A DNA stretch of 64,000 nucleotides from Natronococcus occultus SP4. GTDB taxonomy: Archaea > Halobacteriota > Halobacteria > Halobacteriales > Natrialbaceae. Shown here piece by piece: positions 1 through 64,000 of the stretch; the first letter of the stretch is position 1, and every line of letters begins with the position of its first letter. The notes beneath the pieces were generated by a model, which had not been told where the DNA came from, searched no databases, and was given only the letters and a program-made list of their open reading frames with translations. The position numbers and the translations under genes are program-made. The stretch is taken from NCBI RefSeq assembly GCF_000328685.1, contig NC_019974.1, positions 1,727,001-1,791,000 of the forward strand, given 5' to 3'.

Positions 1-150
1 GTTGTAACGTAGACTGACATTGGTTGTTCACCTCTCCTACGCGTGGGCTCGCGCTCCCCTGCCATCCGGGCTGGGTCCCGGGCCGGCACAATGCCGGCGG
101 AAGTCCTGTGAGGCTAGGAGCATCATCAACCCCGCGTAGGGTGTACTACC
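1..150. ncRNA. Unassigned structured non-coding segment
   Basis: No convincing protein is seen upstream of tmcA. The segment folds well on paper: 36-43 pairs with 133-140, 53-57 with 117-121, 66-70 with 77-81, and 82-87 with 93-98, giving an outer stem that encloses two hairpins. A TATA-like TTTTAA lies at 169-175 on the minus strand, about 30 bases before the outer stem, so a minus-strand RNA is slightly favoured; the same motif could serve tmcA on the plus strand. A box-C-like TGATGA is present on the minus strand near 122-128. I could not match it to SRP RNA, RNase P RNA, 5S rRNA or a tRNA. Confidence 0.3.
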
Positions 151-302
151 GGATAGCGGTGCCCACCTTAAAAGCGTGTCCAAACGCTCGAAGGGGTGGG
201 ATCGGTCCGCACGGCCGGTAGCGTCGGTTTCGGATCGAAACTCGTCGCGGGGCGCGACCGCGAGACCGTGGCCTCTTACCCGCGAGTCGACGACTCGAGG
301 AC

Positions 303-2564
303 ATGATCGCGGACGACGCCGTCGTCGACCTCGCCCGGTCGCTCCGGGCGGAGGCCGCGCGGACGAACGAGCGACGGGCGCTGGTGCTCGCCGGCGACCG
401 GGAGCAAGGGTACGACGCGCTCGAGGACGTCCTCGACGCGCTCGCGGTTCCGATCACCCGGACGACGCTGGTCGGCCCCGAGGATCGGCTCCGCTGTGAG
501 CAGCTCCCACAGAGTCACGCGGGAGAGCTGCTGGGGACGACCCGGGACGTTGTCGTCCTCGACGCCCATGGAGAGCTCCGGCCCGACGCCCTGGGAAAGC
601 TGGTCGGAACGGTCGACGGCGGCGGACTCCTGCTCTTGCTGACGCCGTCCCTCGAGGACTGGCCCGATCGGCGAGACGGGTTCGACGACTCTCTGGCAGT
701 GCCGCCGTTCTCGCTGTCGGACGTCACCGGACGGTTCAGACGGCGGCTCGCCGAGACCCTTCGTGACCACCGCGGGATCGGCATCGTCGACCTCGAGGAC
801 GGCGTCGTCGACGACGGGCTGACCGAGCCCGCTCCGAGACGCGACGCCGAGGACGAAGCGCCCGACCCGCCACCGAGTCGTCGGTTTCCGACCGTGGCCT
901 ACGAGGCCTGTCTCACCGCCGATCAGGCCGACGCCGTCGCCGCGTTCGAGGCGCTGTTCGACGCTCCGGCGGCCGTCGTCCTCGAGGCCGACCGCGGCCG
1001 CGGCAAGTCGAGTGCGGCGGGGTTGGCAGCCGGGGCGTTCGCCGCCGAGGGCGAGGACGTGCTGGTGACCGCGCCCGCCGCGCGCAACGCGCGGGAGGCG
1101 TTCGACCGGGCGGGGGAGCTCTGTGAAACGCTTGATTGCGCCGACGTCGTTGAGCCGCGCCGTATCGAGACGACTACTGGCGGGCGCATGCGCTACCGAG
1201 AGCCGACGGCCGCGATCGAGCGGCTTGCGGACGCCGACGTCGTGATCGTCGACGAGGCCGCCGCGCTCCCGGTGTCGGTACTGCAGGATCTGCTCGCGGC
1301 CGAGCGGATCGCCTTCGCCACGACGGTCCACGGCTACGAGGGTGCGGGACGCGGGTTCTCGGTTCGGTTCCGTGATCGCCTCGCCGAGAGCGACCACGCG
1401 GTGACCGAACGGGTGCTGGCGGAGCCGATCCGCTACGCGGCGGGCGACCCTCTCGAGGTCTGGGCCTTCCGCGCCCTGTTACTCGACGCCCGCCCGCCCG
1501 TCACGCAGCTGGTCGCCGACGCCGACCCCGACTCCGTCGCGTACCGACGGCTCGAGCCCGAGGCCCTGCTCGCCGACGAGCACCTCCTGCGGGAAGCGTT
1601 CGGCCTGCTCGTGCTCGCACACTACCGCACCGAGCCCAGCGACCTCGCCCGGCTGCTCGACGCGCCGAACCTCGAGGCCCGTGCGCTCACACACGGGGGA
1701 CGGATCGTCAGCGTCGCCCTGCTGGCCCACGAGGGGGACCTCCCTCCGGCACAGCGGGCGATGATGTACGAGGGCGGTCGCATCCGCGGGAACATGCTCC
1801 CCGACGTTCTCACGAGCCAGCTGCGGGACGAACGGGCGGGCGAACCCGCGGGAATCCGCGTGGTCCGCATCGCGACCCACCACGCCGTTCGCTCGCGAGG
1901 ACTCGGCTCGCGACTGCTCGAGGAAATCCGCGAGGAGTACGGCGACGACGTCGACTGGCTCGGCACCGGGTTCGGCGCGACCCCCGGTCTCCTGGAGTTC
2001 TGGCGGGCGAACGGCTACTCGGCGGTCCACGTCTCGACGACCAGAAACGACGCCAGCGGCGAGTACTCCTCGCTCCTGCTCTCGCCGACGAGCGAGGACG
2101 GCCGAGAGCTGCACGACCGCCACGCCGCCCGGCTCGTGCGCCGGTTCGCCGCACTCTGTACGGACGTCCTCGACGACCTCGAGCCCGACGTCGCCCGCGC
2201 GGTCATGCGAAGCGTTCCCGACGACGCCGCCCCCGTCCTCGGGCTGACCGACCACGAGTGGCGGATCGTCGCCGGCGCCGCGTACGGGCCGGGGCTGTTC
2301 GACGTCGACCCCGGCCCCTTCCGCGAGCTGGTCGTCCGCTCCCTCGTCGAGCACCCCGAGGACGTCGCGCTGACCGACCGGGAGGAGCGCCTGCTCGTCG
2401 CGCGGGTCCTCCAGGGCCACGACTGGGAGGCCGTCGCCGACCGGTTCGGGTATCCCTCCACCGGCCAGTGCATGCGGGCGCTGGGCGACGCGCTCGTCCC
2501 GCTGGTCGACCGCTACGGGAGCGAGACGGCCCGCAAGGATCGGGAGCGGTTCACGGACGACTGA
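303..2564 (+). CDS. tmcA: tRNA(Met) cytidine acetyltransferase TmcA
   Basis: This 753-residue protein fits the TmcA/Kre33/NAT10 family, which makes N4-acetylcytidine in RNA (in bacteria at the wobble base of elongator tRNA-Met; archaeal members act more widely). An N-terminal TmcA domain is followed by an ATPase helicase-like module with Walker A (ADRGRGKSS, about residue 228) and Walker B (VIVDEAAALP, about 312). A GNAT acetyltransferase fold follows ([20 protein letters not shown], about 518), then a C-terminal tRNA-binding part. The ATG at 303 gives a normal-length protein. It points away from the folded segment at 1-150 and converges on the SDR gene, whose stop lies 16 bases beyond its own. 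Confidence 0.95.
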   Translation: MIADDAVVDLARSLRAEAARTNERRALVLAGDREQGYDALEDVLDALAVPITRTTLVGPEDRLRCEQLPQSHAGELLGTTRDVVVLDAHGELRPDALGKLVGTVDGGGLLLLLTPSLEDWPDRRDGFDDSLAVPPFSLSDVTGRFRRRLAETLRDHRGIGIVDLEDGVVDDGLTEPAPRRDAEDEAPDPPPSRRFPTVAYEACLTADQADAVAAFEALFDAPAAVVLEADRGRGKSSAAGLAAGAFAAEGEDVLVTAPAARNAREAFDRAGELCETLDCADVVEPRRIETTTGGRMRYREPTAAIERLADADVVIVDEAAALPVSVLQDLLAAERIAFATTVHGYEGAGRGFSVRFRDRLAESDHAVTERVLAEPIRYAAGDPLEVWAFRALLLDARPPVTQLVADADPDSVAYRRLEPEALLADEHLLREAFGLLVLAHYRTEPSDLARLLDAPNLEARALTHGGRIVSVALLAHEGDLPPAQRAMMYEGGRIRGNMLPDVLTSQLRDERAGEPAGIRVVRIATHHAVRSRGLGSRLLEEIREEYGDDVDWLGTGFGATPGLLEFWRANGYSAVHVSTTRNDASGEYSSLLLSPTSEDGRELHDRHAARLVRRFAALCTDVLDDLEPDVARAVMRSVPDDAAPVLGLTDHEWRIVAGAAYGPGLFDVDPGPFRELVVRSLVEHPEDVALTDREERLLVARVLQGHDWEAVADRFGYPSTGQCMRALGDALVPLVDRYGSETARKDRERFTDD

Positions 2565-2579
2565 CCCGGAACGTCCCGG

Positions 2580-3308
2580 CTAGGAGAGAACCCGCCGCAG
2601 GATCGCGTTCGGCACGAGATCGAAGATCCACGCGACGAGGCGCCACCGACGGGTGACGTAGACGTGCGTTCGCTCCCTGTGGATCGCCCGCGCGATCTGT
2701 TCGGCTGCGGTCTCCGGCGAACACTTCCAGAACGAGCCGTAGGCCAGCTCGGTGTCGACGAACCCCGGCTCGACGGTCGTCACGGTCACGTCCAGGTCGC
2801 GCCCGCGAGCCCGGGTACGCAACCCCTCGAGGTAGGTCGTGACGAACGCCTTCGAGGCGTTGTACGCCGGGACGCCGCCGTTGGCGAAGTGGGCCGCCAC
2901 CGAGGAGATCCCGACGAGGTGGCCGTCGACGTTCCGGTCCTCGAAGCGGGTGACGGCCGCGGTCGCGATCGCCGCGAACCCGCGGACGTTGACGTCGATC
3001 GTCTTCCGCTCGCGGTCCCACTCCAGCTCGCGGTTCAGGGCTGCGGTGCCGGCGCTGACGATGACGAGCTCGACGGTCGGCATCGCGTCGGCGAGCGCGT
3101 CGAACCGCTCGCGGGCGTCCTCGGCGTCGGTAACGTCCATCGTCGCGACGTACGATCGGGTCGGAAGCTCCTCGCCGACCTCCCGCAGTCGGTCGGTGCG
3201 TCTGGCCGCCAGTCCCACCTCGTAGCCGTCGGCGGCGAGTTCGCGAGCCAACGCCGCGCCGATCCCCGAGGACGCGCCGACGACGATCGCACCGCGCGTT
3301 CGATCCAT
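2580..3308 (-). CDS. SDR family NAD(P)-dependent oxidoreductase
   Basis: A 242-residue short-chain dehydrogenase/reductase. The Rossmann glycine motif GASSGIG is at residues 11-17, a catalytic YNASK (Tyr-x3-Lys) is near 150, and the upstream serine is in GISSVAA. The usual NAG motif reads SAG. Such enzymes oxidise or reduce hydroxyl/keto groups with NAD(P)H; the substrate cannot be read from the sequence. The C-terminus is basic and hydrophobic (VYVTRRWRLVAWIFDLV), as in some membrane-associated SDRs acting on lipids. It converges with tmcA and is divergent from the DUF456 gene. Confidence 0.88.
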   Translation of the reverse strand: MDRTRGAIVVGASSGIGAALARELAADGYEVGLAARRTDRLREVGEELPTRSYVATMDVTDAEDARERFDALADAMPTVELVIVSAGTAALNRELEWDRERKTIDVNVRGFAAIATAAVTRFEDRNVDGHLVGISSVAAHFANGGVPAYNASKAFVTTYLEGLRTRARGRDLDVTVTTVEPGFVDTELAYGSFWKCSPETAAEQIARAIHRERTHVYVTRRWRLVAWIFDLVPNAILRRVLS

Positions 3309-3386
3309 GGCGGTCGGTTTCTCGTCTCGCTCCTAACCGGTTCCGGAGGCGGTACGTCTTTGCCGCCGTCCCGCCTGGTATCGGCT

Positions 3387-3872
3387 ATGGTCGACGTGGT
3401 CGCACTCCTGGCGATCGCTCTGCTCGTCGGCGGCGTCATCGGAACGGTCGTTCCTCTCGTTCCCGGCGGGCTGCTCTCGGTGTCGGGACTCCTGTTGTAC
3501 TGGTGGAACTCCGGGTTCGCCGAACCCGGAACGGTATCGCTCGTCGTGTTGACGTCCCTCGGCGTGCTCACCCTGCTCGTCGAGTTCTTCGGCGGCTCGA
3601 TCGCGGCTCGGGCCGGCGGGGCCTCCTGGGCCACGACCGGCGCCGCGGCCGTCGTCGGCATCGCGCTGATGATTCTCACCGGCCCGATCGGGCTGGTGGT
3701 CGGCCTGTTCGGTACCGTCTTCGTCCTCGAGTACGCTCGCGGCGGCGACGTCGACGGCAGCACCCGCTCGGCGTTTTACGCCACGGTCGGCGTGCTGGCC
3801 TCGACGGCGGTCCAGGTCCTGCTGACGCTGTCGATCCTGCTCGGGTTCCTCGTCGCCGTCTTCGTACTGTGA
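3387..3872 (+). CDS. DUF456-family membrane protein
   Basis: The 161-residue protein is almost entirely hydrophobic, with about four to five membrane segments and small glycine-rich turns, including VPLVPGGLLSVSGLLLYWW and LVEFFGGSIAARAGGASW. This pattern matches the DUF456 family of small archaeal and bacterial membrane proteins, whose function is unknown. The ATG at 3387 is preferred over longer in-frame readings that run back over the antisense of the SDR gene. It is divergent from the SDR gene, with about 80 bases between starts. Confidence 0.75.
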   Translation: MVDVVALLAIALLVGGVIGTVVPLVPGGLLSVSGLLLYWWNSGFAEPGTVSLVVLTSLGVLTLLVEFFGGSIAARAGGASWATTGAAAVVGIALMILTGPIGLVVGLFGTVFVLEYARGGDVDGSTRSAFYATVGVLASTAVQVLLTLSILLGFLVAVFVL

Positions 3873-3914
3873 GCCCGACCCGACTATTGAGGTTCCTGGC
3901 ACCGTAGATGGCGT

Positions 3915-4085
3915 ATGCCCTGCGCCGAGGACGGCTGTGACCGCCCCGCCTGCGTCGAACTCCACATCCCATGGGACGAGAACAGACGCGTCTGTGCGGC
4001 CCACGCTCGCGTCCTCGGGCGTCAGGATGGGATCGTCGCGGATCCCGATCCCGACGGGGCCGACGAGCTGCTCGATGACGGGTAG
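3915..4085 (+). CDS. Small cysteine-rich (zinc-finger-like) protein
   Basis: A 56-residue frame starting MPCAEDGCDRPACVEL, with Cys3, Cys8 and Cys13, then Cys27 and His30 in the stretch VCAAHARVLG, followed by an acidic C-terminus. The clustered Cys/His residues suggest a single metal site, as in the many small zinc-finger-like proteins of haloarchaea. The start is 42 bases after the DUF456 stop, so it may be co-transcribed. Function unknown. Confidence 0.6.
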   Translation: MPCAEDGCDRPACVELHIPWDENRRVCAAHARVLGRQDGIVADPDPDGADELLDDG

Positions 4086-4195
4086 CGACGAGCTACTCGA
4101 GGACGGATACCCGAGTGGATAACCGAAGAGATTTTACTAGTTATCAACTAATATGTCCGGTGTGTTTTAGATTTTCACTACCATCGTAGATTTGG

Positions 4196-4202
4196 TTTAA
4201 AT
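4196..4202 (+). promoter_or_regulatory. TATA box of the halocyanin-like gene
   Basis: TTTAAAT lies 25 bases before the ATG at 4227, in an AT-rich stretch (about 4120-4200) that stands out from the GC-rich surroundings. The spacing predicts a leaderless mRNA and supports the ATG at 4227 over the in-frame ATG at 4206. Confidence 0.6.
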
Positions 4203-4226
4203 CCGTTGGGACGCATAGGTGTGCGT

Positions 4227-4907
4227 ATGGGGGACAACGACCACACCACCAGGCGAAGCGTACTCAAGCTTACCGGAGCCGTCGGCGCGACGGCGTTCAT
4301 CGCCGGCTGTAACGGAGAGGAAGAAGACGACGATCCGGCCGAGGAGCCGGACGACGAGGACGAACCGGACGACGACGAGGACGTAGAGAACGGCGAGGTG
4401 ATCGAACCGGGTACCACGATCGAGTTCGACGCCCAGACCGCGGGCTGGATCGGTATCGAACCCGAGGAGATCGCCGACGAAGAGAACCCGACGCTCGTAC
4501 TCGAGGAGGGCGAGGAGTACGAGATCGGCTGGGAGGAAGGCGACGGTTCGGCGCACAACATCGAACTCGTCGACGAGGACGACGAGATCGTCGACGACTA
4601 CGAGACCGACGAGGAGAGCGAGGGCGGCGAGGATCAGTTCATCGAGTTCGAGGCGACCGACGAGATCGCCGAGTACGTCTGTCGACCCCACGAAACGACG
4701 ATGCGCGGCGAGATCGAGATCGAAGCGAACGGGAACGACGAAGACGACGAAGAAGAGGTCGACGATGACGAAGACGACGAGGAAGTCGATGACGAGGAAG
4801 AAGATGATGAGGAGGTCGACGACGAAGAAGTCGATGACGAAGAGGAGGATGACGATGAGATGGATGACGACGAGGAAGAAGCCGACGACGACAACGAAGA
4901 CGATTAA
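4227..4907 (+). CDS. Halocyanin-like blue copper lipoprotein with acidic tail
   Basis: A 226-residue exported protein. It opens with a twin-arginine signal (RRSVLKLTGAVGATAFIAGC) ending in a lipobox, predicting Tat export and lipid anchoring at Cys28. A short acidic linker leads into a cupredoxin domain (about 56-168) with candidate type-1 copper ligands His110 (SAHNIEL), Cys152, His155 and Met159 (VCRPHETTM), the usual His...Cys-x2-His-x3-Met order. Halocyanins carry electrons on the outer face of the membrane. The last ~57 residues are almost only Asp, Glu and Val, encoded by near-repetitive GAY/GAR codons. No partner oxidase is nearby. It converges on gltX. Confidence 0.85.
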   Translation: MGDNDHTTRRSVLKLTGAVGATAFIAGCNGEEEDDDPAEEPDDEDEPDDDEDVENGEVIEPGTTIEFDAQTAGWIGIEPEEIADEENPTLVLEEGEEYEIGWEEGDGSAHNIELVDEDDEIVDDYETDEESEGGEDQFIEFEATDEIAEYVCRPHETTMRGEIEIEANGNDEDDEEEVDDDEDDEEVDDEEEDDEEVDDEEVDDEEEDDDEMDDDEEEADDDNEDD

Positions 4908-5021
4908 CCAACCCGACCCGGATCGGTCGGACCGAGAACCAGCGCGCCGGCCCGTTCGATCGGTCCCAACTGGGGTTGCTGACTGCTTCACGAGCGGCGG
5001 GTCTGCACTTCCTCCGACCGG

Positions 5022-6740
5022 TCAGGGGTGAGCGTAGTAGGCGACCGTTTCGTCGCCGTCCGTGCCGTCGATCCGGACGAAGCCGACGCGCTCGAACTGC
5101 ACCAGCTCGTCGGTCGCGAGGTCGGCGACGCCGGGCTCGGCATGGCCGGTGACGTCGCCGTCCATCGTCCGCATCCGAACGGGAACGCTCCCCTCGGCGG
5201 GCACCCAGTGGACGACGTCGACCTCGCCCTCGCGGACGACGTCGATATCCTCGCCCGTGTACTGGAGCGTATCGCGGGTATACTGGAAACAGCCCAGCCC
5301 CTTGAGCCAGATCCGTTCCTCGCGCTGCGGGAGGTCCGCTGGCTCGAGCAGGACGGCGTCGCCGGCGGGGATCTCGCGGACGCCGCGGTCTTCGTGGTTG
5401 GGGTGTAGCGGCGGGTTCGCCTCATCGGGCGGACTCCCGCCCAGCGGGACCTCGATGCCATCTCGAACGAGGAACCGACGATCGGTGTCCTCGTCGATCA
5501 GGTCGCGGTTGTTGGCGTAGATCGAACTCATCGCGAGGTCGACGTCGCTGGTCGACGTGCCGAGCCCGACCATCGCGTCGACGATGGCTTCGCCACGGAT
5601 CCCCCGCCGCCGAAGGCTCTTCAGCGTCGGGACGCGGGGATCGTCCCAGCCGTCGAGTCTCCCCTCGTCGATCAGCTCGGCGATCGTCGAGGTGCTCATC
5701 TTCACGTCGTAGGCGTCGATCTGGACGTGACCCCAGTGGACGACCTCGGGGTACTCCCAGCCGAAGTAGTCGTACAGAAAGCCCTGGCGCTTCGCCGAAT
5801 CCTGCAGGTCGATCCCGCGGATGATGTGAGTGATGCCGATCACGTGGTCGTCGATCGCGGACTGGAAATCGAGCATCGGCCAACACCGGTACTCCGCGGC
5901 CTCCTCGCGGGGGTGTGGCGTGTCGATCATCCGGAACCCGACCCAGTCTCGCAGCGCCGGGTTCTTGTGCTCGATGTCGGTTTTCACCCGCAACACCATC
6001 TCGCCGCTGTCGTAGACGCCCGCGATCATGTCCTCGAACTCCTCGAGGACGGTCTCGACGTCCTTCTCGCGGTGGGGGCAGGCCTCGCCGCTGTTTTTCA
6101 GCTCGGAGAACTCCTCGCCCGAACACGAGCAGGTGTAGGCCCCGCCCATATCGATCAGCTTCCGAGCGTGGTCGTAGTAGATATCGAGGCGGTCGCTGGC
6201 TTTGAACGTCGCGTCGGGATCGAAGCCCAGATAGTCCAGATCCTCGAGGATCGCGTCGTAGGCCTCGAGATCTGGCCGTTTGGTCTCGGGGTCGGTGTCG
6301 TCGAAGCGAACGCAGAACCAGCCGTCGTAGCGGTCCTTGTAGGTGCCGATCACCGCGGGCATCCGCGCGTGACCGACGTGCCACGGCCCGTTGGGGTTCG
6401 GTGCACACCGCATCCGGACCTCGTCGTACTCCTCAGCGCGGGGGAGGTCGGGCAGGTCGTGGTCGTCGCCCTCGTCCTCGGCCTCGATTTCGGCGAGCTC
6501 CTCCGGGGCCAGCTCCTCGAGGCGCTCCCGCTTCTCGGCGTACTCGAGGTCGTTGACCCGTCCGACGACGCCGCCGACGACCCCCGGGATCTCGTCGCCG
6601 TGCTCGCGGAACTCGGGGTTGTCGCCCATCAGCGGCCCCATGATCGCGCCGACGTCGGCGTCGCTCTCGTGTTTCACCGCGTTCAACAGCGCGTGTTTCT
6701 CCGCCTCGCGTTCGACCCGTTCGCGCAAGTCGTCGTCCAT
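5022..6740 (-). CDS. gltX: Glutamate--tRNA ligase, archaeal type
   Basis: A 572-residue class I aminoacyl-tRNA synthetase. The signature HVGH (HIGH) is at residues 121-124 after APNPNGPW, and the KMSKS-like loop reads VKMSTS near residue 345. A zinc-binding insertion has CSCSGEEF followed by a Cys-Pro-His. The C-terminal half is the beta-barrel anticodon-binding type of archaeal GluRS, which also charges tRNA-Gln for later amidation. In many haloarchaea gltX follows idsA; here about 5 kb of other genes lies between them. The upstream motif CGGTTTTGAGC near 6764-6774 is a plausible minus-strand promoter for a leaderless mRNA. Confidence 0.95.
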   Translation of the reverse strand: MDDDLRERVEREAEKHALLNAVKHESDADVGAIMGPLMGDNPEFREHGDEIPGVVGGVVGRVNDLEYAEKRERLEELAPEELAEIEAEDEGDDHDLPDLPRAEEYDEVRMRCAPNPNGPWHVGHARMPAVIGTYKDRYDGWFCVRFDDTDPETKRPDLEAYDAILEDLDYLGFDPDATFKASDRLDIYYDHARKLIDMGGAYTCSCSGEEFSELKNSGEACPHREKDVETVLEEFEDMIAGVYDSGEMVLRVKTDIEHKNPALRDWVGFRMIDTPHPREEAAEYRCWPMLDFQSAIDDHVIGITHIIRGIDLQDSAKRQGFLYDYFGWEYPEVVHWGHVQIDAYDVKMSTSTIAELIDEGRLDGWDDPRVPTLKSLRRRGIRGEAIVDAMVGLGTSTSDVDLAMSSIYANNRDLIDEDTDRRFLVRDGIEVPLGGSPPDEANPPLHPNHEDRGVREIPAGDAVLLEPADLPQREERIWLKGLGCFQYTRDTLQYTGEDIDVVREGEVDVVHWVPAEGSVPVRMRTMDGDVTGHAEPGVADLATDELVQFERVGFVRIDGTDGDETVAYYAHP

Positions 6741-6879
6741 TACCGTGGGGTATTCGCCGCCCGCTCAAAACCGCAGCGGTGTAGAGCTGATCGCGGTGTC
6801 GGCCAAGGATGGACTCTTCTCGACGAGGTCGTACTCGAGTTCGGCCCGCCCGTTCCGTTACAGCGGTTCGAGGAGAAAG

Positions 6880-6898
6880 CCCACGACTGAACTCGTGG
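6880..6898. repeat. IS605-type right-end-like hairpin
   Basis: The hairpin CCACGA-loop-TCGTGG (6881-6898), preceded by AGAAAGC, resembles the hairpin that closes the right end of haloarchaeal IS200/IS605 (IS1341-type) elements. No tnpB is attached here. It sits 3 bases beyond the lrp-like gene's stop codon, so it could also act as a 3' end structure for that mRNA. The resemblance is from memory of such elements, not from a comparison. Confidence 0.4.
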
Positions 6899-6901
6899 AA
6901 G

Positions 6902-7663
6902 TCAGTCTTCGCTCCAGTTTTCAGTGAACGCGCGGAGTGTCTCGTCTGCGATCCCTGTCCGGGAGAAGAGCGTGGCAACGTCTCCCGGTCGAATGACCGT
7001 GTTCCCGTCGGGAGTGACCGCTTGGTCCCTGTCTTCGCGGTCGATCGAAACGACCAGCAAATCCTCCGTGATGAACCCCTCGCCGGTGGCTGCCTGCAGC
7101 GTTTTTCCGGCGATCGGAGCGTCGTCGGCGACGGGAATCTCGACCACGTCCGCGTCGTCGCTGAGATCCGCGATACCGGTAACCAGCGGCGTCCGATCCG
7201 GTTCGTCGGGACCGAATGGCGTGTAGGGCTGGATCCGTTCCCGGTGGAACAACCCCTCGTCGTCGATGTCTATCCCGAGCGCTGCCATTTCCTGTGCGAT
7301 GCGTCTGATATCGCCGGTGTTCGATCCGACTACCGTCACGTGGAGGTTCTGTCCACCCGTCATTACCTCCCGGACACCGACGACGCCCGTAATGTCGAGT
7401 ATCCGTTGTGCGAATCGTTTGCGATCGGTTGCCACTGCCGTACAGAGAAACAGATTGGTCAACCGTCCGTCGAGCTTCTCGTAGTCGATCTGCGCGTGGT
7501 ATCCCTCGATAACGCCCGCCTCCTCGAGACGACGAATTCGGTTTCGGACCGTCGGCGGCGAAACGTCGACCTCTTCGGCGATGTCCGGTGCTGACGTGTG
7601 GCGAGCGTCCTCCGTCAATCGGTAGATGATCCGTTCGTCTATCTCATCGATTCGGATTCCCAT
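6902..7663 (-). CDS. Lrp/AsnC regulator with TrkA-C domain
   Basis: A 253-residue two-part regulator. Residues 1-60 are an AsnC-type winged helix (DERIIYRLTEDARHTSAPDI, then SPPTVRNRIRRLEEAGVI). Residues about 65-145 form an RAM-like effector domain, and about 165-250 a TrkA-C (RCK_C) domain ending PDGNTVIRPGDVATLFSR. Lrp members sense amino acids; TrkA-C domains bind small ligands and often occur on ion channels and transporters. It is divergent from the usp-APC transporter operon, with 229 bases between starts, so it most likely controls amino-acid uptake (inference). Confidence 0.85.
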   Translation of the reverse strand: MGIRIDEIDERIIYRLTEDARHTSAPDIAEEVDVSPPTVRNRIRRLEEAGVIEGYHAQIDYEKLDGRLTNLFLCTAVATDRKRFAQRILDITGVVGVREVMTGGQNLHVTVVGSNTGDIRRIAQEMAALGIDIDDEGLFHRERIQPYTPFGPDEPDRTPLVTGIADLSDDADVVEIPVADDAPIAGKTLQAATGEGFITEDLLVVSIDREDRDQAVTPDGNTVIRPGDVATLFSRTGIADETLRAFTENWSED

Positions 7664-7685
7664 GTATATATTACTCGATTGAATC

Positions 7686-7693
7686 GTAAATAC
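7686..7693 (-). promoter_or_regulatory. TATA box of the Lrp/TrkA-C gene
   Basis: On the minus strand this reads GTATTTAC, 23-30 bases before the ATG at 7663, predicting a leaderless transcript. A second AT-rich run (TAATATATA) lies between it and the start and could hold an autoregulatory operator. Confidence 0.5.
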
Positions 7694-7860
7694 AGTCGGG
7701 TCAAATTTGGCTTCTGATTAGGATCGGGGACTGTTTCGGTGAGATAGCCATCGGCATCTTCAGCCGCCTCCCGGAATCTCCCGTCCTCTACCGCTCTACC
7801 AAACACCGAACGGTTGAAAAGTAAAACTGATACTGATTATCGATGACAAAGAAATACGCA

Positions 7861-7871
7861 ATATTATTTTT
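7861..7871 (+). promoter_or_regulatory. TATA box of the usp-APC operon
   Basis: ATATTATTTTT ends 22 bases before the ATG at 7893, within the AT-rich 7800-7875 stretch shared with the divergent regulator. The spacing predicts a leaderless mRNA for usp. Confidence 0.5.
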
Positions 7872-7892
7872 CTTCCGGAAACAACGTGACGT

Positions 7893-8318
7893 ATGAGCAA
7901 CGGAAACCGGGAGTTGCTGGCACGGGTCCTTCTGCCGGTCGCCAACGAGGAGGACGCTCGCGCCACGGCTCGCACGCTCGAACCGTACCGCCCGGAGCGG
8001 GTAACGGTGCTGCACGTGATCGAAAAGGGAGAGGGCGTTCCGGACAAAACGCCCGTCGAACAATCAGAGGGAGTGGCCGCCGAGTCGTTCGCGGCTGTCA
8101 GAGAGGTGTTTCCCGACGCCGACGAGCGGAAAGCGTATGGGCGAAATATCGTCGATCGCGTTCTCGAGGTCGCCGACGACGTCGACGCGAGCGCGATCGC
8201 CGTTCGTCCGCGTGGGGGGAATCGACTCACGATGCTTCTCACGGGAGATCGTGCGCTCAAGCTGATGACGCAGGCTGATCGGCCGGTCATCGCACTACCT
8301 CGACGGGACGACACATGA
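7893..8318 (+). CDS. Universal stress protein (UspA family)
   Basis: A 141-residue single Usp domain: strand one [20 protein letters not shown], a central [12 protein letters not shown], and a C-terminal segment [20 protein letters not shown], corresponding to the ATP-binding G-x-x-x(9)-G-x region in degenerate form. Usp proteins bind ATP or AMP and modulate partners. Its TGA overlaps the ATG of the transporter gene by four bases (ATGA), so the two are translationally coupled and the protein probably works with the transporter. Confidence 0.85.
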
Positions 8319-10615
8319 GCGGTGACGACGAGGAACTCGCCAAGGACCTTGGGCTCGTCTCGGCGATGACGATCGGGATCGGGACGATGATCGGCGCGGG
8401 TATCTTCGTGCTCCCGGGTGTCGCAGCCCAGGAAGCCGGACCGATCGTCGTCCTCTCGTTTATCATCGGCGGCATGATCGCGATGGTGAACGCGTTGTCG
8501 GTGTCGGAACTGGGAACGGCGATGCCGAAAGCCGGCGGTGCGTACTACTACGTCAACCGCGCGCTCGGTCCGGTGTTCGGCTCGATATCCGGGCTCGGCG
8601 ACTGGCTGGGGCTCGCGTTCGCTTCTGCGTTCTACACGATCGGTTTCGGACAGTACTTGGGTGAACTGCTTGAGCTGCCGTCGGTGCTCTTTCTCAACAG
8701 CGTTCAGGTCGGCGCGATCGTCGCCGGTGTGCTCTTCGTCGGGATCAACTATATCGGCGCGAAAGAGACCGGGAGCATTCAGACGGTGATCGTGACGATT
8801 CTGCTCGGGATTCTCGGCATCTTCGCAATCGTCGGCTGGTTCTCCTTCGATTGGACGACCGTGACGGGATCGGGCGGATGGACGCCGTTAGGAACGGCCG
8901 AGATTCTGCCCGCTACCGGTCTCGTGTTCGTCTCGTTTCTGGGATACGCGAAGATCGCGACCGTCGGCGAGGAGATGAAAAACCCCGGCCGAAACCTGCC
9001 GATCGCCATCGTCGGGAGCGTCGCTATCGTCACCGTTCTGTACGGGATCCTCGTGACGATCATGATCGGGATCGTCCCGTGGCCGGACCTCGATCTCGAA
9101 GCCCCCGTCGCCCAGGCGGCTGAACTGTCGTTCCCTGGCGGCCTTGCCGGTATTGCCGCGACGGTCATGACGCTTGGTGCACTGCTGGCGACGGCGTCGT
9201 CGGCGAACGCCTCGATTCTGGCGTCGGCCCGCATCAACTTCGCGATGGGGCGTGACAAGATCGTCACCGGCTGGCTCAACGAGATCCATCCCCGTTTTGC
9301 GACGCCGTACCGATCCATCGCCGTTACCGGCGTCTTGATCGTCGGCTTCGTCGTCCTGCTGGGGAGGGATATCGAGATCCTCGCGGAGGCCGCGAGCGTA
9401 CTCCATCTCATCGTGTACGCGCTGCTGAACGCCGCGCTGATCGTCTTCCGCGAGACCGACCACCCCGGCTACGATCCCGACTTCCGAGTGCCGCTGTATC
9501 CGATCCTCCCGATTCTCGGGATCGTCCTCTCGCTGGGGCTCATTTACTTCATGAACCCGGGTGCACAGGCGCTCGCCGTGCTGTTCGTCGTCGTTGCCGT
9601 CGTGTGGTACGCTCTCTACGCACGACAGAAGACGCCGATCGAGGGTGCTCTGGGCAAGTACGTTCGCGAGCGATCCGACGAGATGCCCGACATTGCCGTC
9701 TCCGCTGCGGAAGCAGCTTCTCCCGACACGACGGCGTACAACGTCATGGTTCCCATCTCGAACCCCCGGACGGAGACCGAACTGATCGCCCTCGGGAGCA
9801 CGATGGCGAAACAGAACGACGGCGTCGTTCACGCAGTTCACGTTGTCCAGGTTCCCGACCAGACCTCGCTCGAGCACGTCTCGGATCAGCTAGATCGGAT
9901 CGATCCGAACTCGGAGCAACTGATGGCGAGCGCTCGAGAGACGGCCGAAGAATACGGCGCAGAGATCGAAACCCACACCGTCGTCTCTCACCGCTCCTTC
10001 GAGGAGATTTTCGACGCTGCCGACCGTCTGAACGCCGACAACGTAATCCTCGGCTGGGGTCCAGACCGGTCGTGGTCCAGCGGCCGAACCGGCGGTGCGT
10101 TGGACGAGTTGACGATGAACCTCCCCTGTGATTTCCTCGTCTTCAAGGATCGGGGCTTCGATCCCTCGCGCATCCTCCTTCCGACTGCCGGCGGTCCCGA
10201 CTCGGACCTGAGCGCGGAAGTCGCCAAGGCGTTTCGCGACGTTCACGGGTCCGAAATATCCGTGCTTCACGTCGTCGACGAACAGACTCAGCGGGCGAAA
10301 GGGATGAGCTTCCTCGGTGAGTGGGCCGACGATCACGGCCTCGGCGACGCGAACCTGCTCGTCGGAACCGACGGCGATGTACAGGGGAATATCGCCGACG
10401 CGGCTGACGATCACACGCTCGTCCTGATCGGTGCAACCGGGCGCGGACTGCTCTCGCGGCTGCTCGGTGACTCGCTCGTTTTCGAGGTCGTCGACGAACT
10501 CGAATGTTCCGTGTTGCTGTCGGAGCGTCCCAGAAAGCGCTCCCTCCGTGAACGCCTGGTCGGCCGTACCGAGACCGACCGGGCCGACGAGCAGGTCGAA
10601 CCTCCGGAACAGTAG
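8315..10615 (+). CDS. APC amino-acid transporter with two Usp domains
   Basis: A 766-residue fusion. The first ~430 residues are an APC-superfamily permease with about 12 membrane helices, starting [16 protein letters not shown], the unwound GxGIF substrate-binding helix of the family, and containing [18 protein letters not shown]. After TM12 come two cytoplasmic Usp-like domains (about 470-610 and 615-745; [19 protein letters not shown] and [19 protein letters not shown]). The fusion suggests nucleotide- or energy-state control of amino-acid uptake. A paralogue lies at 14699-16921. It forms an operon with the upstream usp gene. Confidence 0.9.
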
Positions 10616-10788
10616 CCGCCAGCGTCCGGGCGAATCGAACGGAGCGTTCCGTCGATTCATCGCCTCTCGGGTGACGATTCGATCCAAAATTCCACCCGGA
10701 GCGTGGTCGGTAGCCGCGTTCGATCAGGGAGTCCGTAACGGCAATCAGCATCCGTTCAAAACCGCAGCGGCGTCGGCTTACGGCCTCG

Positions 10789-11232
10789 TCAGGCCGGGGC
10801 GGGCGGCTGTTTCGCCGTGTCGATCCAGAACTGCTCGATCGCCTCCGCCATCGATGCGAACTCCGGCATCGCGTCGGGCTTCGTAAGGTAGGCGTTCGCG
10901 TCGGCAGCGTAGCTCTCGGCGATGTCCTCCTCGGCGGCCGAACTCGAGAGCACGAGTACCGGTGGTGGGTAGTCGAGTTCCTCCTCGAGCACCTCGAGGA
11001 CGTCGAACCCGTCCTTCCGGGGGAGGTTCAGATCGAGCAACACCAGGTCCGGACAGGGGGTCGCGTCCTCGGGCTGTCGGAAGTATCTCGCCGCTTCCTC
11101 GCCGTCACGGAGGATCCGAAACGAGATCTCGCTGTCGGTCGCACGGAACGCTTCCTGCGTGAGGCGGACGTCGCCCGGATTGTCCTCGATCAGGAGCACG
11201 TCGACCGGTTCGTCGGGCGTGTAGTCGTTCAT
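10789..11232 (-). CDS. Stand-alone response regulator receiver protein
   Basis: A 147-residue CheY-like receiver with no output domain. The acidic pocket is IEDN (Glu16-Asp17), the phospho-acceptor is Asp67 in LLDLNLP, a Ser lies in VLSSSA and the conserved lysine is in LTKPDA. It belongs to the rcp1-like receivers common in haloarchaea, which take phosphate from histidine kinases encoded elsewhere. No kinase is nearby. It is divergent from the second receiver gene at 11412. Confidence 0.9.
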   Translation of the reverse strand: MNDYTPDEPVDVLLIEDNPGDVRLTQEAFRATDSEISFRILRDGEEAARYFRQPEDATPCPDLVLLDLNLPRKDGFDVLEVLEEELDYPPPVLVLSSSAAEEDIAESYAADANAYLTKPDAMPEFASMAEAIEQFWIDTAKQPPAPA

Positions 11233-11382
11233 ACACCCTGTTCGGGACTGCGGTGCCTAAGCGCGGTCCCTACACAATTGGTACTCGATCCCCCTCGAGA
11301 ACGGGGAGTTTCAGGGGCCAACACGGCCTGTTCTTTCTCGCCGTTCGGGACCGATTTTCCGAGTGAGTGGTCGGAGGGATCA

Positions 11383-11390
11383 TTTATGTA
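11383..11390 (+). promoter_or_regulatory. TATA box of the second receiver gene
   Basis: TTTATGTA lies 22-29 bases before the ATG at 11412. This favours 11412 (MGGPKHVGEILLAEDN) over the in-frame upstream start at 11367, which would precede the promoter. Confidence 0.55.
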
Positions 11391-11411
11391 TCTCTACCTG
11401 GTTCATCTACT

Positions 11412-11822
11412 ATGGGTGGACCGAAGCATGTGGGAGAAATACTTTTAGCCGAGGACAACCCGGGGGACGTCCGACTCACGAAGGAGATGTTCGAGAACGC
11501 GGGGGTGGACGGGACCTACCACGTCGTCGGCGACGGCGTCGAGGCGCTCGATTTCCTCTACCGACGGGGCGGGTACGAGAACGCACCCAGACCGGACCTG
11601 ATCCTGCTCGACTGGCACTTTCCGAAAAAGAGCGGCGCGGAGGTGCTGGCCGAGATCAAATCGGACGCCGAACTCCGGGACGTCCCGGTGGCCGTGTTGA
11701 CCGGAACAGAGCCGGAACTCGAGAAGATCCGTTCGGAATCGCCAGCGGCGGATGCCTACGTCCTGAAACCGCCCGAACCGGCGGAGTGTTGTCGGCTCGT
11801 CGACGGGCTCTGTCCGGACTGA
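11412..11822 (+). CDS. Stand-alone response regulator receiver protein
   Basis: A 136-residue receiver domain, with acidic pocket AEDN, phospho-acceptor Asp67 in LILLDWHFP, Thr in VLTGTE and the conserved lysine in VLKPPE. The phospho-acceptor number matches that of the divergent receiver at 10789-11232, and both share the segment DNPGDVRLT, so they look like diverged paralogues arranged head to head. No output domain or kinase is next to it. It converges on idsA. Confidence 0.9.
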   Translation: MGGPKHVGEILLAEDNPGDVRLTKEMFENAGVDGTYHVVGDGVEALDFLYRRGGYENAPRPDLILLDWHFPKKSGAEVLAEIKSDAELRDVPVAVLTGTEPELEKIRSESPAADAYVLKPPEPAECCRLVDGLCPD

Positions 11823-11866
11823 GGCGGGGCGCCGGTTCCGACCCGAAACCGATCACGATCGAGCGG

Positions 11867-12961
11867 TCAGTAGCCGCGCTCGATCAGGTAGTCACCGATG
11901 TCACACAGCAACTCGCGGGCCTCGTTGTCCGGAAGTACCTCGAGTCGATCCTTGCCCTGCTCAACGAGCTCGCGGGCGCGGTCGTTGGCGTACTCGATCG
12001 AGCCGACGCGCTCGAGTTCTGCGACGGCGTCGTCGATCTCGCTTTCGGTGACGCGTTCGACGTCCTCGGTGTCGACCAGGTCCTCGAGTTCGATCCCCTG
12101 ATCGCGGGCGTGGACGGTGATCAGCGTCTGTTTCTCCTCGACGAGGTCGCTTCCCCGCTGCTTGCCCAGTTCCTCGCTTGGCACGGTCAGATCGAGGACG
12201 TCGTCGTGGATCTGGAAGGCACGCCCGATGTCGAGACCGTAGCCGTACAGCGCGTCGATGGTCTCCTGGTCCGCCCCCTGCAAGATCGCCGGAAGACACG
12301 CCGACGCGGCGTAGAGGACGGCGGTCTTCTGTTCGACCATGTCGAGATACTCCTCGGGGGAGACGTCCTCGCGTTGCTCGAAGTCGACGTCGAGCGCCTG
12401 TCCCTCGCAGATCTTCGTGCAGGTCGTCGCCAGCACGTCGAGGGCGTCGACCGCTCGGTCGGACGTCGTACCGGTCTCGAGCATGATCTCGAAGGCCTTC
12501 GAGTAGAGCGTGTCGCCGGCTAGAATGGCCGTCTCGAGGTCGTACTCGCGGTGGACGGCCGGAACCCCCCGTCGAAGGTCGTCGTCGTCCATGATGTCGT
12601 CGTGGATCAGCGTGAACGACTGAATGACCTCGACGCTGACGGCAGCGGCCATCGCGTCGATCGTCTCCGGCGTCTGGTCGGCCCCGTCGTCCGCGGCCGG
12701 TGAGTTCGAGCGTCCGTCGAGGGTGGGAAACTCCCGGTAGTCCGTCGACAGCGGCTCGACGTCGGCGAGTGCTTCCGCGGTTGTCAGCAACACCGTCGGT
12801 CGGAGCCGCTTGCCGCCTGCGTCCAGCAGGTACCGCGAGGCCTCGTAAAGCCGTTCTGGCCGCTGGATCGGAAGCGCTTCGGGGATCGCCTCGTTGACCA
12901 GCTTGCGGCGCTGGTTGACGGCCTCGAGCACCGCTTCCTCGCGTGCCTCGGGAGTCGTCAT
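11867..12961 (-). CDS. idsA: Polyprenyl diphosphate synthase (GGPP/GFPP type)
   Basis: A 364-residue trans-isoprenyl diphosphate synthase that builds the C20 or C25 chains of archaeal membrane lipids. The first aspartate-rich motif is in LIHDDIMDDD (about 117-126), the second in FQIHDDVLD (about 250), and the substrate motif GGKRLRP is near residue 50. An insertion of about 30 residues after the N-terminal helices (SNSPAADDGADQTPE) is acidic and probably a loop. The ATG at 12961 is chosen over a TTG at 12973 because it falls one base after the rnj stop codon, giving a coupled rnj-idsA pair. Confidence 0.93.
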   Translation of the reverse strand: MTTPEAREEAVLEAVNQRRKLVNEAIPEALPIQRPERLYEASRYLLDAGGKRLRPTVLLTTAEALADVEPLSTDYREFPTLDGRSNSPAADDGADQTPETIDAMAAAVSVEVIQSFTLIHDDIMDDDDLRRGVPAVHREYDLETAILAGDTLYSKAFEIMLETGTTSDRAVDALDVLATTCTKICEGQALDVDFEQREDVSPEEYLDMVEQKTAVLYAASACLPAILQGADQETIDALYGYGLDIGRAFQIHDDVLDLTVPSEELGKQRGSDLVEEKQTLITVHARDQGIELEDLVDTEDVERVTESEIDDAVAELERVGSIEYANDRARELVEQGKDRLEVLPDNEARELLCDIGDYLIERGY

Positions 12962-12962
12962 A

Positions 12963-14315
12963 TCAGTCGACAAGCTGGATGAGGTTCCCGTTGCGCGTCA
13001 CGTGCAGGTCTCGTCCCATCTGGTACCCCTCGCTCTCGCAGAGGTTAACGTAGCTGGAGAACCCGCTCAGATCCTGATGGGCCGGGATGATGTGCTGGGG
13101 CTGGAGGGCATCCAGCATCTCGTAGTGGCCCTCCTGATTGAGGTGCCCCGAGACGTGGATGTCGTCGTAGACACGAGCGCCCTGCATGCCCAGCAGCTTC
13201 TCGGCCTGGTAACGCTGGCCCTCGTTGGTCGGCTCCGGGATGACCCGTGCCGAGAAGACAACCTTGTCGCCGTCGTCCAGCTCGTAGGGGGTCTCGCCGC
13301 GAGCCATCCGGGTAAGCATCGCACGGGGCTCACCCTGGTGGCCGGTGACGACCGGCAGGAAGTTCTCCTTGCCCTCGTTCATGATCCGCTTGAACGTGCG
13401 GTCGACGGACTTGCGGTGGCCGAACATCCCCAGATCGTCGGGGAAGTCGACGAAGTCGAGTCGCTCGGCGGTGCCGGAGTACTTCTCCATCGAGCGCCCG
13501 AGCAGGACCGGCTGCCGACCGATATCCTTCGCGAACTCGACGAGGCTCGTCACCCGCGAGATGTGACTCGAGAACGTCGTCGCGACGATCCCGCCGTCGT
13601 AGTCCTCCATACTGTAGAGGACGTCCCGGAGGTGTTCGCGGGCGACGTTCTCGCTGGGGGTACGGCCCTTCTTGCTCGCGTTGGTACAGTCCTCGATGTA
13701 ACACAGCACGCCGTTGCCCTCGCGGCCGATCTCGCGGAACCGCTCCATGTCGATCGGGTCGCCGATGACCGGCGTGTGATCCATCCGCTTGTCGAGCCCG
13801 TAGACGACCGCACCCTCGGGGGTGTGGAGCACGGGGTTGATCGCGTCGATGATCGAGTGGGTGACGTTGACGAATTCGAGATCGACCTTGCCGGAGTCGC
13901 CGATCGACATCGTCTCGCCGGCCTCCATCTTCACGAGGTCGTTCTCGACGCCGAACTTCTGTTCGCCCTCGATCTGCTGTTTGACCAGTTCGATCGTAAA
14001 CGGTGTGGCAACGATCGGTGCGTCGTACCGGTGGGCCAGCTTCGAGATGGCACCGATGTGGTCGAGGTGACCGTGGGTCGGGACGATCGCCTGGACGTCG
14101 CCCTCGAGGTCGCTCATGATCCGATCGTCCGGAATCGCGCCCATGTCGATCAGATCGAGACTGTGCATCCGCTCGGTTTCGACGTTGTCGTGGATCAGAA
14201 CCTGCGAGAGGTTCAGCCCCATGTCGAAGATGACGACGTCGTCGCCGGCGCGAACGGCAGTCATCTGCCGTCCGACTTCCTCGTAACCGCCAATCGTTGC
14301 AATTTCGATTTCCAT
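12963..14315 (-). CDS. rnj: Ribonuclease J
   Basis: A 450-residue metallo-beta-lactamase/beta-CASP nuclease. The motif HGHLDH, about residues 79-84, binds the two zinc ions; later motifs include [20 protein letters not shown] and the beta-CASP segment [10 protein letters not shown], ending in IIPAHQDL. Archaeal RNase J is a 5'-3' exoribonuclease in RNA turnover. The ATG at 14315 gives [15 protein letters not shown], the expected N-terminus; longer in-frame readings begin inside the leader. It is the first gene of the rnj-idsA pair, normally preceded by ipk, from which it is now separated by about 4.8 kb. Confidence 0.95.
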
Positions 14316-14667
14316 AGTTGCTAGCACTGAAAGCCGCGTGTGGACTCTCACTGAAACGGTCCGCGGACTCCCGGTTATGCGGCCCCGGCGTCTTACAGCG
14401 CGTCGGCCATCCCGCTATGCGCTCGCGGCGGTGTACCCCGCCAACCGGACCACAGGAACGCTGTGGGCCGCGAACGCACTTGCCCGCGGGTACGTTGGCC
14501 CTACCTACACGCTCGGGTGTTAAAAACGCAGTGGGTTGGGTCCCGGCGAGCGCGCCGAGCCGCCGATCGGATCTCGAACCGCCCGATCGTTTGCTTTCGA
14601 CTGCGGGTGATTGATGCGTATCGAACGTGGTGGCGGTGGCTGCGCAATCGGTTCCGAAACACCAACG
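14316..14667. other. Intergenic region between rnj and APC transporter
   Basis: About 350 bases with no gene I can support on either strand. A TATA-like AT run (GTTAAAAAC, about 14518-14526) reads GTTTTTAAC on the minus strand and could start rnj transcription, which would leave a leader of roughly 180 bases, unusual in this mostly leaderless genome. The leader holds short inverted repeats such as GGCGG...CCGCC near 14428-14443. No tRNA or known riboswitch was recognised. Confidence 0.4.
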
Positions 14668-14675
14668 TTTCTTAT
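14668..14675 (+). promoter_or_regulatory. TATA box of the second APC transporter
   Basis: TTTCTTAT lies 24-31 bases before the ATG at 14699, predicting a leaderless mRNA. This supports 14699 (MTKDLERDLGLFAV) over the GTG at 14627. Confidence 0.5.
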
Positions 14676-14698
14676 CGCTCGCGGAAAACCACCGTCCG

Positions 14699-16921
14699 AT
14701 GACGAAGGATCTCGAGCGCGACCTGGGGCTGTTTGCCGTAATCGCGATCAGCATGGGCGCGATGATCGGCAGCGGAATCTTCATCCTGCCCGGGATCGCG
14801 ATGGCCGAAGCTGGCCCCGCCGTGATTCTCGCGTTCGTGATCGCGGCGATCCTGGTCGTTCCCGCCGCGCTCAGCATCGCCGAACTGGGGACGGCGATGC
14901 CGGAAGCTGGTGGGGACTACGTCTTCATCGAGCGGGGGATGGGTCCCGCGATGGGGACGATCGCCGGGCTCGGGACCTGGCTCATGCTGATGTTGAAGGG
15001 CGCGCTCGCGCTCGTCGGCGGCATGTTCTACCTTGAGGCCGTGATGGCGCTGCCGAGCGTCGAGGCGGTGGCGGTGACGTTCGCAGTCGTTCTCATCGCT
15101 ATCAACCTGATCGGGGTCAAACAGACCGGCGGACTGCAACTGATCATGGTCGTCGTCATGCTGGTGATTCTCTCGGTGTTCGTCGCCGGATCGATTATCC
15201 GGGTCGACGGCGCGAACTACGATCCGTTCTTCACCGAGGGAATGGGCGGCGTGTTCACCGCGACCGCGACCGTGCTCGTCTCCTACGCCGGCGTCACGAA
15301 GGTCGCGGCCGTCGCCGAGGAGATCGAGGACCCGGGCCGAAACCTCCCGCTTGGACTCCTCGTCTCGCTGGTCGCGACCTCGATCCTCTATGCCCTGTTA
15401 GTGTTCGTCCTCGTCGGCGTCATCGAGGGCGAAGCGCTGGCCGGGGAGGAGGCGCCGATGGCCGAAGCGGTCGACCTGCTGTTTGGCGAACTGTTTCTGT
15501 ACGCGATCGTCCTCGCCGCACTGCTGGCCCTGATAAGTACCGCCAACGCGGGCATCCTGACGGCCTCACGGTACCCGCTCGCGTTGAGTCGCGACGATCT
15601 CTTTCTGGACGTCTTCGAGTATATCCACCCGCGGTTCGCGACCCCGGTCGTCGCGATCCTCTCTACCGGCGGGATCATGGTTCTCGCGATCCTCACGCTC
15701 GACGTCGAACAGATCGCCAAATCCGCCGGCGCCTTCCAGATCCTCGTCTACATCCTGGTCTGTGGCGCCCTCATCGCCTTTCGCGAACGCGATCTGGAGT
15801 GGTACGACCCCGAGTTCTCCACGCCCGGCTACCCGTGGGTCCAGCTGTTCGGCATCGCTTCCGGCGTGTTCATCATCTCGCGAATGGAGTTGCTCCCGAT
15901 CGTCGGCTCGATCGCGATCGTCATCGGCGGGTTCGTCTGGTACAGGCTGTACGCCAAGGAGCGCGTCGAGCGCGAGGGCGTCGCGAAAGGCCTCGCACGC
16001 CGGGAAGCCGGACGACAGTTCGTCCGCGACACGGAGGCCCAGTTCGAACGATCCGACCAGTACGAAGTCCTCATCCCGATCCGGCGGGACGTCACCCGCG
16101 AGCAAGAGGACGCCCTGATCCAGATGGCGGCACCGATCGTTCGCCGCCGTGGCGGGCGGATCCGCGTCGTCCGGTTCGACGAGGTACCCGACCAGGTTCC
16201 CCTCGACACCGCCGCCGACGAGCTCACCTCCGAGGACGTCGAGTTCGAGACCCGGACCGACCACCTGGTTCGGTATCTCGAGGTGCCCGTCGAGGTCGGC
16301 GAGATCGTCAGCCACGACAGCCGCCACGCGGTCGTCAACTTCGCGGAGCGGACCGGGGCGGACCTCGTGTTGGCTCGCCAGCGGCCGACGAGCCGGCTCG
16401 AGACCCTGTTCGGCCGGGACGCCGACTGGATCATGGAACACGCCCCCTGCGACGTCGTCTTCGTCCAGCACGAGCAACGCGGCGAGATCGACGAGATCGC
16501 GGTCGTCACCGACCGCAGTCCGTTCAACGACCCGCTCAAGGTCGAGCTCGCGGACGCGATAGCCGACACGCTGGGGGCGTCGGTCAGGTTCCTCTTTCCG
16601 GTCTCGGCGGACGCACCGGAGGAACTGCTCGAGACGATCGAGGCGTACCACGACGATCTCGACGATCTCTGTACCGTCCCCGTCGAGTCGACGATCGTCC
16701 GCACCGACGACGAGGTTGAGGGGCTCTCCGAAGCGCTCGCAGCGGCCGATCTGGTGATGCTGAGTACTGTCACCCACCGTCGGCTACCGGACCTGTTCGT
16801 CGAACGGCGGTCGGATCGACTCGCCGCCGCGATCGAACAGCCCGTACTGTTGGTCCACTCGAAGAAGACACGCCGGGGATCGTTCCTGCGACCGATTCTG
16901 AACCGGGTGCTGTTCGACTGA
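14699..16921 (+). CDS. APC amino-acid transporter with C-terminal Usp region
   Basis: A 740-residue protein built like the transporter at 8315-10615: an APC permease of about 12 helices (AISMGAMIGSGIFILPG; PEAGGDYVFIERGMGP) followed by a soluble tail of about 300 residues with two Usp-like segments (QYEVLIPIRRDVTREQED and EIAVVTDRSPFNDPLKVELA). The substrate is probably an amino acid, not readable further. It stands alone with its own promoter. Together with tnpB and the HTH gene it separates ipk from rnj, which are usually neighbours, so it is probably part of an insertion. Confidence 0.9.
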   Translation: MTKDLERDLGLFAVIAISMGAMIGSGIFILPGIAMAEAGPAVILAFVIAAILVVPAALSIAELGTAMPEAGGDYVFIERGMGPAMGTIAGLGTWLMLMLKGALALVGGMFYLEAVMALPSVEAVAVTFAVVLIAINLIGVKQTGGLQLIMVVVMLVILSVFVAGSIIRVDGANYDPFFTEGMGGVFTATATVLVSYAGVTKVAAVAEEIEDPGRNLPLGLLVSLVATSILYALLVFVLVGVIEGEALAGEEAPMAEAVDLLFGELFLYAIVLAALLALISTANAGILTASRYPLALSRDDLFLDVFEYIHPRFATPVVAILSTGGIMVLAILTLDVEQIAKSAGAFQILVYILVCGALIAFRERDLEWYDPEFSTPGYPWVQLFGIASGVFIISRMELLPIVGSIAIVIGGFVWYRLYAKERVEREGVAKGLARREAGRQFVRDTEAQFERSDQYEVLIPIRRDVTREQEDALIQMAAPIVRRRGGRIRVVRFDEVPDQVPLDTAADELTSEDVEFETRTDHLVRYLEVPVEVGEIVSHDSRHAVVNFAERTGADLVLARQRPTSRLETLFGRDADWIMEHAPCDVVFVQHEQRGEIDEIAVVTDRSPFNDPLKVELADAIADTLGASVRFLFPVSADAPEELLETIEAYHDDLDDLCTVPVESTIVRTDDEVEGLSEALAAADLVMLSTVTHRRLPDLFVERRSDRLAAAIEQPVLLVHSKKTRRGSFLRPILNRVLFD

Positions 16922-16959
16922 CAGCCCCAGCTCCGCCTGGGCCGAAGCTCGTGTTAGCT

Positions 16960-18221
16960 GTAATGGAGGGCGCTAAGCCCCCTTCCTCAACGCCGAGCAA
17001 CGTGAGGGCGTAGGGAGGGGATACAGCGCCCGCCAGTCCGGCCAACACGTTTAACAGCTGTCACCTCGTGCCACGAATGTACGTCGCATGGACTTCAGCC
17101 CGCGCTTCCGCCTCTACCCGACCACGCCACAACGAGAGGCGTTGGGCTGGCAACTCGACACCGTGCGACAAGTATACAATGACGGCCTCAAACGATACAA
17201 CGACCTTCCACCAGCGGAAGAAGACGACCGCACCGTGAAACAACGCGTGCGACACGTCCGCGACCAACTCCCGGTATTGAAAAACTGGTGGGAAGAGTTG
17301 AACCTCGTCTGGTCCACCGTGTTGCAAGAAGCCGTCGAACGCATCCAGACAAACATCACCAACCTCGGCAAATTGAAAGCCGCGGGGTACGATGTCGGCT
17401 CGCTGAACTGGAAATCTCCGCGAGAGTATCAATCGTTTACGTACCGCCAGTCCGGCTTCGAACTCGACAAGAAGAGTGGCCGCTCTGGCCGTGGACGATT
17501 GATCTTAAAGAAAGTCAACGGGGAGACGTTGGAAATCCCGATCCGCTTACACCGTGACATCGACCCCGACAACATCAAAAATGTCACGGTAAAACGCGAA
17601 TCCTCGGGCGCATGGTACGCCTCGTTCGACATCGAAGCAGAAACGCCCGAGAAACCCGATGTCGAAGACATCGATCCTGAGGACACCGTGGGTCTCGACC
17701 TTGGGATTGTGAACTTCGTGTTCGACTCGGACGGACGTGCCATCAACCGCCTTGATCTCTCAGACGCCCGCGAACGACTCGAACGCGAACAACGTCCGTT
17801 GTCGCGGAAACACTACGAGTCACGGAACTGGGAGAAACAACGCGAGGCAGTCGCCGCGGTTCACGAGTCGATACGCGACAAGAAACGCGACTACCACCAC
17901 AAACTCGCACACTTCTACACGACGCAGTACGACGCCGTGTTCGTCGAAGACTTCACCATCCGCGAGTTGTTCGAAGGCCCTGACAACGCGCGGAACAAGG
18001 TGGAAGTGGGCTGGGGCAACTTCAAGCAAATTCTCGACTCTCACGGTGAGAAACACGCGTGCCACGTGATGGAAGTCCCCGCGTACAACACGACAACGGA
18101 GTGCTACTCGTGCGGTGTCGAGGTGGAGAAGGAATTGTGGGTGCGTGAGCACGCGTGTCCCTCGTGTGGATTCGAAACGGATCGGGATTACAATGCGGCG
18201 TTGAACGTGAAACGCCGCGGT
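16960..18221 (+). mobile_element. IS200/IS605-family (IS1341-type) remnant
   Basis: A tnpB-only element with no TnpA transposase. The left border is taken near the nested hairpin at 16968; the right border falls at about 18221, where TnpB similarity stops and the antisense 3' end of the HTH gene begins. The usual right-end hairpin and the tnpB 3' region that normally encodes the guide RNA are absent, so the element looks right-truncated and immobile. Codon usage in tnpB is poorer in GC at third positions (many CAA, AAC, TTG codons) than neighbouring genes, fitting transfer. Exact borders are inferred. Confidence 0.6.
16968..17031. repeat. Nested hairpin upstream of tnpB
   Basis: GGGCGCT at 16968-16974 pairs perfectly with AGCGCCC at 17025-17031. 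Inside, CCCC-rich bases near 16978-16988 pair with AGGGAGGGG (17012-17020), and ACGCC (16990-16994) pairs with GGCGT (17007-17011). This may be the left-end structure of the tnpB element or a structured RNA from an older copy. Position, about 60-120 bases before the tnpB start, is the only context evidence. Confidence 0.45.
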
Positions 18222-18341
18222 TTACGCTTCGATCTCTACGTCCTCGAACCGTTCGGGCTCGAGCGGGCGGGCCTCGCTCCTGTAGGTCGCGTAAACCGAG
18301 TCCGCCCACTCACGGGCCGCCGGGGCGTCCGTGTCGACTAA
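17088..18341 (+). CDS. tnpB: TnpB RNA-guided nuclease, C-terminus replaced
   Basis: About the first 378 codons are a haloarchaeal TnpB. The RuvC-like residues are Asp204 (GLDLGIVNF), Glu287 (VFVEDFTIREL) and Asp365 or Asp367 (TDRDYNAALNV). The zinc ribbon has Cys339/Cys342 and Cys357/Cys360. Members of this family cut DNA guided by an RNA made from the element's 3' end. After NVKRRGL the reading frame runs into the antisense of the neighbouring HTH gene for about 40 codons, giving an unrelated tail (FDLYVLEPFGLERAGLAPV). The catalytic core is complete, but the normal C-terminus and the RNA-coding end are missing, so guided cutting is doubtful. Confidence 0.85.
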   Translation: MDFSPRFRLYPTTPQREALGWQLDTVRQVYNDGLKRYNDLPPAEEDDRTVKQRVRHVRDQLPVLKNWWEELNLVWSTVLQEAVERIQTNITNLGKLKAAGYDVGSLNWKSPREYQSFTYRQSGFELDKKSGRSGRGRLILKKVNGETLEIPIRLHRDIDPDNIKNVTVKRESSGAWYASFDIEAETPEKPDVEDIDPEDTVGLDLGIVNFVFDSDGRAINRLDLSDARERLEREQRPLSRKHYESRNWEKQREAVAAVHESIRDKKRDYHHKLAHFYTTQYDAVFVEDFTIRELFEGPDNARNKVEVGWGNFKQILDSHGEKHACHVMEVPAYNTTTECYSCGVEVEKELWVREHACPSCGFETDRDYNAALNVKRRGLRFDLYVLEPFGLERAGLAPVGRVNRVRPLTGRRGVRVD

Positions 18342-19061
18342 CACGGTCACGCCCCCGCTGTCGGAATCGTAGCCGCTGACGACGACCCGGTCGTCGAGCC
18401 GGCTGATCCCGTAGGGCGGGAGCTCGTCGTGGACCATCGCGGTCAGGTTCCCGCTCTCGAGGAGCCTGGCACAGCGCTCGGGATAGGTCGAGAGCATGTA
18501 CGCGGCGACGTCGGGCGAGTCGATCAGCTCCGCGTCCATCCCGTCGAGGACGCGTCGACCGAACACGTCCGTACAGGGATCGTAGAGCCCGACGTCGAAC
18601 CCGACGAACCGGAACCGGTCGGCCTCGAGAAGCAGCGACCGGAACCGGTTCACCGGGCGGTACGGGGCGTCGTGTTCGGCGACGGTAACGGTCGTCGTTC
18701 CGGGCCGCTCGAGGGCCAGCTCGAGGGCTGCCTCCGGAAGCTCCTCCCAGACGCCCCGTAACGTTCGCTCGGTTTCGATCAGCACGAGCAGCGTCTCCAT
18801 CCCGCTCGCGACGGCCGCTCCGAGCGCGGTCGCCTCGTACTGGTGCCCGTCGCGGCGAACCCAGCTGCGCTGCTCGAAGGCCCTGAGTGTTCGCCGAATC
18901 GTCGACGGCGACGCCCCCGTCAGCTCGCGGAGTTCGGCCCGGGTCCGCGGGCGAGCCGCCATCGCGACCAGCGCCGGAACGCGGTGTTCCGACCGGGAGA
19001 GGTAGGCAACGTCGTCGATCGCGGACTCCCGCGGCGTCGCTGGTGTGCCATTGATTGACAT
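18222..19061 (-). CDS. HTH transcriptional regulator with FilR1-like effector region
   Basis: A 279-residue regulator. The N-terminal winged helix (about 10-75) contains RTRAELRELTGASPSTIRRT. The C-terminal two thirds resemble the DUF1724/FilR1 domain of archaeal regulators, with VNRFRSLLLEADRFRFVGFD and an end VYATYRSEARPL. The TATA-like AT run near 19088-19096 favours the ATG at 19061 over an in-frame ATG at 19079. Its 3' end abuts the truncated tnpB tail to tail, and its last codons are read in antisense as TnpB's spurious tail. The gene itself appears complete. Target genes unknown. Confidence 0.75.
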   Translation of the reverse strand: MSINGTPATPRESAIDDVAYLSRSEHRVPALVAMAARPRTRAELRELTGASPSTIRRTLRAFEQRSWVRRDGHQYEATALGAAVASGMETLLVLIETERTLRGVWEELPEAALELALERPGTTTVTVAEHDAPYRPVNRFRSLLLEADRFRFVGFDVGLYDPCTDVFGRRVLDGMDAELIDSPDVAAYMLSTYPERCARLLESGNLTAMVHDELPPYGISRLDDRVVVSGYDSDSGGVTVLVDTDAPAAREWADSVYATYRSEARPLEPERFEDVEIEA

Positions 19062-19138
19062 AGTACGAGTACAGCCCATCCCACGATAATCATTTTCTCA
19101 CTGACAGGCGACCGTTCGACGCCGCCGAACGTTGCCTG

Positions 19139-19891
19139 CTACTCGATCGTCGTTCCCGCCGTCTCGCCCGCGAGAAAGTCCTCGAGCGCCGCGAGTCCGA
19201 ATATCGAGGCGTTGGCCTCGAGCTCGAGCAACGCCCGTACCTTCGCGGCCATCCCTCCGGTGACGTCCGTCGACTCGCTTTCGCCCAGGACGTCCGCGAC
19301 GGTCTCGTAGGAGTCGATCCGCTCGACGACCCGGTCGTCGGCGTCGAGGACGCCCGGGACGGTCGAGCAGAGCCCGACCCGGTCGGCCCCGAGGGTCCGC
19401 GCCAGTTCGGCGACGAGTTCGTCGCCGCTGACGATCGTCGCGCCGGTGCCCGCGTGGGCGATCACGTCGCCGTGGAGGACGGGGACGAACCCCTCCTCGA
19501 GCAGCGTCGCGATCTGTCCCGTCGGCAGGTGGAGCTCGCCGTCGGCGTCGCGATGGCCCGCCGAGAAGGGATGTACCGGAACCGCGGGGACGTCCCGTTC
19601 GAGCAGCCGCGAGCGAACGAACGCGTTCAGCGTCGTCATCGCGCCGTGGATCTCCTGGACCGCCGTCGGGTCGCGGGTCCCTGCGGTCGTGCTGACGCCG
19701 TGCTCGCTGGCGTTGTGGTGGCCGAAGCTCCCCCCGCCGTGGACGACGACGAGTCCCTCGGCGAGCGACCCCTCGGGATCCGCGAGCGCCTCGGCGACGG
19801 CGTCGGCCGCCCGGTCGAGCGCCTCGCCGTCGAGGGTCTCGGCGCGGTCCTTGTCGGTGATCACGCTGCCACCGAGTTTCAGGACGATCAT
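19139..19891 (-). CDS. ipk: Isopentenyl phosphate kinase
   Basis: A 250-residue amino-acid-kinase-fold enzyme that turns isopentenyl phosphate into isopentenyl diphosphate in the archaeal mevalonate pathway. Motifs: VLKLGGSVITDK at the N-terminus, VVHGGGSFGHHNASEHG (with the conserved substrate histidine) near residue 50, HGDVIAHAG and DVTGGMAAKV. The ATG at 19891 overlaps the mvk stop by four bases, so mvk and ipk are coupled; the longer in-frame reading runs into mvk. It supplies precursors for IdsA. Confidence 0.93.
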   Translation of the reverse strand: MIVLKLGGSVITDKDRAETLDGEALDRAADAVAEALADPEGSLAEGLVVVHGGGSFGHHNASEHGVSTTAGTRDPTAVQEIHGAMTTLNAFVRSRLLERDVPAVPVHPFSAGHRDADGELHLPTGQIATLLEEGFVPVLHGDVIAHAGTGATIVSGDELVAELARTLGADRVGLCSTVPGVLDADDRVVERIDSYETVADVLGESESTDVTGGMAAKVRALLELEANASIFGLAALEDFLAGETAGTTIE

Positions 19892-20874
19892 TCGAGGCGC
19901 TTCACCCCCTCGTCGGCGAGTTCGGCGCGAAACGTCTCCTCGCAGCCGGGCGTATACGAGAGGGCGGTCTCGGTCTCGTCGGTGGGATCGAGCGCGACGA
20001 TACACCCCCCGCCGCCGGCTCCGGTCAGCTTCGCGCCGTAGGCGCCGGCGTTGCGGGCCGCCCAGACCATCGAGTCCAGCGAGCGCGAGGACACCCCCAG
20101 CGCCGACAGCAGGCCGTGGTTGAAGTTCATCAGTCGACCGAGCTCCTCGAGGTCGCCCGCCTCGAGGACGTCCTCGCCGTTGCGGACGACGTCACCGATC
20201 GCCCCGACGGTGTCCGCAGCGAAGGGGTACTCCTCGCGGAGCCGCCGGACGCCCGCGACGAGCTCGCCCGTATCGCCCGCGCCGCCGTCGAACCCGATCA
20301 CGAGCGGGAGATCGGGTGCCTCGATCGAGCCACAGTCCTCGCCCTCGACGCGGACCGCCCCGCCCGTCGCCGAGCAGAAGGTGTCCGCGCGGGAGGCCTG
20401 ACCGTCCTGGACCTCGTACTCCGTCCGGAAGGCGCGGTCGGCGATCTCGGTCGGCTCGAGGGTGACGCCGAGCTCCCGGGTCGCGGCGTCGATGGCAGCG
20501 ACGACGACCGCCGCGGAGGAGCCCAGTCCCGCGCCGAGCGGGATGTCGCTCTCGATCGTGACGTCGAAGCCGACCTCCTCCTCGCCGGTGACCTCCCGCA
20601 CCTGTTCGATCGCGCCGTCGACGTACCCCATCGCCGCCGAGACGAGCGACTCGGCGACGTCGACGTCGGGCTGTCCGTCCGCGCCGCCGCCGTACTCGAC
20701 GGTAAAGCCGTCCAAGCTGAGATCCTCGGCATGAACGCGGAGCTTCCCGTCCTCGCGCCGCTGTACGCCGACGCGAGCCCGCCGTTCGATCGCACACGGC
20801 ACCGCGGGCTCGCCGTAGACGACCGCATGCTCCCCGAAGAGATAGACCTTGCCGGGGGCGCTCGAGCGTGTCAT
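19888..20874 (-). CDS. mvk: Mevalonate kinase
   Basis: A 328-residue GHMP kinase that phosphorylates mevalonate. Motif 1 SAPGKVYLFGEHAVVYG is at the N-terminus, motif 2 PLGAGLGSSAAVVVA (the phosphate loop) near residue 115, and motif 3 AKLTGAGGGGCIVAL near 290. It is followed by coupled ipk and preceded by a 42-residue membrane protein and rps2 on the same strand. Confidence 0.95.
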   Translation of the reverse strand: MTRSSAPGKVYLFGEHAVVYGEPAVPCAIERRARVGVQRREDGKLRVHAEDLSLDGFTVEYGGGADGQPDVDVAESLVSAAMGYVDGAIEQVREVTGEEEVGFDVTIESDIPLGAGLGSSAAVVVAAIDAATRELGVTLEPTEIADRAFRTEYEVQDGQASRADTFCSATGGAVRVEGEDCGSIEAPDLPLVIGFDGGAGDTGELVAGVRRLREEYPFAADTVGAIGDVVRNGEDVLEAGDLEELGRLMNFNHGLLSALGVSSRSLDSMVWAARNAGAYGAKLTGAGGGGCIVALDPTDETETALSYTPGCEETFRAELADEGVKRLE

Positions 20875-20945
20875 ACCCGGCCGTTCGAACGACGGCGGTT
20901 AATAGTTGACTGTGTCCGGATGCGACACTCGTCCAGCCGATCGAA

Positions 20946-21074
20946 CTACAGCACGAGAACCGAAACGAGCCGGTAGACGATACCGATCGCGAACATCGCG
21001 ATCAGGCCGATCGTCGACAGGACGACGGGAAGGGGCATCTTCCGTTCCTCGAACCCGAAGATATGCTCGAGCAT
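20946..21074 (-). CDS. 42-residue single-pass membrane protein
   Basis: A short frame beginning MLEHIFGFEERKMPLPVVL and continuing as one hydrophobic helix (STIGLIAMFAIGIVYRLVSV) to the stop. Small proteins of this kind lie between rps2 and mvk in other haloarchaea (from memory). It lies 78 bases after the rps2 stop and 71 bases before mvk, all same strand. Function unknown; the recognisable helix and context support it being real. Confidence 0.55.
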   Translation of the reverse strand: MLEHIFGFEERKMPLPVVLSTIGLIAMFAIGIVYRLVSVLVL

Positions 21075-21152
21075 ACCGTTCAGTTCAGGCGGACGGCTCC
21101 TAATACTATCGTTCCGAAACGGCGACCGTCGAGAAAAGCGAACGGTTCCCGA

Positions 21153-21938
21153 TCAGACCATGCTCTCGAAGTCCTCGAGCGCGTAGGACGGCTCGGCGCC
21201 GCGGCGGTCGAGAACTTCGTTGGCGAGCAGCCAGTAGACCACGGAAAGGGCCTTGCGACCCTTGTTGTTGGTCGGGACGACCAGGTCGACGTTGCTGACC
21301 TGGTTGTTCGAGTCACACATCGCGATGACCGGGATCCCCACGGTGATCGCCTCCTTGACGGCCTGGGCGTCGCCGATCGGGTCCGTGACGACGACGACGT
21401 CGGGTTCGATGTAGCCGTCGTACTTGGGGTTGGTCAGCGTGCCGGGGATGAAGCGACCGGTGCGGGCGCGGGCGCCCACGGCCTCGGCGAACTTCTCGGC
21501 CGGGAACCGACCGTACTGGCGGCTCGAGGTGACCAGGATCTGCTCTGGGTCGTAGTTCGAGAGGAAGTCCGCGGCCGTGCGGATACGGCCGTCGGTCTTC
21601 GAGACGTCCAGCACGTAGAGCCCGTCGGTTCGGACGCGGTGGATGAACCGCTCCATGTCCTTGGTCTTCTGCTGGGTCCCGATGTGGACACCGGCGCCCA
21701 GGTAGTCCTCGACGGGGATCAGCAGGTCGGCCTCCTCGTCGCTCATGACGTCGTCGTCGAGCGAGGGACCCGCGTCCTCTTCTTCGGCCTCGGCCTCCTC
21801 GGCGTCGGCGGACTGTTCGGCTGCTGGCTCGACGTCCTCGTCGAGGTCGGCGGCGGGGCCGGGCCCTTCGGCCGGCTCCTCGTCGATCTCCTCGTCGGCG
21901 GCGTCGAGCCCTTCTTGGGTTGCGTTGTCGTCTGTCAT
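21153..21938 (-). CDS. rps2: 30S ribosomal protein uS2
   Basis: A 261-residue protein of the small-subunit head. The core (about 70-255) carries the uS2 signatures [20 protein letters not shown] and [19 protein letters not shown]. The first ~65 residues are an acidic, Glu/Asp/Ala-rich extension typical of haloarchaeal ribosomal proteins. Its ATG overlaps the eno stop by four bases, marking a coupled eno-rps2 pair within the extended ribosomal/RNA polymerase operon. Confidence 0.96.
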
Positions 21939-23146
21939 GTCGCGTCGTCTGCGATTCTGATGAGCTCGTTGAGCTTCGCGGTTCGCTCGCCGCCGACGGC
22001 GCCCGTCTTGATAAACGGCGCGTCGGTCGCAACGGCGAGGTGTGTAATCGTCGCGTCCTCGGTCTCGCCCGACCGATGGGAGACGACCGAGTCGTAGCCG
22101 TGCTCGGTCGCGAGTTCGATCGCGTCGAAGGCGTCAGTTAGCGTCCCGATCTGGTTTGGCTTGATCAGGATGCTGTTTGCCGCGTCGCGATCGATACCCT
22201 CCTGCAGTCGGTCGGTGTTGGTGACGAACAGGTCGTCGCCACAGACCAGCGTCCGGTCGCCGACCTCGTCGGTGAGTTCGGCGAAGGCGTCGTAGTCGGT
22301 CTCGTCGAGGGGGTCCTCGACGTAGACGAGATCGTACTCCTCGACCAGCTCGGCGACGTACTCGATCTGTTCGTCGGTGTCGCGGCTGACGCCGGCCGAC
22401 TCGTACTCGTAGCTGTCCGACTCGTCGTCGTACATCTCCGCGGCCGCGACGTCGAGTCCGAAGCGGATCTCGAAGCCGACCTCGTCTTCGACCGTCGAGA
22501 CGGCCTCGTCGACGATCTCGAAGGCCTCCTCGTCGTCGATCGAGGGCGCCCACGCGCCCTCGTCGCCTTTCCCGGAGGGAACGTCGCGCTCCTCGAGCAG
22601 GTCGGCGACCGCGGCGTGGACGGCCGCGTTTGCGAAGACGGCGTCCGCAACGCTCGGCGCGCCGACGGGCGCGGCGAGGAACTCCTGGATATCGGTCGCG
22701 TCGGCGGCGTGTTCGCCCCCGCCCACGACGTTGCCAAGCGGGATCGGGAAGTTCTGCCCGCGGAAGGTGCCACCGAGGTGCTGGAACAGCGGCGCGCCCA
22801 GCACGTCGGCACCAGCCTTCGCGGCGGCCATCGAGATCGCGACCGCGCTGTTGGCGCCGATCTTCGAGAAGTCGTCGGTGCCGTCGGCGGCCCGCAGCGC
22901 CGCGTCGATCTCGCGCTGGTTGCCCGCGTAGGTCTCGCCGACGAGCCGCGGCACGGCGTGTTCGCGGGCCGCGGCGATCGCCTCGCTTGCGGGCAGCTCG
23001 ATCGCCTCGTACTCGCCGGTGCTCGCGCCGCTCGGTGCCGCGGCGCGGCCGAAGCCGCCGCTCTCGGTGAGGACGTCGGCCTCGACCGTCGGGTTGCCCC
23101 GCGAATCGAGGACCCGGCGGAGCCGGATGTCGGTAACCAGCGTCAC
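21935..23146 (-). CDS. eno: Enolase (phosphopyruvate hydratase)
   Basis: A 403-residue glycolytic enzyme converting 2-phosphoglycerate to phosphoenolpyruvate with two Mg ions. Signatures: [16 protein letters not shown] at the N-terminus, [12 protein letters not shown], the catalytic lysine region [10 protein letters not shown] and the C-terminal [13 protein letters not shown]. The start is GTG at 23146, overlapping the rpoK stop (GTGA). Eno between rpoK and rps2 is a conserved archaeal arrangement. Confidence 0.96.
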
Positions 23147-23325
23147 TGTTTGGCACCCCGTCGGACCGTAAACGGCAGGGCGCCGGCGTCGTACTCCTCG
23201 GCGGCGATCAGGATCGGCTCGCTCTGGTCGGTCTCGACCAGCACCGGCGCGCCGTAGGAGATCTGCAGCGCTCGTGCGCCCAGGATGCGTGCCTTCTCGT
23301 ATCGGTTGTGGCGTTCCTGTTGCAT
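23143..23325 (-). CDS. rpoK: RNA polymerase subunit K
   Basis: A 60-residue RpoK, the archaeal counterpart of bacterial omega and eukaryotic RPB6, which helps assemble the polymerase. It carries [20 protein letters not shown], the family signature, and ends RRGAKQ. It sits two bases after rpoN and overlaps eno by four bases, so all three are coupled. Confidence 0.95.
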
Positions 23326-23327
23326 GA

Positions 23328-23522
23328 TTACTGGTAGGGTGAGACTACGTCGACGAGGTCAGTGTGACTGACGAGCATCCGCCGACAGCAGTAGCGGTCG
23401 ACGCCCAGCTCGTCGAGGACCTCTTGGGGGTCCTCGTCGCCCTGGTTCGCTCGCTCGTCGAACTCCTCCCAGTGCTCGCCGACGACGTTGCCACAGGTGA
23501 AACACCGGACCGGTACCATCAT
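23328..23522 (-). CDS. rpoN: RNA polymerase subunit N
   Basis: A 64-residue zinc protein equivalent to eukaryotic RPB10. It begins [11 protein letters not shown] and has the conserved Cys-x2-Cys (CFTCG) and CysCysArg (RYCCRRM) zinc ligands. ATG codons at 23522 and 23519 are both possible. It lies between rps9 and rpoK in the conserved order. Confidence 0.95.
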
Positions 23523-23534
23523 ACCTGAATCACC

Positions 23535-23933
23535 TCAGCGGTAGGACTTCTGGTAGCGAGCCCGAGCGCCCGGGCCGCCCCACTTCTTCGGTTCGGACTG
23601 GCGAACGTCGTTGACCAGTAGCGAGCGGTCGAACTCCATGTAGGCGTCGCGGAGCTCGGCGTCGTTCGTGTGCTGGACGATCCCGCGGGCGATGGCGGTG
23701 CGGACGGCGTCTGCCTGTCCGCTGATGCCGCCACCCTCGACGTGGACCTCGATGTCCATCTCGTCGCGGAGCTCGTCGCCGGCGATGCGGAACGGCTCGA
23801 GCATCTTGAGCCGCGACATCTCCGGCTCGACCAGTTCGACCGGTTTCGAGTTGATACGGACGCGGCCTTCGCCCTCGCGAACGGTCGCGCGAGCGACGGC
23901 GGTCTTTTTCTTTCCACTCGTGTTCGTTACCAT
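23535..23933 (-). CDS. rps9: 30S ribosomal protein uS9
   Basis: A 132-residue small-subunit protein whose C-terminal tail touches P-site tRNA. It contains [20 protein letters not shown] and the basic end [10 protein letters not shown]. The start overlaps the rpl13 stop by seven bases. It lies upstream of rpoN by 12 bases. Confidence 0.96.
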
Positions 23934-24376
23934 GTGACGTTAGCACCTAACTGTTCGCTGACCTCGTGCAGGTGCACGAAGCGGATGTTCGAGAGTCGAT
24001 CCAGCGACGTATCCTCGAGGATCTCGGCCTCGTGGTCGTCGTCGTCCTCGTAGGGGTTGCCGACGTAGACACGAACGTTGTCGAGCGCTTCGCGACCGCG
24101 TGGCTTCTTGTACGGCAGCATGCCACGGATCGAGCGCTTGAAGATCATGTCCGGTCGCTTCGGGTGGTACGGACCGCTGTCGGAGCCAAGCTCCAGTCGC
24201 TTGCGGTAGGTCCCGAAGACGTCTTCCTCGTCGCCGGTGATGACGGCGTCCTCGGCGTTGACGACGGCGACGCGCTCGCCATCGAGGGAACGCTGGGCGA
24301 CCTGGCTGGCGACGCGACCGAGGATACAGTCGCGGGCGTCGACGACGACGTCCGCGTCGAACTCTGCTAGACTCAT
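23927..24376 (-). CDS. rpl13: 50S ribosomal protein uL13
   Basis: A 149-residue large-subunit protein with the uL13 signatures [19 protein letters not shown] and [21 protein letters not shown] short acidic insertion ([12 protein letters not shown]) is typical of halophiles. Its start overlaps the rpl18e stop by four bases. Confidence 0.96.
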
Positions 24377-24726
24377 CGAATCACCCGTACGTTGGATCCA
24401 TCGGGGTTGTCCTCGAGCACCTGCTCGAGGGGGACGGTGTCACCGACCTGTTCGATCTTCGTCTCCGCGGACGACGAGAAGTCGACGGCGGCGACGGTGA
24501 CGTTTTTCTGTAGCGCGCCGGATCCCAGCACCTTGCCGGGAACGACGACGGTCTCTTCCTCGCGTGCGTATCGCTCGATACGGCCCAGGTTGACCTCGGC
24601 GTGAGTACGCCGGGGCTTCTCGAGTCGATCCGCAACGTCTTGCCAGACGTCGGCGTCCCGCTCACGGGACGTCGACTTCAGCTCGGCGATGAGATCGTTG
24701 AGCCTCGGATTCGTTTTACTACTCAT
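24373..24726 (-). CDS. rpl18e: 50S ribosomal protein eL18
   Basis: A 117-residue archaeal/eukaryotic eL18 with the signature [12 protein letters not shown] and ending NVRVIR. The ATG at 24726 gives [17 protein letters not shown]; a longer in-frame reading would run into the hairpin region and is rejected. It begins the second half of the ribosomal operon after tRNA-Leu, with 254 bases holding a large inverted repeat between the two. Confidence 0.95.
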
Positions 24727-24793
24727 TGGTTTCCTCCAAATACTGCGAGATCGACGGACTCGGAGGTGTCGTCGATCGTGAAATCGGTTGATG

Positions 24794-24873
24794 ATACGGT
24801 CGGACAGAACCACTGTGAGAGTTCGCCACTCCAGTCCGGCGAACTCTCCTCAGTGATTTCTGTCCGACAGTAT
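24794..24873. repeat. 80-base near-perfect inverted repeat
   Basis: The left arm GTCGGACAGAA-CACTG-GAGAGTTCGCC is mirrored by GGCGAACTCTC-CAGTG-TTCTGTCCGAC around a 10-base loop, with ATAC/GTAT at the outer ends. One- and two-base mismatched bulges separate the paired blocks. It lies between tRNA-Leu and rpl18e. It could be a MITE-like insertion, the paired ends of a deleted IS, or an RNA hairpin used in processing or termination after the tRNA. Confidence 0.75.
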
Positions 24874-24980
24874 GAGAAGTGCTGCAGGGATCCGAACCGT
24901 CGGGAGACGATACTCGACTCCCGTAGCTCAGATCTGTCCGTTCCATTTTTGCGGCTCTTCCGTTCGGTCGAGCCGAAAAA

Positions 24981-25065
24981 TGCAGGGAGCAGGATTTGAA
25001 CCTGCGGACTCCTACGAGACAGCGCCCTGAACGCTGCGCCGTTGGCCTGACTTGGCTATCCCTGC
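24981..25065 (-). tRNA. tRNA-Leu (anticodon CAG)
   Basis: An 85-base minus-strand tRNA. The acceptor stem GCAGGGA pairs with TCCCTGC and is followed by discriminator A. The D-arm includes TAGCCAAGTCAGGCC, the anticodon arm AGCG-TTCAGGG-CGCT gives CAG, a long variable arm follows (class II) and the T-loop reads GGTTCAAATCC. No CCA is encoded. It sits between rpoD and rpl18e, as in several other haloarchaeal genomes. Confidence 0.95.
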
Positions 25066-25198
25066 TCGCACTTCCGTGTACCCGTCGCCCCTTCAAACCC
25101 CTTTCGATTCCGACTGCCGACGGCTCGCCAGTCTCGTTGGCAGCGGCGCTGGCGAGAGGTGTGTCGGCGACGTGGGGTCGGGGGCGTCGGATCATGCT

Positions 25199-25948
25199 CT
25201 ATAGCTGTACTGCTTCTTCGAGTTCGGTTGCGCGCGCTTCCAGGCTGTCGGTGGCCCGCGTGACCAGCTCCTCGACGCTGAACGAGCCGTCCGTCTCCAC
25301 GTGGAAGACGAAGGCGTTTGGAACGTCCTCGAGCCGGACCTCTTTGCCCGGATGTCGCGTCGAGAGATCGTGGTCGAACTCGCTTGTCGGCACGAGTTCG
25401 CCGTTCTCCTCGACGACGCCCCGGACGATCCGGGACTCCGGTTCCTGGAACTCCGGCAGATCGTCGACGACCTCGACGCGCTGGAGATGTCGGTAGCCGA
25501 CCGCGACCCCGCCCTGGTGTTTGGCGTGGTCCTTCCCGCGCTCGAGACGGGCGTCGGCCTCGGCCTCGAGGCGCTGGCCCTCCTTGAGCTCGATGATCGG
25601 CACGTTCTCGTCTGCCGGCTCCACGAGGGAGTCACTGGAGACGAGATCGCCCGAGTAGGCGGTGGCTGGTCCTTCGACGTCGATCGAGAGCGTGACGGTG
25701 TCGTCCTCGACGAACTCGCCTTCCGGCGGGGTCGTCAACGGGACGAGCCCGAGTCGCAGGGCGAGCTGTTCGTCGAACATCACCGACGAGTTCTCGATGA
25801 ACCGAACGGTGTCGATCGCCATCGTCGGCACGTCGGCGACCATCGCGCGACGGATTCCGTTGGCGAACCCGGGAGAGATCCCGCGGACGAGGAATCGTGC
25901 CTCTCGATCCCCGCGTTCGACGAACTCGACGTCGTACTCCTCACTCAT
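25199..25948 (-). CDS. rpoD: RNA polymerase subunit D
   Basis: A 249-residue alpha-like subunit (RPB3/AC40 counterpart) that pairs with subunit L to start polymerase assembly. It contains [20 protein letters not shown] and [11 protein letters not shown], both hallmarks of the family. The central insertion lacks the clustered cysteines of Fe-S-binding RpoD versions. Symbol follows archaeal usage and is not the bacterial sigma factor. It follows rps11 by three bases. Confidence 0.95.
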
Positions 25949-25951
25949 GGT

Positions 25952-26341
25952 CTAGTAGCCGCCCTTTCCTTTCGGTGCGCGCGATCCGTCGTGCGGGATC
26001 GGCGTGACGTCCTCGATGCGCCCGATCTCGATGCCCGAGCGGGCCAGCGCGCGGATCGTCGCCTGCGCGCCGGGACCGGGGGATTTCTGGAGGTTGCCGC
26101 CGGGACCGCGCACGCGAACGTGCAGTCCCGTGATGCCGGCAGCCTTGATCTCCTCGGCGATCGACTCGGCCATCTGCATCGCCGCGTACGGCGAGGCCTC
26201 GTCGCGGTTCTGCTTGACCGCGGTCCCGCCCGAGGACTTGGCGATCGTCTCCGACCCGGTGAGGTCGGTGACGGTCATGATCGTGTTGTTGAACGATGCG
26301 TGCACGTGGGCTACGCCCCACTTCTCGTCGTCCTGGCTCAT
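25952..26341 (-). CDS. rps11: 30S ribosomal protein uS11
   Basis: A 129-residue small-subunit platform protein with [16 protein letters not shown] and the strongly conserved [20 protein letters not shown], ending [11 protein letters not shown]. The ATG at 26341 matches the family N-terminus; longer in-frame readings cover rps4 in antiphase. The order rps13-rps4-rps11-rpoD is conserved in archaea. Confidence 0.96.
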
Positions 26342-26342
26342 G

Positions 26343-26864
26343 TTATTGCTCCTCCGCGCGTTCGGGGTGCAGGTCGTCCGCGAGCGGACTGTTCTCCTCG
26401 AAGTCGACGAGATCCTCCTCGTCGACGTCGACGACGTAGGAGGGGACCCGGTGTCGCTGGCCGTCGACCACGATGTGGCCGTGCGTGATGAACTGTCGGG
26501 CCTGCTGGGTCGTGTTCGCCAGCCCCTTCCGGTAGACGACCGTCTGAAGGCGACGCTCGAGGACGTCCTCGACCTCGAGCGAGAGCACGTCACCCAGCTC
26601 GTCGGCCTCGTCGAGGACGCCGACGCGTTTGAGCCGTCCGAGGAACTCCTCGGAGCGGCGCATTACGGTCTCGTCGTCCTGGGCCTGGCCGAGCAGGTCT
26701 CGGGCCTCGCGGCGGTAGGAGCGAAGCTGGGACTGGGCCCGCCAGAGCTCCTCTTTGTTCGAGAGCCCGTAGCGTTCGACCAGCGAGTGTTCGTCGGCGA
26801 TGCGCTCGCCCTGGTAAGGGTGGTTCGGCGTCTCGTACTGCTTGGTGTCGGTTCCGAGCGGCAT
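26343..26864 (-). CDS. rps4: 30S ribosomal protein uS4
   Basis: A 173-residue primary 16S rRNA binder. The S4 RNA-binding domain is in the C-terminal half ([20 protein letters not shown], then [19 protein letters not shown]). Its ATG overlaps the last base of the rps13 stop (TAATG), so the genes are coupled. Confidence 0.96.
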
Positions 26865-27379
26865 TATTCGTCACCCTCCTCGGCGGCTTCCTCTTCCTGT
26901 TCCTCGCGGATCTCCTCGACGTTGACGCCGATGGTGCCCTCCGTACGACCGGTGGACTTGGTGCGCTGCCCGCGGACCTTCTGGCCGCGCTTGTGGCGCA
27001 CGCCCTTGTAGGAGTCGATCATCTTCATCCGGTTGATGTCGTGCTGGCGGGTCAGCTGGAGATCGTTGCCGATCTCGTGGGTTGTCTCGCCGGTGTAGAA
27101 GTCGTGCTGGCGGTTGTTGAGCCAGTCCGGTACTTCCGCGGCGTAGTTCTCTACGAGTTCGACGACCTCGTCGATGACGTCTTCGTCGAGTCGGCCGAAC
27201 GTCGCCGTTCGGTCGACGCCCGCTTTCTCGGCGATGAGTCGGGCGGTTCGACGACCGATCCCGTTCATCTCCGAGAGCGAGCGCTCGACGGATTTCGTCC
27301 CGTCGAGGTCGGTTTGACCGATGCGGACGAAGTACTGAAGGTCTTCGTCCTCTTGCTCTTGAGGTTCTTCCTCGCTCAT
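26864..27379 (-). CDS. rps13: 30S ribosomal protein uS13
   Basis: A 171-residue protein of the small-subunit head contacting P-site tRNA. Signatures: [33 protein letters not shown] and the basic [18 protein letters not shown] near the C-terminus. It has an acidic start ([13 protein letters not shown]) and end, as usual in halophiles. The ATG at 27379 is chosen; upstream in-frame codons overlap the tRNA-Ser gene. It is the first protein gene of the operon. Confidence 0.96.
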
Positions 27380-27450
27380 GTGTGGTGAATGTGTGTCTGG
27401 TCTGCGCGCGTTGCAAAGCCGATCGACTGGGCGTCGATCGGGTAAGCCGA

Positions 27451-27533
27451 CGTCGTGGCGGGGATTTGAACCCCGGAGGCTTGACGCCACATGGTTAGCA
27501 ACCATGCGCCTTGGGCCGCTTGGCTACCACGAC
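27451..27533 (-). tRNA. tRNA-Ser (anticodon GCT)
   Basis: An 83-base class II tRNA on the minus strand. GTCGTGG at the 5' end pairs with CCACGAC at the 3' end, and the discriminator base is G, as expected for tRNA-Ser. The anticodon arm CATGGTTGCTAACCATG gives GCT. A long variable arm and the T-loop GGTTCAAATCC are present. It lies 71 bases upstream of rps13 on the same strand and is probably co-transcribed with the ribosomal operon. Confidence 0.95.
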
Positions 27534-27613
27534 ACGGTCTGTCTATCGTCGCCCGTACGGACTCGGGGACTGCGTCCCCTGCACGTATTGCACTCTCATC
27601 TATCGCCGATGGG

Positions 27614-27621
27614 TACTTAAG
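27614..27621 (-). promoter_or_regulatory. Likely promoter of tRNA-Ser/rps13 operon
   Basis: On the minus strand this reads CTTAAGTA, placing initiation near 27590, about 55 bases before tRNA-Ser. No other TATA-like motif appears between the tRNA and rps13, so the ribosomal operon probably starts here with the tRNA cut out of the leader. Confidence 0.45.
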
Positions 27622-27712
27622 CGCAACGAATGTCGACGCTCAGGCCGTGAACGGTTACCAATCGAGAAGGACTCGTACTTATTATCGTCGCCTTCCTACC
27701 GCCACGAAACGA

Positions 27713-28669
27713 GTGTCACGAAACGAACTCCTCGTTCGACTCGTCGCGGCCGTCGCGGCGATCGTCGCGATCGGGCTCGCCGCGGCGACCGTTCGCTCAC
27801 CGCTCGAGACCGGCGGCTCTGGCGGCGCTGGAACCGGGGAGGGCGAGGGGACCGGAGTCGGACAGCCTCCCGAGACACCCCCCGAATCGGGCGCCGATCT
27901 GCCGCCGTTTCTCGAGTACCTGCTGTACGCGGTCGTCCTCGTGGCCGCAGTCGCGCTGGTCTGGTATCTCCTCGCGAACCGTCGAGACGCGGTCCGACTG
28001 ATCGCGATCGCGCTCGTGGCCGCTCTCCTCGCGATCGGCCTGGCCTACGCGCTGGCCGCGCTCGGAACGGTCCCGATCGGGGGCGAAGAGCCGACCGAGG
28101 ACGTCCCCGACGAACCCGGCCTCGGCGAGGAGGGTGGGGAGCCGGGCGAGGGTGAGGGCGATCGATCGGTGCCAACTGGGCCGCTGGTGGGCGTCCTCGT
28201 CGTCCTCGCTGCGGTCTTCGTCGGCGGCGTGTTACTGACCCGAAACCGCGACGATCCGGCCCCGTCGGCCCCCGAAGCTGACGCGATCGGGGACGGACCG
28301 AGATCGACCGACGCCGCCGCGGTCGGCTCGGCTGCGGGCCGCGCCGCGGATCGGATCGACGAGGGGACGGCCGTCGACAACGAGGTGTACCGCGCCTGGC
28401 GGGAGATGACGGACCGCCTCGACGTTGATCGACCCGCCTCGAGCACGCCCCGGGAGTTCGCCGACGCCGCGGTCGCGGCCGGCCTCGAGCGTGACCACGT
28501 CGACGAGCTCACGCGGCTGTTCGAGGACGTCAGGTACGGCGATACCGAGACGACGCCGGCGATGGAGCGCCAGGCGGTGGCGACGCTCCGAAAGATCGAG
28601 GCCGCGTACGCGGACGGCGACTCGTCGCTCGAACGCGACGACGGAACCGACGGAGGCGAGCGGCGATGA
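27713..28669 (+). CDS. DUF4129 domain membrane protein
   Basis: A 318-residue protein with a GTG start at 27713, chosen because TTATTA lies about 30 bases upstream and longer readings run back over tRNA-Ser. It has an N-terminal helix, a low-complexity Gly/Glu region, and helices near 70-90, 100-125 and 165-180. The C-terminal cytoplasmic DUF4129 domain includes AVDNEVYRAWREMTDRLDV and STPREFADAAVAAGLERDHV. DUF4129 proteins accompany DUF58 and MoxR genes; the role is unknown. Its stop overlaps the DUF58 gene by four bases. Confidence 0.75.
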   Translation: MSRNELLVRLVAAVAAIVAIGLAAATVRSPLETGGSGGAGTGEGEGTGVGQPPETPPESGADLPPFLEYLLYAVVLVAAVALVWYLLANRRDAVRLIAIALVAALLAIGLAYALAALGTVPIGGEEPTEDVPDEPGLGEEGGEPGEGEGDRSVPTGPLVGVLVVLAAVFVGGVLLTRNRDDPAPSAPEADAIGDGPRSTDAAAVGSAAGRAADRIDEGTAVDNEVYRAWREMTDRLDVDRPASSTPREFADAAVAAGLERDHVDELTRLFEDVRYGDTETTPAMERQAVATLRKIEAAYADGDSSLERDDGTDGGERR

Positions 28670-30615
28670 ACGGACGGCGTCTCGCGCTGGCGCTCGGACT
28701 AGCGGCGTTCGTCGCCGCGGTGGCGGTTCTGATCGGCGTCCTCGATGTCGGGTTCTCCCGGACGGCGCTGGTCGTCGTCGGTCTCGTCGCGATCGCGATC
28801 GGGCTCCGGGCGCTGTTCGCCCGCGAGCCGCCGCGGAGCGTCGACACCCCCGATCCCGAGCGCTCGACGGTCGTACCGACGCCCGGCGCGACGCTACACG
28901 GTGCGATCGACGCCTTTCGGACGTCTGAGACCCGCTACTCGGTGACTGGACGGCGAACCGTCGAGGGGCTTCGGGCGGCGACGATCGCGGTCCTCTCGCG
29001 GTTCGACGGGAACGACGAGGAGACCGCCCGACGGCGGCTCGAGACCGGGGAGTGGACCGACGACGAGGTCGCGGCCGCCTTCCTCTCGGAGTCGCTGGAG
29101 GTGCCGCGCTCGGCTCGGGACTGGGTCGCCGATACGGTCCGTGGCACCTCGCGGTTCCGAACTGGCGTTCGCCGCGCCGTCGCGGCCATCGAGGACATCG
29201 CCGATGGTGGCGACGGCGGCGACGGCTCGCTGCCGCGGTACGACCCCCGCGAGGGGGCGTCCGCTGTCGACGGCGACCGACGGCACCGGACCGCCACGAG
29301 CGCGGTCGAGGGTACCGAGCGACGATGCGAGCGCGCGACCGGCTACTGGCGCGGGGTCGGCGTCCTCGCGCTGGTCGCCGTCGGCGTCGGGGTCGTCGCC
29401 GAATCGCCCGCGGTCGTCCTCGCGGGCGTCGTCGGGGTCGGCTACGCCGGCTTCTCCCGGGCGTTCGATCCGCCAGAGCCCGAGCTCTCGATCGAGCGCG
29501 AGCTGAGCGACCCCGATCCCGCACCCGGCGACGAGATCGAGGTTTCGGTGACGATCGCAAACGAGTCCGACGGGTTCGTCCCCGATCTGCGGATCGTCGA
29601 CGGCGTCCCCGCGGGGATGGCGGTCACCGAGGGGGCGAGCCGGCTCGGGACCGCCCTGCGTCCCGGCGAGGACGTCGTCCTCGAGTACACGGTCTCGGTC
29701 GGGCGGGGGAGCCACGAGTTCGATCCCGTCCTCGCGATCGTCGGCGACCTCTCGCGGTCGACCGAGCGGGAGTACCTGATCGGTGCGCCGACGACGGTCG
29801 TCTGCGAGCCCGAGCTGCGTCCGATCGCGGCGCCGGTTCCGCTGCGGACCGCGGGCACCAGCTTCTCGGGTCGGCTGCAGACCAGCGACGGCGGGGCGGG
29901 GACGACGTTTCACTCGGTCCGGGAGTACCGCAAGGGCGACGCCCTCTCGCGGGTCGACTGGAACCGACGGGCCAAGACCGGCGAGCTGACGACGCTGCAG
30001 TTCCACGAGGAGCGGGCGGCCCGGGTCGTCGTGTTGGTCGACGCCCGGCGGGACGCCTACCTGGCGCCCGACCCCGACGCCGTCCACGCCGTCGACCGGT
30101 CGGTCGTCGGGGCCGGACGGATCGCCGCTACGCTGCTCGCCGACGGCGACACGGTCGGGCTGGCAGGGATCGGCGCGATCCCGGGAGCCGAGGACGCGGA
30201 GCCGTGCTGGCTCCCCCCGGCCTCGGGTCGCCACCACGAGGTCCGGTTCGCGGAGCTGCTGGCGACCCACCCGCAGTTCTCGGCGAACCCACCCACGGGT
30301 GAGGGACGGTGGCTCTGGCAGCTCAGAGGACTCAGACGACGGCTCTCGACGGGCACCCAGATCGTGATGCTCACGCCGCTCTGTGACTACGTCTCGGCCG
30401 AGATCGCGCGACGGCTCGACGCCCGGGGCTACCCCGTCACCGTCGTCAGTCCGGATCCGACCGCCGACGAGACTGCCGGCCAGCGCCTGGCGCGGGTCGG
30501 TCGAGCGGTCAGGCGGTTCGACCTCCAGCGAGCGGGGATCCCGGTCGTCGACTGGCCGGCCGCGGAGGCGATCGACGCGGTCTTCGCCCGGCGAGCCGCG
30601 GGTGATCGACGGTGA
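28666..30615 (+). CDS. DUF58 domain protein with N-terminal membrane region
   Basis: A 649-residue protein. Two hydrophobic helices start it (RLALALGLAAFVAAVAVLIG and a second near 35-50), then an extra N-terminal domain, a second membrane pair (about 230-265) and a DUF11/CARDB-like beta region. The DUF58 segment YRKGDALSRVDWNRRAKTG (about 422-440) is followed by a von Willebrand-A-like fold (RVVVLVDARRDAYLA). Such proteins pair with MoxR ATPases. Overlaps of four bases on both sides show a three-gene coupled operon. No moxR is in this window. Confidence 0.82.
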   Translation: MNGRRLALALGLAAFVAAVAVLIGVLDVGFSRTALVVVGLVAIAIGLRALFAREPPRSVDTPDPERSTVVPTPGATLHGAIDAFRTSETRYSVTGRRTVEGLRAATIAVLSRFDGNDEETARRRLETGEWTDDEVAAAFLSESLEVPRSARDWVADTVRGTSRFRTGVRRAVAAIEDIADGGDGGDGSLPRYDPREGASAVDGDRRHRTATSAVEGTERRCERATGYWRGVGVLALVAVGVGVVAESPAVVLAGVVGVGYAGFSRAFDPPEPELSIERELSDPDPAPGDEIEVSVTIANESDGFVPDLRIVDGVPAGMAVTEGASRLGTALRPGEDVVLEYTVSVGRGSHEFDPVLAIVGDLSRSTEREYLIGAPTTVVCEPELRPIAAPVPLRTAGTSFSGRLQTSDGGAGTTFHSVREYRKGDALSRVDWNRRAKTGELTTLQFHEERAARVVVLVDARRDAYLAPDPDAVHAVDRSVVGAGRIAATLLADGDTVGLAGIGAIPGAEDAEPCWLPPASGRHHEVRFAELLATHPQFSANPPTGEGRWLWQLRGLRRRLSTGTQIVMLTPLCDYVSAEIARRLDARGYPVTVVSPDPTADETAGQRLARVGRAVRRFDLQRAGIPVVDWPAAEAIDAVFARRAAGDRR

Positions 30616-31148
30616 GCGAGATCACACGACGGCCGACGATCGCCTCGAGCGTCGCCGCCGCCGTCGCCGTCCTGGTCGCCGTCCTCGCGGCCGGGAGCCA
30701 GGCGGCCAGCGCACTCGGGTTCGCCGCGGTCGGCGGGCTCGTCTTCGTGGTCGGGTTAGCGCTCGGCCGTCACCGGGCCGTCGACGTCGGCGCGCTCGTC
30801 GTCCTCTTCGGGGTCGTCGCGGGCGGGCTCGAGGCGACGGCGGTCGAGCCGACGATCGTCGCCGCGGTCGCGACCGTCGTCGCCTGGGACCTCGCCCACG
30901 GAGCGATCGCGCTCGGCGACCAGCTCGGACGGGGGGCCGAGACGCGCCGGCTCGAGGCGGTCCGTGTGTCCTCGAGCCTGCTTGTCGGGCTGGCGTCGGG
31001 AACGGTCGGCTACGCGGTGTACGTCTTCGGGGGAAGCGGCCAGCCGGTCGCCGCCGTCACCCTCCTGCTCGTCGCGGCGGTACTGATCGTCGTCGGATTC
31101 GGCGGCGGACGAACGGGATCGACCCGTCGGCGGCGAACCCGTCCCTGA
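30612..31148 (+). CDS. Four- to six-helix membrane protein (DUF7519-like)
   Basis: A 178-residue protein with a GTG start overlapping the DUF58 stop. Hydrophobic stretches cover about residues 10-60, 60-100, 125-145 and 148-165, and the C-terminus is basic (GRTGSTRRRRTRP). It is the third gene of the DUF4129-DUF58 operon; homologous small membrane proteins occupy this place in other haloarchaea (from memory). Function unknown. Confidence 0.6.
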   Translation: MSEITRRPTIASSVAAAVAVLVAVLAAGSQAASALGFAAVGGLVFVVGLALGRHRAVDVGALVVLFGVVAGGLEATAVEPTIVAAVATVVAWDLAHGAIALGDQLGRGAETRRLEAVRVSSSLLVGLASGTVGYAVYVFGGSGQPVAAVTLLLVAAVLIVVGFGGGRTGSTRRRRTRP

Positions 31149-31175
31149 GCCGGACGGCGGCGGAACATGTCGGCC

Positions 31176-31186
31176 AAAATAATTTT
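31176..31186 (+). promoter_or_regulatory. TATA region of the lipoprotein gene
   Basis: The AT run AAAATAATTTT ends 24 bases before the ATG at 31210, supporting that start over the TTG at 31189 and predicting a leaderless mRNA. Confidence 0.5.
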
Positions 31187-31209
31187 GTGTGCTAACAGAA
31201 ACGATCGGT

Positions 31210-31644
31210 ATGGAGCGACGCGCGTTCCTCGCGACGGCGGCGATCGGGGGGGTCGCCGCCACCGCGGGCTGTCTCGAACGGCTGCCGGGCGTTGGCTTCG
31301 ACGCCTCGCTGGAGACGACCGATCCGGAGCTTCGACCCCAGGACCCGCCCGACGTGACCGTCGACGGCGAGGAGGTCACCGTTCGCGGCACGATCCGGTA
31401 CGGCTCGAGCAGCTGTGGCGGGGTCGAGCTCGCACACGCCGACTACGAGGACTCCCAGGCTCGACTCGACGTCCTCGTCGTCGCGGCTGACGACTCGGGC
31501 TGGACGTCGGCGTGTACGGACGACCTCGTGGCGGAAGGCTACCGCGTCGAGGCGACCGTCAGTGAGAGGTTGCGGCGGGTCGCCGCGACCGAACACCACG
31601 TCTACGGGGAGACGTCTTCGACGACGGTCGACGGACTGAATTAA
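31210..31644 (+). CDS. Tat-exported lipoprotein, unknown function
   Basis: A 144-residue protein starting [21 protein letters not shown], a twin-arginine signal with lipobox, predicting lipid anchoring on the cell surface. The mature part is a mostly beta domain with an internal cysteine pair (SSSCGG and SACTDD) that may form a disulfide. No family was recognised. Its stop overlaps the stop of the convergent moaA gene by three bases. Confidence 0.7.
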
Positions 31645-32657
31645 ACCTCGGCGTAGTCCTCGATGTAGTCGTCGTTTATCTCCCACTCGTCGTCGTCGTT
31701 TTTGACCATGTACTCGCCGTAGTAGGGGACTCGGTTCGCGACGACCTCGCGGTAGGCCTCACGGATCTCGGGTTTGGTCATCTCGCCCATCGGTCGCAGG
31801 TCGTCGCTGCGGTTGAGACAGCCCTTCAGGTACCCTTCGTGGGTGACCCGCACGCGGTGACAGTTCGCACAGAAGGTCGGGTTCTCGACGGGGTCGACGA
31901 TCTCGACCATGCCCAGGTCGGACTCGTCCAACGCGGACCGCGACTCGTCGTCCTCGCTCCCGCCTACCCAGTAGCGCTTGCGGTCGTGCATCTCCCGGTG
32001 TTCGATCTCGACGGCTCGCTCGGCGAGCCAGTCGTGGACCCGTTGGATGTCGATGTTCCACTCCGGTCGTCCCGTCAGCTCGGGCATGTACTCGATCAGC
32101 TGGAGCTGGAGCCCGTCGTTCTCGGCGACGTGATCGACCATCTCCGGAACGTATCCCGCAGTGTGTTCGAAAACGACCATGTTGAGTTTGACCGGGTCCA
32201 GCCCAGCGTCGACCGCCGCCTGCACGCCCTCGAGGACCTTCTCGTAGGCGCCGCTCTGCGTGACCGCCGCGAAGTCCTCGGGATCGAGCGCGTCCTGAGA
32301 GACGTTGACTCGCTCCAGACCCGCGTCGACGAGGTCCTCGGCTCGACCGGGGAGGAAGGTCCCGTTGGTCGTCAGCGAGACCTCCATCGAGTCGGGCGTC
32401 CGCTCGATGATCTCCTCGAGGTCCTGGCGGAGCATCGGCTCTCCGCCCGTGAACTTCACCGAATCGACGCCGAACTCCTCGACGACCTCGAGGAAGCGGA
32501 CGACGTCGTCGGCGCTCATCTCGTCGTCCTGGGGATCCATCGGCCCCCGCGTGTCTCCCAGCCCCTCGTTGTGACAGTAGACACAGTCGAAGTTACACCG
32601 ATCGGTGAGCGAGATCCGAACCCCCGTGACCTCGCGCCCGAAGTCGTCGGTTAGCAT
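31641..32657 (-). CDS. moaA: GTP 3',8-cyclase MoaA
   Basis: A 338-residue radical SAM enzyme for the first step of molybdopterin synthesis. The SAM cluster ligands are Cys21, Cys25 and Cys28 (CNFDCVYC), the GGEP motif is in [10 protein letters not shown], and the second 4Fe-4S cluster is in [19 protein letters not shown]. The ATG at 32657 gives [19 protein letters not shown], the expected N-terminus; longer in-frame readings cover the divergent regulator. No other molybdenum cofactor genes are in the window. Confidence 0.93.
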
Positions 32658-32783
32658 ACCTTCCAGTTCCGGTCGAAACCGCTTAAATTCGCCGGAGAAG
32701 ATTACCTCTCGTAACCGATTTCGGTTTCGTTTTCGGACGTCGCGACGCGTATACTCTTGCGGCCGGCCGTTGTGACCATCCGT

Positions 32784-33443
32784 ATGAGTACGATCGCCGA
32801 GTTCGCCATCCCCGCCGAGTCGTTCGCGCTCGGACACACGCTCGATCGCGCGCCGGCGCTCGGAGTCGAGATCGAACCCGTCATCGCGGCCGATCCCGAG
32901 GCGGTGATGCCCTGCGTGCGCTTTTTCGGCGACGAGGATACCCTCGAGGACGCCGACGACGCCCTCGTTGCGGATCCGACCGTCGAGGCGGCGACTCCGA
33001 TCCTCGATCTCGATGGGGAACGGTGGTACCGGGTGCGGTGGGGCGAGACGGTCGTCGACCTCGTCGAGTTGCTGACTCGGGAGGAGGCGACGGTGTTTGA
33101 GACCGAACTCGAGGACGATCGATGGCAGTTTCGCGTGGTCTTCCCGCGGCGGGAGGCGCTGGCCCGGAGCTACGAGTACGCCACCGACCGGGGCGTTCCG
33201 ATCGACCTCCGGAAGATCAACCGCCTCGAGGAGACCCGCTACGAGCGGTTCGGGCTGACCGACGCCCAACACGAGACCCTCGTCGCGGCCCTCGAGTACG
33301 GCTACTACGACATCCCCCGCGGAATCGACATGGAGACGCTGTCGGACGAACTGGGGATCTCACACCAGGCGCTCTCCGAGCGGCTGCGGCGGGCCCACCT
33401 GACCCTCGTCGAGGAGGCCGTCGGCGCGGACGACGCGACGTGA
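32784..33443 (+). CDS. Bat-type HTH-10 transcriptional regulator
   Basis: A 219-residue protein. The N-terminal ~150 residues form the bacterioopsin-activator-like sensor region ([36 protein letters not shown]). The C-terminal HTH-10 motif is [20 protein letters not shown] followed by [20 protein letters not shown]. Many such regulators exist in haloarchaea with unknown targets. The ATG at 32784 is supported by TATACT at 32751-32756. Divergent from moaA. Confidence 0.85.
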
Positions 33444-33489
33444 GCGTGCCGGCGGAACGCCTACCACGGTCGGCACGCAAGGAGTCGGC

Positions 33490-33720
33490 ATGGATCGAGA
33501 GATGCTCGCGGATCAGCAGCAACTCGCCGAACTCGTCGAGGCGGAAGGATGGGAGGTTACCGACCTCGAGCTCTCGGCCTACGACAGCCCGTGGGCCGAC
33601 GAGGACGATCCGGAGGCGACGGTAACGATCACCGCCCGGAAACCCTACGAGAGCGAGGACGACGGCAACGGCGCGGACCGCGACGACGAGGACGACGAGA
33701 ACCCGTTCCGACTGAAGTGA
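33490..33720 (+). CDS. Small acidic conserved-looking protein
   Basis: A 76-residue frame: an N-terminal helix (MDREMLADQQQLAELVEAEG), a beta segment (WEVTDLELSAYDSPW...ATVTITARKPY) and a very acidic tail ending NPFRLK. The acidic composition and the 46-base gap after the Bat-type regulator suggest a real, possibly co-transcribed gene. No function recognised. Confidence 0.55.
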   Translation: MDREMLADQQQLAELVEAEGWEVTDLELSAYDSPWADEDDPEATVTITARKPYESEDDGNGADRDDEDDENPFRLK

Positions 33721-33854
33721 CCGGCGCGGGCCAGCCCCGTCGCGCTCGTAGTCGGTGACGGTCCCGACGACGCCCTTCGACGATCGTCTCCCGAATCGTC
33801 CCATCACCCGCTGCGGAACACCTATTGTCGCTCCGATAACTAGTGTGTGCGTAT

Positions 33855-34352
33855 ATGTCCGACCATCGGTCCGAGCTGTCGGTCGCTCGCCGGCGCCTCG
33901 AGCCGGTACTGGCCGTCGTCGTTCTCGCGTGGACGGCCGTCTGGATCGTCGAACCCGCCGTCGTCGGAACGGCTGAGGCAGTCTCGAGTCTCGTGGTCCT
34001 CGTCGCGGTGCTCGCGCCCGGACTGCTCGCGCTCTCGGTGCTCGCGGGCGCGCTGGCTCGCGGCGCTCGGCTCGTCGCGACGCGTCTCGGCTCCGACGAC
34101 CGGACTCGGGCGGGTGACGGCTCCCCCGTCGGCGTCCTCGCGTCGGTCGCCCTCGGCGCCGTCGCCGTCCTCACGCTGTGGTGGGCCGTCGGCGGATTGT
34201 ACGTCGCCTTCCTCGCGGACGCGGGCGGCGTCGTTCTCGCGCCGCTTGCCGCGCTGGTCGCCGGGAGCGTCCTCGGCGTCCTCGTTCTGGCTCGGACCCT
34301 GCTGGATCGGCTGGGTTCCCCGATCCGTCCTCGCAAGCCGATCGTCGACTGA
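33855..34352 (+). CDS. Membrane protein, unknown function
   Basis: A 165-residue protein with about four membrane segments (EPVLAVVVLAWTAVWIV; LVVLVAVLAPGLLALSVLAG; a pair near 98-150) and a basic end (PIRPRKPIVD). The ATG at 33855 follows GATAACTA about 20 bases upstream, consistent with a leaderless mRNA. It converges on rtcB. No family recognised. Confidence 0.6.
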   Translation: MSDHRSELSVARRRLEPVLAVVVLAWTAVWIVEPAVVGTAEAVSSLVVLVAVLAPGLLALSVLAGALARGARLVATRLGSDDRTRAGDGSPVGVLASVALGAVAVLTLWWAVGGLYVAFLADAGGVVLAPLAALVAGSVLGVLVLARTLLDRLGSPIRPRKPIVD

Positions 34353-34361
34353 ACCACTCAC

Positions 34362-35822
34362 TCAACCCTTGATGTTACAGACGGGGAACGTCCGCGCAAC
34401 CTTGTCGCCGATACCGAGTTCGTCGGAGACGCGAACGACCTCGTCGACGTCCTTGTAGACGCCCGGCGCCTCCTCGGCGACGGTCGCGCCCGACTGGGCC
34501 TTGACGTAGATCTGTTGCTGGTCTTCGAGTTCCTGCTGGACGTCCCCGCCCCAGTACTCGTTTTTCGCCTGGGTGCGGCTCATCAGCCGGCCGGCGCCGT
34601 GGGCGGTCGAGCCGAAGGTCAGATCCATCGAGTTCTCGCCACCCCGCAGGACGAAGTTCCCCGCACCCATGCTGCCGGGGATGATGACCGGCTGGCCAAC
34701 GTCGCGATAGGCCTTCGGCACCTCCGGGTGGCCCGCGGGGAAGGCTCTGGTCGCGCCCTTGCGGTGGACGTAGAGCTCGCGTTCTTCGTCCCCGACCGTG
34801 TGCGTCTCTTTCTTTGCGATGTTGTGGGCGACGTCGTACAGCAGCTCCATCTCCATCTCCTCCCAGGTGCGGTCGAACACGCGCTCGAAGACCTGGCGAG
34901 TGCGGTGCATGATCAGCTGGCGGTTGACCCACGCGAAGTTGATCGCCGCGTTCATCGCCGCGTAGTAGTCCTCGGCGAGCTGCGATCCTGCAGGTGCCGC
35001 AGCCAGCTCCTTGTCTGGCAGCCGATCGAGCAGTCCCTTGTGCTGTTGCTCGATCTTGCGCAGGTAGTCGTTACAGGTCTGGTGGCCCAGGCCCCGGGAG
35101 CCGCAGTGAATGAGGACGACGATCCGGTCCTCCTCGAGGCCGAACGCCGCGCCGACCTCGTCGTCGAAGACGTCCGTGACCCGCTGGACCTCGAGGAAGT
35201 GGTTCCCCGAGCCCAGCGAGCCGATCTGGTTTTTCCCGCGGTCCTTTGCCTTCTGGCTCACCTTGTCGGGATCCGCGCCTTCGCGCATCCCCTCGTCCTC
35301 GCAGTGCAGGAGGTCGTCCTCGACGGCGTGGCCGTGCTCGAGGGCCCAGTCGACACCGCGAGCGAGGATCTCCTCGACGGTGTCGATGTCGGCCTCGACG
35401 ATCCCTCCACCGCCGAGTCCCGAAGGGATGTTGGCAAAGAGGGAGTCGACGAGTTCCTCCTCGCGTCCCTGGAGCTCGTCGTACGTGAGGTTCGTCCGCA
35501 TCATTCTCACACCGCAATTGATGTCGTAACCAACCGCCCCGGGCGAGATACAGCCGTTCTCGGCGTCGATCGCGCCAACTCCGCCGACGGGGAAACCGTA
35601 GCCCTGGTGGCCGTCGGGCATACAGATCGCGTTGGTCGTAATCCCCGGCAGGTGGGTCGTGTTCGTGAGCTGCTGGAGGGTCTTGTCCTCGCTGATCTCC
35701 TCGAGCAGGGCCTCGCTGGCCAGCACCCGCGCGGGAACGTTCATCTCGCCCTCCTGGGGGATCTCCCAGACGTAGTCGCGCACCTTCTCGAGCGTGATGC
35801 CGTCGGCATCGAACGTAGTCAT
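34362..35822 (-). CDS. rtcB: RNA-splicing ligase RtcB
   Basis: A 486-residue tRNA ligase that joins exons with 2',3'-cyclic phosphate and 5'-OH ends using GTP and Mn. Motifs: PDGHQGYGFPVGG, the metal cysteine in GYDINCGVRMM, HCGSRGLGHQ, and the guanylylated histidine in AHGAGRLMSR. No intein is present (about 480 residues is full length). The ATG at 35822 matches the family start. It lies 74 bases after the archease gene. Confidence 0.95.
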   Translation of the reverse strand: MTTFDADGITLEKVRDYVWEIPQEGEMNVPARVLASEALLEEISEDKTLQQLTNTTHLPGITTNAICMPDGHQGYGFPVGGVGAIDAENGCISPGAVGYDINCGVRMMRTNLTYDELQGREEELVDSLFANIPSGLGGGGIVEADIDTVEEILARGVDWALEHGHAVEDDLLHCEDEGMREGADPDKVSQKAKDRGKNQIGSLGSGNHFLEVQRVTDVFDDEVGAAFGLEEDRIVVLIHCGSRGLGHQTCNDYLRKIEQQHKGLLDRLPDKELAAAPAGSQLAEDYYAAMNAAINFAWVNRQLIMHRTRQVFERVFDRTWEEMEMELLYDVAHNIAKKETHTVGDEERELYVHRKGATRAFPAGHPEVPKAYRDVGQPVIIPGSMGAGNFVLRGGENSMDLTFGSTAHGAGRLMSRTQAKNEYWGGDVQQELEDQQQIYVKAQSGATVAEEAPGVYKDVDEVVRVSDELGIGDKVARTFPVCNIKG

Positions 35823-35896
35823 ACGCGACACTCCGACCGCGACGATGAAAGAACGTTCGCCTCGGGTGTGGAACTCGGCCGGTTGCGCCGCCTCCC

Positions 35897-36313
35897 TCAG
35901 ACGTCGAAGACGACGTACGACTCCCAGCCGTCGCCGACGTCCTCGAGGCGCATCTCCGAGTAGGTGACGGCCTTGATCTCGCGGGCGTCGATCGCGTCGA
36001 GCGGGATCCCGCGGGCGCTGCCCTCGAGGCGCCACTCGTCGTCGGCTCGGTCGATCCGTTCGACACGGTGATCGACGGGGAGCTCTGCCCGGACGTCCCG
36101 CAGGTAGATCAGCTCGTCCAGGTAGTCGAACAGCAGCGCCTCCCGGCTCTCGGCCGCGACGGCGACCGAAAAGCGCTCGCCGTTCTCCGCCGGAATCGCG
36201 TCACAGGAGGCCGCCGCGAGGCCGTCGGCGACCGCAGCGAAGACGTCCTCGAGGTCGTCTCCGGTCGCCGCCACGCCGACGTCGGCGGTGTGGTCGCGAA
36301 GCTCGAAACTCAT
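35897..36313 (-). CDS. Archease (RtcB activator)
   Basis: A 138-residue archease. It starts FELRDHTADVGVAATGDDLE, the family signature with the metal-binding Asp in HTAD, and has YLDELIYLRDV and EIKAVTYSEMRLED. Archease speeds RtcB guanylylation and broadens its NTP use. It is immediately upstream of rtcB on the same strand, the classic pair. Confidence 0.93.
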   Translation of the reverse strand: MSFELRDHTADVGVAATGDDLEDVFAAVADGLAAASCDAIPAENGERFSVAVAAESREALLFDYLDELIYLRDVRAELPVDHRVERIDRADDEWRLEGSARGIPLDAIDAREIKAVTYSEMRLEDVGDGWESYVVFDV

Positions 36314-36441
36314 ACTCGACGTTCACGAGCCGACGAGGTATGTCCGTCGCTTCGCGTCACGCCGGCTATCGTCGCGGTGGCGAGGACGTCGCCCCAGCGC
36401 ACGACCGGATCGTGTCCGACGGATGGCCGCGCTGCCGGTGG

Positions 36442-36450
36442 AATTATATT
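36442..36450 (+). promoter_or_regulatory. TATA box of the GNAT gene
   Basis: AATTATATT lies 24-32 bases before the GTG at 36474. This decides the start: the longer in-frame reading begins upstream of the promoter, over the archease leader. Confidence 0.55.
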
Positions 36451-36473
36451 GGCGAGTCTGCTATACCGTGGTA

Positions 36474-36950
36474 GTGAGCGTCAACATCGACAGTCGCGTC
36501 GTCGCTCCCGGCAGCGACGAGTTCGTCGAGGACGCCTGGCAGCTCAAGGAACGCATCAACAGCCAGGAAGGCGTCCTCAAACAGCGATACGAGTTCTTTA
36601 CCGACGCCTATCGGCGCTCGACGGTTCACTGTTATCTGCAGGACGACGAGCTCGTCGGCTTCGCGGCCGTTCGCCGGGACGGCTACATTCTCTTTCTGGC
36701 GGTTTCGACGGAGTTTCGCGGCCAGGGGATCGGCAAGCGCCTCGTCGCGCGGGTCGCCGAAGACCACGACTCGGTCACCTGCCACGCCCGGACGAGCAAC
36801 GAGAACGCCCTCGAGTTCTACGAGCATCTCGGCTTTGAGACCAAGCGCCGGATAAACGGCTACTACGAGGACGGCGGCGACGCCTACTACCTCAAACTCG
36901 GCGATGACTCCGGAATCGCGGATCGGATCTCGGAGTTCGTTCGCCGGTAG
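36474..36950 (+). CDS. GNAT family N-acetyltransferase
   Basis: A 158-residue GCN5-like acetyltransferase with a GTG start. The acetyl-CoA site is in VSTEFRGQGIGKRLVARVAE (about 80-99; the R/Q-x-x-G-x-G motif). Later motif B is in NALEFYEHLGFETKRRINGYYEDGG, resembling the RimI-like branch. The substrate is unknown. It is divergent from archease and lies 113 bases before priS. Confidence 0.88.
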   Translation: MSVNIDSRVVAPGSDEFVEDAWQLKERINSQEGVLKQRYEFFTDAYRRSTVHCYLQDDELVGFAAVRRDGYILFLAVSTEFRGQGIGKRLVARVAEDHDSVTCHARTSNENALEFYEHLGFETKRRINGYYEDGGDAYYLKLGDDSGIADRISEFVRR

Positions 36951-37029
36951 CGCTCGTCGCTTCCCACCCGCCACGCCGTCTGGAGCGACCGCTCGGCACG
37001 GTCCCCCACGGGCCCGGGCTTTCGGCAGG

Positions 37030-37038
37030 ATTATACTA
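37030..37038 (+). promoter_or_regulatory. TATA box of priS operon
   Basis: ATTATACTA lies 26-34 bases before the ATG at 37064, predicting a leaderless priS-GINS mRNA. Confidence 0.5.
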
Positions 37039-37063
37039 CCCCGACGACGAGTACACGAGGCGC

Positions 37064-38239
37064 ATGGAGGAGCGAACGAGGGCCTATCTTCGGGGTCGAT
37101 TCCGCGATCACTACCGCCGCACGGAGCTGACGCTCCCGCCCGCGGCAAACGAACGCGAGTGGGGATTCATCCCCTGGACCGAAGGGCCCGACACGACGAT
37201 GGTTCGTCACCGTTCGCTGCTCGAACTCGGCGACCTCGAGGAGTTTCTCGTCCGCAAACGGCCCCGCCACGTCTACTTTTCTGCGGGGCGGTTTCGCGAC
37301 CCCGGTGCGAGTTCGATGCACGAGAAGGAGTGGCAGTCCGCGGATCTCGTCTTCGACCTCGACGCCGACCACCTCCCGAACGTGACTCTCGGCGAGGACT
37401 CCTACGCCGAGATGCTCGCGACGTGCAAGGACGCCCTGCTCCGTCTGCTCGATTTCCTCGAGAACGACTTCGCGTTCGAGGAGCTGGAGATCGTTTTCTC
37501 GGGCGGGCGGGGGTATCACGTCCACGTCCGCGACGAGTCGGTCCGCCACCTCGACCGGGAACATCGGCGCGAGATCGTCGACTACGTCCGCGGGATCGGC
37601 ATGGAGTTCGAGGAGCTGATCGAAACCGAGACCGTCGCCGGACTCGGCCGGAAGACGCCGACCGAGCGCCACACCTTACGGACAGAGGGCGGCTGGGGCG
37701 CCCGGACTCACGACCGGTTCATGTCGTTTCTCGACGAGCTGCTCGCCCTCGAAGAGGACGCGGCCCTCGAGCGACTGCAGGCGTTCGACGGGATCGGCGA
37801 GGGGAAGGCGACGGCGACGTTAAACGCCGCCCGGAACAACCGCGACCAGCTCGAGGCCGGCAACGTCACCGTCCACACCGCCGTTTCCCAGCTGGCCGAG
37901 CGGTTCGCCCACCGGGCGGTCGAGGCCGACAACGCCCCGATCGACGAGCCCGTGACGACCGACACGAACCGACTCATTCGCCTTCCGGGCAGCCTCCACG
38001 GGGGCAGCGGGCTCGAGACCGTTCGCCTCGATCGCGACGAGATCGACGCCTTCGAGCCGCTTACCGACGCCGTCCCGGAGACGTTTACGGGCCACGAGAT
38101 CCGGGTCGACGTCACCGACGGCGGCGAAGTCGAGCTGGGTGGAGATAGCTTTACAGTCACGGAGGGCGATCAGTCGCTGCCGGAGTACGTCGCCGTGTTC
38201 CTCATGGCCCGGGGCCGAGCCGAGAAGGAGAAAGAATGA
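37064..38239 (+). CDS. priS: DNA primase catalytic subunit PriS
   Basis: A 391-residue archaeo-eukaryotic primase small subunit, which makes primers together with PriL. The catalytic aspartates are in VFDLDADHLP (about 97-101) and the SGGRGYHVHV motif is near 146. A basic loop TERHTLRTEGGWGA and the conserved NRLIRLPGSLHGGSG follow. It overlaps the GINS gene by four bases, linking primase and replicative-helicase factors in one operon, as in other haloarchaea. Confidence 0.94.
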   Translation: MEERTRAYLRGRFRDHYRRTELTLPPAANEREWGFIPWTEGPDTTMVRHRSLLELGDLEEFLVRKRPRHVYFSAGRFRDPGASSMHEKEWQSADLVFDLDADHLPNVTLGEDSYAEMLATCKDALLRLLDFLENDFAFEELEIVFSGGRGYHVHVRDESVRHLDREHRREIVDYVRGIGMEFEELIETETVAGLGRKTPTERHTLRTEGGWGARTHDRFMSFLDELLALEEDAALERLQAFDGIGEGKATATLNAARNNRDQLEAGNVTVHTAVSQLAERFAHRAVEADNAPIDEPVTTDTNRLIRLPGSLHGGSGLETVRLDRDEIDAFEPLTDAVPETFTGHEIRVDVTDGGEVELGGDSFTVTEGDQSLPEYVAVFLMARGRAEKEKE

Positions 38240-39228
38240 ACTTAGACGAGCTACGATCCGTCCAGAGCAAGGAGCGCCAGAAGGACAGTCTCCAGAACCT
38301 GCGCCCCTCGTTCTACCAGGAGGTCGGCGAGTACATCGCCGAACTCGAGGACGAACGCGACCGCGCGGCCGAGCAGGCCGACGACCCCTTCTCCTCGCCC
38401 GAGGTGAGCCGGCTCACTGACGAGATCGAAACCGCCAAGGACGTCGTCGAGGCGATCTACGAGCGCCGAATGGGCAAGCTCGTCAAGCAGGCCAGCCTCG
38501 CGGCCGCGGGGATGGCCGCCAACGACGACGGCCTCACCGCCGAGGAGGCCGACCTCTTCGACGACCTCGTCGACCGCATCGACGCGAACAAGACCCGCGT
38601 CCTCGACGTCCTCGAGGGCGTCGAGGCCGAAAGCGAAGGTGTGTCCGAGACCGACGACGCGCTCGGAGCCGACGCCGGGACGACGACAGAATCTGACCCG
38701 GCGCCCGACGCGCCGAACGAGGACTCGGACCCGGACTCGATCGCGAAAACCGGAACGCCCGACGCGCCGCCGATGGAGCCGGATCCGACCGCCGAGACCG
38801 CGGACCGAAGCGACGAGGCCGACGTCGATCCGACGACGCTCGAGCCCGACGACGATCCCCGAGCGTCGGACGCCAGTGAGGTCACGGCGGCCGACGTCAT
38901 GGGCGGCGATCCACCCACCGACCCCGACGAGGACACACTGGACCCCGACGCGGCGACGTCCTCGCAGACGGACGGTCCAGAAAACGAGACCGAGTCGGCA
39001 CCGGGCGAGGACGTCGATTCCGCGGTCGACGAGCCGGACGACGCCGAGGCTACTGCAGCGTCCGGGGACGACCTCGATCGGATCACGGTCCGGATGACCC
39101 GCGACGTCGGCTCGATCCTCGGCGTCGACGACCGCGAGTACACCCTCTCGGCCGACGACGTCATCACCCTGCCGGAGCAGAACGCCTCGCCCCTGCTCGA
39201 GCGCGACGCCGCGGAACGGCTCGACTGA
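38236..39228 (+). CDS. GINS complex subunit with long acidic linker
   Basis: A 330-residue Gins51-like protein of the CMG-type replicative helicase complex. The N-terminal helical A-domain (about 1-125) has LRPSFYQEVGEYIAELEDER and YERRMGKLVKQASLAA. The C-terminal B-domain (about 275-330) has ITVRMTRDVGSILGVDDREY. Between them lie ~145 residues of low-complexity Asp/Pro/Thr/Glu-rich sequence, much longer than in most GINS proteins and presumably unfolded. Coupled to priS by ATGA. Confidence 0.88.
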   Translation: MNLDELRSVQSKERQKDSLQNLRPSFYQEVGEYIAELEDERDRAAEQADDPFSSPEVSRLTDEIETAKDVVEAIYERRMGKLVKQASLAAAGMAANDDGLTAEEADLFDDLVDRIDANKTRVLDVLEGVEAESEGVSETDDALGADAGTTTESDPAPDAPNEDSDPDSIAKTGTPDAPPMEPDPTAETADRSDEADVDPTTLEPDDDPRASDASEVTAADVMGGDPPTDPDEDTLDPDAATSSQTDGPENETESAPGEDVDSAVDEPDDAEATAASGDDLDRITVRMTRDVGSILGVDDREYTLSADDVITLPEQNASPLLERDAAERLD

Positions 39229-39284
39229 CTCCGGGCCGGCTCGCGCAACCGGAAGGCATACGACGACTCCCTCGAAGGGACGGT

Positions 39285-39770
39285 ATGCTCGAAATCGGCG
39301 ACGACGCACCCGAGTTCGTACTGCAAAATCAACACGGCGAGAGGGTTCGCCGCTCGGCGTTCGACGGTCACCTCGTCGTCTACTTCTACCCGCGGGCCGG
39401 CACCGACGGCTGTACGACCGAGGCCCGCGAGTTCGAGGACGCTCGCGAGGATTTCGAGGACCGCGGCGTCGGAATCGTCGGAATCAGCGACGACCCGGTT
39501 GCGGATCTCGAATCGTTCGCCGCCGACCACGAGCTGGGGTTCGATCTGCTCTCGGATCCCGAGGGTGAGGTCGCGACGCTGTACGACGCCTACGGCGAGA
39601 AGCGCATGTTCGGCAACACCTTCGACGGCGTCTTCCGGACCACGTACGTCGTCGGCCCCGACGGCACGATCGAGGCGGCCTACGACGACGTCTCGCTCGA
39701 CGGCCACGCCGACGACGTCCTCGAGGACCTCGGCGAGGGACGGACCGGGAAAGCCGCTCCGGAGCGGTAG
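39285..39770 (+). CDS. bcp: Peroxiredoxin, Bcp/PrxQ type
   Basis: A 161-residue thiol peroxidase. The peroxidatic cysteine is in YPRAGTDGCTTEAREF (about residue 44); the usual resolving cysteine of many Bcp proteins is absent here (Ala-Arg in place of Ala-Cys), so this looks like a 1-Cys form. It continues GISDDPVADLESFAADHEL and GVFRTTYVVGPDGTI. It follows GINS by 56 bases and may be on the same transcript. Confidence 0.9.
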   Translation: MLEIGDDAPEFVLQNQHGERVRRSAFDGHLVVYFYPRAGTDGCTTEAREFEDAREDFEDRGVGIVGISDDPVADLESFAADHELGFDLLSDPEGEVATLYDAYGEKRMFGNTFDGVFRTTYVVGPDGTIEAAYDDVSLDGHADDVLEDLGEGRTGKAAPER

Positions 39771-39896
39771 CGTTTCGCGGACCGATTTCGGGGCCAGCAA
39801 CCGCGCACCGAAGCGAGTCGGTCGACGGACCCGCCCTGGAACCGATCCCGATACTCCGGCACAAGGAGTTTTACTTCGACGAGAGAACGTATCGGT

Positions 39897-40034
39897 ATGG
39901 AGCTGCGACAGCTAGCTGACGTGCTCGAGGGCGGCGATCTGACCGGTCGGCAGGCTGCGACCATCGTCGCCCGCTGGATGGCGCTCACGGCTGCCTTCGG
40001 GATCGTCGTCTTCGTCGCCGTCTTCGTCTTCTAA
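39897..40034 (+). CDS. 45-residue single-pass membrane protein
   Basis: A short frame reading MELRQLADVLEGGDLTGRQ, then ARWMALTAAFGIVVFVAVFV, ending in one membrane helix. A TATA-like TTTTACTT at about 39868-39876 sits about 22 bases upstream of the ATG, consistent with a leaderless gene. It is followed by an A/T-rich run after the stop. Function unknown. Confidence 0.5.
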   Translation: MELRQLADVLEGGDLTGRQAATIVARWMALTAAFGIVVFVAVFVF

Positions 40035-40106
40035 AAAATTCGTCTTTCGACCTGTCCAGCGCCGAACCGCGCGAGCAAGGACGCTGCCGTTACTGGGACG
40101 CTCCCG

Positions 40107-42368
40107 TCACTGGAAGGTGCGGCCGAGCTGGTCCTCGCTTTCCGGTTCGGCGGTCTGGAACTCCTGTTCGATCTCCTCGTAGCGCTCGCGGGTCTCGGGA
40201 GTCACGCTCGGCTGGACCTCCTCGAGAGCGCGCTCGAAGTGTTCCTTGCTGATGCGGACGTTCTCGATGGTGTCGGGCATATCGTCGGGGTCGACCGAGT
40301 TGATGAACTCGCGGCTGGCGGCCATCGAGGCCTCGCGACAGACGGCCTCGATGTCGGCGCCGACGTAGCCCTCGGTCTCGCCCGCGAGCCAGTCGAGATC
40401 GACCGCGTCGGCCAGAGGCTTGTCGCGGGTGTGGACCTCGAAGATCTTCCTGCGGCCCTCCTCGTCGGGAACCGGCACGTGGACGTGGCGATCGAGCCGG
40501 CCCGGACGGAGCAGCGCCGAGTCGATCAGATCCGGGCGGTTGGTCGTCGCGATCACGACGACGTCCTCGAGTTCCTCGAGGCCGTCGAGCTCGGTCAGCA
40601 GCTGGCTGACGACGCGTTCACCGACGCCCGAATCGCCCTGTCGCTGCCCGCGTTCGCCCGCGATCGAGTCGATCTCGTCGAAGAAGATCACGGTCGGGGC
40701 GTTCGAGCGGGCCTTCTCGAAGACCTCCCGAACTCCCTTCTCGGACTCACCGACGTACTTGTTCAAGAGTTCGGGCCCCTTGATCGAGATGAAGTTCGAC
40801 TGGGACTCGTTCGCGACGGCTTTGGCCAGCAGCGTCTTCCCGGTGCCGGGCGGGCCGTACATGAGGACGCCCTTGGCGGCCTGCATGTCCATCTGCTCGA
40901 AGACCTCGGGGTAGTCAAGCGGCCACTGGATCGTCTCGCGCAGGCGCTCTTTGGTGTCGCCAAGCCCGCCGACATCCTCCCAGGTGATGTCGGGAACCTC
41001 GACGAAGACCTCCCGCATCGCCGAGGGCTGGATCCCCTTGAGCGCCTCCTTGACGTCGCCCTCGGTCACCTCGAGGGACTCGAGGATCTCGGCGTCGATC
41101 TCGTCGGATTCCAGGTCGAGATCGGGACGGATCCGGCGCAGGGCGTTCATCGCGCCCTCGCGGGCGAGACTCTCGAGGTCGGCGCCGACGAAGCCGTGGG
41201 TGTTCTCGGCGTAGTGCTCGAGGTCGACGTCCTCGGACAGGGGCATCCCGCGGGTGTGGACCTGCAGGATCTCCTTGCGGCCGCCCTTGTCGGGGACGCC
41301 GATCTCGATCTCGCGGTCGAAGCGCCCGCCCCGTCGCAGCGCGGGGTCGATCGCGTCGACGCGGTTGGTCGCGGCGATGACGGTGACCCGGCCCCGTTCC
41401 TCGAGGCCGTCCATCAGGCTGAGCAGTTGCGCGACCACGCGGCGTTCGACGTCGCCGCCGGCCTCCTCGCGTTTGGCGGCGATGGAGTCGAGCTCGTCGA
41501 TGAAGATGATCGCGGGCGCGTTCTCCTCGGCGTCCTCGAACACCTCGCGGAGCTGCTCTTCGCTCTCGCCGTAGTACTTCGACATGATCTCCGGGCCGGA
41601 GATCGTCTCGAAGTGGGCGTCGATCTCGTTGGCGACAGCCTTGGCCATCAGGGTCTTTCCGGTGCCCGGCGGGCCGTGCAGGAGCACGCCCTTGGGCGGT
41701 TCGATGCCGAGCTGCTGGAACAGCTCGGGGTGGCGCATCGGCAGCTCGATCATCTCGCGAACCTGATCGAGCTCGTCGTCCAGACCGCCGATGTCCTCGT
41801 AGGTGATGTTTGGCACGCCCTCGGGCGAGCCGTCGGCGTCGGTGCTAACCTGCTCGGCCGGCGTCTCGGAGATCTCGATGTTCGTCGAGTCCGTGATGAC
41901 GACCGTTCCGGACGGATCGGCGCTCGCGATCTTCAGTGGCACCGACTGCCCCGAGCTTGCCATCGGACCGAACGAGAGCGAGAACGGCACCGTCTGCCCC
42001 TCGGTGACCGCCTGGCCGGACAGCTTGTCGCGCACAAGCGGGCCGATGTCGCCGCGAATGCGGAGGTTCTGCGGGAGCGCGACCGTAACCGAGTTCGCGG
42101 GCTGGACGTCGGCCGGCTCGATATCGACGCTGTCGTCGATCCCGACGTCGGCCTCCTGGCGCAGACGGCCGTCGATCCGAACGATGCCGCGGCCCTCGTC
42201 CTCCGGGTAGCCGGGCCAGACGCGCGCGACGGCCTGGCTATCGCCCTTGCCCTCGATGACGATGTAGTCGCCGTTCTCGAGGTCGAGCTCGCGCATCGAG
42301 ACGCGGTCGATCGCGGCGAGCCCGCGGCCCGCGTCCTTCTGTTTCAGGGGTTTGACGGTGAGTTTCAT
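40107..42368 (-). CDS. cdc48: Cdc48/VAT AAA+ unfoldase
   Basis: A 753-residue double-AAA ATPase that unfolds proteins for degradation, for example for the proteasome. The N-domain (about 1-185) is a double-psi barrel ([19 protein letters not shown]). D1 has Walker [18 protein letters not shown] near 232 and Walker [13 protein letters not shown]2 has [17 protein letters not shown] near 505, [15 protein letters not shown] and the arginine finger region [12 protein letters not shown]. It lacks a C-terminal HbYX motif (ends DQLGRTFQ). Coupled by ATGA to the small gene upstream. Confidence 0.96.
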
Positions 42369-42613
42369 TGGTTGCCCTCCAGTTCGACAGTGAGCACGCC
42401 GTTTCTGATAAACGTGTGCGCGTCAGCTGCACCGTCGGGCAGCTCGAACTCGTACTGGTCGTCGCCGTCGACGACGATGACCGTTCCGTCGACGACGTCC
42501 ACGTCGGCGTCGGTACTCGCCGTACCGAAGTCGACGGCCAGCACCGATCCGTCCTCGTACTCGTAGCGACGAGCAATCTGCTCGTCTCCACGGGTGAATT
42601 GATCGAGTGTCAT
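42365..42613 (-). CDS. Small Hsp20-like fold protein (DUF7127-like)
   Basis: An 82-residue, very acidic protein with short beta strands ([38 protein letters not shown]) and an end [11 protein letters not shown] that resembles the last strand of alpha-crystallin domains. Residues before it ([18 protein letters not shown]) form the N-terminal part. The ATG at 42613 is chosen over an upstream in-frame start at 42628. It overlaps cdc48 by four bases, suggesting an adaptor or regulator of Cdc48 (inference). Confidence 0.65.
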
Positions 42614-42644
42614 TTTGATACTAACCACGGGTAAGCGCTACTAG

Positions 42645-42654
42645 TATATAAGTA
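42645..42654 (-). promoter_or_regulatory. TATA box of cdc48 operon
   Basis: On the minus strand this reads TACTTATATA, about 32-41 bases before the ATG at 42613, so the transcript has at most a short leader. It is the only strong AT-rich motif in the gap between the divergent genes. Confidence 0.5.
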
Positions 42655-42818
42655 TTACTCAGAGCGGGTACGTGACGGCGGCCGAATTCGAGAGAGAAGC
42701 TTGTTCGCAGTTCACCCTTCGTCTCCGATGAGTACAGTAGTAACGGATCCGTCCGTTCCTGCCGGTTGTGCCGACGGCGGCTCGTGTCTTTATCACGGTC
42801 CATCGCGTCGGGAAACGT

Positions 42819-43592
42819 ATGGAAACGGTTCGACACCACGGCCGCGAGACGGCCTACGACGTTGCCGAACGAGGGGGGACGGGACCGACGATCTGTTTCG
42901 TTCACGGCAGCGGCGGCTCGCGGGCGGCCTGGAAGGCCCAACACCGACTCGCCGACCGATACCCGATCGTCGCCGTCGACCTCAGCGGACACGGCGACTC
43001 CGAGGACGTCGACGCCGACCCCGGCTACACGACGCTGTCGGCCTACGCCGACGACGTCGCGGCCGTCCTCGAGGCAACTGACGCCGACGTCCTCGCGGGT
43101 AACTCCCTGGGGGGCGCCGTCGTCATGCACCTCTTGCTCGAACGCGAACCCGACGTCGAGGCCGCCGTGCTGACCGGAACCGGGGCGAAGCTGGGCGTCC
43201 TGCAGGACCTGCTCGAGTGGCTCGCCGATGACTTCGATCGGGCCGTCGAGTTCCTGCACGTCGACGACCGGCTCTTCCACGATCCAAGCCCCGAGCTCCG
43301 CGAGGAGTCGATCGAGGAGATGTACGACTGCGGCCGCGCCGTCACCGAACGGGACTTCCTGACCTGTCACCGGTTCGACGTCCGCGACGACCTCTACGGG
43401 ATCGACGTTCCGACGCTCGTGGTCTACGGCGAACACGACCAGTTAACGCCGCCCCAGTACCACGAGTACCTCGCTAACGAGATCGACGACGCCGAACTCG
43501 TCGAGCTCGCGGACGCGGCCCACCTGACGATGCTCGAGCAACCCGCGGCGTTCAACGACGCGGTCGCCGACTTCCTGGACGGGCTCGAGTAG
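42819..43592 (+). CDS. Alpha/beta hydrolase
   Basis: A 257-residue hydrolase. Oxyanion region CFVHGSGGSRAAW, nucleophile elbow GNSLGG (Ser near 104), acid in YGEHDQLTPP and the catalytic histidine in AAHLTMLEQ. Family members cleave esters or similar bonds; the substrate is unclear. TTTATCAC at about 42790-42797 is the likely TATA box and supports the ATG at 42819. Stands alone, divergent from the cdc48 operon. Confidence 0.88.
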   Translation: METVRHHGRETAYDVAERGGTGPTICFVHGSGGSRAAWKAQHRLADRYPIVAVDLSGHGDSEDVDADPGYTTLSAYADDVAAVLEATDADVLAGNSLGGAVVMHLLLEREPDVEAAVLTGTGAKLGVLQDLLEWLADDFDRAVEFLHVDDRLFHDPSPELREESIEEMYDCGRAVTERDFLTCHRFDVRDDLYGIDVPTLVVYGEHDQLTPPQYHEYLANEIDDAELVELADAAHLTMLEQPAAFNDAVADFLDGLE

Positions 43593-43682
43593 CGCCGCCG
43601 GACGACTCCCTTCGGATAGCCCGGACAGCATCGGCTGTGGATTCAGGGAATCTTATGATAGTCCGGAAACAATAGTTCGAGC

Positions 43683-43973
43683 ATGACCGAGTCCGGCGAC
43701 CGATCGACCGACGAGGACGTCCTCGAGCCAGTTGGCAGCGACGCGTCCCCCGCAGTCTCCGGCGCCGTCAGGGACGCGCTGTTCGACACGGTCGGAACCC
43801 TCCTCCTGCTCGCGCTCGCGCTCCTGTGTCTGGCGGTCGGCGTCCAGCTACTGCTTACCGGCTCCGCCGGGGCCGCGTTCGTCCTCGCCGGGGGCGTCCT
43901 CGGAATCGGCTGCGTTCTCGTCGCTGCGGCGTTCGATCTCGTTCCCTCGTTTCACGAGCGGTTCGTCGACTGA
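43683..43973 (+). CDS. Small two-helix membrane protein
   Basis: A 96-residue protein: an acidic N-terminal 30 residues, then two membrane helices (TLLLLALALLCLAVGVQLLL and AAFVLAGGVLGIGCVLVAAA) and a short end. No family recognised. It converges on the Gfo/Idh gene. Confidence 0.55.
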   Translation: MTESGDRSTDEDVLEPVGSDASPAVSGAVRDALFDTVGTLLLLALALLCLAVGVQLLLTGSAGAAFVLAGGVLGIGCVLVAAAFDLVPSFHERFVD

Positions 43974-44039
43974 GCCGGCGTCTACGGTCCAGTGAACGCC
44001 GAACGGACACCGCCGCGATACTGAGGGCGGCACGCCCGG

Positions 44040-45191
44040 TCACTCGAGCTCGACCCACTCGCCGCGCTCGTCGCTGTCCTCGATCGCCGCGAGGACGCGC
44101 TGGGCGGCCAGCCCGTCCTCGAAGCTGGGCTCGAACTCCTCGCCGCTTTCGACGGCGGAAAGCAGTTCGTAGTTCTCGTGGACGAACGTGTGCTCCCAGC
44201 CGATGACGTGGCCCGGCGGCCACCAGTGGTCGACGTAGGGGTCGTCCGCGTCGGTCACGAGGATCGTCTCGTAGCCGCGGTTCTCGCCCCGGCGCAGCAC
44301 CTCGAGCTCGTTCAGGCGCTCGAGGGAGAACCGGAGACTGCCCTCGCTGCCCTGGATCTCGATCGTATGGTCGTTCTTGTGGCCCGTCGCGTACCGGGTA
44401 GCCTCGAGGGTCCCCATCGCGCCGTTGGCGAACTCGAGCTGGGCCGAGTAGGCGTCGTCGACGGTTACGGGACGCGTCTCGACGGCTTCGCCGTCTCCTC
44501 GAGACTCCTCCGGAGTCTCGCCGACGGGACGCTCGTCGACGAACGTCCGCAGGTGGCCGCTGAGCCGCTCGATATCGCCCGCGTGCTGGTCGTCGCCGAC
44601 CAGGAATCGGACGAGGTCGACCGTGTGGGCGCCCAGATCGCCCAGCACGCCCGAGCCCGCCATCTCCTCGTCGAGACGCCAGGCCCACGGCGCCTCGGGA
44701 TCGACCAGCCAGTCCTGGAGATATCGGCCCCGGACGTGGCGGATCTCGCCGATCTCGCCGTCGTCGATCAGTCGCTTGGCGTACCGGATCGCCGGCACGA
44801 ACCGGTAGTTGAAGGCACAGCCGTTGGGAACGCCAGCGTCGCGTGCGGCGTCGGCCATCTTCTCGGCCTCTTCGAGGGTCGGCGCCAGCGGCTTCTCGCA
44901 GAAGACCGGCGTCCCGGCCTCGAGGGCGGCGATCGACGGCTCGGCGTGGACGTGGTTCGGCCCGAGATTGTAGAAGACGTCGACGTCGTCGACGACGTCG
45001 CGCCAGTCGGTCGCCGTCTCCGCGAACCCAAGCTGATCCGCGGCCTCCGAGAGCGCCTCCTCGTCGCGGCCGACGAGGACCTTGCGCTCGACGTCCGGGG
45101 CGTCCGGGAAGAACATCGGCAGCCGCGCCAGTGCGTTCGCGTGGGCTTTCCCCATGAACCGGTAGCCGAGTACGCCGACTTCGAGGGTCAT
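44040..45191 (-). CDS. Gfo/Idh/MocA family oxidoreductase
   Basis: A 383-residue NAD(P)-dependent sugar or polyol dehydrogenase-like protein. The N-terminal Rossmann domain begins VGVLGYRFMGKAHANAL, contains FCEKPLAPTLEEAEKM (the EKP motif with catalytic lysine) near residue 97, and CAFNYRFVPA. The C-terminal domain includes GSGVLGDLGAHTVDLVRFL with candidate catalytic Asp/His. The ATG at 45191 gives the normal start. It is divergent from the alcohol dehydrogenase, and the pair may act on the same class of sugar or polyol. Confidence 0.9.
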   Translation of the reverse strand: MTLEVGVLGYRFMGKAHANALARLPMFFPDAPDVERKVLVGRDEEALSEAADQLGFAETATDWRDVVDDVDVFYNLGPNHVHAEPSIAALEAGTPVFCEKPLAPTLEEAEKMADAARDAGVPNGCAFNYRFVPAIRYAKRLIDDGEIGEIRHVRGRYLQDWLVDPEAPWAWRLDEEMAGSGVLGDLGAHTVDLVRFLVGDDQHAGDIERLSGHLRTFVDERPVGETPEESRGDGEAVETRPVTVDDAYSAQLEFANGAMGTLEATRYATGHKNDHTIEIQGSEGSLRFSLERLNELEVLRRGENRGYETILVTDADDPYVDHWWPPGHVIGWEHTFVHENYELLSAVESGEEFEPSFEDGLAAQRVLAAIEDSDERGEWVELE

Positions 45192-45309
45192 GCGCGATCG
45201 TTCACCACAGATGTAGTTAGAAGTTTCCGTCTCGCAGCGGTTTTCCGGCGCTCGGCTCGCTCGCGCACCCGTTGCGAGCACAGGCCGCGCCCTTACCCGA
45301 ACGGTCAGC

Positions 45310-46470
45310 ATGACTGTGCCCGTAATGCAAGCACTCCGCTGGCACGGCGAACAGGACGTCCGTGTCGACGACGTCCCCAAGCCCGAGATCGAGGAACCGA
45401 CGGACGCGATCGTCGAGATCACCGCGACGGCGATCTGTGGCTCCGATCTGCACCTCTACAACGACTTCATGCCGGGGATGCAGGAGGGAGACATCTTAGG
45501 CCACGAGCCGATGGGCGAGGTCGTCGAGGTCGGCGAGGAGGTCGACAACCTCCGCGAGGGCGACCGCGTCGTTATCCCGTTCACGATCAGCTGTGGCTCC
45601 TGTTGGTTCTGCGGGAACGACATGTACTCGCTGTGTGACGAGACCAACCCCAACGCCGAGATGGCCGCTGAGTCGATGGGGCACTCCCCGGCCGGCCTCT
45701 TCGGCTTCTCGCACACGCTGGGCGGCTACGACGGCGGACAGGCCGAGTATCTGCGAGTGCCCCACGCCGACGTCGGCCCGATCAAGATCGACTCGAACCT
45801 CTCGGACGAGGACGTCCTGTTCCTCTCCGACATCTACCCGACGGGGTACATGGCCGCCGAGAACGCCGAGATCGAGGAGAACGACACGGTCGCGGTCTGG
45901 GGCTGTGGCCCCGTCGGCCAGTTCGCCATCCAGAGCGCCTGGATGATGGGCGCCGACCAGGTGATCGCCATCGACCGGATTCCCGAGCGGCTGGACATGG
46001 CCCAGGGTCACGCCGACACCCAGGTGATCGACTACTCCGAGGAGGACGTCTACGATCGCCTGATGGACGCGACCGACGGCTACGGGCCCGACCGGTGTAT
46101 CGACGCCGTCGGCTCGGAAGCCCACTCGACCTGCGTCGACACCGTTCCCGACGAGCCCGACCGTCCCTACGTGATCCAACAGGCCGCAAAGTCCTGTCGC
46201 AAGGGCGGCACACTCTCGATCCCGGGCGTCTACATCGACGGGATGGACGACGCGCCGATGGGTCCGATCATGAACAAGGCCCTGACGATAAACACCGGCC
46301 AGACCCACGTCCAGGCCTACCTCGACGAACTGCTCGAGACGATCGAGGACGGCCAGATCGACCCCGCCGAGATCATCACCCACACGGGCGATCTCGACGA
46401 CGGTCCCGAGATGTACGAGAAATTCAACGGGAAGGAGGACGACTGCGTCAAGGTCGTCCTCGAGCCCTAG
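45310..46470 (+). CDS. Zinc-dependent alcohol dehydrogenase
   Basis: A 386-residue medium-chain dehydrogenase. Catalytic zinc ligands are in ICGSDLHLY (Cys) and LGHEPMGEV (His, Glu); the structural zinc site is the four-cysteine segment [16 protein letters not shown]. The NAD site is [20 protein letters not shown]. The sequence is closest in style to the formaldehyde/threonine-dehydrogenase-like group often annotated for haloarchaea. ATG codons at 45310 and 45325 are both possible; 45310 gives the longer start. Confidence 0.88.
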
Positions 46471-46490
46471 CGCGGGCGTCCGTCACGTCG

Positions 46491-46976
46491 CTACGCGTCG
46501 AACGGGCGATCGGCACCGTCCTTCTCCCCGTTCGATCGCCCTCGACTCGCCCGTAGCTGGGCGAGAACCGCGCCCGCGAAGGCGTAACCGGCGATCGGGA
46601 GCGCGACCCGTACCGTCAGGGAGACGACCTCGAGGACGCGCACGAAGACACTGGGATCGCCGAACGAACGGGCTCCCTACAGCAGCTGTGCTCCCGTCCC
46701 GACGAGGACGGCTCCCGCAGCACTGCCCACCGCAACCGCGACGACGAATCGACGGTACCCCCGAACCAGGTCGATCCGCCGACCGAGGACGTAGCCGACC
46801 CCGATCGCGATCGCGGCGAGGAGCAGCTGGCCGAGGATACCGACCGCCGCTCCGTACGCGGCGACCATCTCTTCGCGGGTGCCAAGCGTCGGCAGTACGC
46901 CCGGATCCTCGCCGCGCTGGACGAGGCCGCCGAGGATCTCGGTCGCCCGAGAGAGGAGGACGACCAGCGCGGCCAC
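46491..46976 (-). pseudogene. Membrane protein gene split by in-frame TAG
   Basis: From a GTG at 46976 a 99-residue frame encodes helices (AAVGILGQLLLAAIAIGVGY and FVVAVAVGSAAGAVLVG) and stops at TAG, 46677-46679. Reading on in the same frame for 61 more codons gives GARSFGDPSVFVRVLEVV, another helix (VALPIAGYAFAGAVLAQL) and a stop at 46491. The continuation keeps haloarchaeal codon bias, so this looks like one ~160-residue gene broken by a nonsense mutation. It could instead encode a genuine shorter protein. Function unknown. Confidence 0.55.
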
Positions 46977-46998
46977 GAGGGCGGCGACGCGTCCCTGA

Positions 46999-48231
46999 CT
47001 ACTCGAGGTCGCTCTCGACGACCGCGACGTCCTCGAGCTCCCCCAGCGACTCGAGGACGCCCCGGAGGTGCTGCGGGCCGCTCCCCTCGAGCCCGACGGT
47101 CACGGGAACGCGGTTCGGATGATCGTCGGGCCCGCGACGGGTGCGCTCGAGGACCTCCAGCGCCGCGCCCTCGGACCCGACGGTCTCGACGAGGTCGCCG
47201 ACGGTCGTCGGCCAGCCCGCGACCGCCAGCCGGGCCTCGGCGTAGCGGCCGAGCTCCCCGAGCCCGGTGCGGGTCAGCTCGGCGTGCTCGGAGAGGTTGA
47301 CGTTGCCCCCGGAGACGACGACGGCGACGTGCTCGTCCCCGAGGTCGGTTTCTTCGGAGAGTGCGGCGGCCAGCGGGGCCGCGCCCGCGGTCTCGGCGAC
47401 CGTCTTCGCCCGCTCGGCGAGCAGGGTGACCGCGGTCGCGAGCTCGCGGTCCGTGACGCCGACGACGCCGTCGACGACCTCGCGGGCGTTCGCAAAGGTG
47501 GTCTCGAGCATCCGCGTGTCGGCGATCCCCTCCGCGACGGTGTCGACGTCCGCGAGTTCGTGGATACGGTCGTTCTCGAGGGTGGGTTTGGCGTGGAGCG
47601 CCCCTTCGGGCTGGACGCCGATCACGCGAACGTCGGGGTCGGCGGCCTTCAGGACGGTGCCGATCCCCGAGATCAGCCCGCCCCCGCCGATAGCGACGAG
47701 GACGGTATCGAGCTCGGGGTACTGCTCGAGCAGCTCGAGGCCGACGGTTCCCTGGCCCGCGATGATCGCCTCGTCGTCGAAGGGGTGGACGAACGTCTTG
47801 CCCGTCTCCTCGGCCCGCTCGAGGGCGTACTCGTAGGACCGTTCGTAGATCTCGCCCTCGACGATCACCTCGGCGCCGTAGCCGCGGGTGGCCTCGATCT
47901 TCGCCGCGGGGGTGACCTCGGGGACGACGATGGTCGTCTCGATCCCCAGGAGGTCGCCCGCCAGCGCGACGCCCTGGGCGTGGTTGCCCGCGCTCGAGGC
48001 GATCACGCCCGCCTCTCGTTCGCGCTCGGAGAGCTGGGCCATCCGGTTGTACGCCCCCCGGATCTTGAACGAGCCCGTCCGCTGGACGTTCTCGAGCTTG
48101 AGCCCGACCGACGCGGCCCCGCTCAGCTCGGCGAACGTCCGCGAGGTGTCGAGCGGCGTGCGGTGGACGACGTCGCCGATCCGATCGCGGGCGGCCTCGA
48201 CGTCATCACGGGAGATCCGGCGATCGCTCAC
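46999..48231 (-). CDS. ilvA: Threonine ammonia-lyase
   Basis: A 410-residue PLP enzyme that deaminates threonine (or serine) to the 2-oxo acid. The PLP lysine is in GSFKIRGAYN (about residue 55), the phosphate-binding loop is in AIGGGGLISG near 178, and SSAGNHAQGVAL matches the fold-type II family. A C-terminal ACT-like regulatory domain (about 325-410) suggests allosteric control. The GTG start overlaps the M20 amidohydrolase stop by four bases. Related ectoine-utilisation lyases share the family, so the role is likely but not certain. Confidence 0.88.
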   Translation of the reverse strand: MSDRRISRDDVEAARDRIGDVVHRTPLDTSRTFAELSGAASVGLKLENVQRTGSFKIRGAYNRMAQLSEREREAGVIASSAGNHAQGVALAGDLLGIETTIVVPEVTPAAKIEATRGYGAEVIVEGEIYERSYEYALERAEETGKTFVHPFDDEAIIAGQGTVGLELLEQYPELDTVLVAIGGGGLISGIGTVLKAADPDVRVIGVQPEGALHAKPTLENDRIHELADVDTVAEGIADTRMLETTFANAREVVDGVVGVTDRELATAVTLLAERAKTVAETAGAAPLAAALSEETDLGDEHVAVVVSGGNVNLSEHAELTRTGLGELGRYAEARLAVAGWPTTVGDLVETVGSEGAALEVLERTRRGPDDHPNRVPVTVGLEGSGPQHLRGVLESLGELEDVAVVESDLE

Positions 48232-49550
48232 CGCCTCCCCTCCGTCGCCGGTGACGACCGCGATCCCGCTCGAGGCCCTCGATCCTCGAGCGCTCGGATC
48301 GTCTCGACGAGGACGGCGGCGCCGTGCTCGAGGCTGCGCTCGTCGACGTCGAAGTGGGGCGTGTGGTGGCTATCGGGGTGATCGGTGCCGACGATCAGAT
48401 AGGTTGCGAGTCCGCCGTCCTCCTGGACCCGCTCCATCAGGAAGGTCGCGTCCTCGCTCGCGCCGAAGTCGGCCTGCTCGACGACGCGGTCGATCCCGTC
48501 GACGCCGCGGGCGACGTCGGCGACCACGGCGGCGAGTTCGGGATCGCTGTCGGCCCGCGGGGACCTGCTGACGACGTCGACCTCGGCCTCGCAGTCGTGT
48601 AGTTTCGCCGCCGAGCGGACGACCCGCTCGAACCGCGATTCGACGTACTCCATCAGCTCGGTCGTCTCGCCGCGTGCCTCGGCCTCCATGCGGGCCTTCT
48701 CGGCGATAACGTTGCTCGCGCTGCCGGCCTCGGCGTAGCCGACGTTGACGCGGGTCATCCCGTCGCTGTGGCGCGGGATCGCGTAGGCGTTCTCGATCGC
48801 GGTCCCCATCGCGTGCATGGCGTTGGCCCCCTCCTCGGGCGCCTTGCCCGCGTGGGCCGACTCCCCCTCGATGTGGACGTCGAGGTGACACATCGCGAGC
48901 GGTTTCTCGATCCCGGCGACGACCTCGCCCGTCGGGTGATCGAGGCCGACGTGGGCCGCGATCAGGTAGTCCAGATCGTCGGCGAAGCGGCTCTTTGCCA
49001 TCGGACACCCCCCGCCGCTGACCTCCTCGGCGGGCTGGAAGAAGACGACGAGTTTGCCCGAAAAGTCGCTCTCCGTGATCGCTTCCAGCGCCGCGAGCCC
49101 CCAGGTCATGTGGACGTCGTGGCCGCAGGCGTGCATCGCGCCGTCGATCCTCGAGCGAAAGCCCTCGGCGGCTGGACGGTGTGCACCGTCGTCCGCCTCT
49201 TCGATGAACAGCCCGTCGATGTCGACGCGCAGGCCGATCGACGGCCCCTCGCCGCGGTCGAGCACCGCGACGGCGCCGGTGTTCCCGTCGGCCATACACT
49301 CGAGGACGTCCTCGTCGGCGCCCCACTCGCGAGCGCGGGTGAGCCAGTCCTCGAGCCGCTCGTCGGCGGGAACGGCCATCCGGTCGGCCGGATCGTAGGC
49401 GTCGGCGCCGACGGCCAGCTCGTCGACGCCGATGCGCTCGAGCTCCTCGACGAGGCGGTACGTGGTGTAGAACTCCCGCCAGGCGGGCTCCGGGTGACGG
49501 TGGAAGTCCCGGCGAACGGCGGAGAGTCGGTTCCGGATCGGTTCGCTCAT
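48228..49550 (-). CDS. M20 family amidohydrolase
   Basis: A 440-residue metal-dependent amidohydrolase. Metal-site motifs: HRHPEPAWREF near residue 15, LRVDIDGLFIEE near 105, MHACGHDVHMTWGLA near 138, QPAEEVSGGG near 170, and HTPHFDVDE at the C-terminus. Members remove aminobenzoyl, acyl or similar groups from amino acids. The ATG at 49550 is chosen; longer in-frame readings run into the divergent dehydrogenase gene. It heads a coupled pair with the threonine ammonia-lyase gene. Confidence 0.9.
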   Translation of the reverse strand: MSEPIRNRLSAVRRDFHRHPEPAWREFYTTYRLVEELERIGVDELAVGADAYDPADRMAVPADERLEDWLTRAREWGADEDVLECMADGNTGAVAVLDRGEGPSIGLRVDIDGLFIEEADDGAHRPAAEGFRSRIDGAMHACGHDVHMTWGLAALEAITESDFSGKLVVFFQPAEEVSGGGCPMAKSRFADDLDYLIAAHVGLDHPTGEVVAGIEKPLAMCHLDVHIEGESAHAGKAPEEGANAMHAMGTAIENAYAIPRHSDGMTRVNVGYAEAGSASNVIAEKARMEAEARGETTELMEYVESRFERVVRSAAKLHDCEAEVDVVSRSPRADSDPELAAVVADVARGVDGIDRVVEQADFGASEDATFLMERVQEDGGLATYLIVGTDHPDSHHTPHFDVDERSLEHGAAVLVETIRALEDRGPRAGSRSSPATEGRR

Positions 49551-49578
49551 GGGAGTCGATGACGCCCCCCACGAACTT

Positions 49579-49592
49579 AATTGTACACAATT
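49579..49592. promoter_or_regulatory. Short inverted repeat in divergent promoter
   Basis: The 14 bases read AATTGT-AC-ACAATT, a dyad of 6-base arms. It lies 29-42 bases before the M20 amidohydrolase start (49550), overlapping where its TATA box should be, in the gap shared with the divergent D-2-hydroxyacid dehydrogenase. A dimeric repressor such as an Lrp-type protein could bind here (inference). Confidence 0.4.
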
Positions 49593-49673
49593 GTCGTTAA
49601 CGTCGGCTACACAAAAAGGATAAGGTAGATGGTGACAATCGTACGCCAACGCGTCGCTCAGGCGTGAACTATC

Positions 49674-50642
49674 ATGAGCAAGCCAGATATCGTCGTCCTC
49701 CGCGAGGGGACGGAAGGACTCTCGATGGAATCGTACGCCGAAACGCTGCGCGAGCGCCTCCCCGAGGCGACCGTCGAACTCGCCCGCACGCCGAAGGAAG
49801 AACGGGAGCTCGTCCCGCAGGCCCGGATCGTAACGGGGGTCACGATCGAGGAGGAGCTGCTCGAGGACGCGGATCGCCTCGAGCTGTTCGCGTGTACGTT
49901 CGCCGGCACCGACCACGTGCCGATGGACGCGCTGGCCGAACACGGCGTGGTCGTCACGAACGCGAGCGGAATCCACGCGCCGGGCATCGCCGAGCAGTCG
50001 ATCGCGAACATGCTCGTCTTCGCGCGGAACCTCCACGAGGGGTGGCGGCGCAAATCGAACGGCGAGTGGCGCCACTTCCAGTCCCGCGAGTTCACCGACA
50101 GCACCGTCACCGTCGTCGGTCTCGGCTCGATCGGCCAGGAGATCGTCCAGCGACTCGAGGGCTTTTCCGTAGAGACGATCGGCATCCGCTACACCCCCGA
50201 GAAGGGCGGACCCACCGACGAGATCCTGAGTTTCGAGGAGGACGACGTCCACGAGGCGTTCTCGCGCAGCGAGTACGTCGTGCTCGCCTGCCCGCTGAAC
50301 GACCTCACTCGCAACCTCGTCGACGAGGACGCGCTGGCGACGCTGCCGCCCGAGGCCGTGATCGTCAACGCGGCACGGGGCGGCATTATCGACACCGACG
50401 CGCTCGTCTCGGCGCTACAGTTCAACGGGATCCGGGGCGCCGCCCTCGACGTCACCGACCCCGAACCGCTCCCCAACGACCACGAGCTCTGGGGCCTCGA
50501 GAACTGCCTGATCACGCCCCACACGGGCGGCCACACGCCGAAACACTGGGATCGGCTGGCCGACATCGTCGCGACGAACGTCGACGCGCTCGAGGACGGG
50601 CGCGGATTCGAAAACGTCGTGTTCCGTCCGGACTCGAGTTGA
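49674..50642 (+). CDS. D-2-hydroxyacid dehydrogenase
   Basis: A 322-residue NAD(P)-dependent D-isomer-specific dehydrogenase. The nucleotide site is VTVVGLGSIGQEIVQRL (about 144-160), the arginine/Glu catalytic region NAARGGIIDTDALVSAL and the histidine in TPHTGGHTPKHW near 280. Haloferax DdhA-like enzymes reduce 2-oxo acids. It is followed after four bases by a large FAD/Fe-S oxidase, so the two may interconvert a D-2-hydroxyacid such as D-lactate and its oxo acid. Confidence 0.9.
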   Translation: MSKPDIVVLREGTEGLSMESYAETLRERLPEATVELARTPKEERELVPQARIVTGVTIEEELLEDADRLELFACTFAGTDHVPMDALAEHGVVVTNASGIHAPGIAEQSIANMLVFARNLHEGWRRKSNGEWRHFQSREFTDSTVTVVGLGSIGQEIVQRLEGFSVETIGIRYTPEKGGPTDEILSFEEDDVHEAFSRSEYVVLACPLNDLTRNLVDEDALATLPPEAVIVNAARGGIIDTDALVSALQFNGIRGAALDVTDPEPLPNDHELWGLENCLITPHTGGHTPKHWDRLADIVATNVDALEDGRGFENVVFRPDSS

Positions 50643-50646
50643 GTTC

Positions 50647-53600
50647 ATGGCCAGCGACGACACCCGGTCGGCAACCGACCACGGTGACCGGACGACGACC
50701 GATCACAGCGATCAGACCGCGGCCCCCGAGGACGTGCAGTTGGGGCCGCCCGACGATCCGCGAGCCGAGGATCCCGCCGCCGACTCGAGGGCCGACTACG
50801 ACTACGTCGGCGGTGGGATCGACCGCCCGAAACTCGTCTCCGACCTCCGGCGACGGATCGACGGCGAGGTCCGCTTCGACGAGTACAGCCGCCAGCTGTA
50901 CGCGACCGACGCCAGCGCCTACGAGATGACGCCGATCGGCGTCGTCCTCCCCCGATCGACCGAGGACGTCGCCAGCGTCGTCGCCTACTGCGCCGACCGG
51001 GAGATTCCGGTGTTGCCGCGGGGCGGGGGAACGAGCCTCGCGGGCCAGGCGGTCAACGAGGCCGTCGTCCTCGATTTTACCACGCATATGGGCGACCTCC
51101 TCGAGATCGATCCCGACGGACAGCGGGCGACCGCGCAGGCGGGGGCCGTTCTCGCCGAACTCAACGACGAGCTCGAGCCCCACGGGCTGAAGTTCGCGCC
51201 CGACCCCGCCGCGGGGAACCGCAGCGCGGTCGGCGGCGCCGTCGGCAACAACTCCACGGGCGCCCACTCGCTGCAGTACGGCAAAACCGACGCCTACGTC
51301 GAATCCTGCGAGGTCGTCCTCGCGGACGGCTCCGTCGAACGGTTCGGCGAGGTCACGGTTGCGACGCTGCGCGAGCGGGCCGGTCCCGATGGATCCCTGT
51401 TCGAGCGCATTCACGAGGCACTCAGACGGGTGATCGACGAGGAGAGCGAGGCGATCGCCGAGGCGTACCCGCAACTGAAACGCAACGTCTCGGGGTACAA
51501 CCTCGATCGGCTCGTCGCGGAGGCCTACGGCCGTCCCGACGCCTTCGACGAGAACAGCGGCGACTCCGTCGACATCGACGGCGAACCCGACCCCGACGCG
51601 ACGGTCAACCTCGCGCGGGTCTTCGCGGGCAGCGAGGGGACGCTGGGCGTGCTCACAGAGGTCGAGGTCTCCCTCGAGCCGATCCCCGAGACGACGTCGG
51701 TCGCACTGCTGACCTACGAGGACCTGCTCGAGGCGATGGCCGACGTCGACACCATCGTGCGGAACCACGACCCCGCGGCGATCGAGGCGATCGACGACGT
51801 GTTGATCGACCTCGCCGAGCGAACCGAGGAGTTCGCCGACGTCGTCGCGAAGCTGCCTGCGGGCACCGAGACCGCACTGCTCGTGGAGTTCTACGCCGAG
51901 GACGACGACCACGGCCGCGAGCAGGTCGCGGAGCTGCTGGCCGATCGGCTGCCCGACGATACCGTCCCGGATCCGACCGCGGACGAGGACGACACGGACG
52001 CCGCGGGGAACGCGACCGCCTCCGGCGACCCCGTCCGCGCTTTCGACGCGCTCGAGGCCCACGCGCCCGACGAGCGCGCCGAGCTCTGGAAGCTCCGCAA
52101 GAGCGCGGCGCCGATCCTCCTCTCGCGCACGTCGGACGCAAAACACATCTCCTTCATCGAGGACACCGCGGTCCCGACCGAGAACCTCGCGGACTACGTC
52201 GCCGACTTCAAGGAAGTGCTCGCCGATCACGACACGTTCGCGAGCTTCTACGCCCACGCGGGACCGGGCTGTATGCACATGCGACCGCTGGTCGACACGA
52301 AAAGCGAGGCCGGACTCGAGGAGTTCGAATCCCTCGCCGACGCGGTAACGGATCTGGTCGTCGAGTACGGCGGCTCGGTGTCGGGCGAGCACGGCGACGG
52401 CCACGCCCGCACCCAGTGGAACCGCAAGCTGTACGGCGAGGACGTCTGGGAGCGCTTCCGTGATCTGAAGTCGGCGTTCGACCCCGACTGGCTGCTGAAC
52501 CCGGGCACGGTCTGTGGCGATCATCGGATGACCGAGCACCTGCGGTTCGACCCCGACTACGAGTTCGAGGCCGGCTTCGAGCCCGCCCTGCGCTGGGAGA
52601 ACGAGAACGGCTTCCAGGGGATGGCCGAACTCTGTCACGGCTGCGGGGGCTGTCGCAGCGACCAGGAGACCACCGGCGGCGTCATGTGTCCGACCTACCG
52701 CGCGGCCGAGGAGGAGAGTCTCAGTACGCGGGGCCGAGCGAACATGCTCCGCCAGGCGATGAGCGGCGACCTCGAGGCCGAGGCCACCGACACGGAGTTC
52801 CTCGCCGAGATTATGGATCTCTGTATCGGCTGCAAGGGCTGTGCGCGGGACTGTCCGAGCGAGGTCGACATGGCCAAGCTCAAAGCCGAGGTCGAACACG
52901 CCGCCCACCAGGAAGGCGGCGTCGGGCTCCGCGAGCGCCTGTTCGCGAACGTCGATCGGCTCAACGCCGTCGGCTCCGCGCTGGCGCCTGTCTCGAACTG
53001 GGCCGCGTCGCTGCCCGGGTCCGGGCTCGTCGCCGAGACGGTCCTCGGGATCGCTCGCGAGCGGGACCTCCCGTCGTTCGCCGACGAGAGCCTGGCGGAC
53101 TGGTTCGACGCTCGAGGGTCGCGAGTCGATCCCGCAGAAGCCGACCGCAAGGTCCTGCTCGTCCCCGACGCCTACACCAACTACAACCACCCGCGGGCCG
53201 GGAAGGCGACGGTACAGGTCCTCGAGACCGCAGGCGTCCACGTCCGGATCCCCGAGGACGTGACGGCGACCGGCCGTCCAGCCCACTCGAAGGGCTTTCT
53301 CGACGTCTCTCGCGAGCGCGCTCGGACGAACGTCGAGGCGCTCGCTCCCTCCGTCGAGGACGGCTGGGAGGTCGTCGTCGTCGAGCCCTCCGACGCCGTC
53401 ATGCTCCAGTCGGACTACCTCGACCTGCTCGCGGGCCCCGACGTCGAGGCCGTCGCCGAGAGCACCTACGGTGTCATGGAGTATCTCGAGCGGTTCGATC
53501 TGGTCGATCGGCTCCCGACCGCAGCGCCCGGCGAGGCGCTGACCTACCACGGCCACTGCCACCAGAAGGCGACGAAGAAGGACGGCCACGCGGCGAGCGT

Positions 53601-53868
53601 CCTCGAGACCGTCGGCTACGAGGTCGACGCGCTCGACTCGGGCTGTTGTGGGATGGCCGGCTCCTTCGGCTACGAGGCCGAACACTACTCGCTCAGCCGG
53701 AAGATCGGCGACGTTCTCCTCGAACAGATCGACGGCAGCGACGGCGAGACGGTCGTCGCCCCCGGCGCGTCCTGCCGGAGCCAGATCGCGGGCTACGACA
53801 ACCACGAGGAGCCACCCCACCCGATTGAGAAGGTCTCCGAGGCGCTGTCGCGTAATCCGGATCGCTAA
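50647..53868 (+). CDS. FAD and 4Fe-4S binding oxidase (D-lactate type)
   Basis: A 1073-residue fusion. A disordered acidic start (about 1-60) precedes the FAD-binding-4 (PCMH) domain, with VLPRGGGTSLAGQAVNEAVV (about 121-140) and AVGGAVGNNSTGAHSLQYGK. The FAD-oxidase C-terminal part follows, ending GSVSGEHGDGHARTQWN. Then comes a two-cluster ferredoxin segment, CHGCGGCRSDQETTGGVMCP and CIGCKGCARDCPSEVD. Last is a GlpC-like CCG region with YHGHCHQKATKK and LDSGCCGMAGSFGYE. This architecture oxidises D-lactate or similar 2-hydroxyacids and passes electrons to the respiratory chain. Confidence 0.9.
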   Translation: MASDDTRSATDHGDRTTTDHSDQTAAPEDVQLGPPDDPRAEDPAADSRADYDYVGGGIDRPKLVSDLRRRIDGEVRFDEYSRQLYATDASAYEMTPIGVVLPRSTEDVASVVAYCADREIPVLPRGGGTSLAGQAVNEAVVLDFTTHMGDLLEIDPDGQRATAQAGAVLAELNDELEPHGLKFAPDPAAGNRSAVGGAVGNNSTGAHSLQYGKTDAYVESCEVVLADGSVERFGEVTVATLRERAGPDGSLFERIHEALRRVIDEESEAIAEAYPQLKRNVSGYNLDRLVAEAYGRPDAFDENSGDSVDIDGEPDPDATVNLARVFAGSEGTLGVLTEVEVSLEPIPETTSVALLTYEDLLEAMADVDTIVRNHDPAAIEAIDDVLIDLAERTEEFADVVAKLPAGTETALLVEFYAEDDDHGREQVAELLADRLPDDTVPDPTADEDDTDAAGNATASGDPVRAFDALEAHAPDERAELWKLRKSAAPILLSRTSDAKHISFIEDTAVPTENLADYVADFKEVLADHDTFASFYAHAGPGCMHMRPLVDTKSEAGLEEFESLADAVTDLVVEYGGSVSGEHGDGHARTQWNRKLYGEDVWERFRDLKSAFDPDWLLNPGTVCGDHRMTEHLRFDPDYEFEAGFEPALRWENENGFQGMAELCHGCGGCRSDQETTGGVMCPTYRAAEEESLSTRGRANMLRQAMSGDLEAEATDTEFLAEIMDLCIGCKGCARDCPSEVDMAKLKAEVEHAAHQEGGVGLRERLFANVDRLNAVGSALAPVSNWAASLPGSGLVAETVLGIARERDLPSFADESLADWFDARGSRVDPAEADRKVLLVPDAYTNYNHPRAGKATVQVLETAGVHVRIPEDVTATGRPAHSKGFLDVSRERARTNVEALAPSVEDGWEVVVVEPSDAVMLQSDYLDLLAGPDVEAVAESTYGVMEYLERFDLVDRLPTAAPGEALTYHGHCHQKATKKDGHAASVLETVGYEVDALDSGCCGMAGSFGYEAEHYSLSRKIGDVLLEQIDGSDGETVVAPGASCRSQIAGYDNHEEPPHPIEKVSEALSRNPDR

Positions 53869-53999
53869 ACTCACCACAAGCAATTCTATTCTCTTGATCG
53901 TCACCGTGAACGGACAGCTGTCGCACGTCGAGTGGAATACACACATACAAGAATACATTTATACTCATGGTCCGGTTATCTCGGGTAGAGGGATCGACC

Positions 54000-54344
54000 G
54001 TGCCGATCAGCATCGACGAGTTCGACGAGTACGAATCACGAGACCAACACGACACGAACGCGCGACGAGTCGTTCGGTTCCTCGCCGAAAATCACGAGCA
54101 GGCGTTCAAAGCGACCGAGATCGCCGAGGCGACCGAAGTGAACGAAAACTCGATCCAACCCGTACTCAACCGCCTCCGTTCGCGTGGGCTGGTTCGTCAC
54201 AAGCAGCCGTACTGGGCGATCGGTGACCTCGAGCGCGTTCGAAACGCGTTCGTCTTCCGCTCGACAACCGAGTTCCTCGACGAGAAACTCGGTACGGAGA
54301 GCCGCGAAGACTGGCTGACCGCCGCGAAAGCCGACGACGAATGA
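54000..54344 (+). CDS. Winged-helix antitoxin-like regulator
   Basis: A 114-residue protein with a GTG start, chosen because TTTATA at 53958-53963 would place initiation near 53986, downstream of the in-frame ATG at 53967. Residues about 20-75 are a MarR-like winged helix (ARRVVRFLAENHEQAFKATE, then NENSIQPVLNRLRSRGLVRH). Its stop overlaps the ATG of the PemK/MazF-like gene (ATGA), the usual layout of haloarchaeal toxin-antitoxin pairs of this kind. It probably represses its own operon and blocks the toxin. Confidence 0.75.
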   Translation: MPISIDEFDEYESRDQHDTNARRVVRFLAENHEQAFKATEIAEATEVNENSIQPVLNRLRSRGLVRHKQPYWAIGDLERVRNAFVFRSTTEFLDEKLGTESREDWLTAAKADDE

Positions 54345-54697
54345 CCGATCGGCAGCCGACGTTCGACGACCTCGAGCGTGGACACGTTGTTCTTGCGCCG
54401 GATCCGTTCACGGAGACGGAAGACGCAACGAGACCCTGGGTCGTTATCAACAACGAGACACACCCGTTCGACTCGGAGCAGTACGTCGTCATGGGACTGA
54501 CCACGCGAACCTGGTACGACGCTCGTATCCCGCTCGAGGAGGACGATTATTGCCACCGGCGTGCACCTTGAAATAGCTCGATCGTTCCGCATGCGGTCGC
54601 GTCAGTCCAACCGACGTTGATCGCGGACTACGTCTGTCGAATCCGTTCTGATCCGCTCGATGTGGCGGTTGAAATGTTGCTCGCGTATCTCCGGTGA
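54341..54697 (+). pseudogene. PemK/MazF-like toxin gene broken by in-frame TGA
   Basis: The first 76 codons read like a PemK/MazF-fold growth inhibitor (FDDLERGHVVLAPDPF, ATRPWVVINNE, QYVVMGLTTRTW). A TGA at 54569-54571 ends it, but the same frame continues for 41 codons (NSSIVPHAVASVQPTLIADY, then SDPLDVAVEMLLAYLR) to a TGA at 54695. The tail fits the missing last strands and helix of the family, so one base change, such as CGA to TGA, probably broke a ~118-residue toxin. The short product would lack the end of the fold and is probably inactive. Confidence 0.75.
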
Positions 54698-54788
54698 TCA
54701 CGTTTCTCGATCGAGCCCTGCGTACGGAGAATTAGTATGATCGGACCGAAGAGCTGTGTATGCATCAACTAGCCGTGGGCGATAGACT

Positions 54789-55184
54789 GTGAACCTCACC
54801 GGGATCGACCACGTCGTGCTCACCGTCGAGGACGTCGACCGAACCTGCGCGTTCTACGAGGCGCTCGGTGCCGAGGTGGTCACCTTCGACGACGGACGGA
54901 CGGGCGAGCGGCGGGCGCTACGGTTCGGCGACCAGAAGATCAACCTCCACCCCGTCGACACGGACGTCGAGCACGTCGCCGCGGCGCCGACCCCCGGTGC
55001 GGGCGATTGCTGTCTGCTGACCGAGACGCCGATCGCCGAGGTCGAGGCACGCCTCCGCGAGTGCGACGTCGAGATCGTCGAGGGGCCGGTCGAACGAACC
55101 GGTGCCGTCGGCCGACTCGAGTCGGTGTACGTCAGGGATCCGGACGGCAATCTGGTCGAGATCGGGCGGTACGAGGACGACTGA
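54789..55184 (+). CDS. VOC (glyoxalase-fold) family protein
   Basis: A 131-residue vicinal-oxygen-chelate protein with a GTG start. It begins GIDHVVLTVEDVDRTCAFYE, with the metal His in DHVV, then INLHPVDTDVEHVAAAP and YVRDPDGNLVEIGRYE, with the Glu ligand in VEIG. This matches the small VOC group often labelled virulence-protein or glyoxalase-like; the substrate is unknown. Confidence 0.88.
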   Translation: MNLTGIDHVVLTVEDVDRTCAFYEALGAEVVTFDDGRTGERRALRFGDQKINLHPVDTDVEHVAAAPTPGAGDCCLLTETPIAEVEARLRECDVEIVEGPVERTGAVGRLESVYVRDPDGNLVEIGRYEDD

Positions 55185-55255
55185 TCCGACGTTCGGGCGC
55201 ACAGCGCCACTGTGCAACGCTTCCCACATCTATTTTCACAGAGATATCTGAGAAA

Positions 55256-55264
55256 GTATTTATG
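55256..55264 (+). promoter_or_regulatory. TATA box deciding the start at 55286
   Basis: GTATTTATG lies 22-30 bases before the ATG at 55286. The in-frame ATG at 55262 falls inside this motif and would not be transcribed from it. Confidence 0.5.
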
Positions 55265-55285
55265 CAGCTCCACCGGAGCGCACGT

Positions 55286-55858
55286 ATGAAACGCCGTGCG
55301 GTCCTCGGGATGATCGGCGTGGGCGTCGTCTCGTCCGGGGTGTTGGGCGATCCGGCCGAACACACCGACCGAGAGTCGCTGGCGGAGCGGTTCGAGTGTG
55401 AGGCGCCGTCGCGGCCAGCGTGCAACCCCGGGAGCACCGATGTCGACCGAACCGACGACGGTACCGGCCCGGAACCGTACCCCGACCCGCCAGCCGCCGT
55501 CGACGACGTCCTCGCGTTCGTCCGCGACCACGAGCGAGCGTACGCCAAAAACGAGGTTCGCTGTTCCCGGGAGCGACCCGAACGGCTTGGCGACTACCGG
55601 ATCGAGTTCGACGACGTCGAACGGTTCGACTGGTACGACGGAATCCACGTCGTCCGCGTTCGGTACGCGGAGACAGTAGGCAGCGCGGACGACGGGGTGC
55701 CGTGGGCGACGACCGACGGCTACGGCGGCGCCGTCTACGGCGTCGACGAGACGGCTGCGGTCAGAACCGGCCTCTCGCTGGGACCGTCGGGAACCCTCCC
55801 GAGCGAGGCGGGAACTCCCGACCCCGTAGCGTCGGGGACGCTCGTCGACTGCTTCTGA
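55286..55858 (+). CDS. Secreted protein, unknown function
   Basis: A 190-residue protein beginning MKRRAVLGMIGVGVVSSGVL, a short signal-like segment with adjacent arginines (weak Tat character, no lipobox cysteine). Three cysteines occur in the mature part (FECEAP, PACNPG, VRCSRE) plus one near the end (LVDCF), possibly two disulfides. No family recognised. It converges on gdh. Confidence 0.6.
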   Translation: MKRRAVLGMIGVGVVSSGVLGDPAEHTDRESLAERFECEAPSRPACNPGSTDVDRTDDGTGPEPYPDPPAAVDDVLAFVRDHERAYAKNEVRCSRERPERLGDYRIEFDDVERFDWYDGIHVVRVRYAETVGSADDGVPWATTDGYGGAVYGVDETAAVRTGLSLGPSGTLPSEAGTPDPVASGTLVDCF

Positions 55859-55861
55859 GCG

Positions 55862-57145
55862 TCAGGGCCAGAGCCCGCGGGTTGCCTTCGCCTCTGCGAT
55901 CCGTGAGAGCGCGACGACGTAGGCGGCGTCGCGCCAGCTCAGGTCCTTCTCCTCGACTTCCGTCCGGACGTCGTTCCAGGCGTCGAGCATCTTCGACTCG
56001 AGTTCCTCGTTGACCTCCTCTAAGCTCCACTTGCGGCGGTTGATGTCCTGGAGCCACTCGAAGTAACTCACCGTCACGCCGCCCGCGTTCGCGAGGATGT
56101 CCGGAACCACGGGGACGCCGCGCTCCTCGAGGATCGTGTCCGCGGCGAACGTCGTCGGTCCGTTCGCACCCTCGATGACGACGTCGGCAGCGATGTCGTC
56201 GGCGTTGTCAGCGGTGATGACGTTGCCGATCGCCGCGGGGATCAACACGTCGACGTCGAGTTCGAGGATCTCCTCGTTCGAAAGCGTCTCGGGAGCGTCC
56301 TGCTCGAGGACGGCCTCCGGCTCCTCCTCGTGGGTCGGGATCGACTCGATGTCGAGCCCGTCGGGGTCGTAGATCGCCCCGTTGACGTCGCTGACGGCGA
56401 CGACGTCGGCACCCCACGACTCGAGCAGGCGTGCGGCGTTGGCGCCGACGCTGCCGAACCCCTGGACCGCGACCGTCACGTCCTCGAGCTCTTTCTCGTA
56501 GTAGTCGACGGCCTCGCGGGCGATGATCGCCGTCGAGCGACCGGGCGCCTCCTCGCGGCCGTAGCTGCCGCCGATAACCGGCGGTTTCCCCGTGACGACG
56601 CCGGGGATCGTCTCGCCCTGTTGCATCGAGTAGGCGTCCATGAACCAGGCCATCGTCTGGGCGTCGGTGCCCATGTCCGGCGCCGGCACGTCCGTCGTCG
56701 GGCCGATGACGTACCGCAGCTCCTCGGCGAACCGGCGGGTGAGCCGTTCCTTTTCGTCGTTGCTCAGGGACTTTGGATCGACGGAGATCCCACCCTTTCC
56801 GCCGCCGAAGGGGAGATCCATCACGGCACACTTCCAAGTCATCCACATCGAGAGGCCGGTACACTCGTCGGCGTTGACCTCGGGGTGGTACCGCAGTCCG
56901 CCCTTGTAGGGGCCGCGGACGTCGTCGTGCTGGGCGCGATACCCCGTGAAGACCTCCACCGAGCCGTCGTCGCGCTCGAGCGGGACCGACACCTGCTCGA
57001 CGCGCGTGGGGTGTTTGAGACGTTCGATGACGCCGTCGTCGACGTCGATGTGTGTCGCGGCGCGTTCGAGCTGGCGGCGAGCCGTAACCAGCGCCGAGTC
57101 GAGCTGTTCCTCCGGTTCGGTGTCCTCCGGTTGCTGTGTACTCAT
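55862..57145 (-). CDS. gdh: Glutamate dehydrogenase
   Basis: A 427-residue NAD(P)-dependent glutamate dehydrogenase linking glutamate and 2-oxoglutarate. The substrate-binding and catalytic lysine region is [16 protein letters not shown] (about 105-120), with [20 protein letters not shown] and the nucleotide motif [14 protein letters not shown]. Length is normal. The ATG at 57145 gives [18 protein letters not shown]. It starts one base after the stop of the M24 gene, so the two form an operon. Confidence 0.95.
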
Positions 57146-57146
57146 C

Positions 57147-58325
57147 TTACGCTGTGAACAATTTTTGCGGGAACTCCGCAAGTGTTTCGACTCCGTTTTC
57201 CGTGACGACGAACGTCTCGCTGATCTCCATCCCGACCGCCTCGGTCCAGATGCCCGGGATCATGTGAAACGTCATCTTCTCCTCCAGGACGGTCTCGTCG
57301 CCCGGACGGATGCTCGCGGTGTGTTCGCCCCAGTCCGGCGGGTAGCCCAGTCCCATCGAGTAGCCGATCCGATCCTCCTTCTCGATGCCGTGCCGGGCGA
57401 TCGTTTCGCGCCAGGCTTCCTCGACGGCCTCGCAGGTGACGCCGGGCTCGGCGACCTCGAGGGCGGCCTCGATCCCCTCGACGACGACGTCGGCCGCCTC
57501 CTCGAGTTCGGCTGGCGGGTCGCCGACGAACGTCGTCCGGGCCAGCGGCGAGTGATACCGATGGCGACAGCCCGAGAGCTCGATGATCACGGGGTCGCCG
57601 TCCTCGAACTCGCGGTCGGTCCAGGTGAGGTGAGGCGTGTCGGTGTGATCGCCTGCTGGCATCAGCGGGACGATCGAGGGGTAGTCCCCGCCGAACTCGT
57701 CGGTCCCACGAATGAGGGCGTCGTAGATTTCGGCAGCGACCTCGTACTCGGGCACGCCCTCGCCGATCGCGTCGATCCCCGCCTGCATCGCGTTCTCCGA
57801 AATTCGGGCGGCTTGACGCATGTACTCGAGTTCCTGCTCGGATTTCTTGATGCGGACCCAGCCCACGAGCAAGGTCGCGTCCTCGAACGTCGCCTCGGGG
57901 AGGTTCTCCTGGAGGCGCGTGTACGACTTCGCGGTGAAGTAGGCGGCGTCCATCTCGAGGCCGATCCGCCCGTCGGCGACGTCTAACTCCTCGAGGACGC
58001 CCGCGATGTAATCCATCGGGTGTAGGTCGTGGGGCGAGTGGACGTGGTCGTCGCTGTAGGATCGGATGTGCTCCTCCGAGAGCCACGTCGTCGCCCGCGC
58101 GCCGCCCGCGTCCATCTCGCGGCCGACCCAGACCGGTTCTTCGCGCTCGGTCGTCACGACAACGGCCTGGTGGACGTAAAACGACCAGCCGTCGTACCCT
58201 GCGAGATAGTTCATGTTCGCCGGGTCGGAGACGACGATCGCGTCGAGATCCTCCTCGCGGAGCCGTTCTTTGGTCCGTGACAGCCGTCGTTCGTACTCCG
58301 CTTCGTCGAAAATTGCCTGGGACAT
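57147..58325 (-). CDS. M24-family hydrolase, ectoine-hydrolase (DoeA)-like
   Basis: A 392-residue pita-bread-fold protein. The N-terminal segment [20 protein letters not shown] and the centre [20 protein letters not shown] match the DoeA/EutD ectoine hydrolase branch as I remember it. The five metal ligands of ordinary Xaa-Pro peptidases (Asp, Asp, His, Glu, Glu) are not all kept; the Asp pair reads Glu and His here. Being upstream of glutamate dehydrogenase in one operon suggests breakdown of an amino-acid-like solute feeding glutamate. Xaa-Pro peptidase remains an alternative. Confidence 0.75.
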
Positions 58326-58462
58326 GTGGGCTCTACCGGGGAGGTCGTTCAGCGACGATAAAAAATTTGTGTATAATGATTACAGTAACTGTGTACGATT
58401 CGGCTCGTAGCCGAACAGCCGTGCCGATCAGTTACATGGGTCGGGAGCCCATAGGTCTGGGT

Positions 58463-58822
58463 ATGACAGAGTCCCAACTCGCGGATAGGGAGTGTACCGC
58501 CTGCACCGGCGACGAGGACCCTCTCGAGGGCACGGAGCTGATCGAGTTCTTCGAGGAACTCGATCGAGACGTCTGGGAGGTCGTCGACGAACACCATCTC
58601 GAGGGCACCTACGCGTTCGAGGACTTCCGGGACGCACTGGAGTTCACGAAGGAGGTCGGCGAACTCGCAGAAGAGGAGTTTCACCACCCCGACATCCACC
58701 TCTCGTGGGGGGAAGTGGTGATTGAGCTGTGGACTCACAAGATCGACGGCCTCCGGGAGACGGATTTCGTTATGGCCGCCCGAATGGACCGGTTCTACGA
58801 GGAGTACGACGATCCGGAGTAG
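58463..58822 (+). CDS. 4a-hydroxytetrahydrobiopterin dehydratase
   Basis: A 119-residue pterin-4a-carbinolamine dehydratase, which recycles the pterin used by aromatic amino-acid hydroxylases. The active-site motif is [20 protein letters not shown], with the catalytic His pair. It is longer than the usual ~95 residues because of an N-terminal part with [14 protein letters not shown], a possible metal-binding Cys pair. The ATG at 58463 follows TATAAT near 58373-58378 by about 85 bases. Its stop codon is immediately followed by a tandem repeat. Confidence 0.88.
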
Positions 58823-58823
58823 C

Positions 58824-58919
58824 GCGGTTGGGAGCGAGCGCGGTTGGGAGCGAGCGCGGTTGGGAGCGAGCGCGGTTGGGAGCGAGCGCGGTTGGGAGCG
58901 AGCGCGGTTCGGAGCGAAC
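58824..58919. repeat. Tandem repeat: six 16-bp units
   Basis: Six head-to-tail copies of GCGGTTGGGAGCGAGC begin at 58824, 58840, 58856, 58872, 58888 and 58904. The first five are identical; the last has changes (GGTTC, GAAC) that lead into the 56-bp array. The array begins one base after the pterin dehydratase stop codon. It is read as a mini-satellite that can vary in copy number. Confidence 0.9.
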
Positions 58920-59118
58920 GAAGTGAGTGAGAACCGCGGCTGCGAGCGGGGAACGAACGTGACCCGCGAGCGAACGAAGTGAGTGAGAACCGCGGCTGCG
59001 AGCGGGGAACGAACGTGACCCGCGAGCGAACGAAGTGAGTGAGAACCGCGGCTGCGAGCGGGGAACGAACGTGACCCGCGAGCGAACGAAGTGAGTGAGA
59101 ACCGCGGCTGCGAGCGGG
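58912..59118. repeat. Tandem repeat: 56-bp units, 3.7 copies
   Basis: Units begin at 58912, 58968, 59024 and 59080 (the last partial, 39 bases). Each opens GAGCGAACGAAGTGAGTGAG and continues with AACCGCGGCTGCGAGCGGGG and then ACGAACGTGACCCGC. Copies look identical. The motif GAGCGAACGAAGTGAGTGAG is also seen singly in other haloarchaeal intergenic regions (from memory). No spacers lie between copies, so this is not a CRISPR. Confidence 0.9.
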
Positions 59119-59278
59119 CGCTTGACGCCCGTGAGCAGACGGGGAGTCCGGTGACCCGCCAGCGTGGAGCAGAGCGAACGAGGTCTCCCGCACCACCTGA
59201 GCAGGAGTGCGATCCGCAGCCTCCGCTCGAGCCGAGGACTCCCGGAAACGGTTAGGGAGCGCGCGTCGTGGTCCGAAC
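59119..59278. other. Intergenic region after the repeat arrays
   Basis: No gene seen. It contains one more related half-unit (GAGCGAACGAGG near 59172) and a short inverted repeat GGCGC-TTGA-CGCCCG at about 59117-59130. AAACGGTTAGG near 59246-59256 is the only weak TATA candidate before the ATG at 59279. Together with the arrays, about 455 bases lack coding sequence. Confidence 0.5.
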
Positions 59279-59785
59279 ATGGGCATCGATGACACGCTCT
59301 CAGCGCTCCCGGACCCCGGGGGCCACAGCTTCCCGGACTACTCGCTTCCCAAGGGGGATCCGGTGTTGCCGATCGCGGTCACCCGCGAGGAGCTACAGAC
59401 CGTGCTCGAGCTGTACGACACCTTCGCCGCCGTCGATCCCACCGGGCTCGACTCGAACCCGTTTCTCAGATCGACCACCCGATTTCTCGAACAGACGTTC
59501 GGCACGCCGGTGTACCGTCCCGACGAACAGCTCGTCGACGACATCGCGGCGATGCTCAACGATTTCTCCGACGACCTCGCGGGCGAGGCCATCGGGGTCG
59601 TCGACGCGACGCCGAAACACCACAAGACGCTGTACTTCTTCCTGACGTCCTGTCGTGCCTACCACACCGCGCCACACATCCAGTTTCGGCCCGCCGAGGA
59701 CGTGATCGACACCCTCTACGAGATCTACGAGCGCGTCCTCGACCAGGAGATGTACCTCAAGCGTCCCCAGACAGTCCTCGAGTAG
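59279..59785 (+). CDS. Conserved-looking protein, unknown function
   Basis: A 168-residue acidic soluble protein, mainly helical, with TREELQTVLELYDTFAAVDP, ATPKHHKTLYFFLTSCRAYH and AEDVIDTLYEIYERVLDQEM. It lacks signal or membrane segments. The ATG at 59279 is chosen; longer readings run into the repeats. No family recognised. It ends directly against the convergent amidohydrolase gene. Confidence 0.6.
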   Translation: MGIDDTLSALPDPGGHSFPDYSLPKGDPVLPIAVTREELQTVLELYDTFAAVDPTGLDSNPFLRSTTRFLEQTFGTPVYRPDEQLVDDIAAMLNDFSDDLAGEAIGVVDATPKHHKTLYFFLTSCRAYHTAPHIQFRPAEDVIDTLYEIYERVLDQEMYLKRPQTVLE

Positions 59786-61210
59786 TCAGAGCCACCCGTC
59801 CTCGACCGCACCGACGAGCGCCGAGTCGGCGTCCCGCCACGCGTCGCCGGCCCGATCGAACAGGTCGGTTGCGCGGTCGTTCGCCCTTTCGAGGATCGCC
59901 CCCTCGTCCGCAGTCTGCAGATCGCCGCCCTCGAGGACGCTCTCGCCCTCGACCAGCACGGTGTCGACGACGCCCCCGTTCGCCCCGTAGACGACGTTCG
60001 GAATCGCCGTGTGCAGCGGCTCGGTCACTGTCGGTGCCGTCGAGGGATGCTCGAGATCCAGCAACACGATATCGGCTCGTTTCCCCTCCTCGAGCGAGCC
60101 GACCCGGTCCTCGATCCCCAGCGCGCGAGCGCCCTCGATCGTCGCGACCCGAAGCGCTTCCCAGGCCGGAAACGCCGTCGGGTCCGTCCGTTTGGTCTTT
60201 GCAAGCAGCGCCGTCGTCCGTAACTCACGGAGGAAGTCGTGACCCCCGGGACCCGGCGCCTGGTCGGTGCCGATACCCGCGACGCCGCCGTGCTCGCGGT
60301 ATTCGACGATCGGTGGCGTGATCCCGTCGATCGCCGCGATCGAACTCGGGTTCGCCGCCATTCGGACCCCCGCGTCGGCCAGGCGGGCGCGTTCCTCGGT
60401 GGTCGCGCCGTGGAGGTGAGCCGCGAGGACGCGATCGGAGACGAGCCCGAGCTCTTCGAGGACGCTCACGGTCGTCTCGCCGGCGCCGTACCGGGCCTCG
60501 ATCTGGCGCTGCTCGCGCTCGCCCTGGGCGACGTGCATGTGGATCCCCCGATCTCGGGTCTCGGCGCGCTCGCGGAGCTCCTCGAGCAGTTCCCGGGGAA
60601 CCATATCCAGCGCCTGCGGCCCGTACAGCGCCGAGACGCGCTCGCGGTCGGCGCAGGCGTCGAACAGGTCCTCGTTGCGCTCGAGCGCACTCCAGCCCTG
60701 CTCCTCGTCGAAGGGGTAGGGCTCGTCCGGTCCCAGATCGTCGGTCGGGCCGTCGACGGCGTTGATCGTCTCCGCCGCGACGACGCGGGCGCCCATCGGT
60801 TCGTGGGCCTCGCCGACGAGCCGTTCGACGTTCGCGGCGTACTCGCCGACGGTCGTGACGCCCGAGCGAAGCGCCTCGAGGACGCCCAGCCGGGCGCCCG
60901 CGACGCGATCCGCCGGTTCCATCGCAGCCGACAGCGGCCCGAGCGCGCGGTTCATCCACTCGATCTCGGGGACATCCTGCGCACCACCCCGAAGCAGCGT
61001 CAGGTCGGTGTGGGCGTGGACGTTCACCAGCCCGGGCATCGCGACGCGTCCGTCGCCGTCGATCGTGCGCTCTGCCCCGGCGTCGACCGCGTCGCTCGGG
61101 CCGACCGCGGCGATCCGTCCGCCGTCGATTCCGATCGTCGCGTCCTCGAGGATTCCCAGCCGATCGTCGCCCATCGTGATCGCGAGGACGTTCGTGATCG
61201 CGAGGTCCAT
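59786..61210 (-). CDS. Amidohydrolase, MTA/SAH-deaminase-like
   Basis: A 474-residue amidohydrolase-superfamily enzyme. The metal site is [14 protein letters not shown] (about 62-75), with [31 protein letters not shown] and [19 protein letters not shown] (metal Asp in TDQ). The pattern fits 5-methylthioadenosine/S-adenosylhomocysteine deaminases and related hydrolases. The ATG at 61210 gives [19 protein letters not shown], the normal beta-barrel start. It is divergent from pyrE. Confidence 0.85.
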
Positions 61211-61275
61211 ACCTCGACGACGGATGGCACCGTCAAAAGTGGGATCGACGCGGAACTCCGCGTCGGGACCAGACC

Positions 61276-61283
61276 GTTTATTT
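61276..61283 (+). promoter_or_regulatory. TATA box of pyrE
   Basis: GTTTATTT lies 25-32 bases before the ATG at 61308, predicting a leaderless mRNA and fixing the start. Confidence 0.55.
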
Positions 61284-61307
61284 CGGTGGGACGCGCCCCT
61301 TCTCGCA

Positions 61308-61841
61308 ATGACCAACCAGGATCTCATCGACGCCCTGCGCGCGGCCGACGCCGTCCAGTTCGGCGAGTTCGAACTCTCCCACGGCGGCACGAGCGAGTAC
61401 TACGTCGACAAGTACCTCTTCGAGACCGACCCCGACTGTCTGGAGGCCATCGCGGCGGCCTTCGCCGAGCGACTCGAGCCCGACGACAAGCTCGGCGGCG
61501 TCGCCCTCGGCGCGGTTCCCCTGGCCGCGGCCACGAGCGTCGCGGCGGACGCCCCCTACGTCATCGTTCGCAAGCAGCGCAAGGAGTACGGCACGTCCAA
61601 CCTGGTCGAGGGCCGCCTCGAGGAGGGCGAGGAGGTCGTCGTCCTCGAGGACATCGTCACCACCGGGACGAGCCTCGTCGAGGCCGTCGAGGCGCTGCGC
61701 GAGGCGGGCGCGACCGTCGAGCGCGCGCTGGTCGTCGTCGATCGCCAGGAAGGAGGCCGCGAGACCGTCGAGGACGCGGGACTCGAGATGGAGGCACTGG
61801 TCACGGCCGAGGAACTACTGGCGGACGCGGAGCGGGACTAA
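61308..61841 (+). CDS. pyrE: Orotate phosphoribosyltransferase
   Basis: A 177-residue type I phosphoribosyltransferase that joins orotate and PRPP in pyrimidine synthesis. The PRPP-binding motif is [18 protein letters not shown] (about 105-122), with the catalytic loop [15 protein letters not shown] near 85 and [12 protein letters not shown] near 32. Length is normal. Divergent from the amidohydrolase gene; the Nudix gene starts 35 bases later and may be co-transcribed. Confidence 0.94.
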
Positions 61842-61876
61842 TCCCGTCTCCGTTCGGACTCGATTTCGAACACACT

Positions 61877-62383
61877 GTGACGACCGTCGACGTTCCGCCA
61901 TCCGTTCCGCGAGAGCGACAGACGATCCGACTCCCGCCCGCGAAAGTGGACTCGTTCCGAGAGTGGATCGTCGAGGGAACCGGACTGACGGCCGCCGCCC
62001 GCGTTACCGACTCCGAGGGACGGATCGTCCTCGTCCGGAATCGCTGGTCCGACGGCTGGATCGTCCCCGGCGGCGCGGTCGAACCGGACGAAGCGCTCGC
62101 CGACGCCGCGCGACGCGAGGTGCGCGAGGAGACGGGACTCGAGGCGACAATCGACGACCCGTTGCTCGTCGTCGAGCAGACGTACGTCTCCAAAGTTGTA
62201 TCCGACACGACTGTTCGACTTTCCGCGCAGTTCGTCGTCTTCGACGCCCGAGCAGACGGATCGATCCCCGATACCGAGCAGCTGGGCGCCGAACCCGGCG
62301 AGATCGAGGCGGCGCGGTGGTTCGAAACGCTTCCTCCTGAGCTCCACGAGGACGACCTGTTTCGACCGTACCTTCGAGGATAG
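61877..62383 (+). CDS. Nudix hydrolase
   Basis: A 168-residue Nudix protein with a GTG start. The Nudix box [20 protein letters not shown] followed by ETGL (about 75-98) carries the metal-binding glutamates. An N-terminal ~45 residues, with [20 protein letters not shown], precede the fold. Substrates are nucleoside diphosphate derivatives in general; not readable here. Confidence 0.87.
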
Positions 62384-62411
62384 CGACGGGCTGGTGCTGT
62401 TCCCCGTGCTC

Positions 62412-63044
62412 TTACTGGCCGTACGATTCGAACTTCTCGAGGACGGTCTCCAGCTGGTCGTCGGAGAGCCGTCGCGGCTCGAGGCCCGCCGACCGCGTCT
62501 CGAGGTACAGGCGAGCGAGGCTCTCGACGTGGTGGGTGTTCTCGAGGGCGGTCTCGAGGTCGGGCGCCGTCACTACGAGCCCGTGGTTCTCGATAAACGA
62601 GGCCGTCGAGCCCGCCTCGTCCATCGCCGCGACGATGTTCGCGGCCAGCTGATCGGAGCCGTAAGGGGCGTACTCGGCGACGGGAACCTCCTTGCCGACC
62701 GCGACGATCATGTAGTGGATCGGCGGCAGCGGCTGGTGGGCGACTGCAAGCGCCGTCGACCACGGCGAGTGGGTGTGGACGATGGCGCCGACGTCCTCGC
62801 GGCGGTAGATCGCGCTGTGCATCGGCACCTCGCTGCTGGGGGCCATCTCGCCCTCGCGCTGCTCGCCGTCGACGCCGACGACGGGCGTCTCGGCGACGTC
62901 GAAGCTGTCGTAGGGAACGCCGGTCGGCGTGATGGCGAACGCGTCTCCCTCGCGGACGCTCAGGTTCCCCGTCCGCGCGGGGGTCAGTTCGGCCAGCTCG
63001 GCGGCGTGTGCGACGACCTGTCGGCGCTCGGACTCGAGGATCAC
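62412..63044 (-). CDS. Class II aldolase/adducin family protein
   Basis: A 210-residue zinc aldolase of the fuculose-1-phosphate aldolase type. The zinc histidines are in [12 protein letters not shown] (two) and the later NHGLVVT; the acidic residue is in [12 protein letters not shown]; and [20 protein letters not shown] is the phosphate-binding region. GTG at 63044 overlaps the HAD gene stop (GTGA), so the aldolase and the phosphatase are coupled and may share a sugar-phosphate route. Confidence 0.88.
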
Positions 63045-63742
63045 AGTACCAGCTCCGTTAGCTCCCCGAAGGCATCTATCCTGTGGTCGGGTCGTCGCCG
63101 TCCCTCGAGCGGCTCGTCGGGATCGGCGTTCCAGAGCACCGTCTCGAGCCCCACGGCGTTGGCCCCAACGACGTCGGCGCCGACGTTGTCCCCGACCATC
63201 ACCGCCTCCGAGACGCGCCGATCCAGCCGCGCCAGCGGCAGGGTGAACATGACCGAGCCCGGCTTCTCCCGGCCCGTCTCCTCGGAAGTGACGAGGACGT
63301 CGATGTGGTCTTCGAGCCCGAGTTGCTCGACCTTCGCCAGCTGGATGCGGGTCGTCAGGTTGGTCGTGATCGCGACGGCGACGTCCTCGGCTCGCAGCGT
63401 CTCGAAGGTCTCCTCGACGTCCGGAAAGAGCTCCATCTCCTCGAGGTACCCCTCCCAGAACGCCTCGCCGAGCGCCAGGGCGTCGCCCGCTCTGGGCTCG
63501 CCGGTGTGTTCCTCTACGGCGCGCTTGAAGTAGATGAACCGTTCGTGGGTGGCTGCGGTGCCGGAGAGCTCGCGCTTGACCTCCCGGCGGCCGGTCTGGT
63601 AGAACTCGTCGAACGCGGTCGCGTCGAAGTCGTATCCCAGTTCGCGGGCGGTTTCGCGCGCGGCTTCGAGCGCCGCGTCCCGACACGGCGCGTACGGGTA
63701 GAGTGTGTCGTCCAGATCGAAGAGGACGGCGGTGGCTGCCAT
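63041..63742 (-). CDS. HAD-superfamily hydrolase
   Basis: A 233-residue phosphatase-like HAD protein. Motif [14 protein letters not shown] (nucleophile Asp9, acid Asp11), motif II TTNLTTR, motif III lysine in [10 protein letters not shown] and motif [13 protein letters not shown]. The cap domain is C1-type, all helical ([20 protein letters not shown]). Substrate unknown. It is coupled to the aldolase gene downstream. Confidence 0.9.
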
Positions 63743-63800
63743 ACGCTACCCGTTACGATCGACCGGGAAACGAGTACCGATCCGGACGGTCTCGAGGGGA

Positions 63801-64000
63801 CTACCCCCGATCCTCGTCCGGAGCCGATTCGTAACACTCCTCGAAGAAGGCGACCTCGAGGTCGACGGTCCGGCGGAACAGCTCCTCGACTCGCCGCTGG
63901 CGTCGCGGCGAACAGTCGGCGCCGACCGCGTCCAGCTGGCCGCGGAGCTCGTCGACGAACGCGACGAACGACGGCACCGCATGGAGGTCGATCCACTCGG
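63801..64000 (-). CDS. tenA: TenA-like protein, 3' end only
   Basis: The last 65 codons of a minus-strand gene that continues beyond the window edge. It reads EWIDLHAVPSFVAFVDELRG and ends with RVEELFRRTVDLEVAFFEEC followed by Tyr. The terminal FRRTxxLExxFFexxY pattern fits the C-terminal helix of TenA/thiaminase II, with the conserved Glu. TenA hydrolyses aminopyrimidines in thiamine salvage. Only the C-terminus is visible, so the name rests on about 60 residues. Confidence 0.55.
   Translation of the reverse strand, partial: EWIDLHAVPSFVAFVDELRGQLDAVGADCSPRRQRRVEELFRRTVDLEVAFFEECYESAPDEDRG

Follow-up and report, generated by a model that had tools for sequence, protein, structure and literature searches.

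On the minus strand of the window (the whole 64,000-nt stretch of DNA analyzed here), the gene order is RNA polymerase subunit D, tRNA-Leu(CAG), L18e, L13, S9, RNA polymerase N, RNA polymerase K, and enolase. An inverted repeat of 80 bases, ATAC...GTAT, was confirmed at positions 24794 to 24873, and its predicted placement between the tRNA-Leu and rpl18e genes was borne out (Table 1). The 78-bp element within this repeat lies 68 bp from the ATG of rpl18e and 108 bp from the tRNA gene. The spacer has two other features. On the sense strand, the tRNA gene is followed directly by TTTTT and then by an imperfect hairpin, CGGCTC...GAGCCG, with AAAAA at its end (24943 to 24980), and the TTTTT and hairpin are common to three relatives in the genus (genomes G001, G002, and G005). 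In addition, a degenerate partial copy of the tRNA-Leu 3' end (TGCAGGGA...GAACCGTCGGGAG) is present at 24883 to 24912, about 70 bp from the real tRNA; this copy resembles either an att-like scar or an incomplete tandem duplication and is clearer in the same three relatives and absent from G003, G004, G006, G007, and G008.

Table 1. Features at and around the tRNA-Leu/rpl18e spacer, in window coordinates
Feature	Position	Strand	Remarks
rpl18e	24373-24726	-	NF003079, E 2.2e-48; first protein gene downstream of the insertion
Left TGA target duplication	24792-24794		Single TGA in G001, G002, G004, G005, and G006
Left terminal inverted repeat TACGGTCGGACAGAA	24795-24809	+	One change from the family end TACTGTCGGACAGAA
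MITE-like element, 78 bp, TAC...GTA	24795-24872		Absent at the site in 8 relatives; 81-86% identity to 13 elements
Right terminal inverted repeat	24858-24872	-	Reads TACTGTCGGACAGAA, identical to the common family end
Right TGA target duplication	24873-24875		Same five-relative comparison as the left copy
tRNA-Leu(CAG)	24981-25065	-	ARAGORN and Rfam; upstream of the insertion
RNA polymerase subunit D	25199-25948	-	

The fold of the region was strong. Positions 24780 to 24890 of the plus strand folded as RNA at -53 kcal/mol (z = -5.8), and none of 200 shuffled sequences did as well. Folded alone, the 80-mer formed 31 pairs around a 10-nt loop on the plus strand (-48.6 kcal/mol) and 33 pairs on the minus strand, the sense strand of the operon (-53.1 kcal/mol). 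Such an energy was not unique in this GC-rich DNA: 24 of 12,784 overlapping 80-nt segments, taken every 5 nt across the window, were at least as stable. Energy alone would not single out the hairpin; the shuffle z-score and the genome comparisons do. Its arms are broken by bulges and mismatches, which is probably why it was missing from the output of an ungapped inverted-repeat finder run on the window. The original prediction of an 80-base near-perfect hairpin was thus correct as to its reality and exact in its coordinates, and slightly generous in the words "near-perfect."

The site was compared among nine genomes of the genus, the genome carrying the window included, with positions 24720 to 25070 as the query, and only that genome had the element there. 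In G002, the query matched in two parts (1 to 75 and 154 to 351, at positions 2554 to 2627 and 2625 to 2829) that overlapped by 3 nt, with the hairpin absent. The occupied site reads GGTTGATGA, then TACGG...CAGTA, then TGAGAAGTG; the corresponding empty site is GGTTGGTGAGAAGTG in G002, TTGCTGAGAAGTGG in G001, TCGCTGAGAAGTGG in G005, and GGTTGTGAGAAGTG in both G004 and G006. In these five of the eight relatives, the flanks aligned closely around a single TGA. The site reads GGTCTGATAGAAGTG in G003 and G008, and in G007 an unrelated stretch of roughly 80 bp lies between the rpl18e leader and the tRNA-Leu gene, before AGGTGAGAAGT (locus L042). No family end was found at up to three mismatches in the tRNA-Leu/rpl18e spacer of any of the eight relatives. 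Since the 78 bp are absent from the relatives and flanked on both sides by TGA, they constitute an insertion with a TGA duplication.

The ends of the element belong to a dispersed family. With at most one mismatch allowed, the 15-base family end ATACTGTCGGACAGA occurred in 74 of the 125 genomes searched in the taxonomic family, and one genome, G098, had 221 matches, versus 1 for a reversed control. Many ends occurred in convergent pairs at fixed spacings in these genomes, among the matches listed. In a sample of 292 genomes across the class, 43 contained the exact 15-base end, where single matches may be due to chance, and the listed matches of this sample included convergent pairs 80 to 110 bp across in families f1, f4, f8, and f9. 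Exact convergent pairs in named contigs amounted to 36 stretches, from Natronorubrum, Halobellus, and metagenome-assembled genomes (MAGs). Near-identical copies occur in Halobellus clavatus. In G003, where the family ends were first noticed, they occupied three places: two full 108-bp elements flanked by TCA and a third, one-ended site. Seven plasmid records matched the 108-bp class and four matched only an end of the element in Table 1, and none matched L103, an element locus in G043. Phage records yielded no match to the family. In viral contigs, 17 stretches contained one exact 15-mer each, none paired at the spacing of a short element, and these were taken as chance matches.

A total of 104 distinct elements were extracted from the loci examined, with both ends required to match at up to three mismatches, a length of 60 to 130 bp, at least one end starting with TAC, and 10 nt of flank on each side, and with overlapping alternatives dropped. 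They measured 71 to 108 bp, with peaks at 78 to 79 bp (69 elements) and 107 to 108 bp (25 elements). The 13 elements with 81 to 86% identity to the one in Table 1 were all from Natrialbaceae; relatives of 77 to 78 bp with homologous cores occurred at other sites in other genomes, and the copies sat in unrelated flanks. Both element ends carry TACTGTCGGACAGA. On the inner side of this shared sequence, as read by eye, the two arms of Natrialbaceae elements differ recurrently (about AAGTCAnTGA versus AACTATTnGA), those of Halobellus elements read about AAGTTCGTGAA and AACTATGTGAA, and in both groups one arm begins with AAGT, soon followed by TGA, and the other with AACT or AACG. The core palindrome differs among the size classes.

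Identical 3-nt flanks were present in 78 of the 104 elements and were always of the form TNA (TGA, 37; TCA, 33; TTA, 4; TAA, 4); the other 26 had no identical 3-nt repeat, and none of the 104 had a 4-nt repeat. Most elements were found by a pattern starting with ATAC. This pattern dictates the A and T on the inner side of the TNA repeat, so independent evidence comes from the outer T and outer A and from agreement at the middle base. In the 94 elements with better ends, the outer T was present in 84 and the outer A in 83. A second empty site emerged from a comparison of G003 with G008, which lacks the G003 element at C37:196709-196816; in G008, the matches on either side of the site again overlapped by 3 nt. 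Here TTCA and TCACCGC enclose 108 bp in G003 and G008 reads TTCAGCGC, giving a TCA duplication; in a longer view, GGTTCA, TACTG...CAGTA, and TCACCGCTCGAGACGTC in G003 correspond to GATTCAGCGCTCGAGACGTC in G008. Together with the tRNA-Leu/rpl18e spacer, this site shows insertion at two independent places.

Several loci contained other arrangements of short elements. A family copy is inserted inside another copy of the same family in L083 (about 1501 to 1660), and a copy in L093 contains, at about 306 to 386, a nested element of a second family, with ends TACGGWTTACTGTAC and TCA on both sides. In Halobellus inordinatus, L204 includes a bare palindrome, ATACTGTCGGACAGTAT, as if two ends had been fused without a core (about 437 to 453). 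The same species has another short element family with ends near TATAGTAGCRTTTGCAA, whose five pairs are L114 2855-2939, L121 4713-4797, L205 1806-1891, L210 985-1069, and L213 1249-1414; four of them are 84 to 85 bp and the last is 165 bp.

The original prediction had suggested a genome search for the ends and the whole 80-mer. Elements with such ends are dispersed in related genomes, and a single copy was detected in the genome carrying the window. A search with a model of 15 elements, in which 150 candidates from a first screen were scored per genome, detected no second copy there; in the genus, the same search gave 30 matches in G003, 17 in G008, and 0 in G002, counted on both strands, so that the number of elements is lower than the number of matches. 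Fifteen further sites in the genome carrying the window matched one end at three mismatches, versus 7 for the reversed control, and none of the 15 formed a convergent pair at element spacing.

These data led us to conclude that the hairpin is, with high probability, a MITE-like element that belongs to a dispersed family, was inserted at a TNA site, was moved in trans by a transposase, and is now immobile. The assignment is supported by the structure, the target duplication, and the empty sites: the element is short, lacks a transposase gene, has terminal inverted repeats (TACTGTCGGACAG), and is flanked by a TNA duplication, and multiple dispersed copies exist in related genomes, with a single copy detected in its own. 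The prediction of a MITE-like insertion was accordingly upheld by the dispersed family, inverted ends, TNA duplications, and empty sites in relatives. The comparisons show that a 78-bp near-palindrome with 15-bp ends (TACTGTCGGACAGAA) entered a TNA-type site and duplicated TGA. We infer that a cut-and-paste transposase from another element acted in trans to move it, presumably by binding the conserved ends plus subterminal motifs and leaving the inner palindrome free to vary. The recurrent difference between the arms inside the ends, together with the variable core, would fit a transposase that reads both ends and ignores the core. The element would now be a single copy that no longer moves and that is transcribed with the rest of the operon, forming a hairpin of little effect.

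A very unlikely explanation is that the hairpin was selected as RNA, serving the tRNA-Leu-rpl18e transcript as a leader or in processing or attenuation. It would fit the strong fold of the sense strand and the location, since the tRNA-Leu of Haloarcula marismortui is, by the title of a study by Kromer and Arndt (1991; via PMC2871058), cotranscribed with this operon, so that the 78-bp element is probably transcribed as well. In an alignment of 15 family members, with the structure of the element in Table 1 as the reference, sliding the partners by 1 to 3 columns reduced pairing from 92.9% to 33 to 48% and the covariation score from 0.090 to 0.023 to 0.052; this drop is expected because the structure of the palindrome came from one of its own sequences. 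Against shuffled partners, the same alignment argued the other way. Paired cells were 92.9% versus 92.4% after shuffling (a value as high arose in 94 of 500 shuffles). Changes on both sides of a pair numbered 4 versus 2.2 (equaled or exceeded in 46 of 500), and 172 of 500 shuffles reached the covariation score. For the 15 members, RNAalifold predicted 24 pairs and a total of -30.09 kcal/mol, to which covariation contributed only -0.51. At gathering scores, Rfam identified two tRNAs only and no family on the hairpin; six further matches under relaxed settings were far below gathering scores and were taken as chance. The pattern that the original prediction had named as evidence against a mobile origin, presence in all relatives with compensatory changes, was not observed: the hairpin was absent at the site from all eight relatives in the genus, family copies had unrelated flanks, and pair changes were not above those with shuffled partners. 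These data thus lend no support to selection on RNA structure, nor to the prediction that the hairpin separates expression of the two sides of the operon or helps tRNA processing. The inverted repeat is a stable property of the family, but the aligned sequences do not indicate that it is maintained as RNA. An effect of the hairpin on the tRNA-Leu/L18e operon is possible.

A MITE typically shares its ends with an autonomous transposon, the source of its transposase. Such a partner was sought through convergent ends some 0.3 to 4 kb apart in the loci examined and through ends read in further loci. No autonomous transposon with family ends was found in the loci examined, among the matches listed or in searches with PF01609 and PF13359. 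Four longer spans (L091, L164, L259, and L260) proved, from their translations read by eye, to consist of distinct elements, short or truncated, next to ordinary genes. Exact ends lacking a partner within the stretch examined occurred in L165, L201, L202, L203, L208, and L214 and may represent truncated copies, sites that match by chance, or ends of unseen transposons. PF01609 had 17 matches in two element-rich genomes, G126 and G098; in a scan of every one of these loci that allowed four mismatches, the only good end pair was a short element in L195, alongside single weak matches, some of them convergent. PF13359 had no match in six genomes searched. The other origin named in the original prediction, the joined ends of a deleted IS, looks unlikely. 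The ends and the target duplication are of the transposon-insertion type, as they would be had a full IS entered the spacer and its transposase then been deleted on the spot, but no IS with these ends and no transposase remnant was found in the loci examined, and 77- to 78-bp relatives sharing a homologous core are present elsewhere in other genomes, which argues that the short form itself spread. Such an internal-deletion scar is extremely improbable.

The MITE-like family was also compared with known systems. IS5-type elements (IS1031 group) and PIF/Harbinger elements make TNA/TWA duplications, and their 3-bp TNA-like target resembles that of the family, whereas PF01609 loci in the two element-rich genomes had no convincing end pair and PF13359 was not detected in the six genomes. 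REP/BIME and IS605-derived palindromes are dispersed palindromes, like the TACTGTCGGACAGAA family, but are not known to make a target duplication, unlike the family. Haloquadratum walsbyi has MITEs, PATEs, and SMRs (PMC3119063). Its MITEs, compared by description, are like the family in being short, mostly noncoding, bounded by terminal inverted repeats, often flanked by a target duplication, and present in several copies, and unlike it in having ends related to known transposons, according to the passages on them in that paper. A small mobile repeat like the SMRs, mobilized by some unrecognized mechanism, would share a similar size class (about 110 bp for SMR-A), prominent inverted ends unrelated to known transposons, and many copies. 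In the corresponding passages, however, SMR-A and SMR-B are described without target duplication and SMR-A as targeting PATE/IS605 palindromes (PMC3119063), while the family duplicates TNA, as seen at the two empty sites and in 78 of the 104 copies. By that definition, the TACTGTCGGACAGAA family is not an SMR, and we regard this assignment as highly improbable.

MITEs as such are already known in archaea, and a passage of a review published in 2024 on MITEs of prokaryotes mentions Sulfolobus, Halobacterium, Haloquadratum, a Desulfurococcus species, and "several other archaeal genomes" (PMC10969869). We did not find a published description of this widespread family in the open-licence literature, supplements excluded, and a text search for CTGTCGGACAG in that literature returned only papers unrelated by title. 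It is conceivable, though doubtful, that the family represents a haloarchaea-wide class of palindromic nonautonomous elements whose transposase is of a type that has yet to be associated with ends like these; it might read some 25 bp at each end and tolerate any hairpin core. The 78-bp hairpin itself is explained as mobile DNA, a caution for anyone inclined to annotate it as a regulator of the ribosomal operon. The family as a whole is a useful item for annotation and raises the question of which transposase moves such elements.
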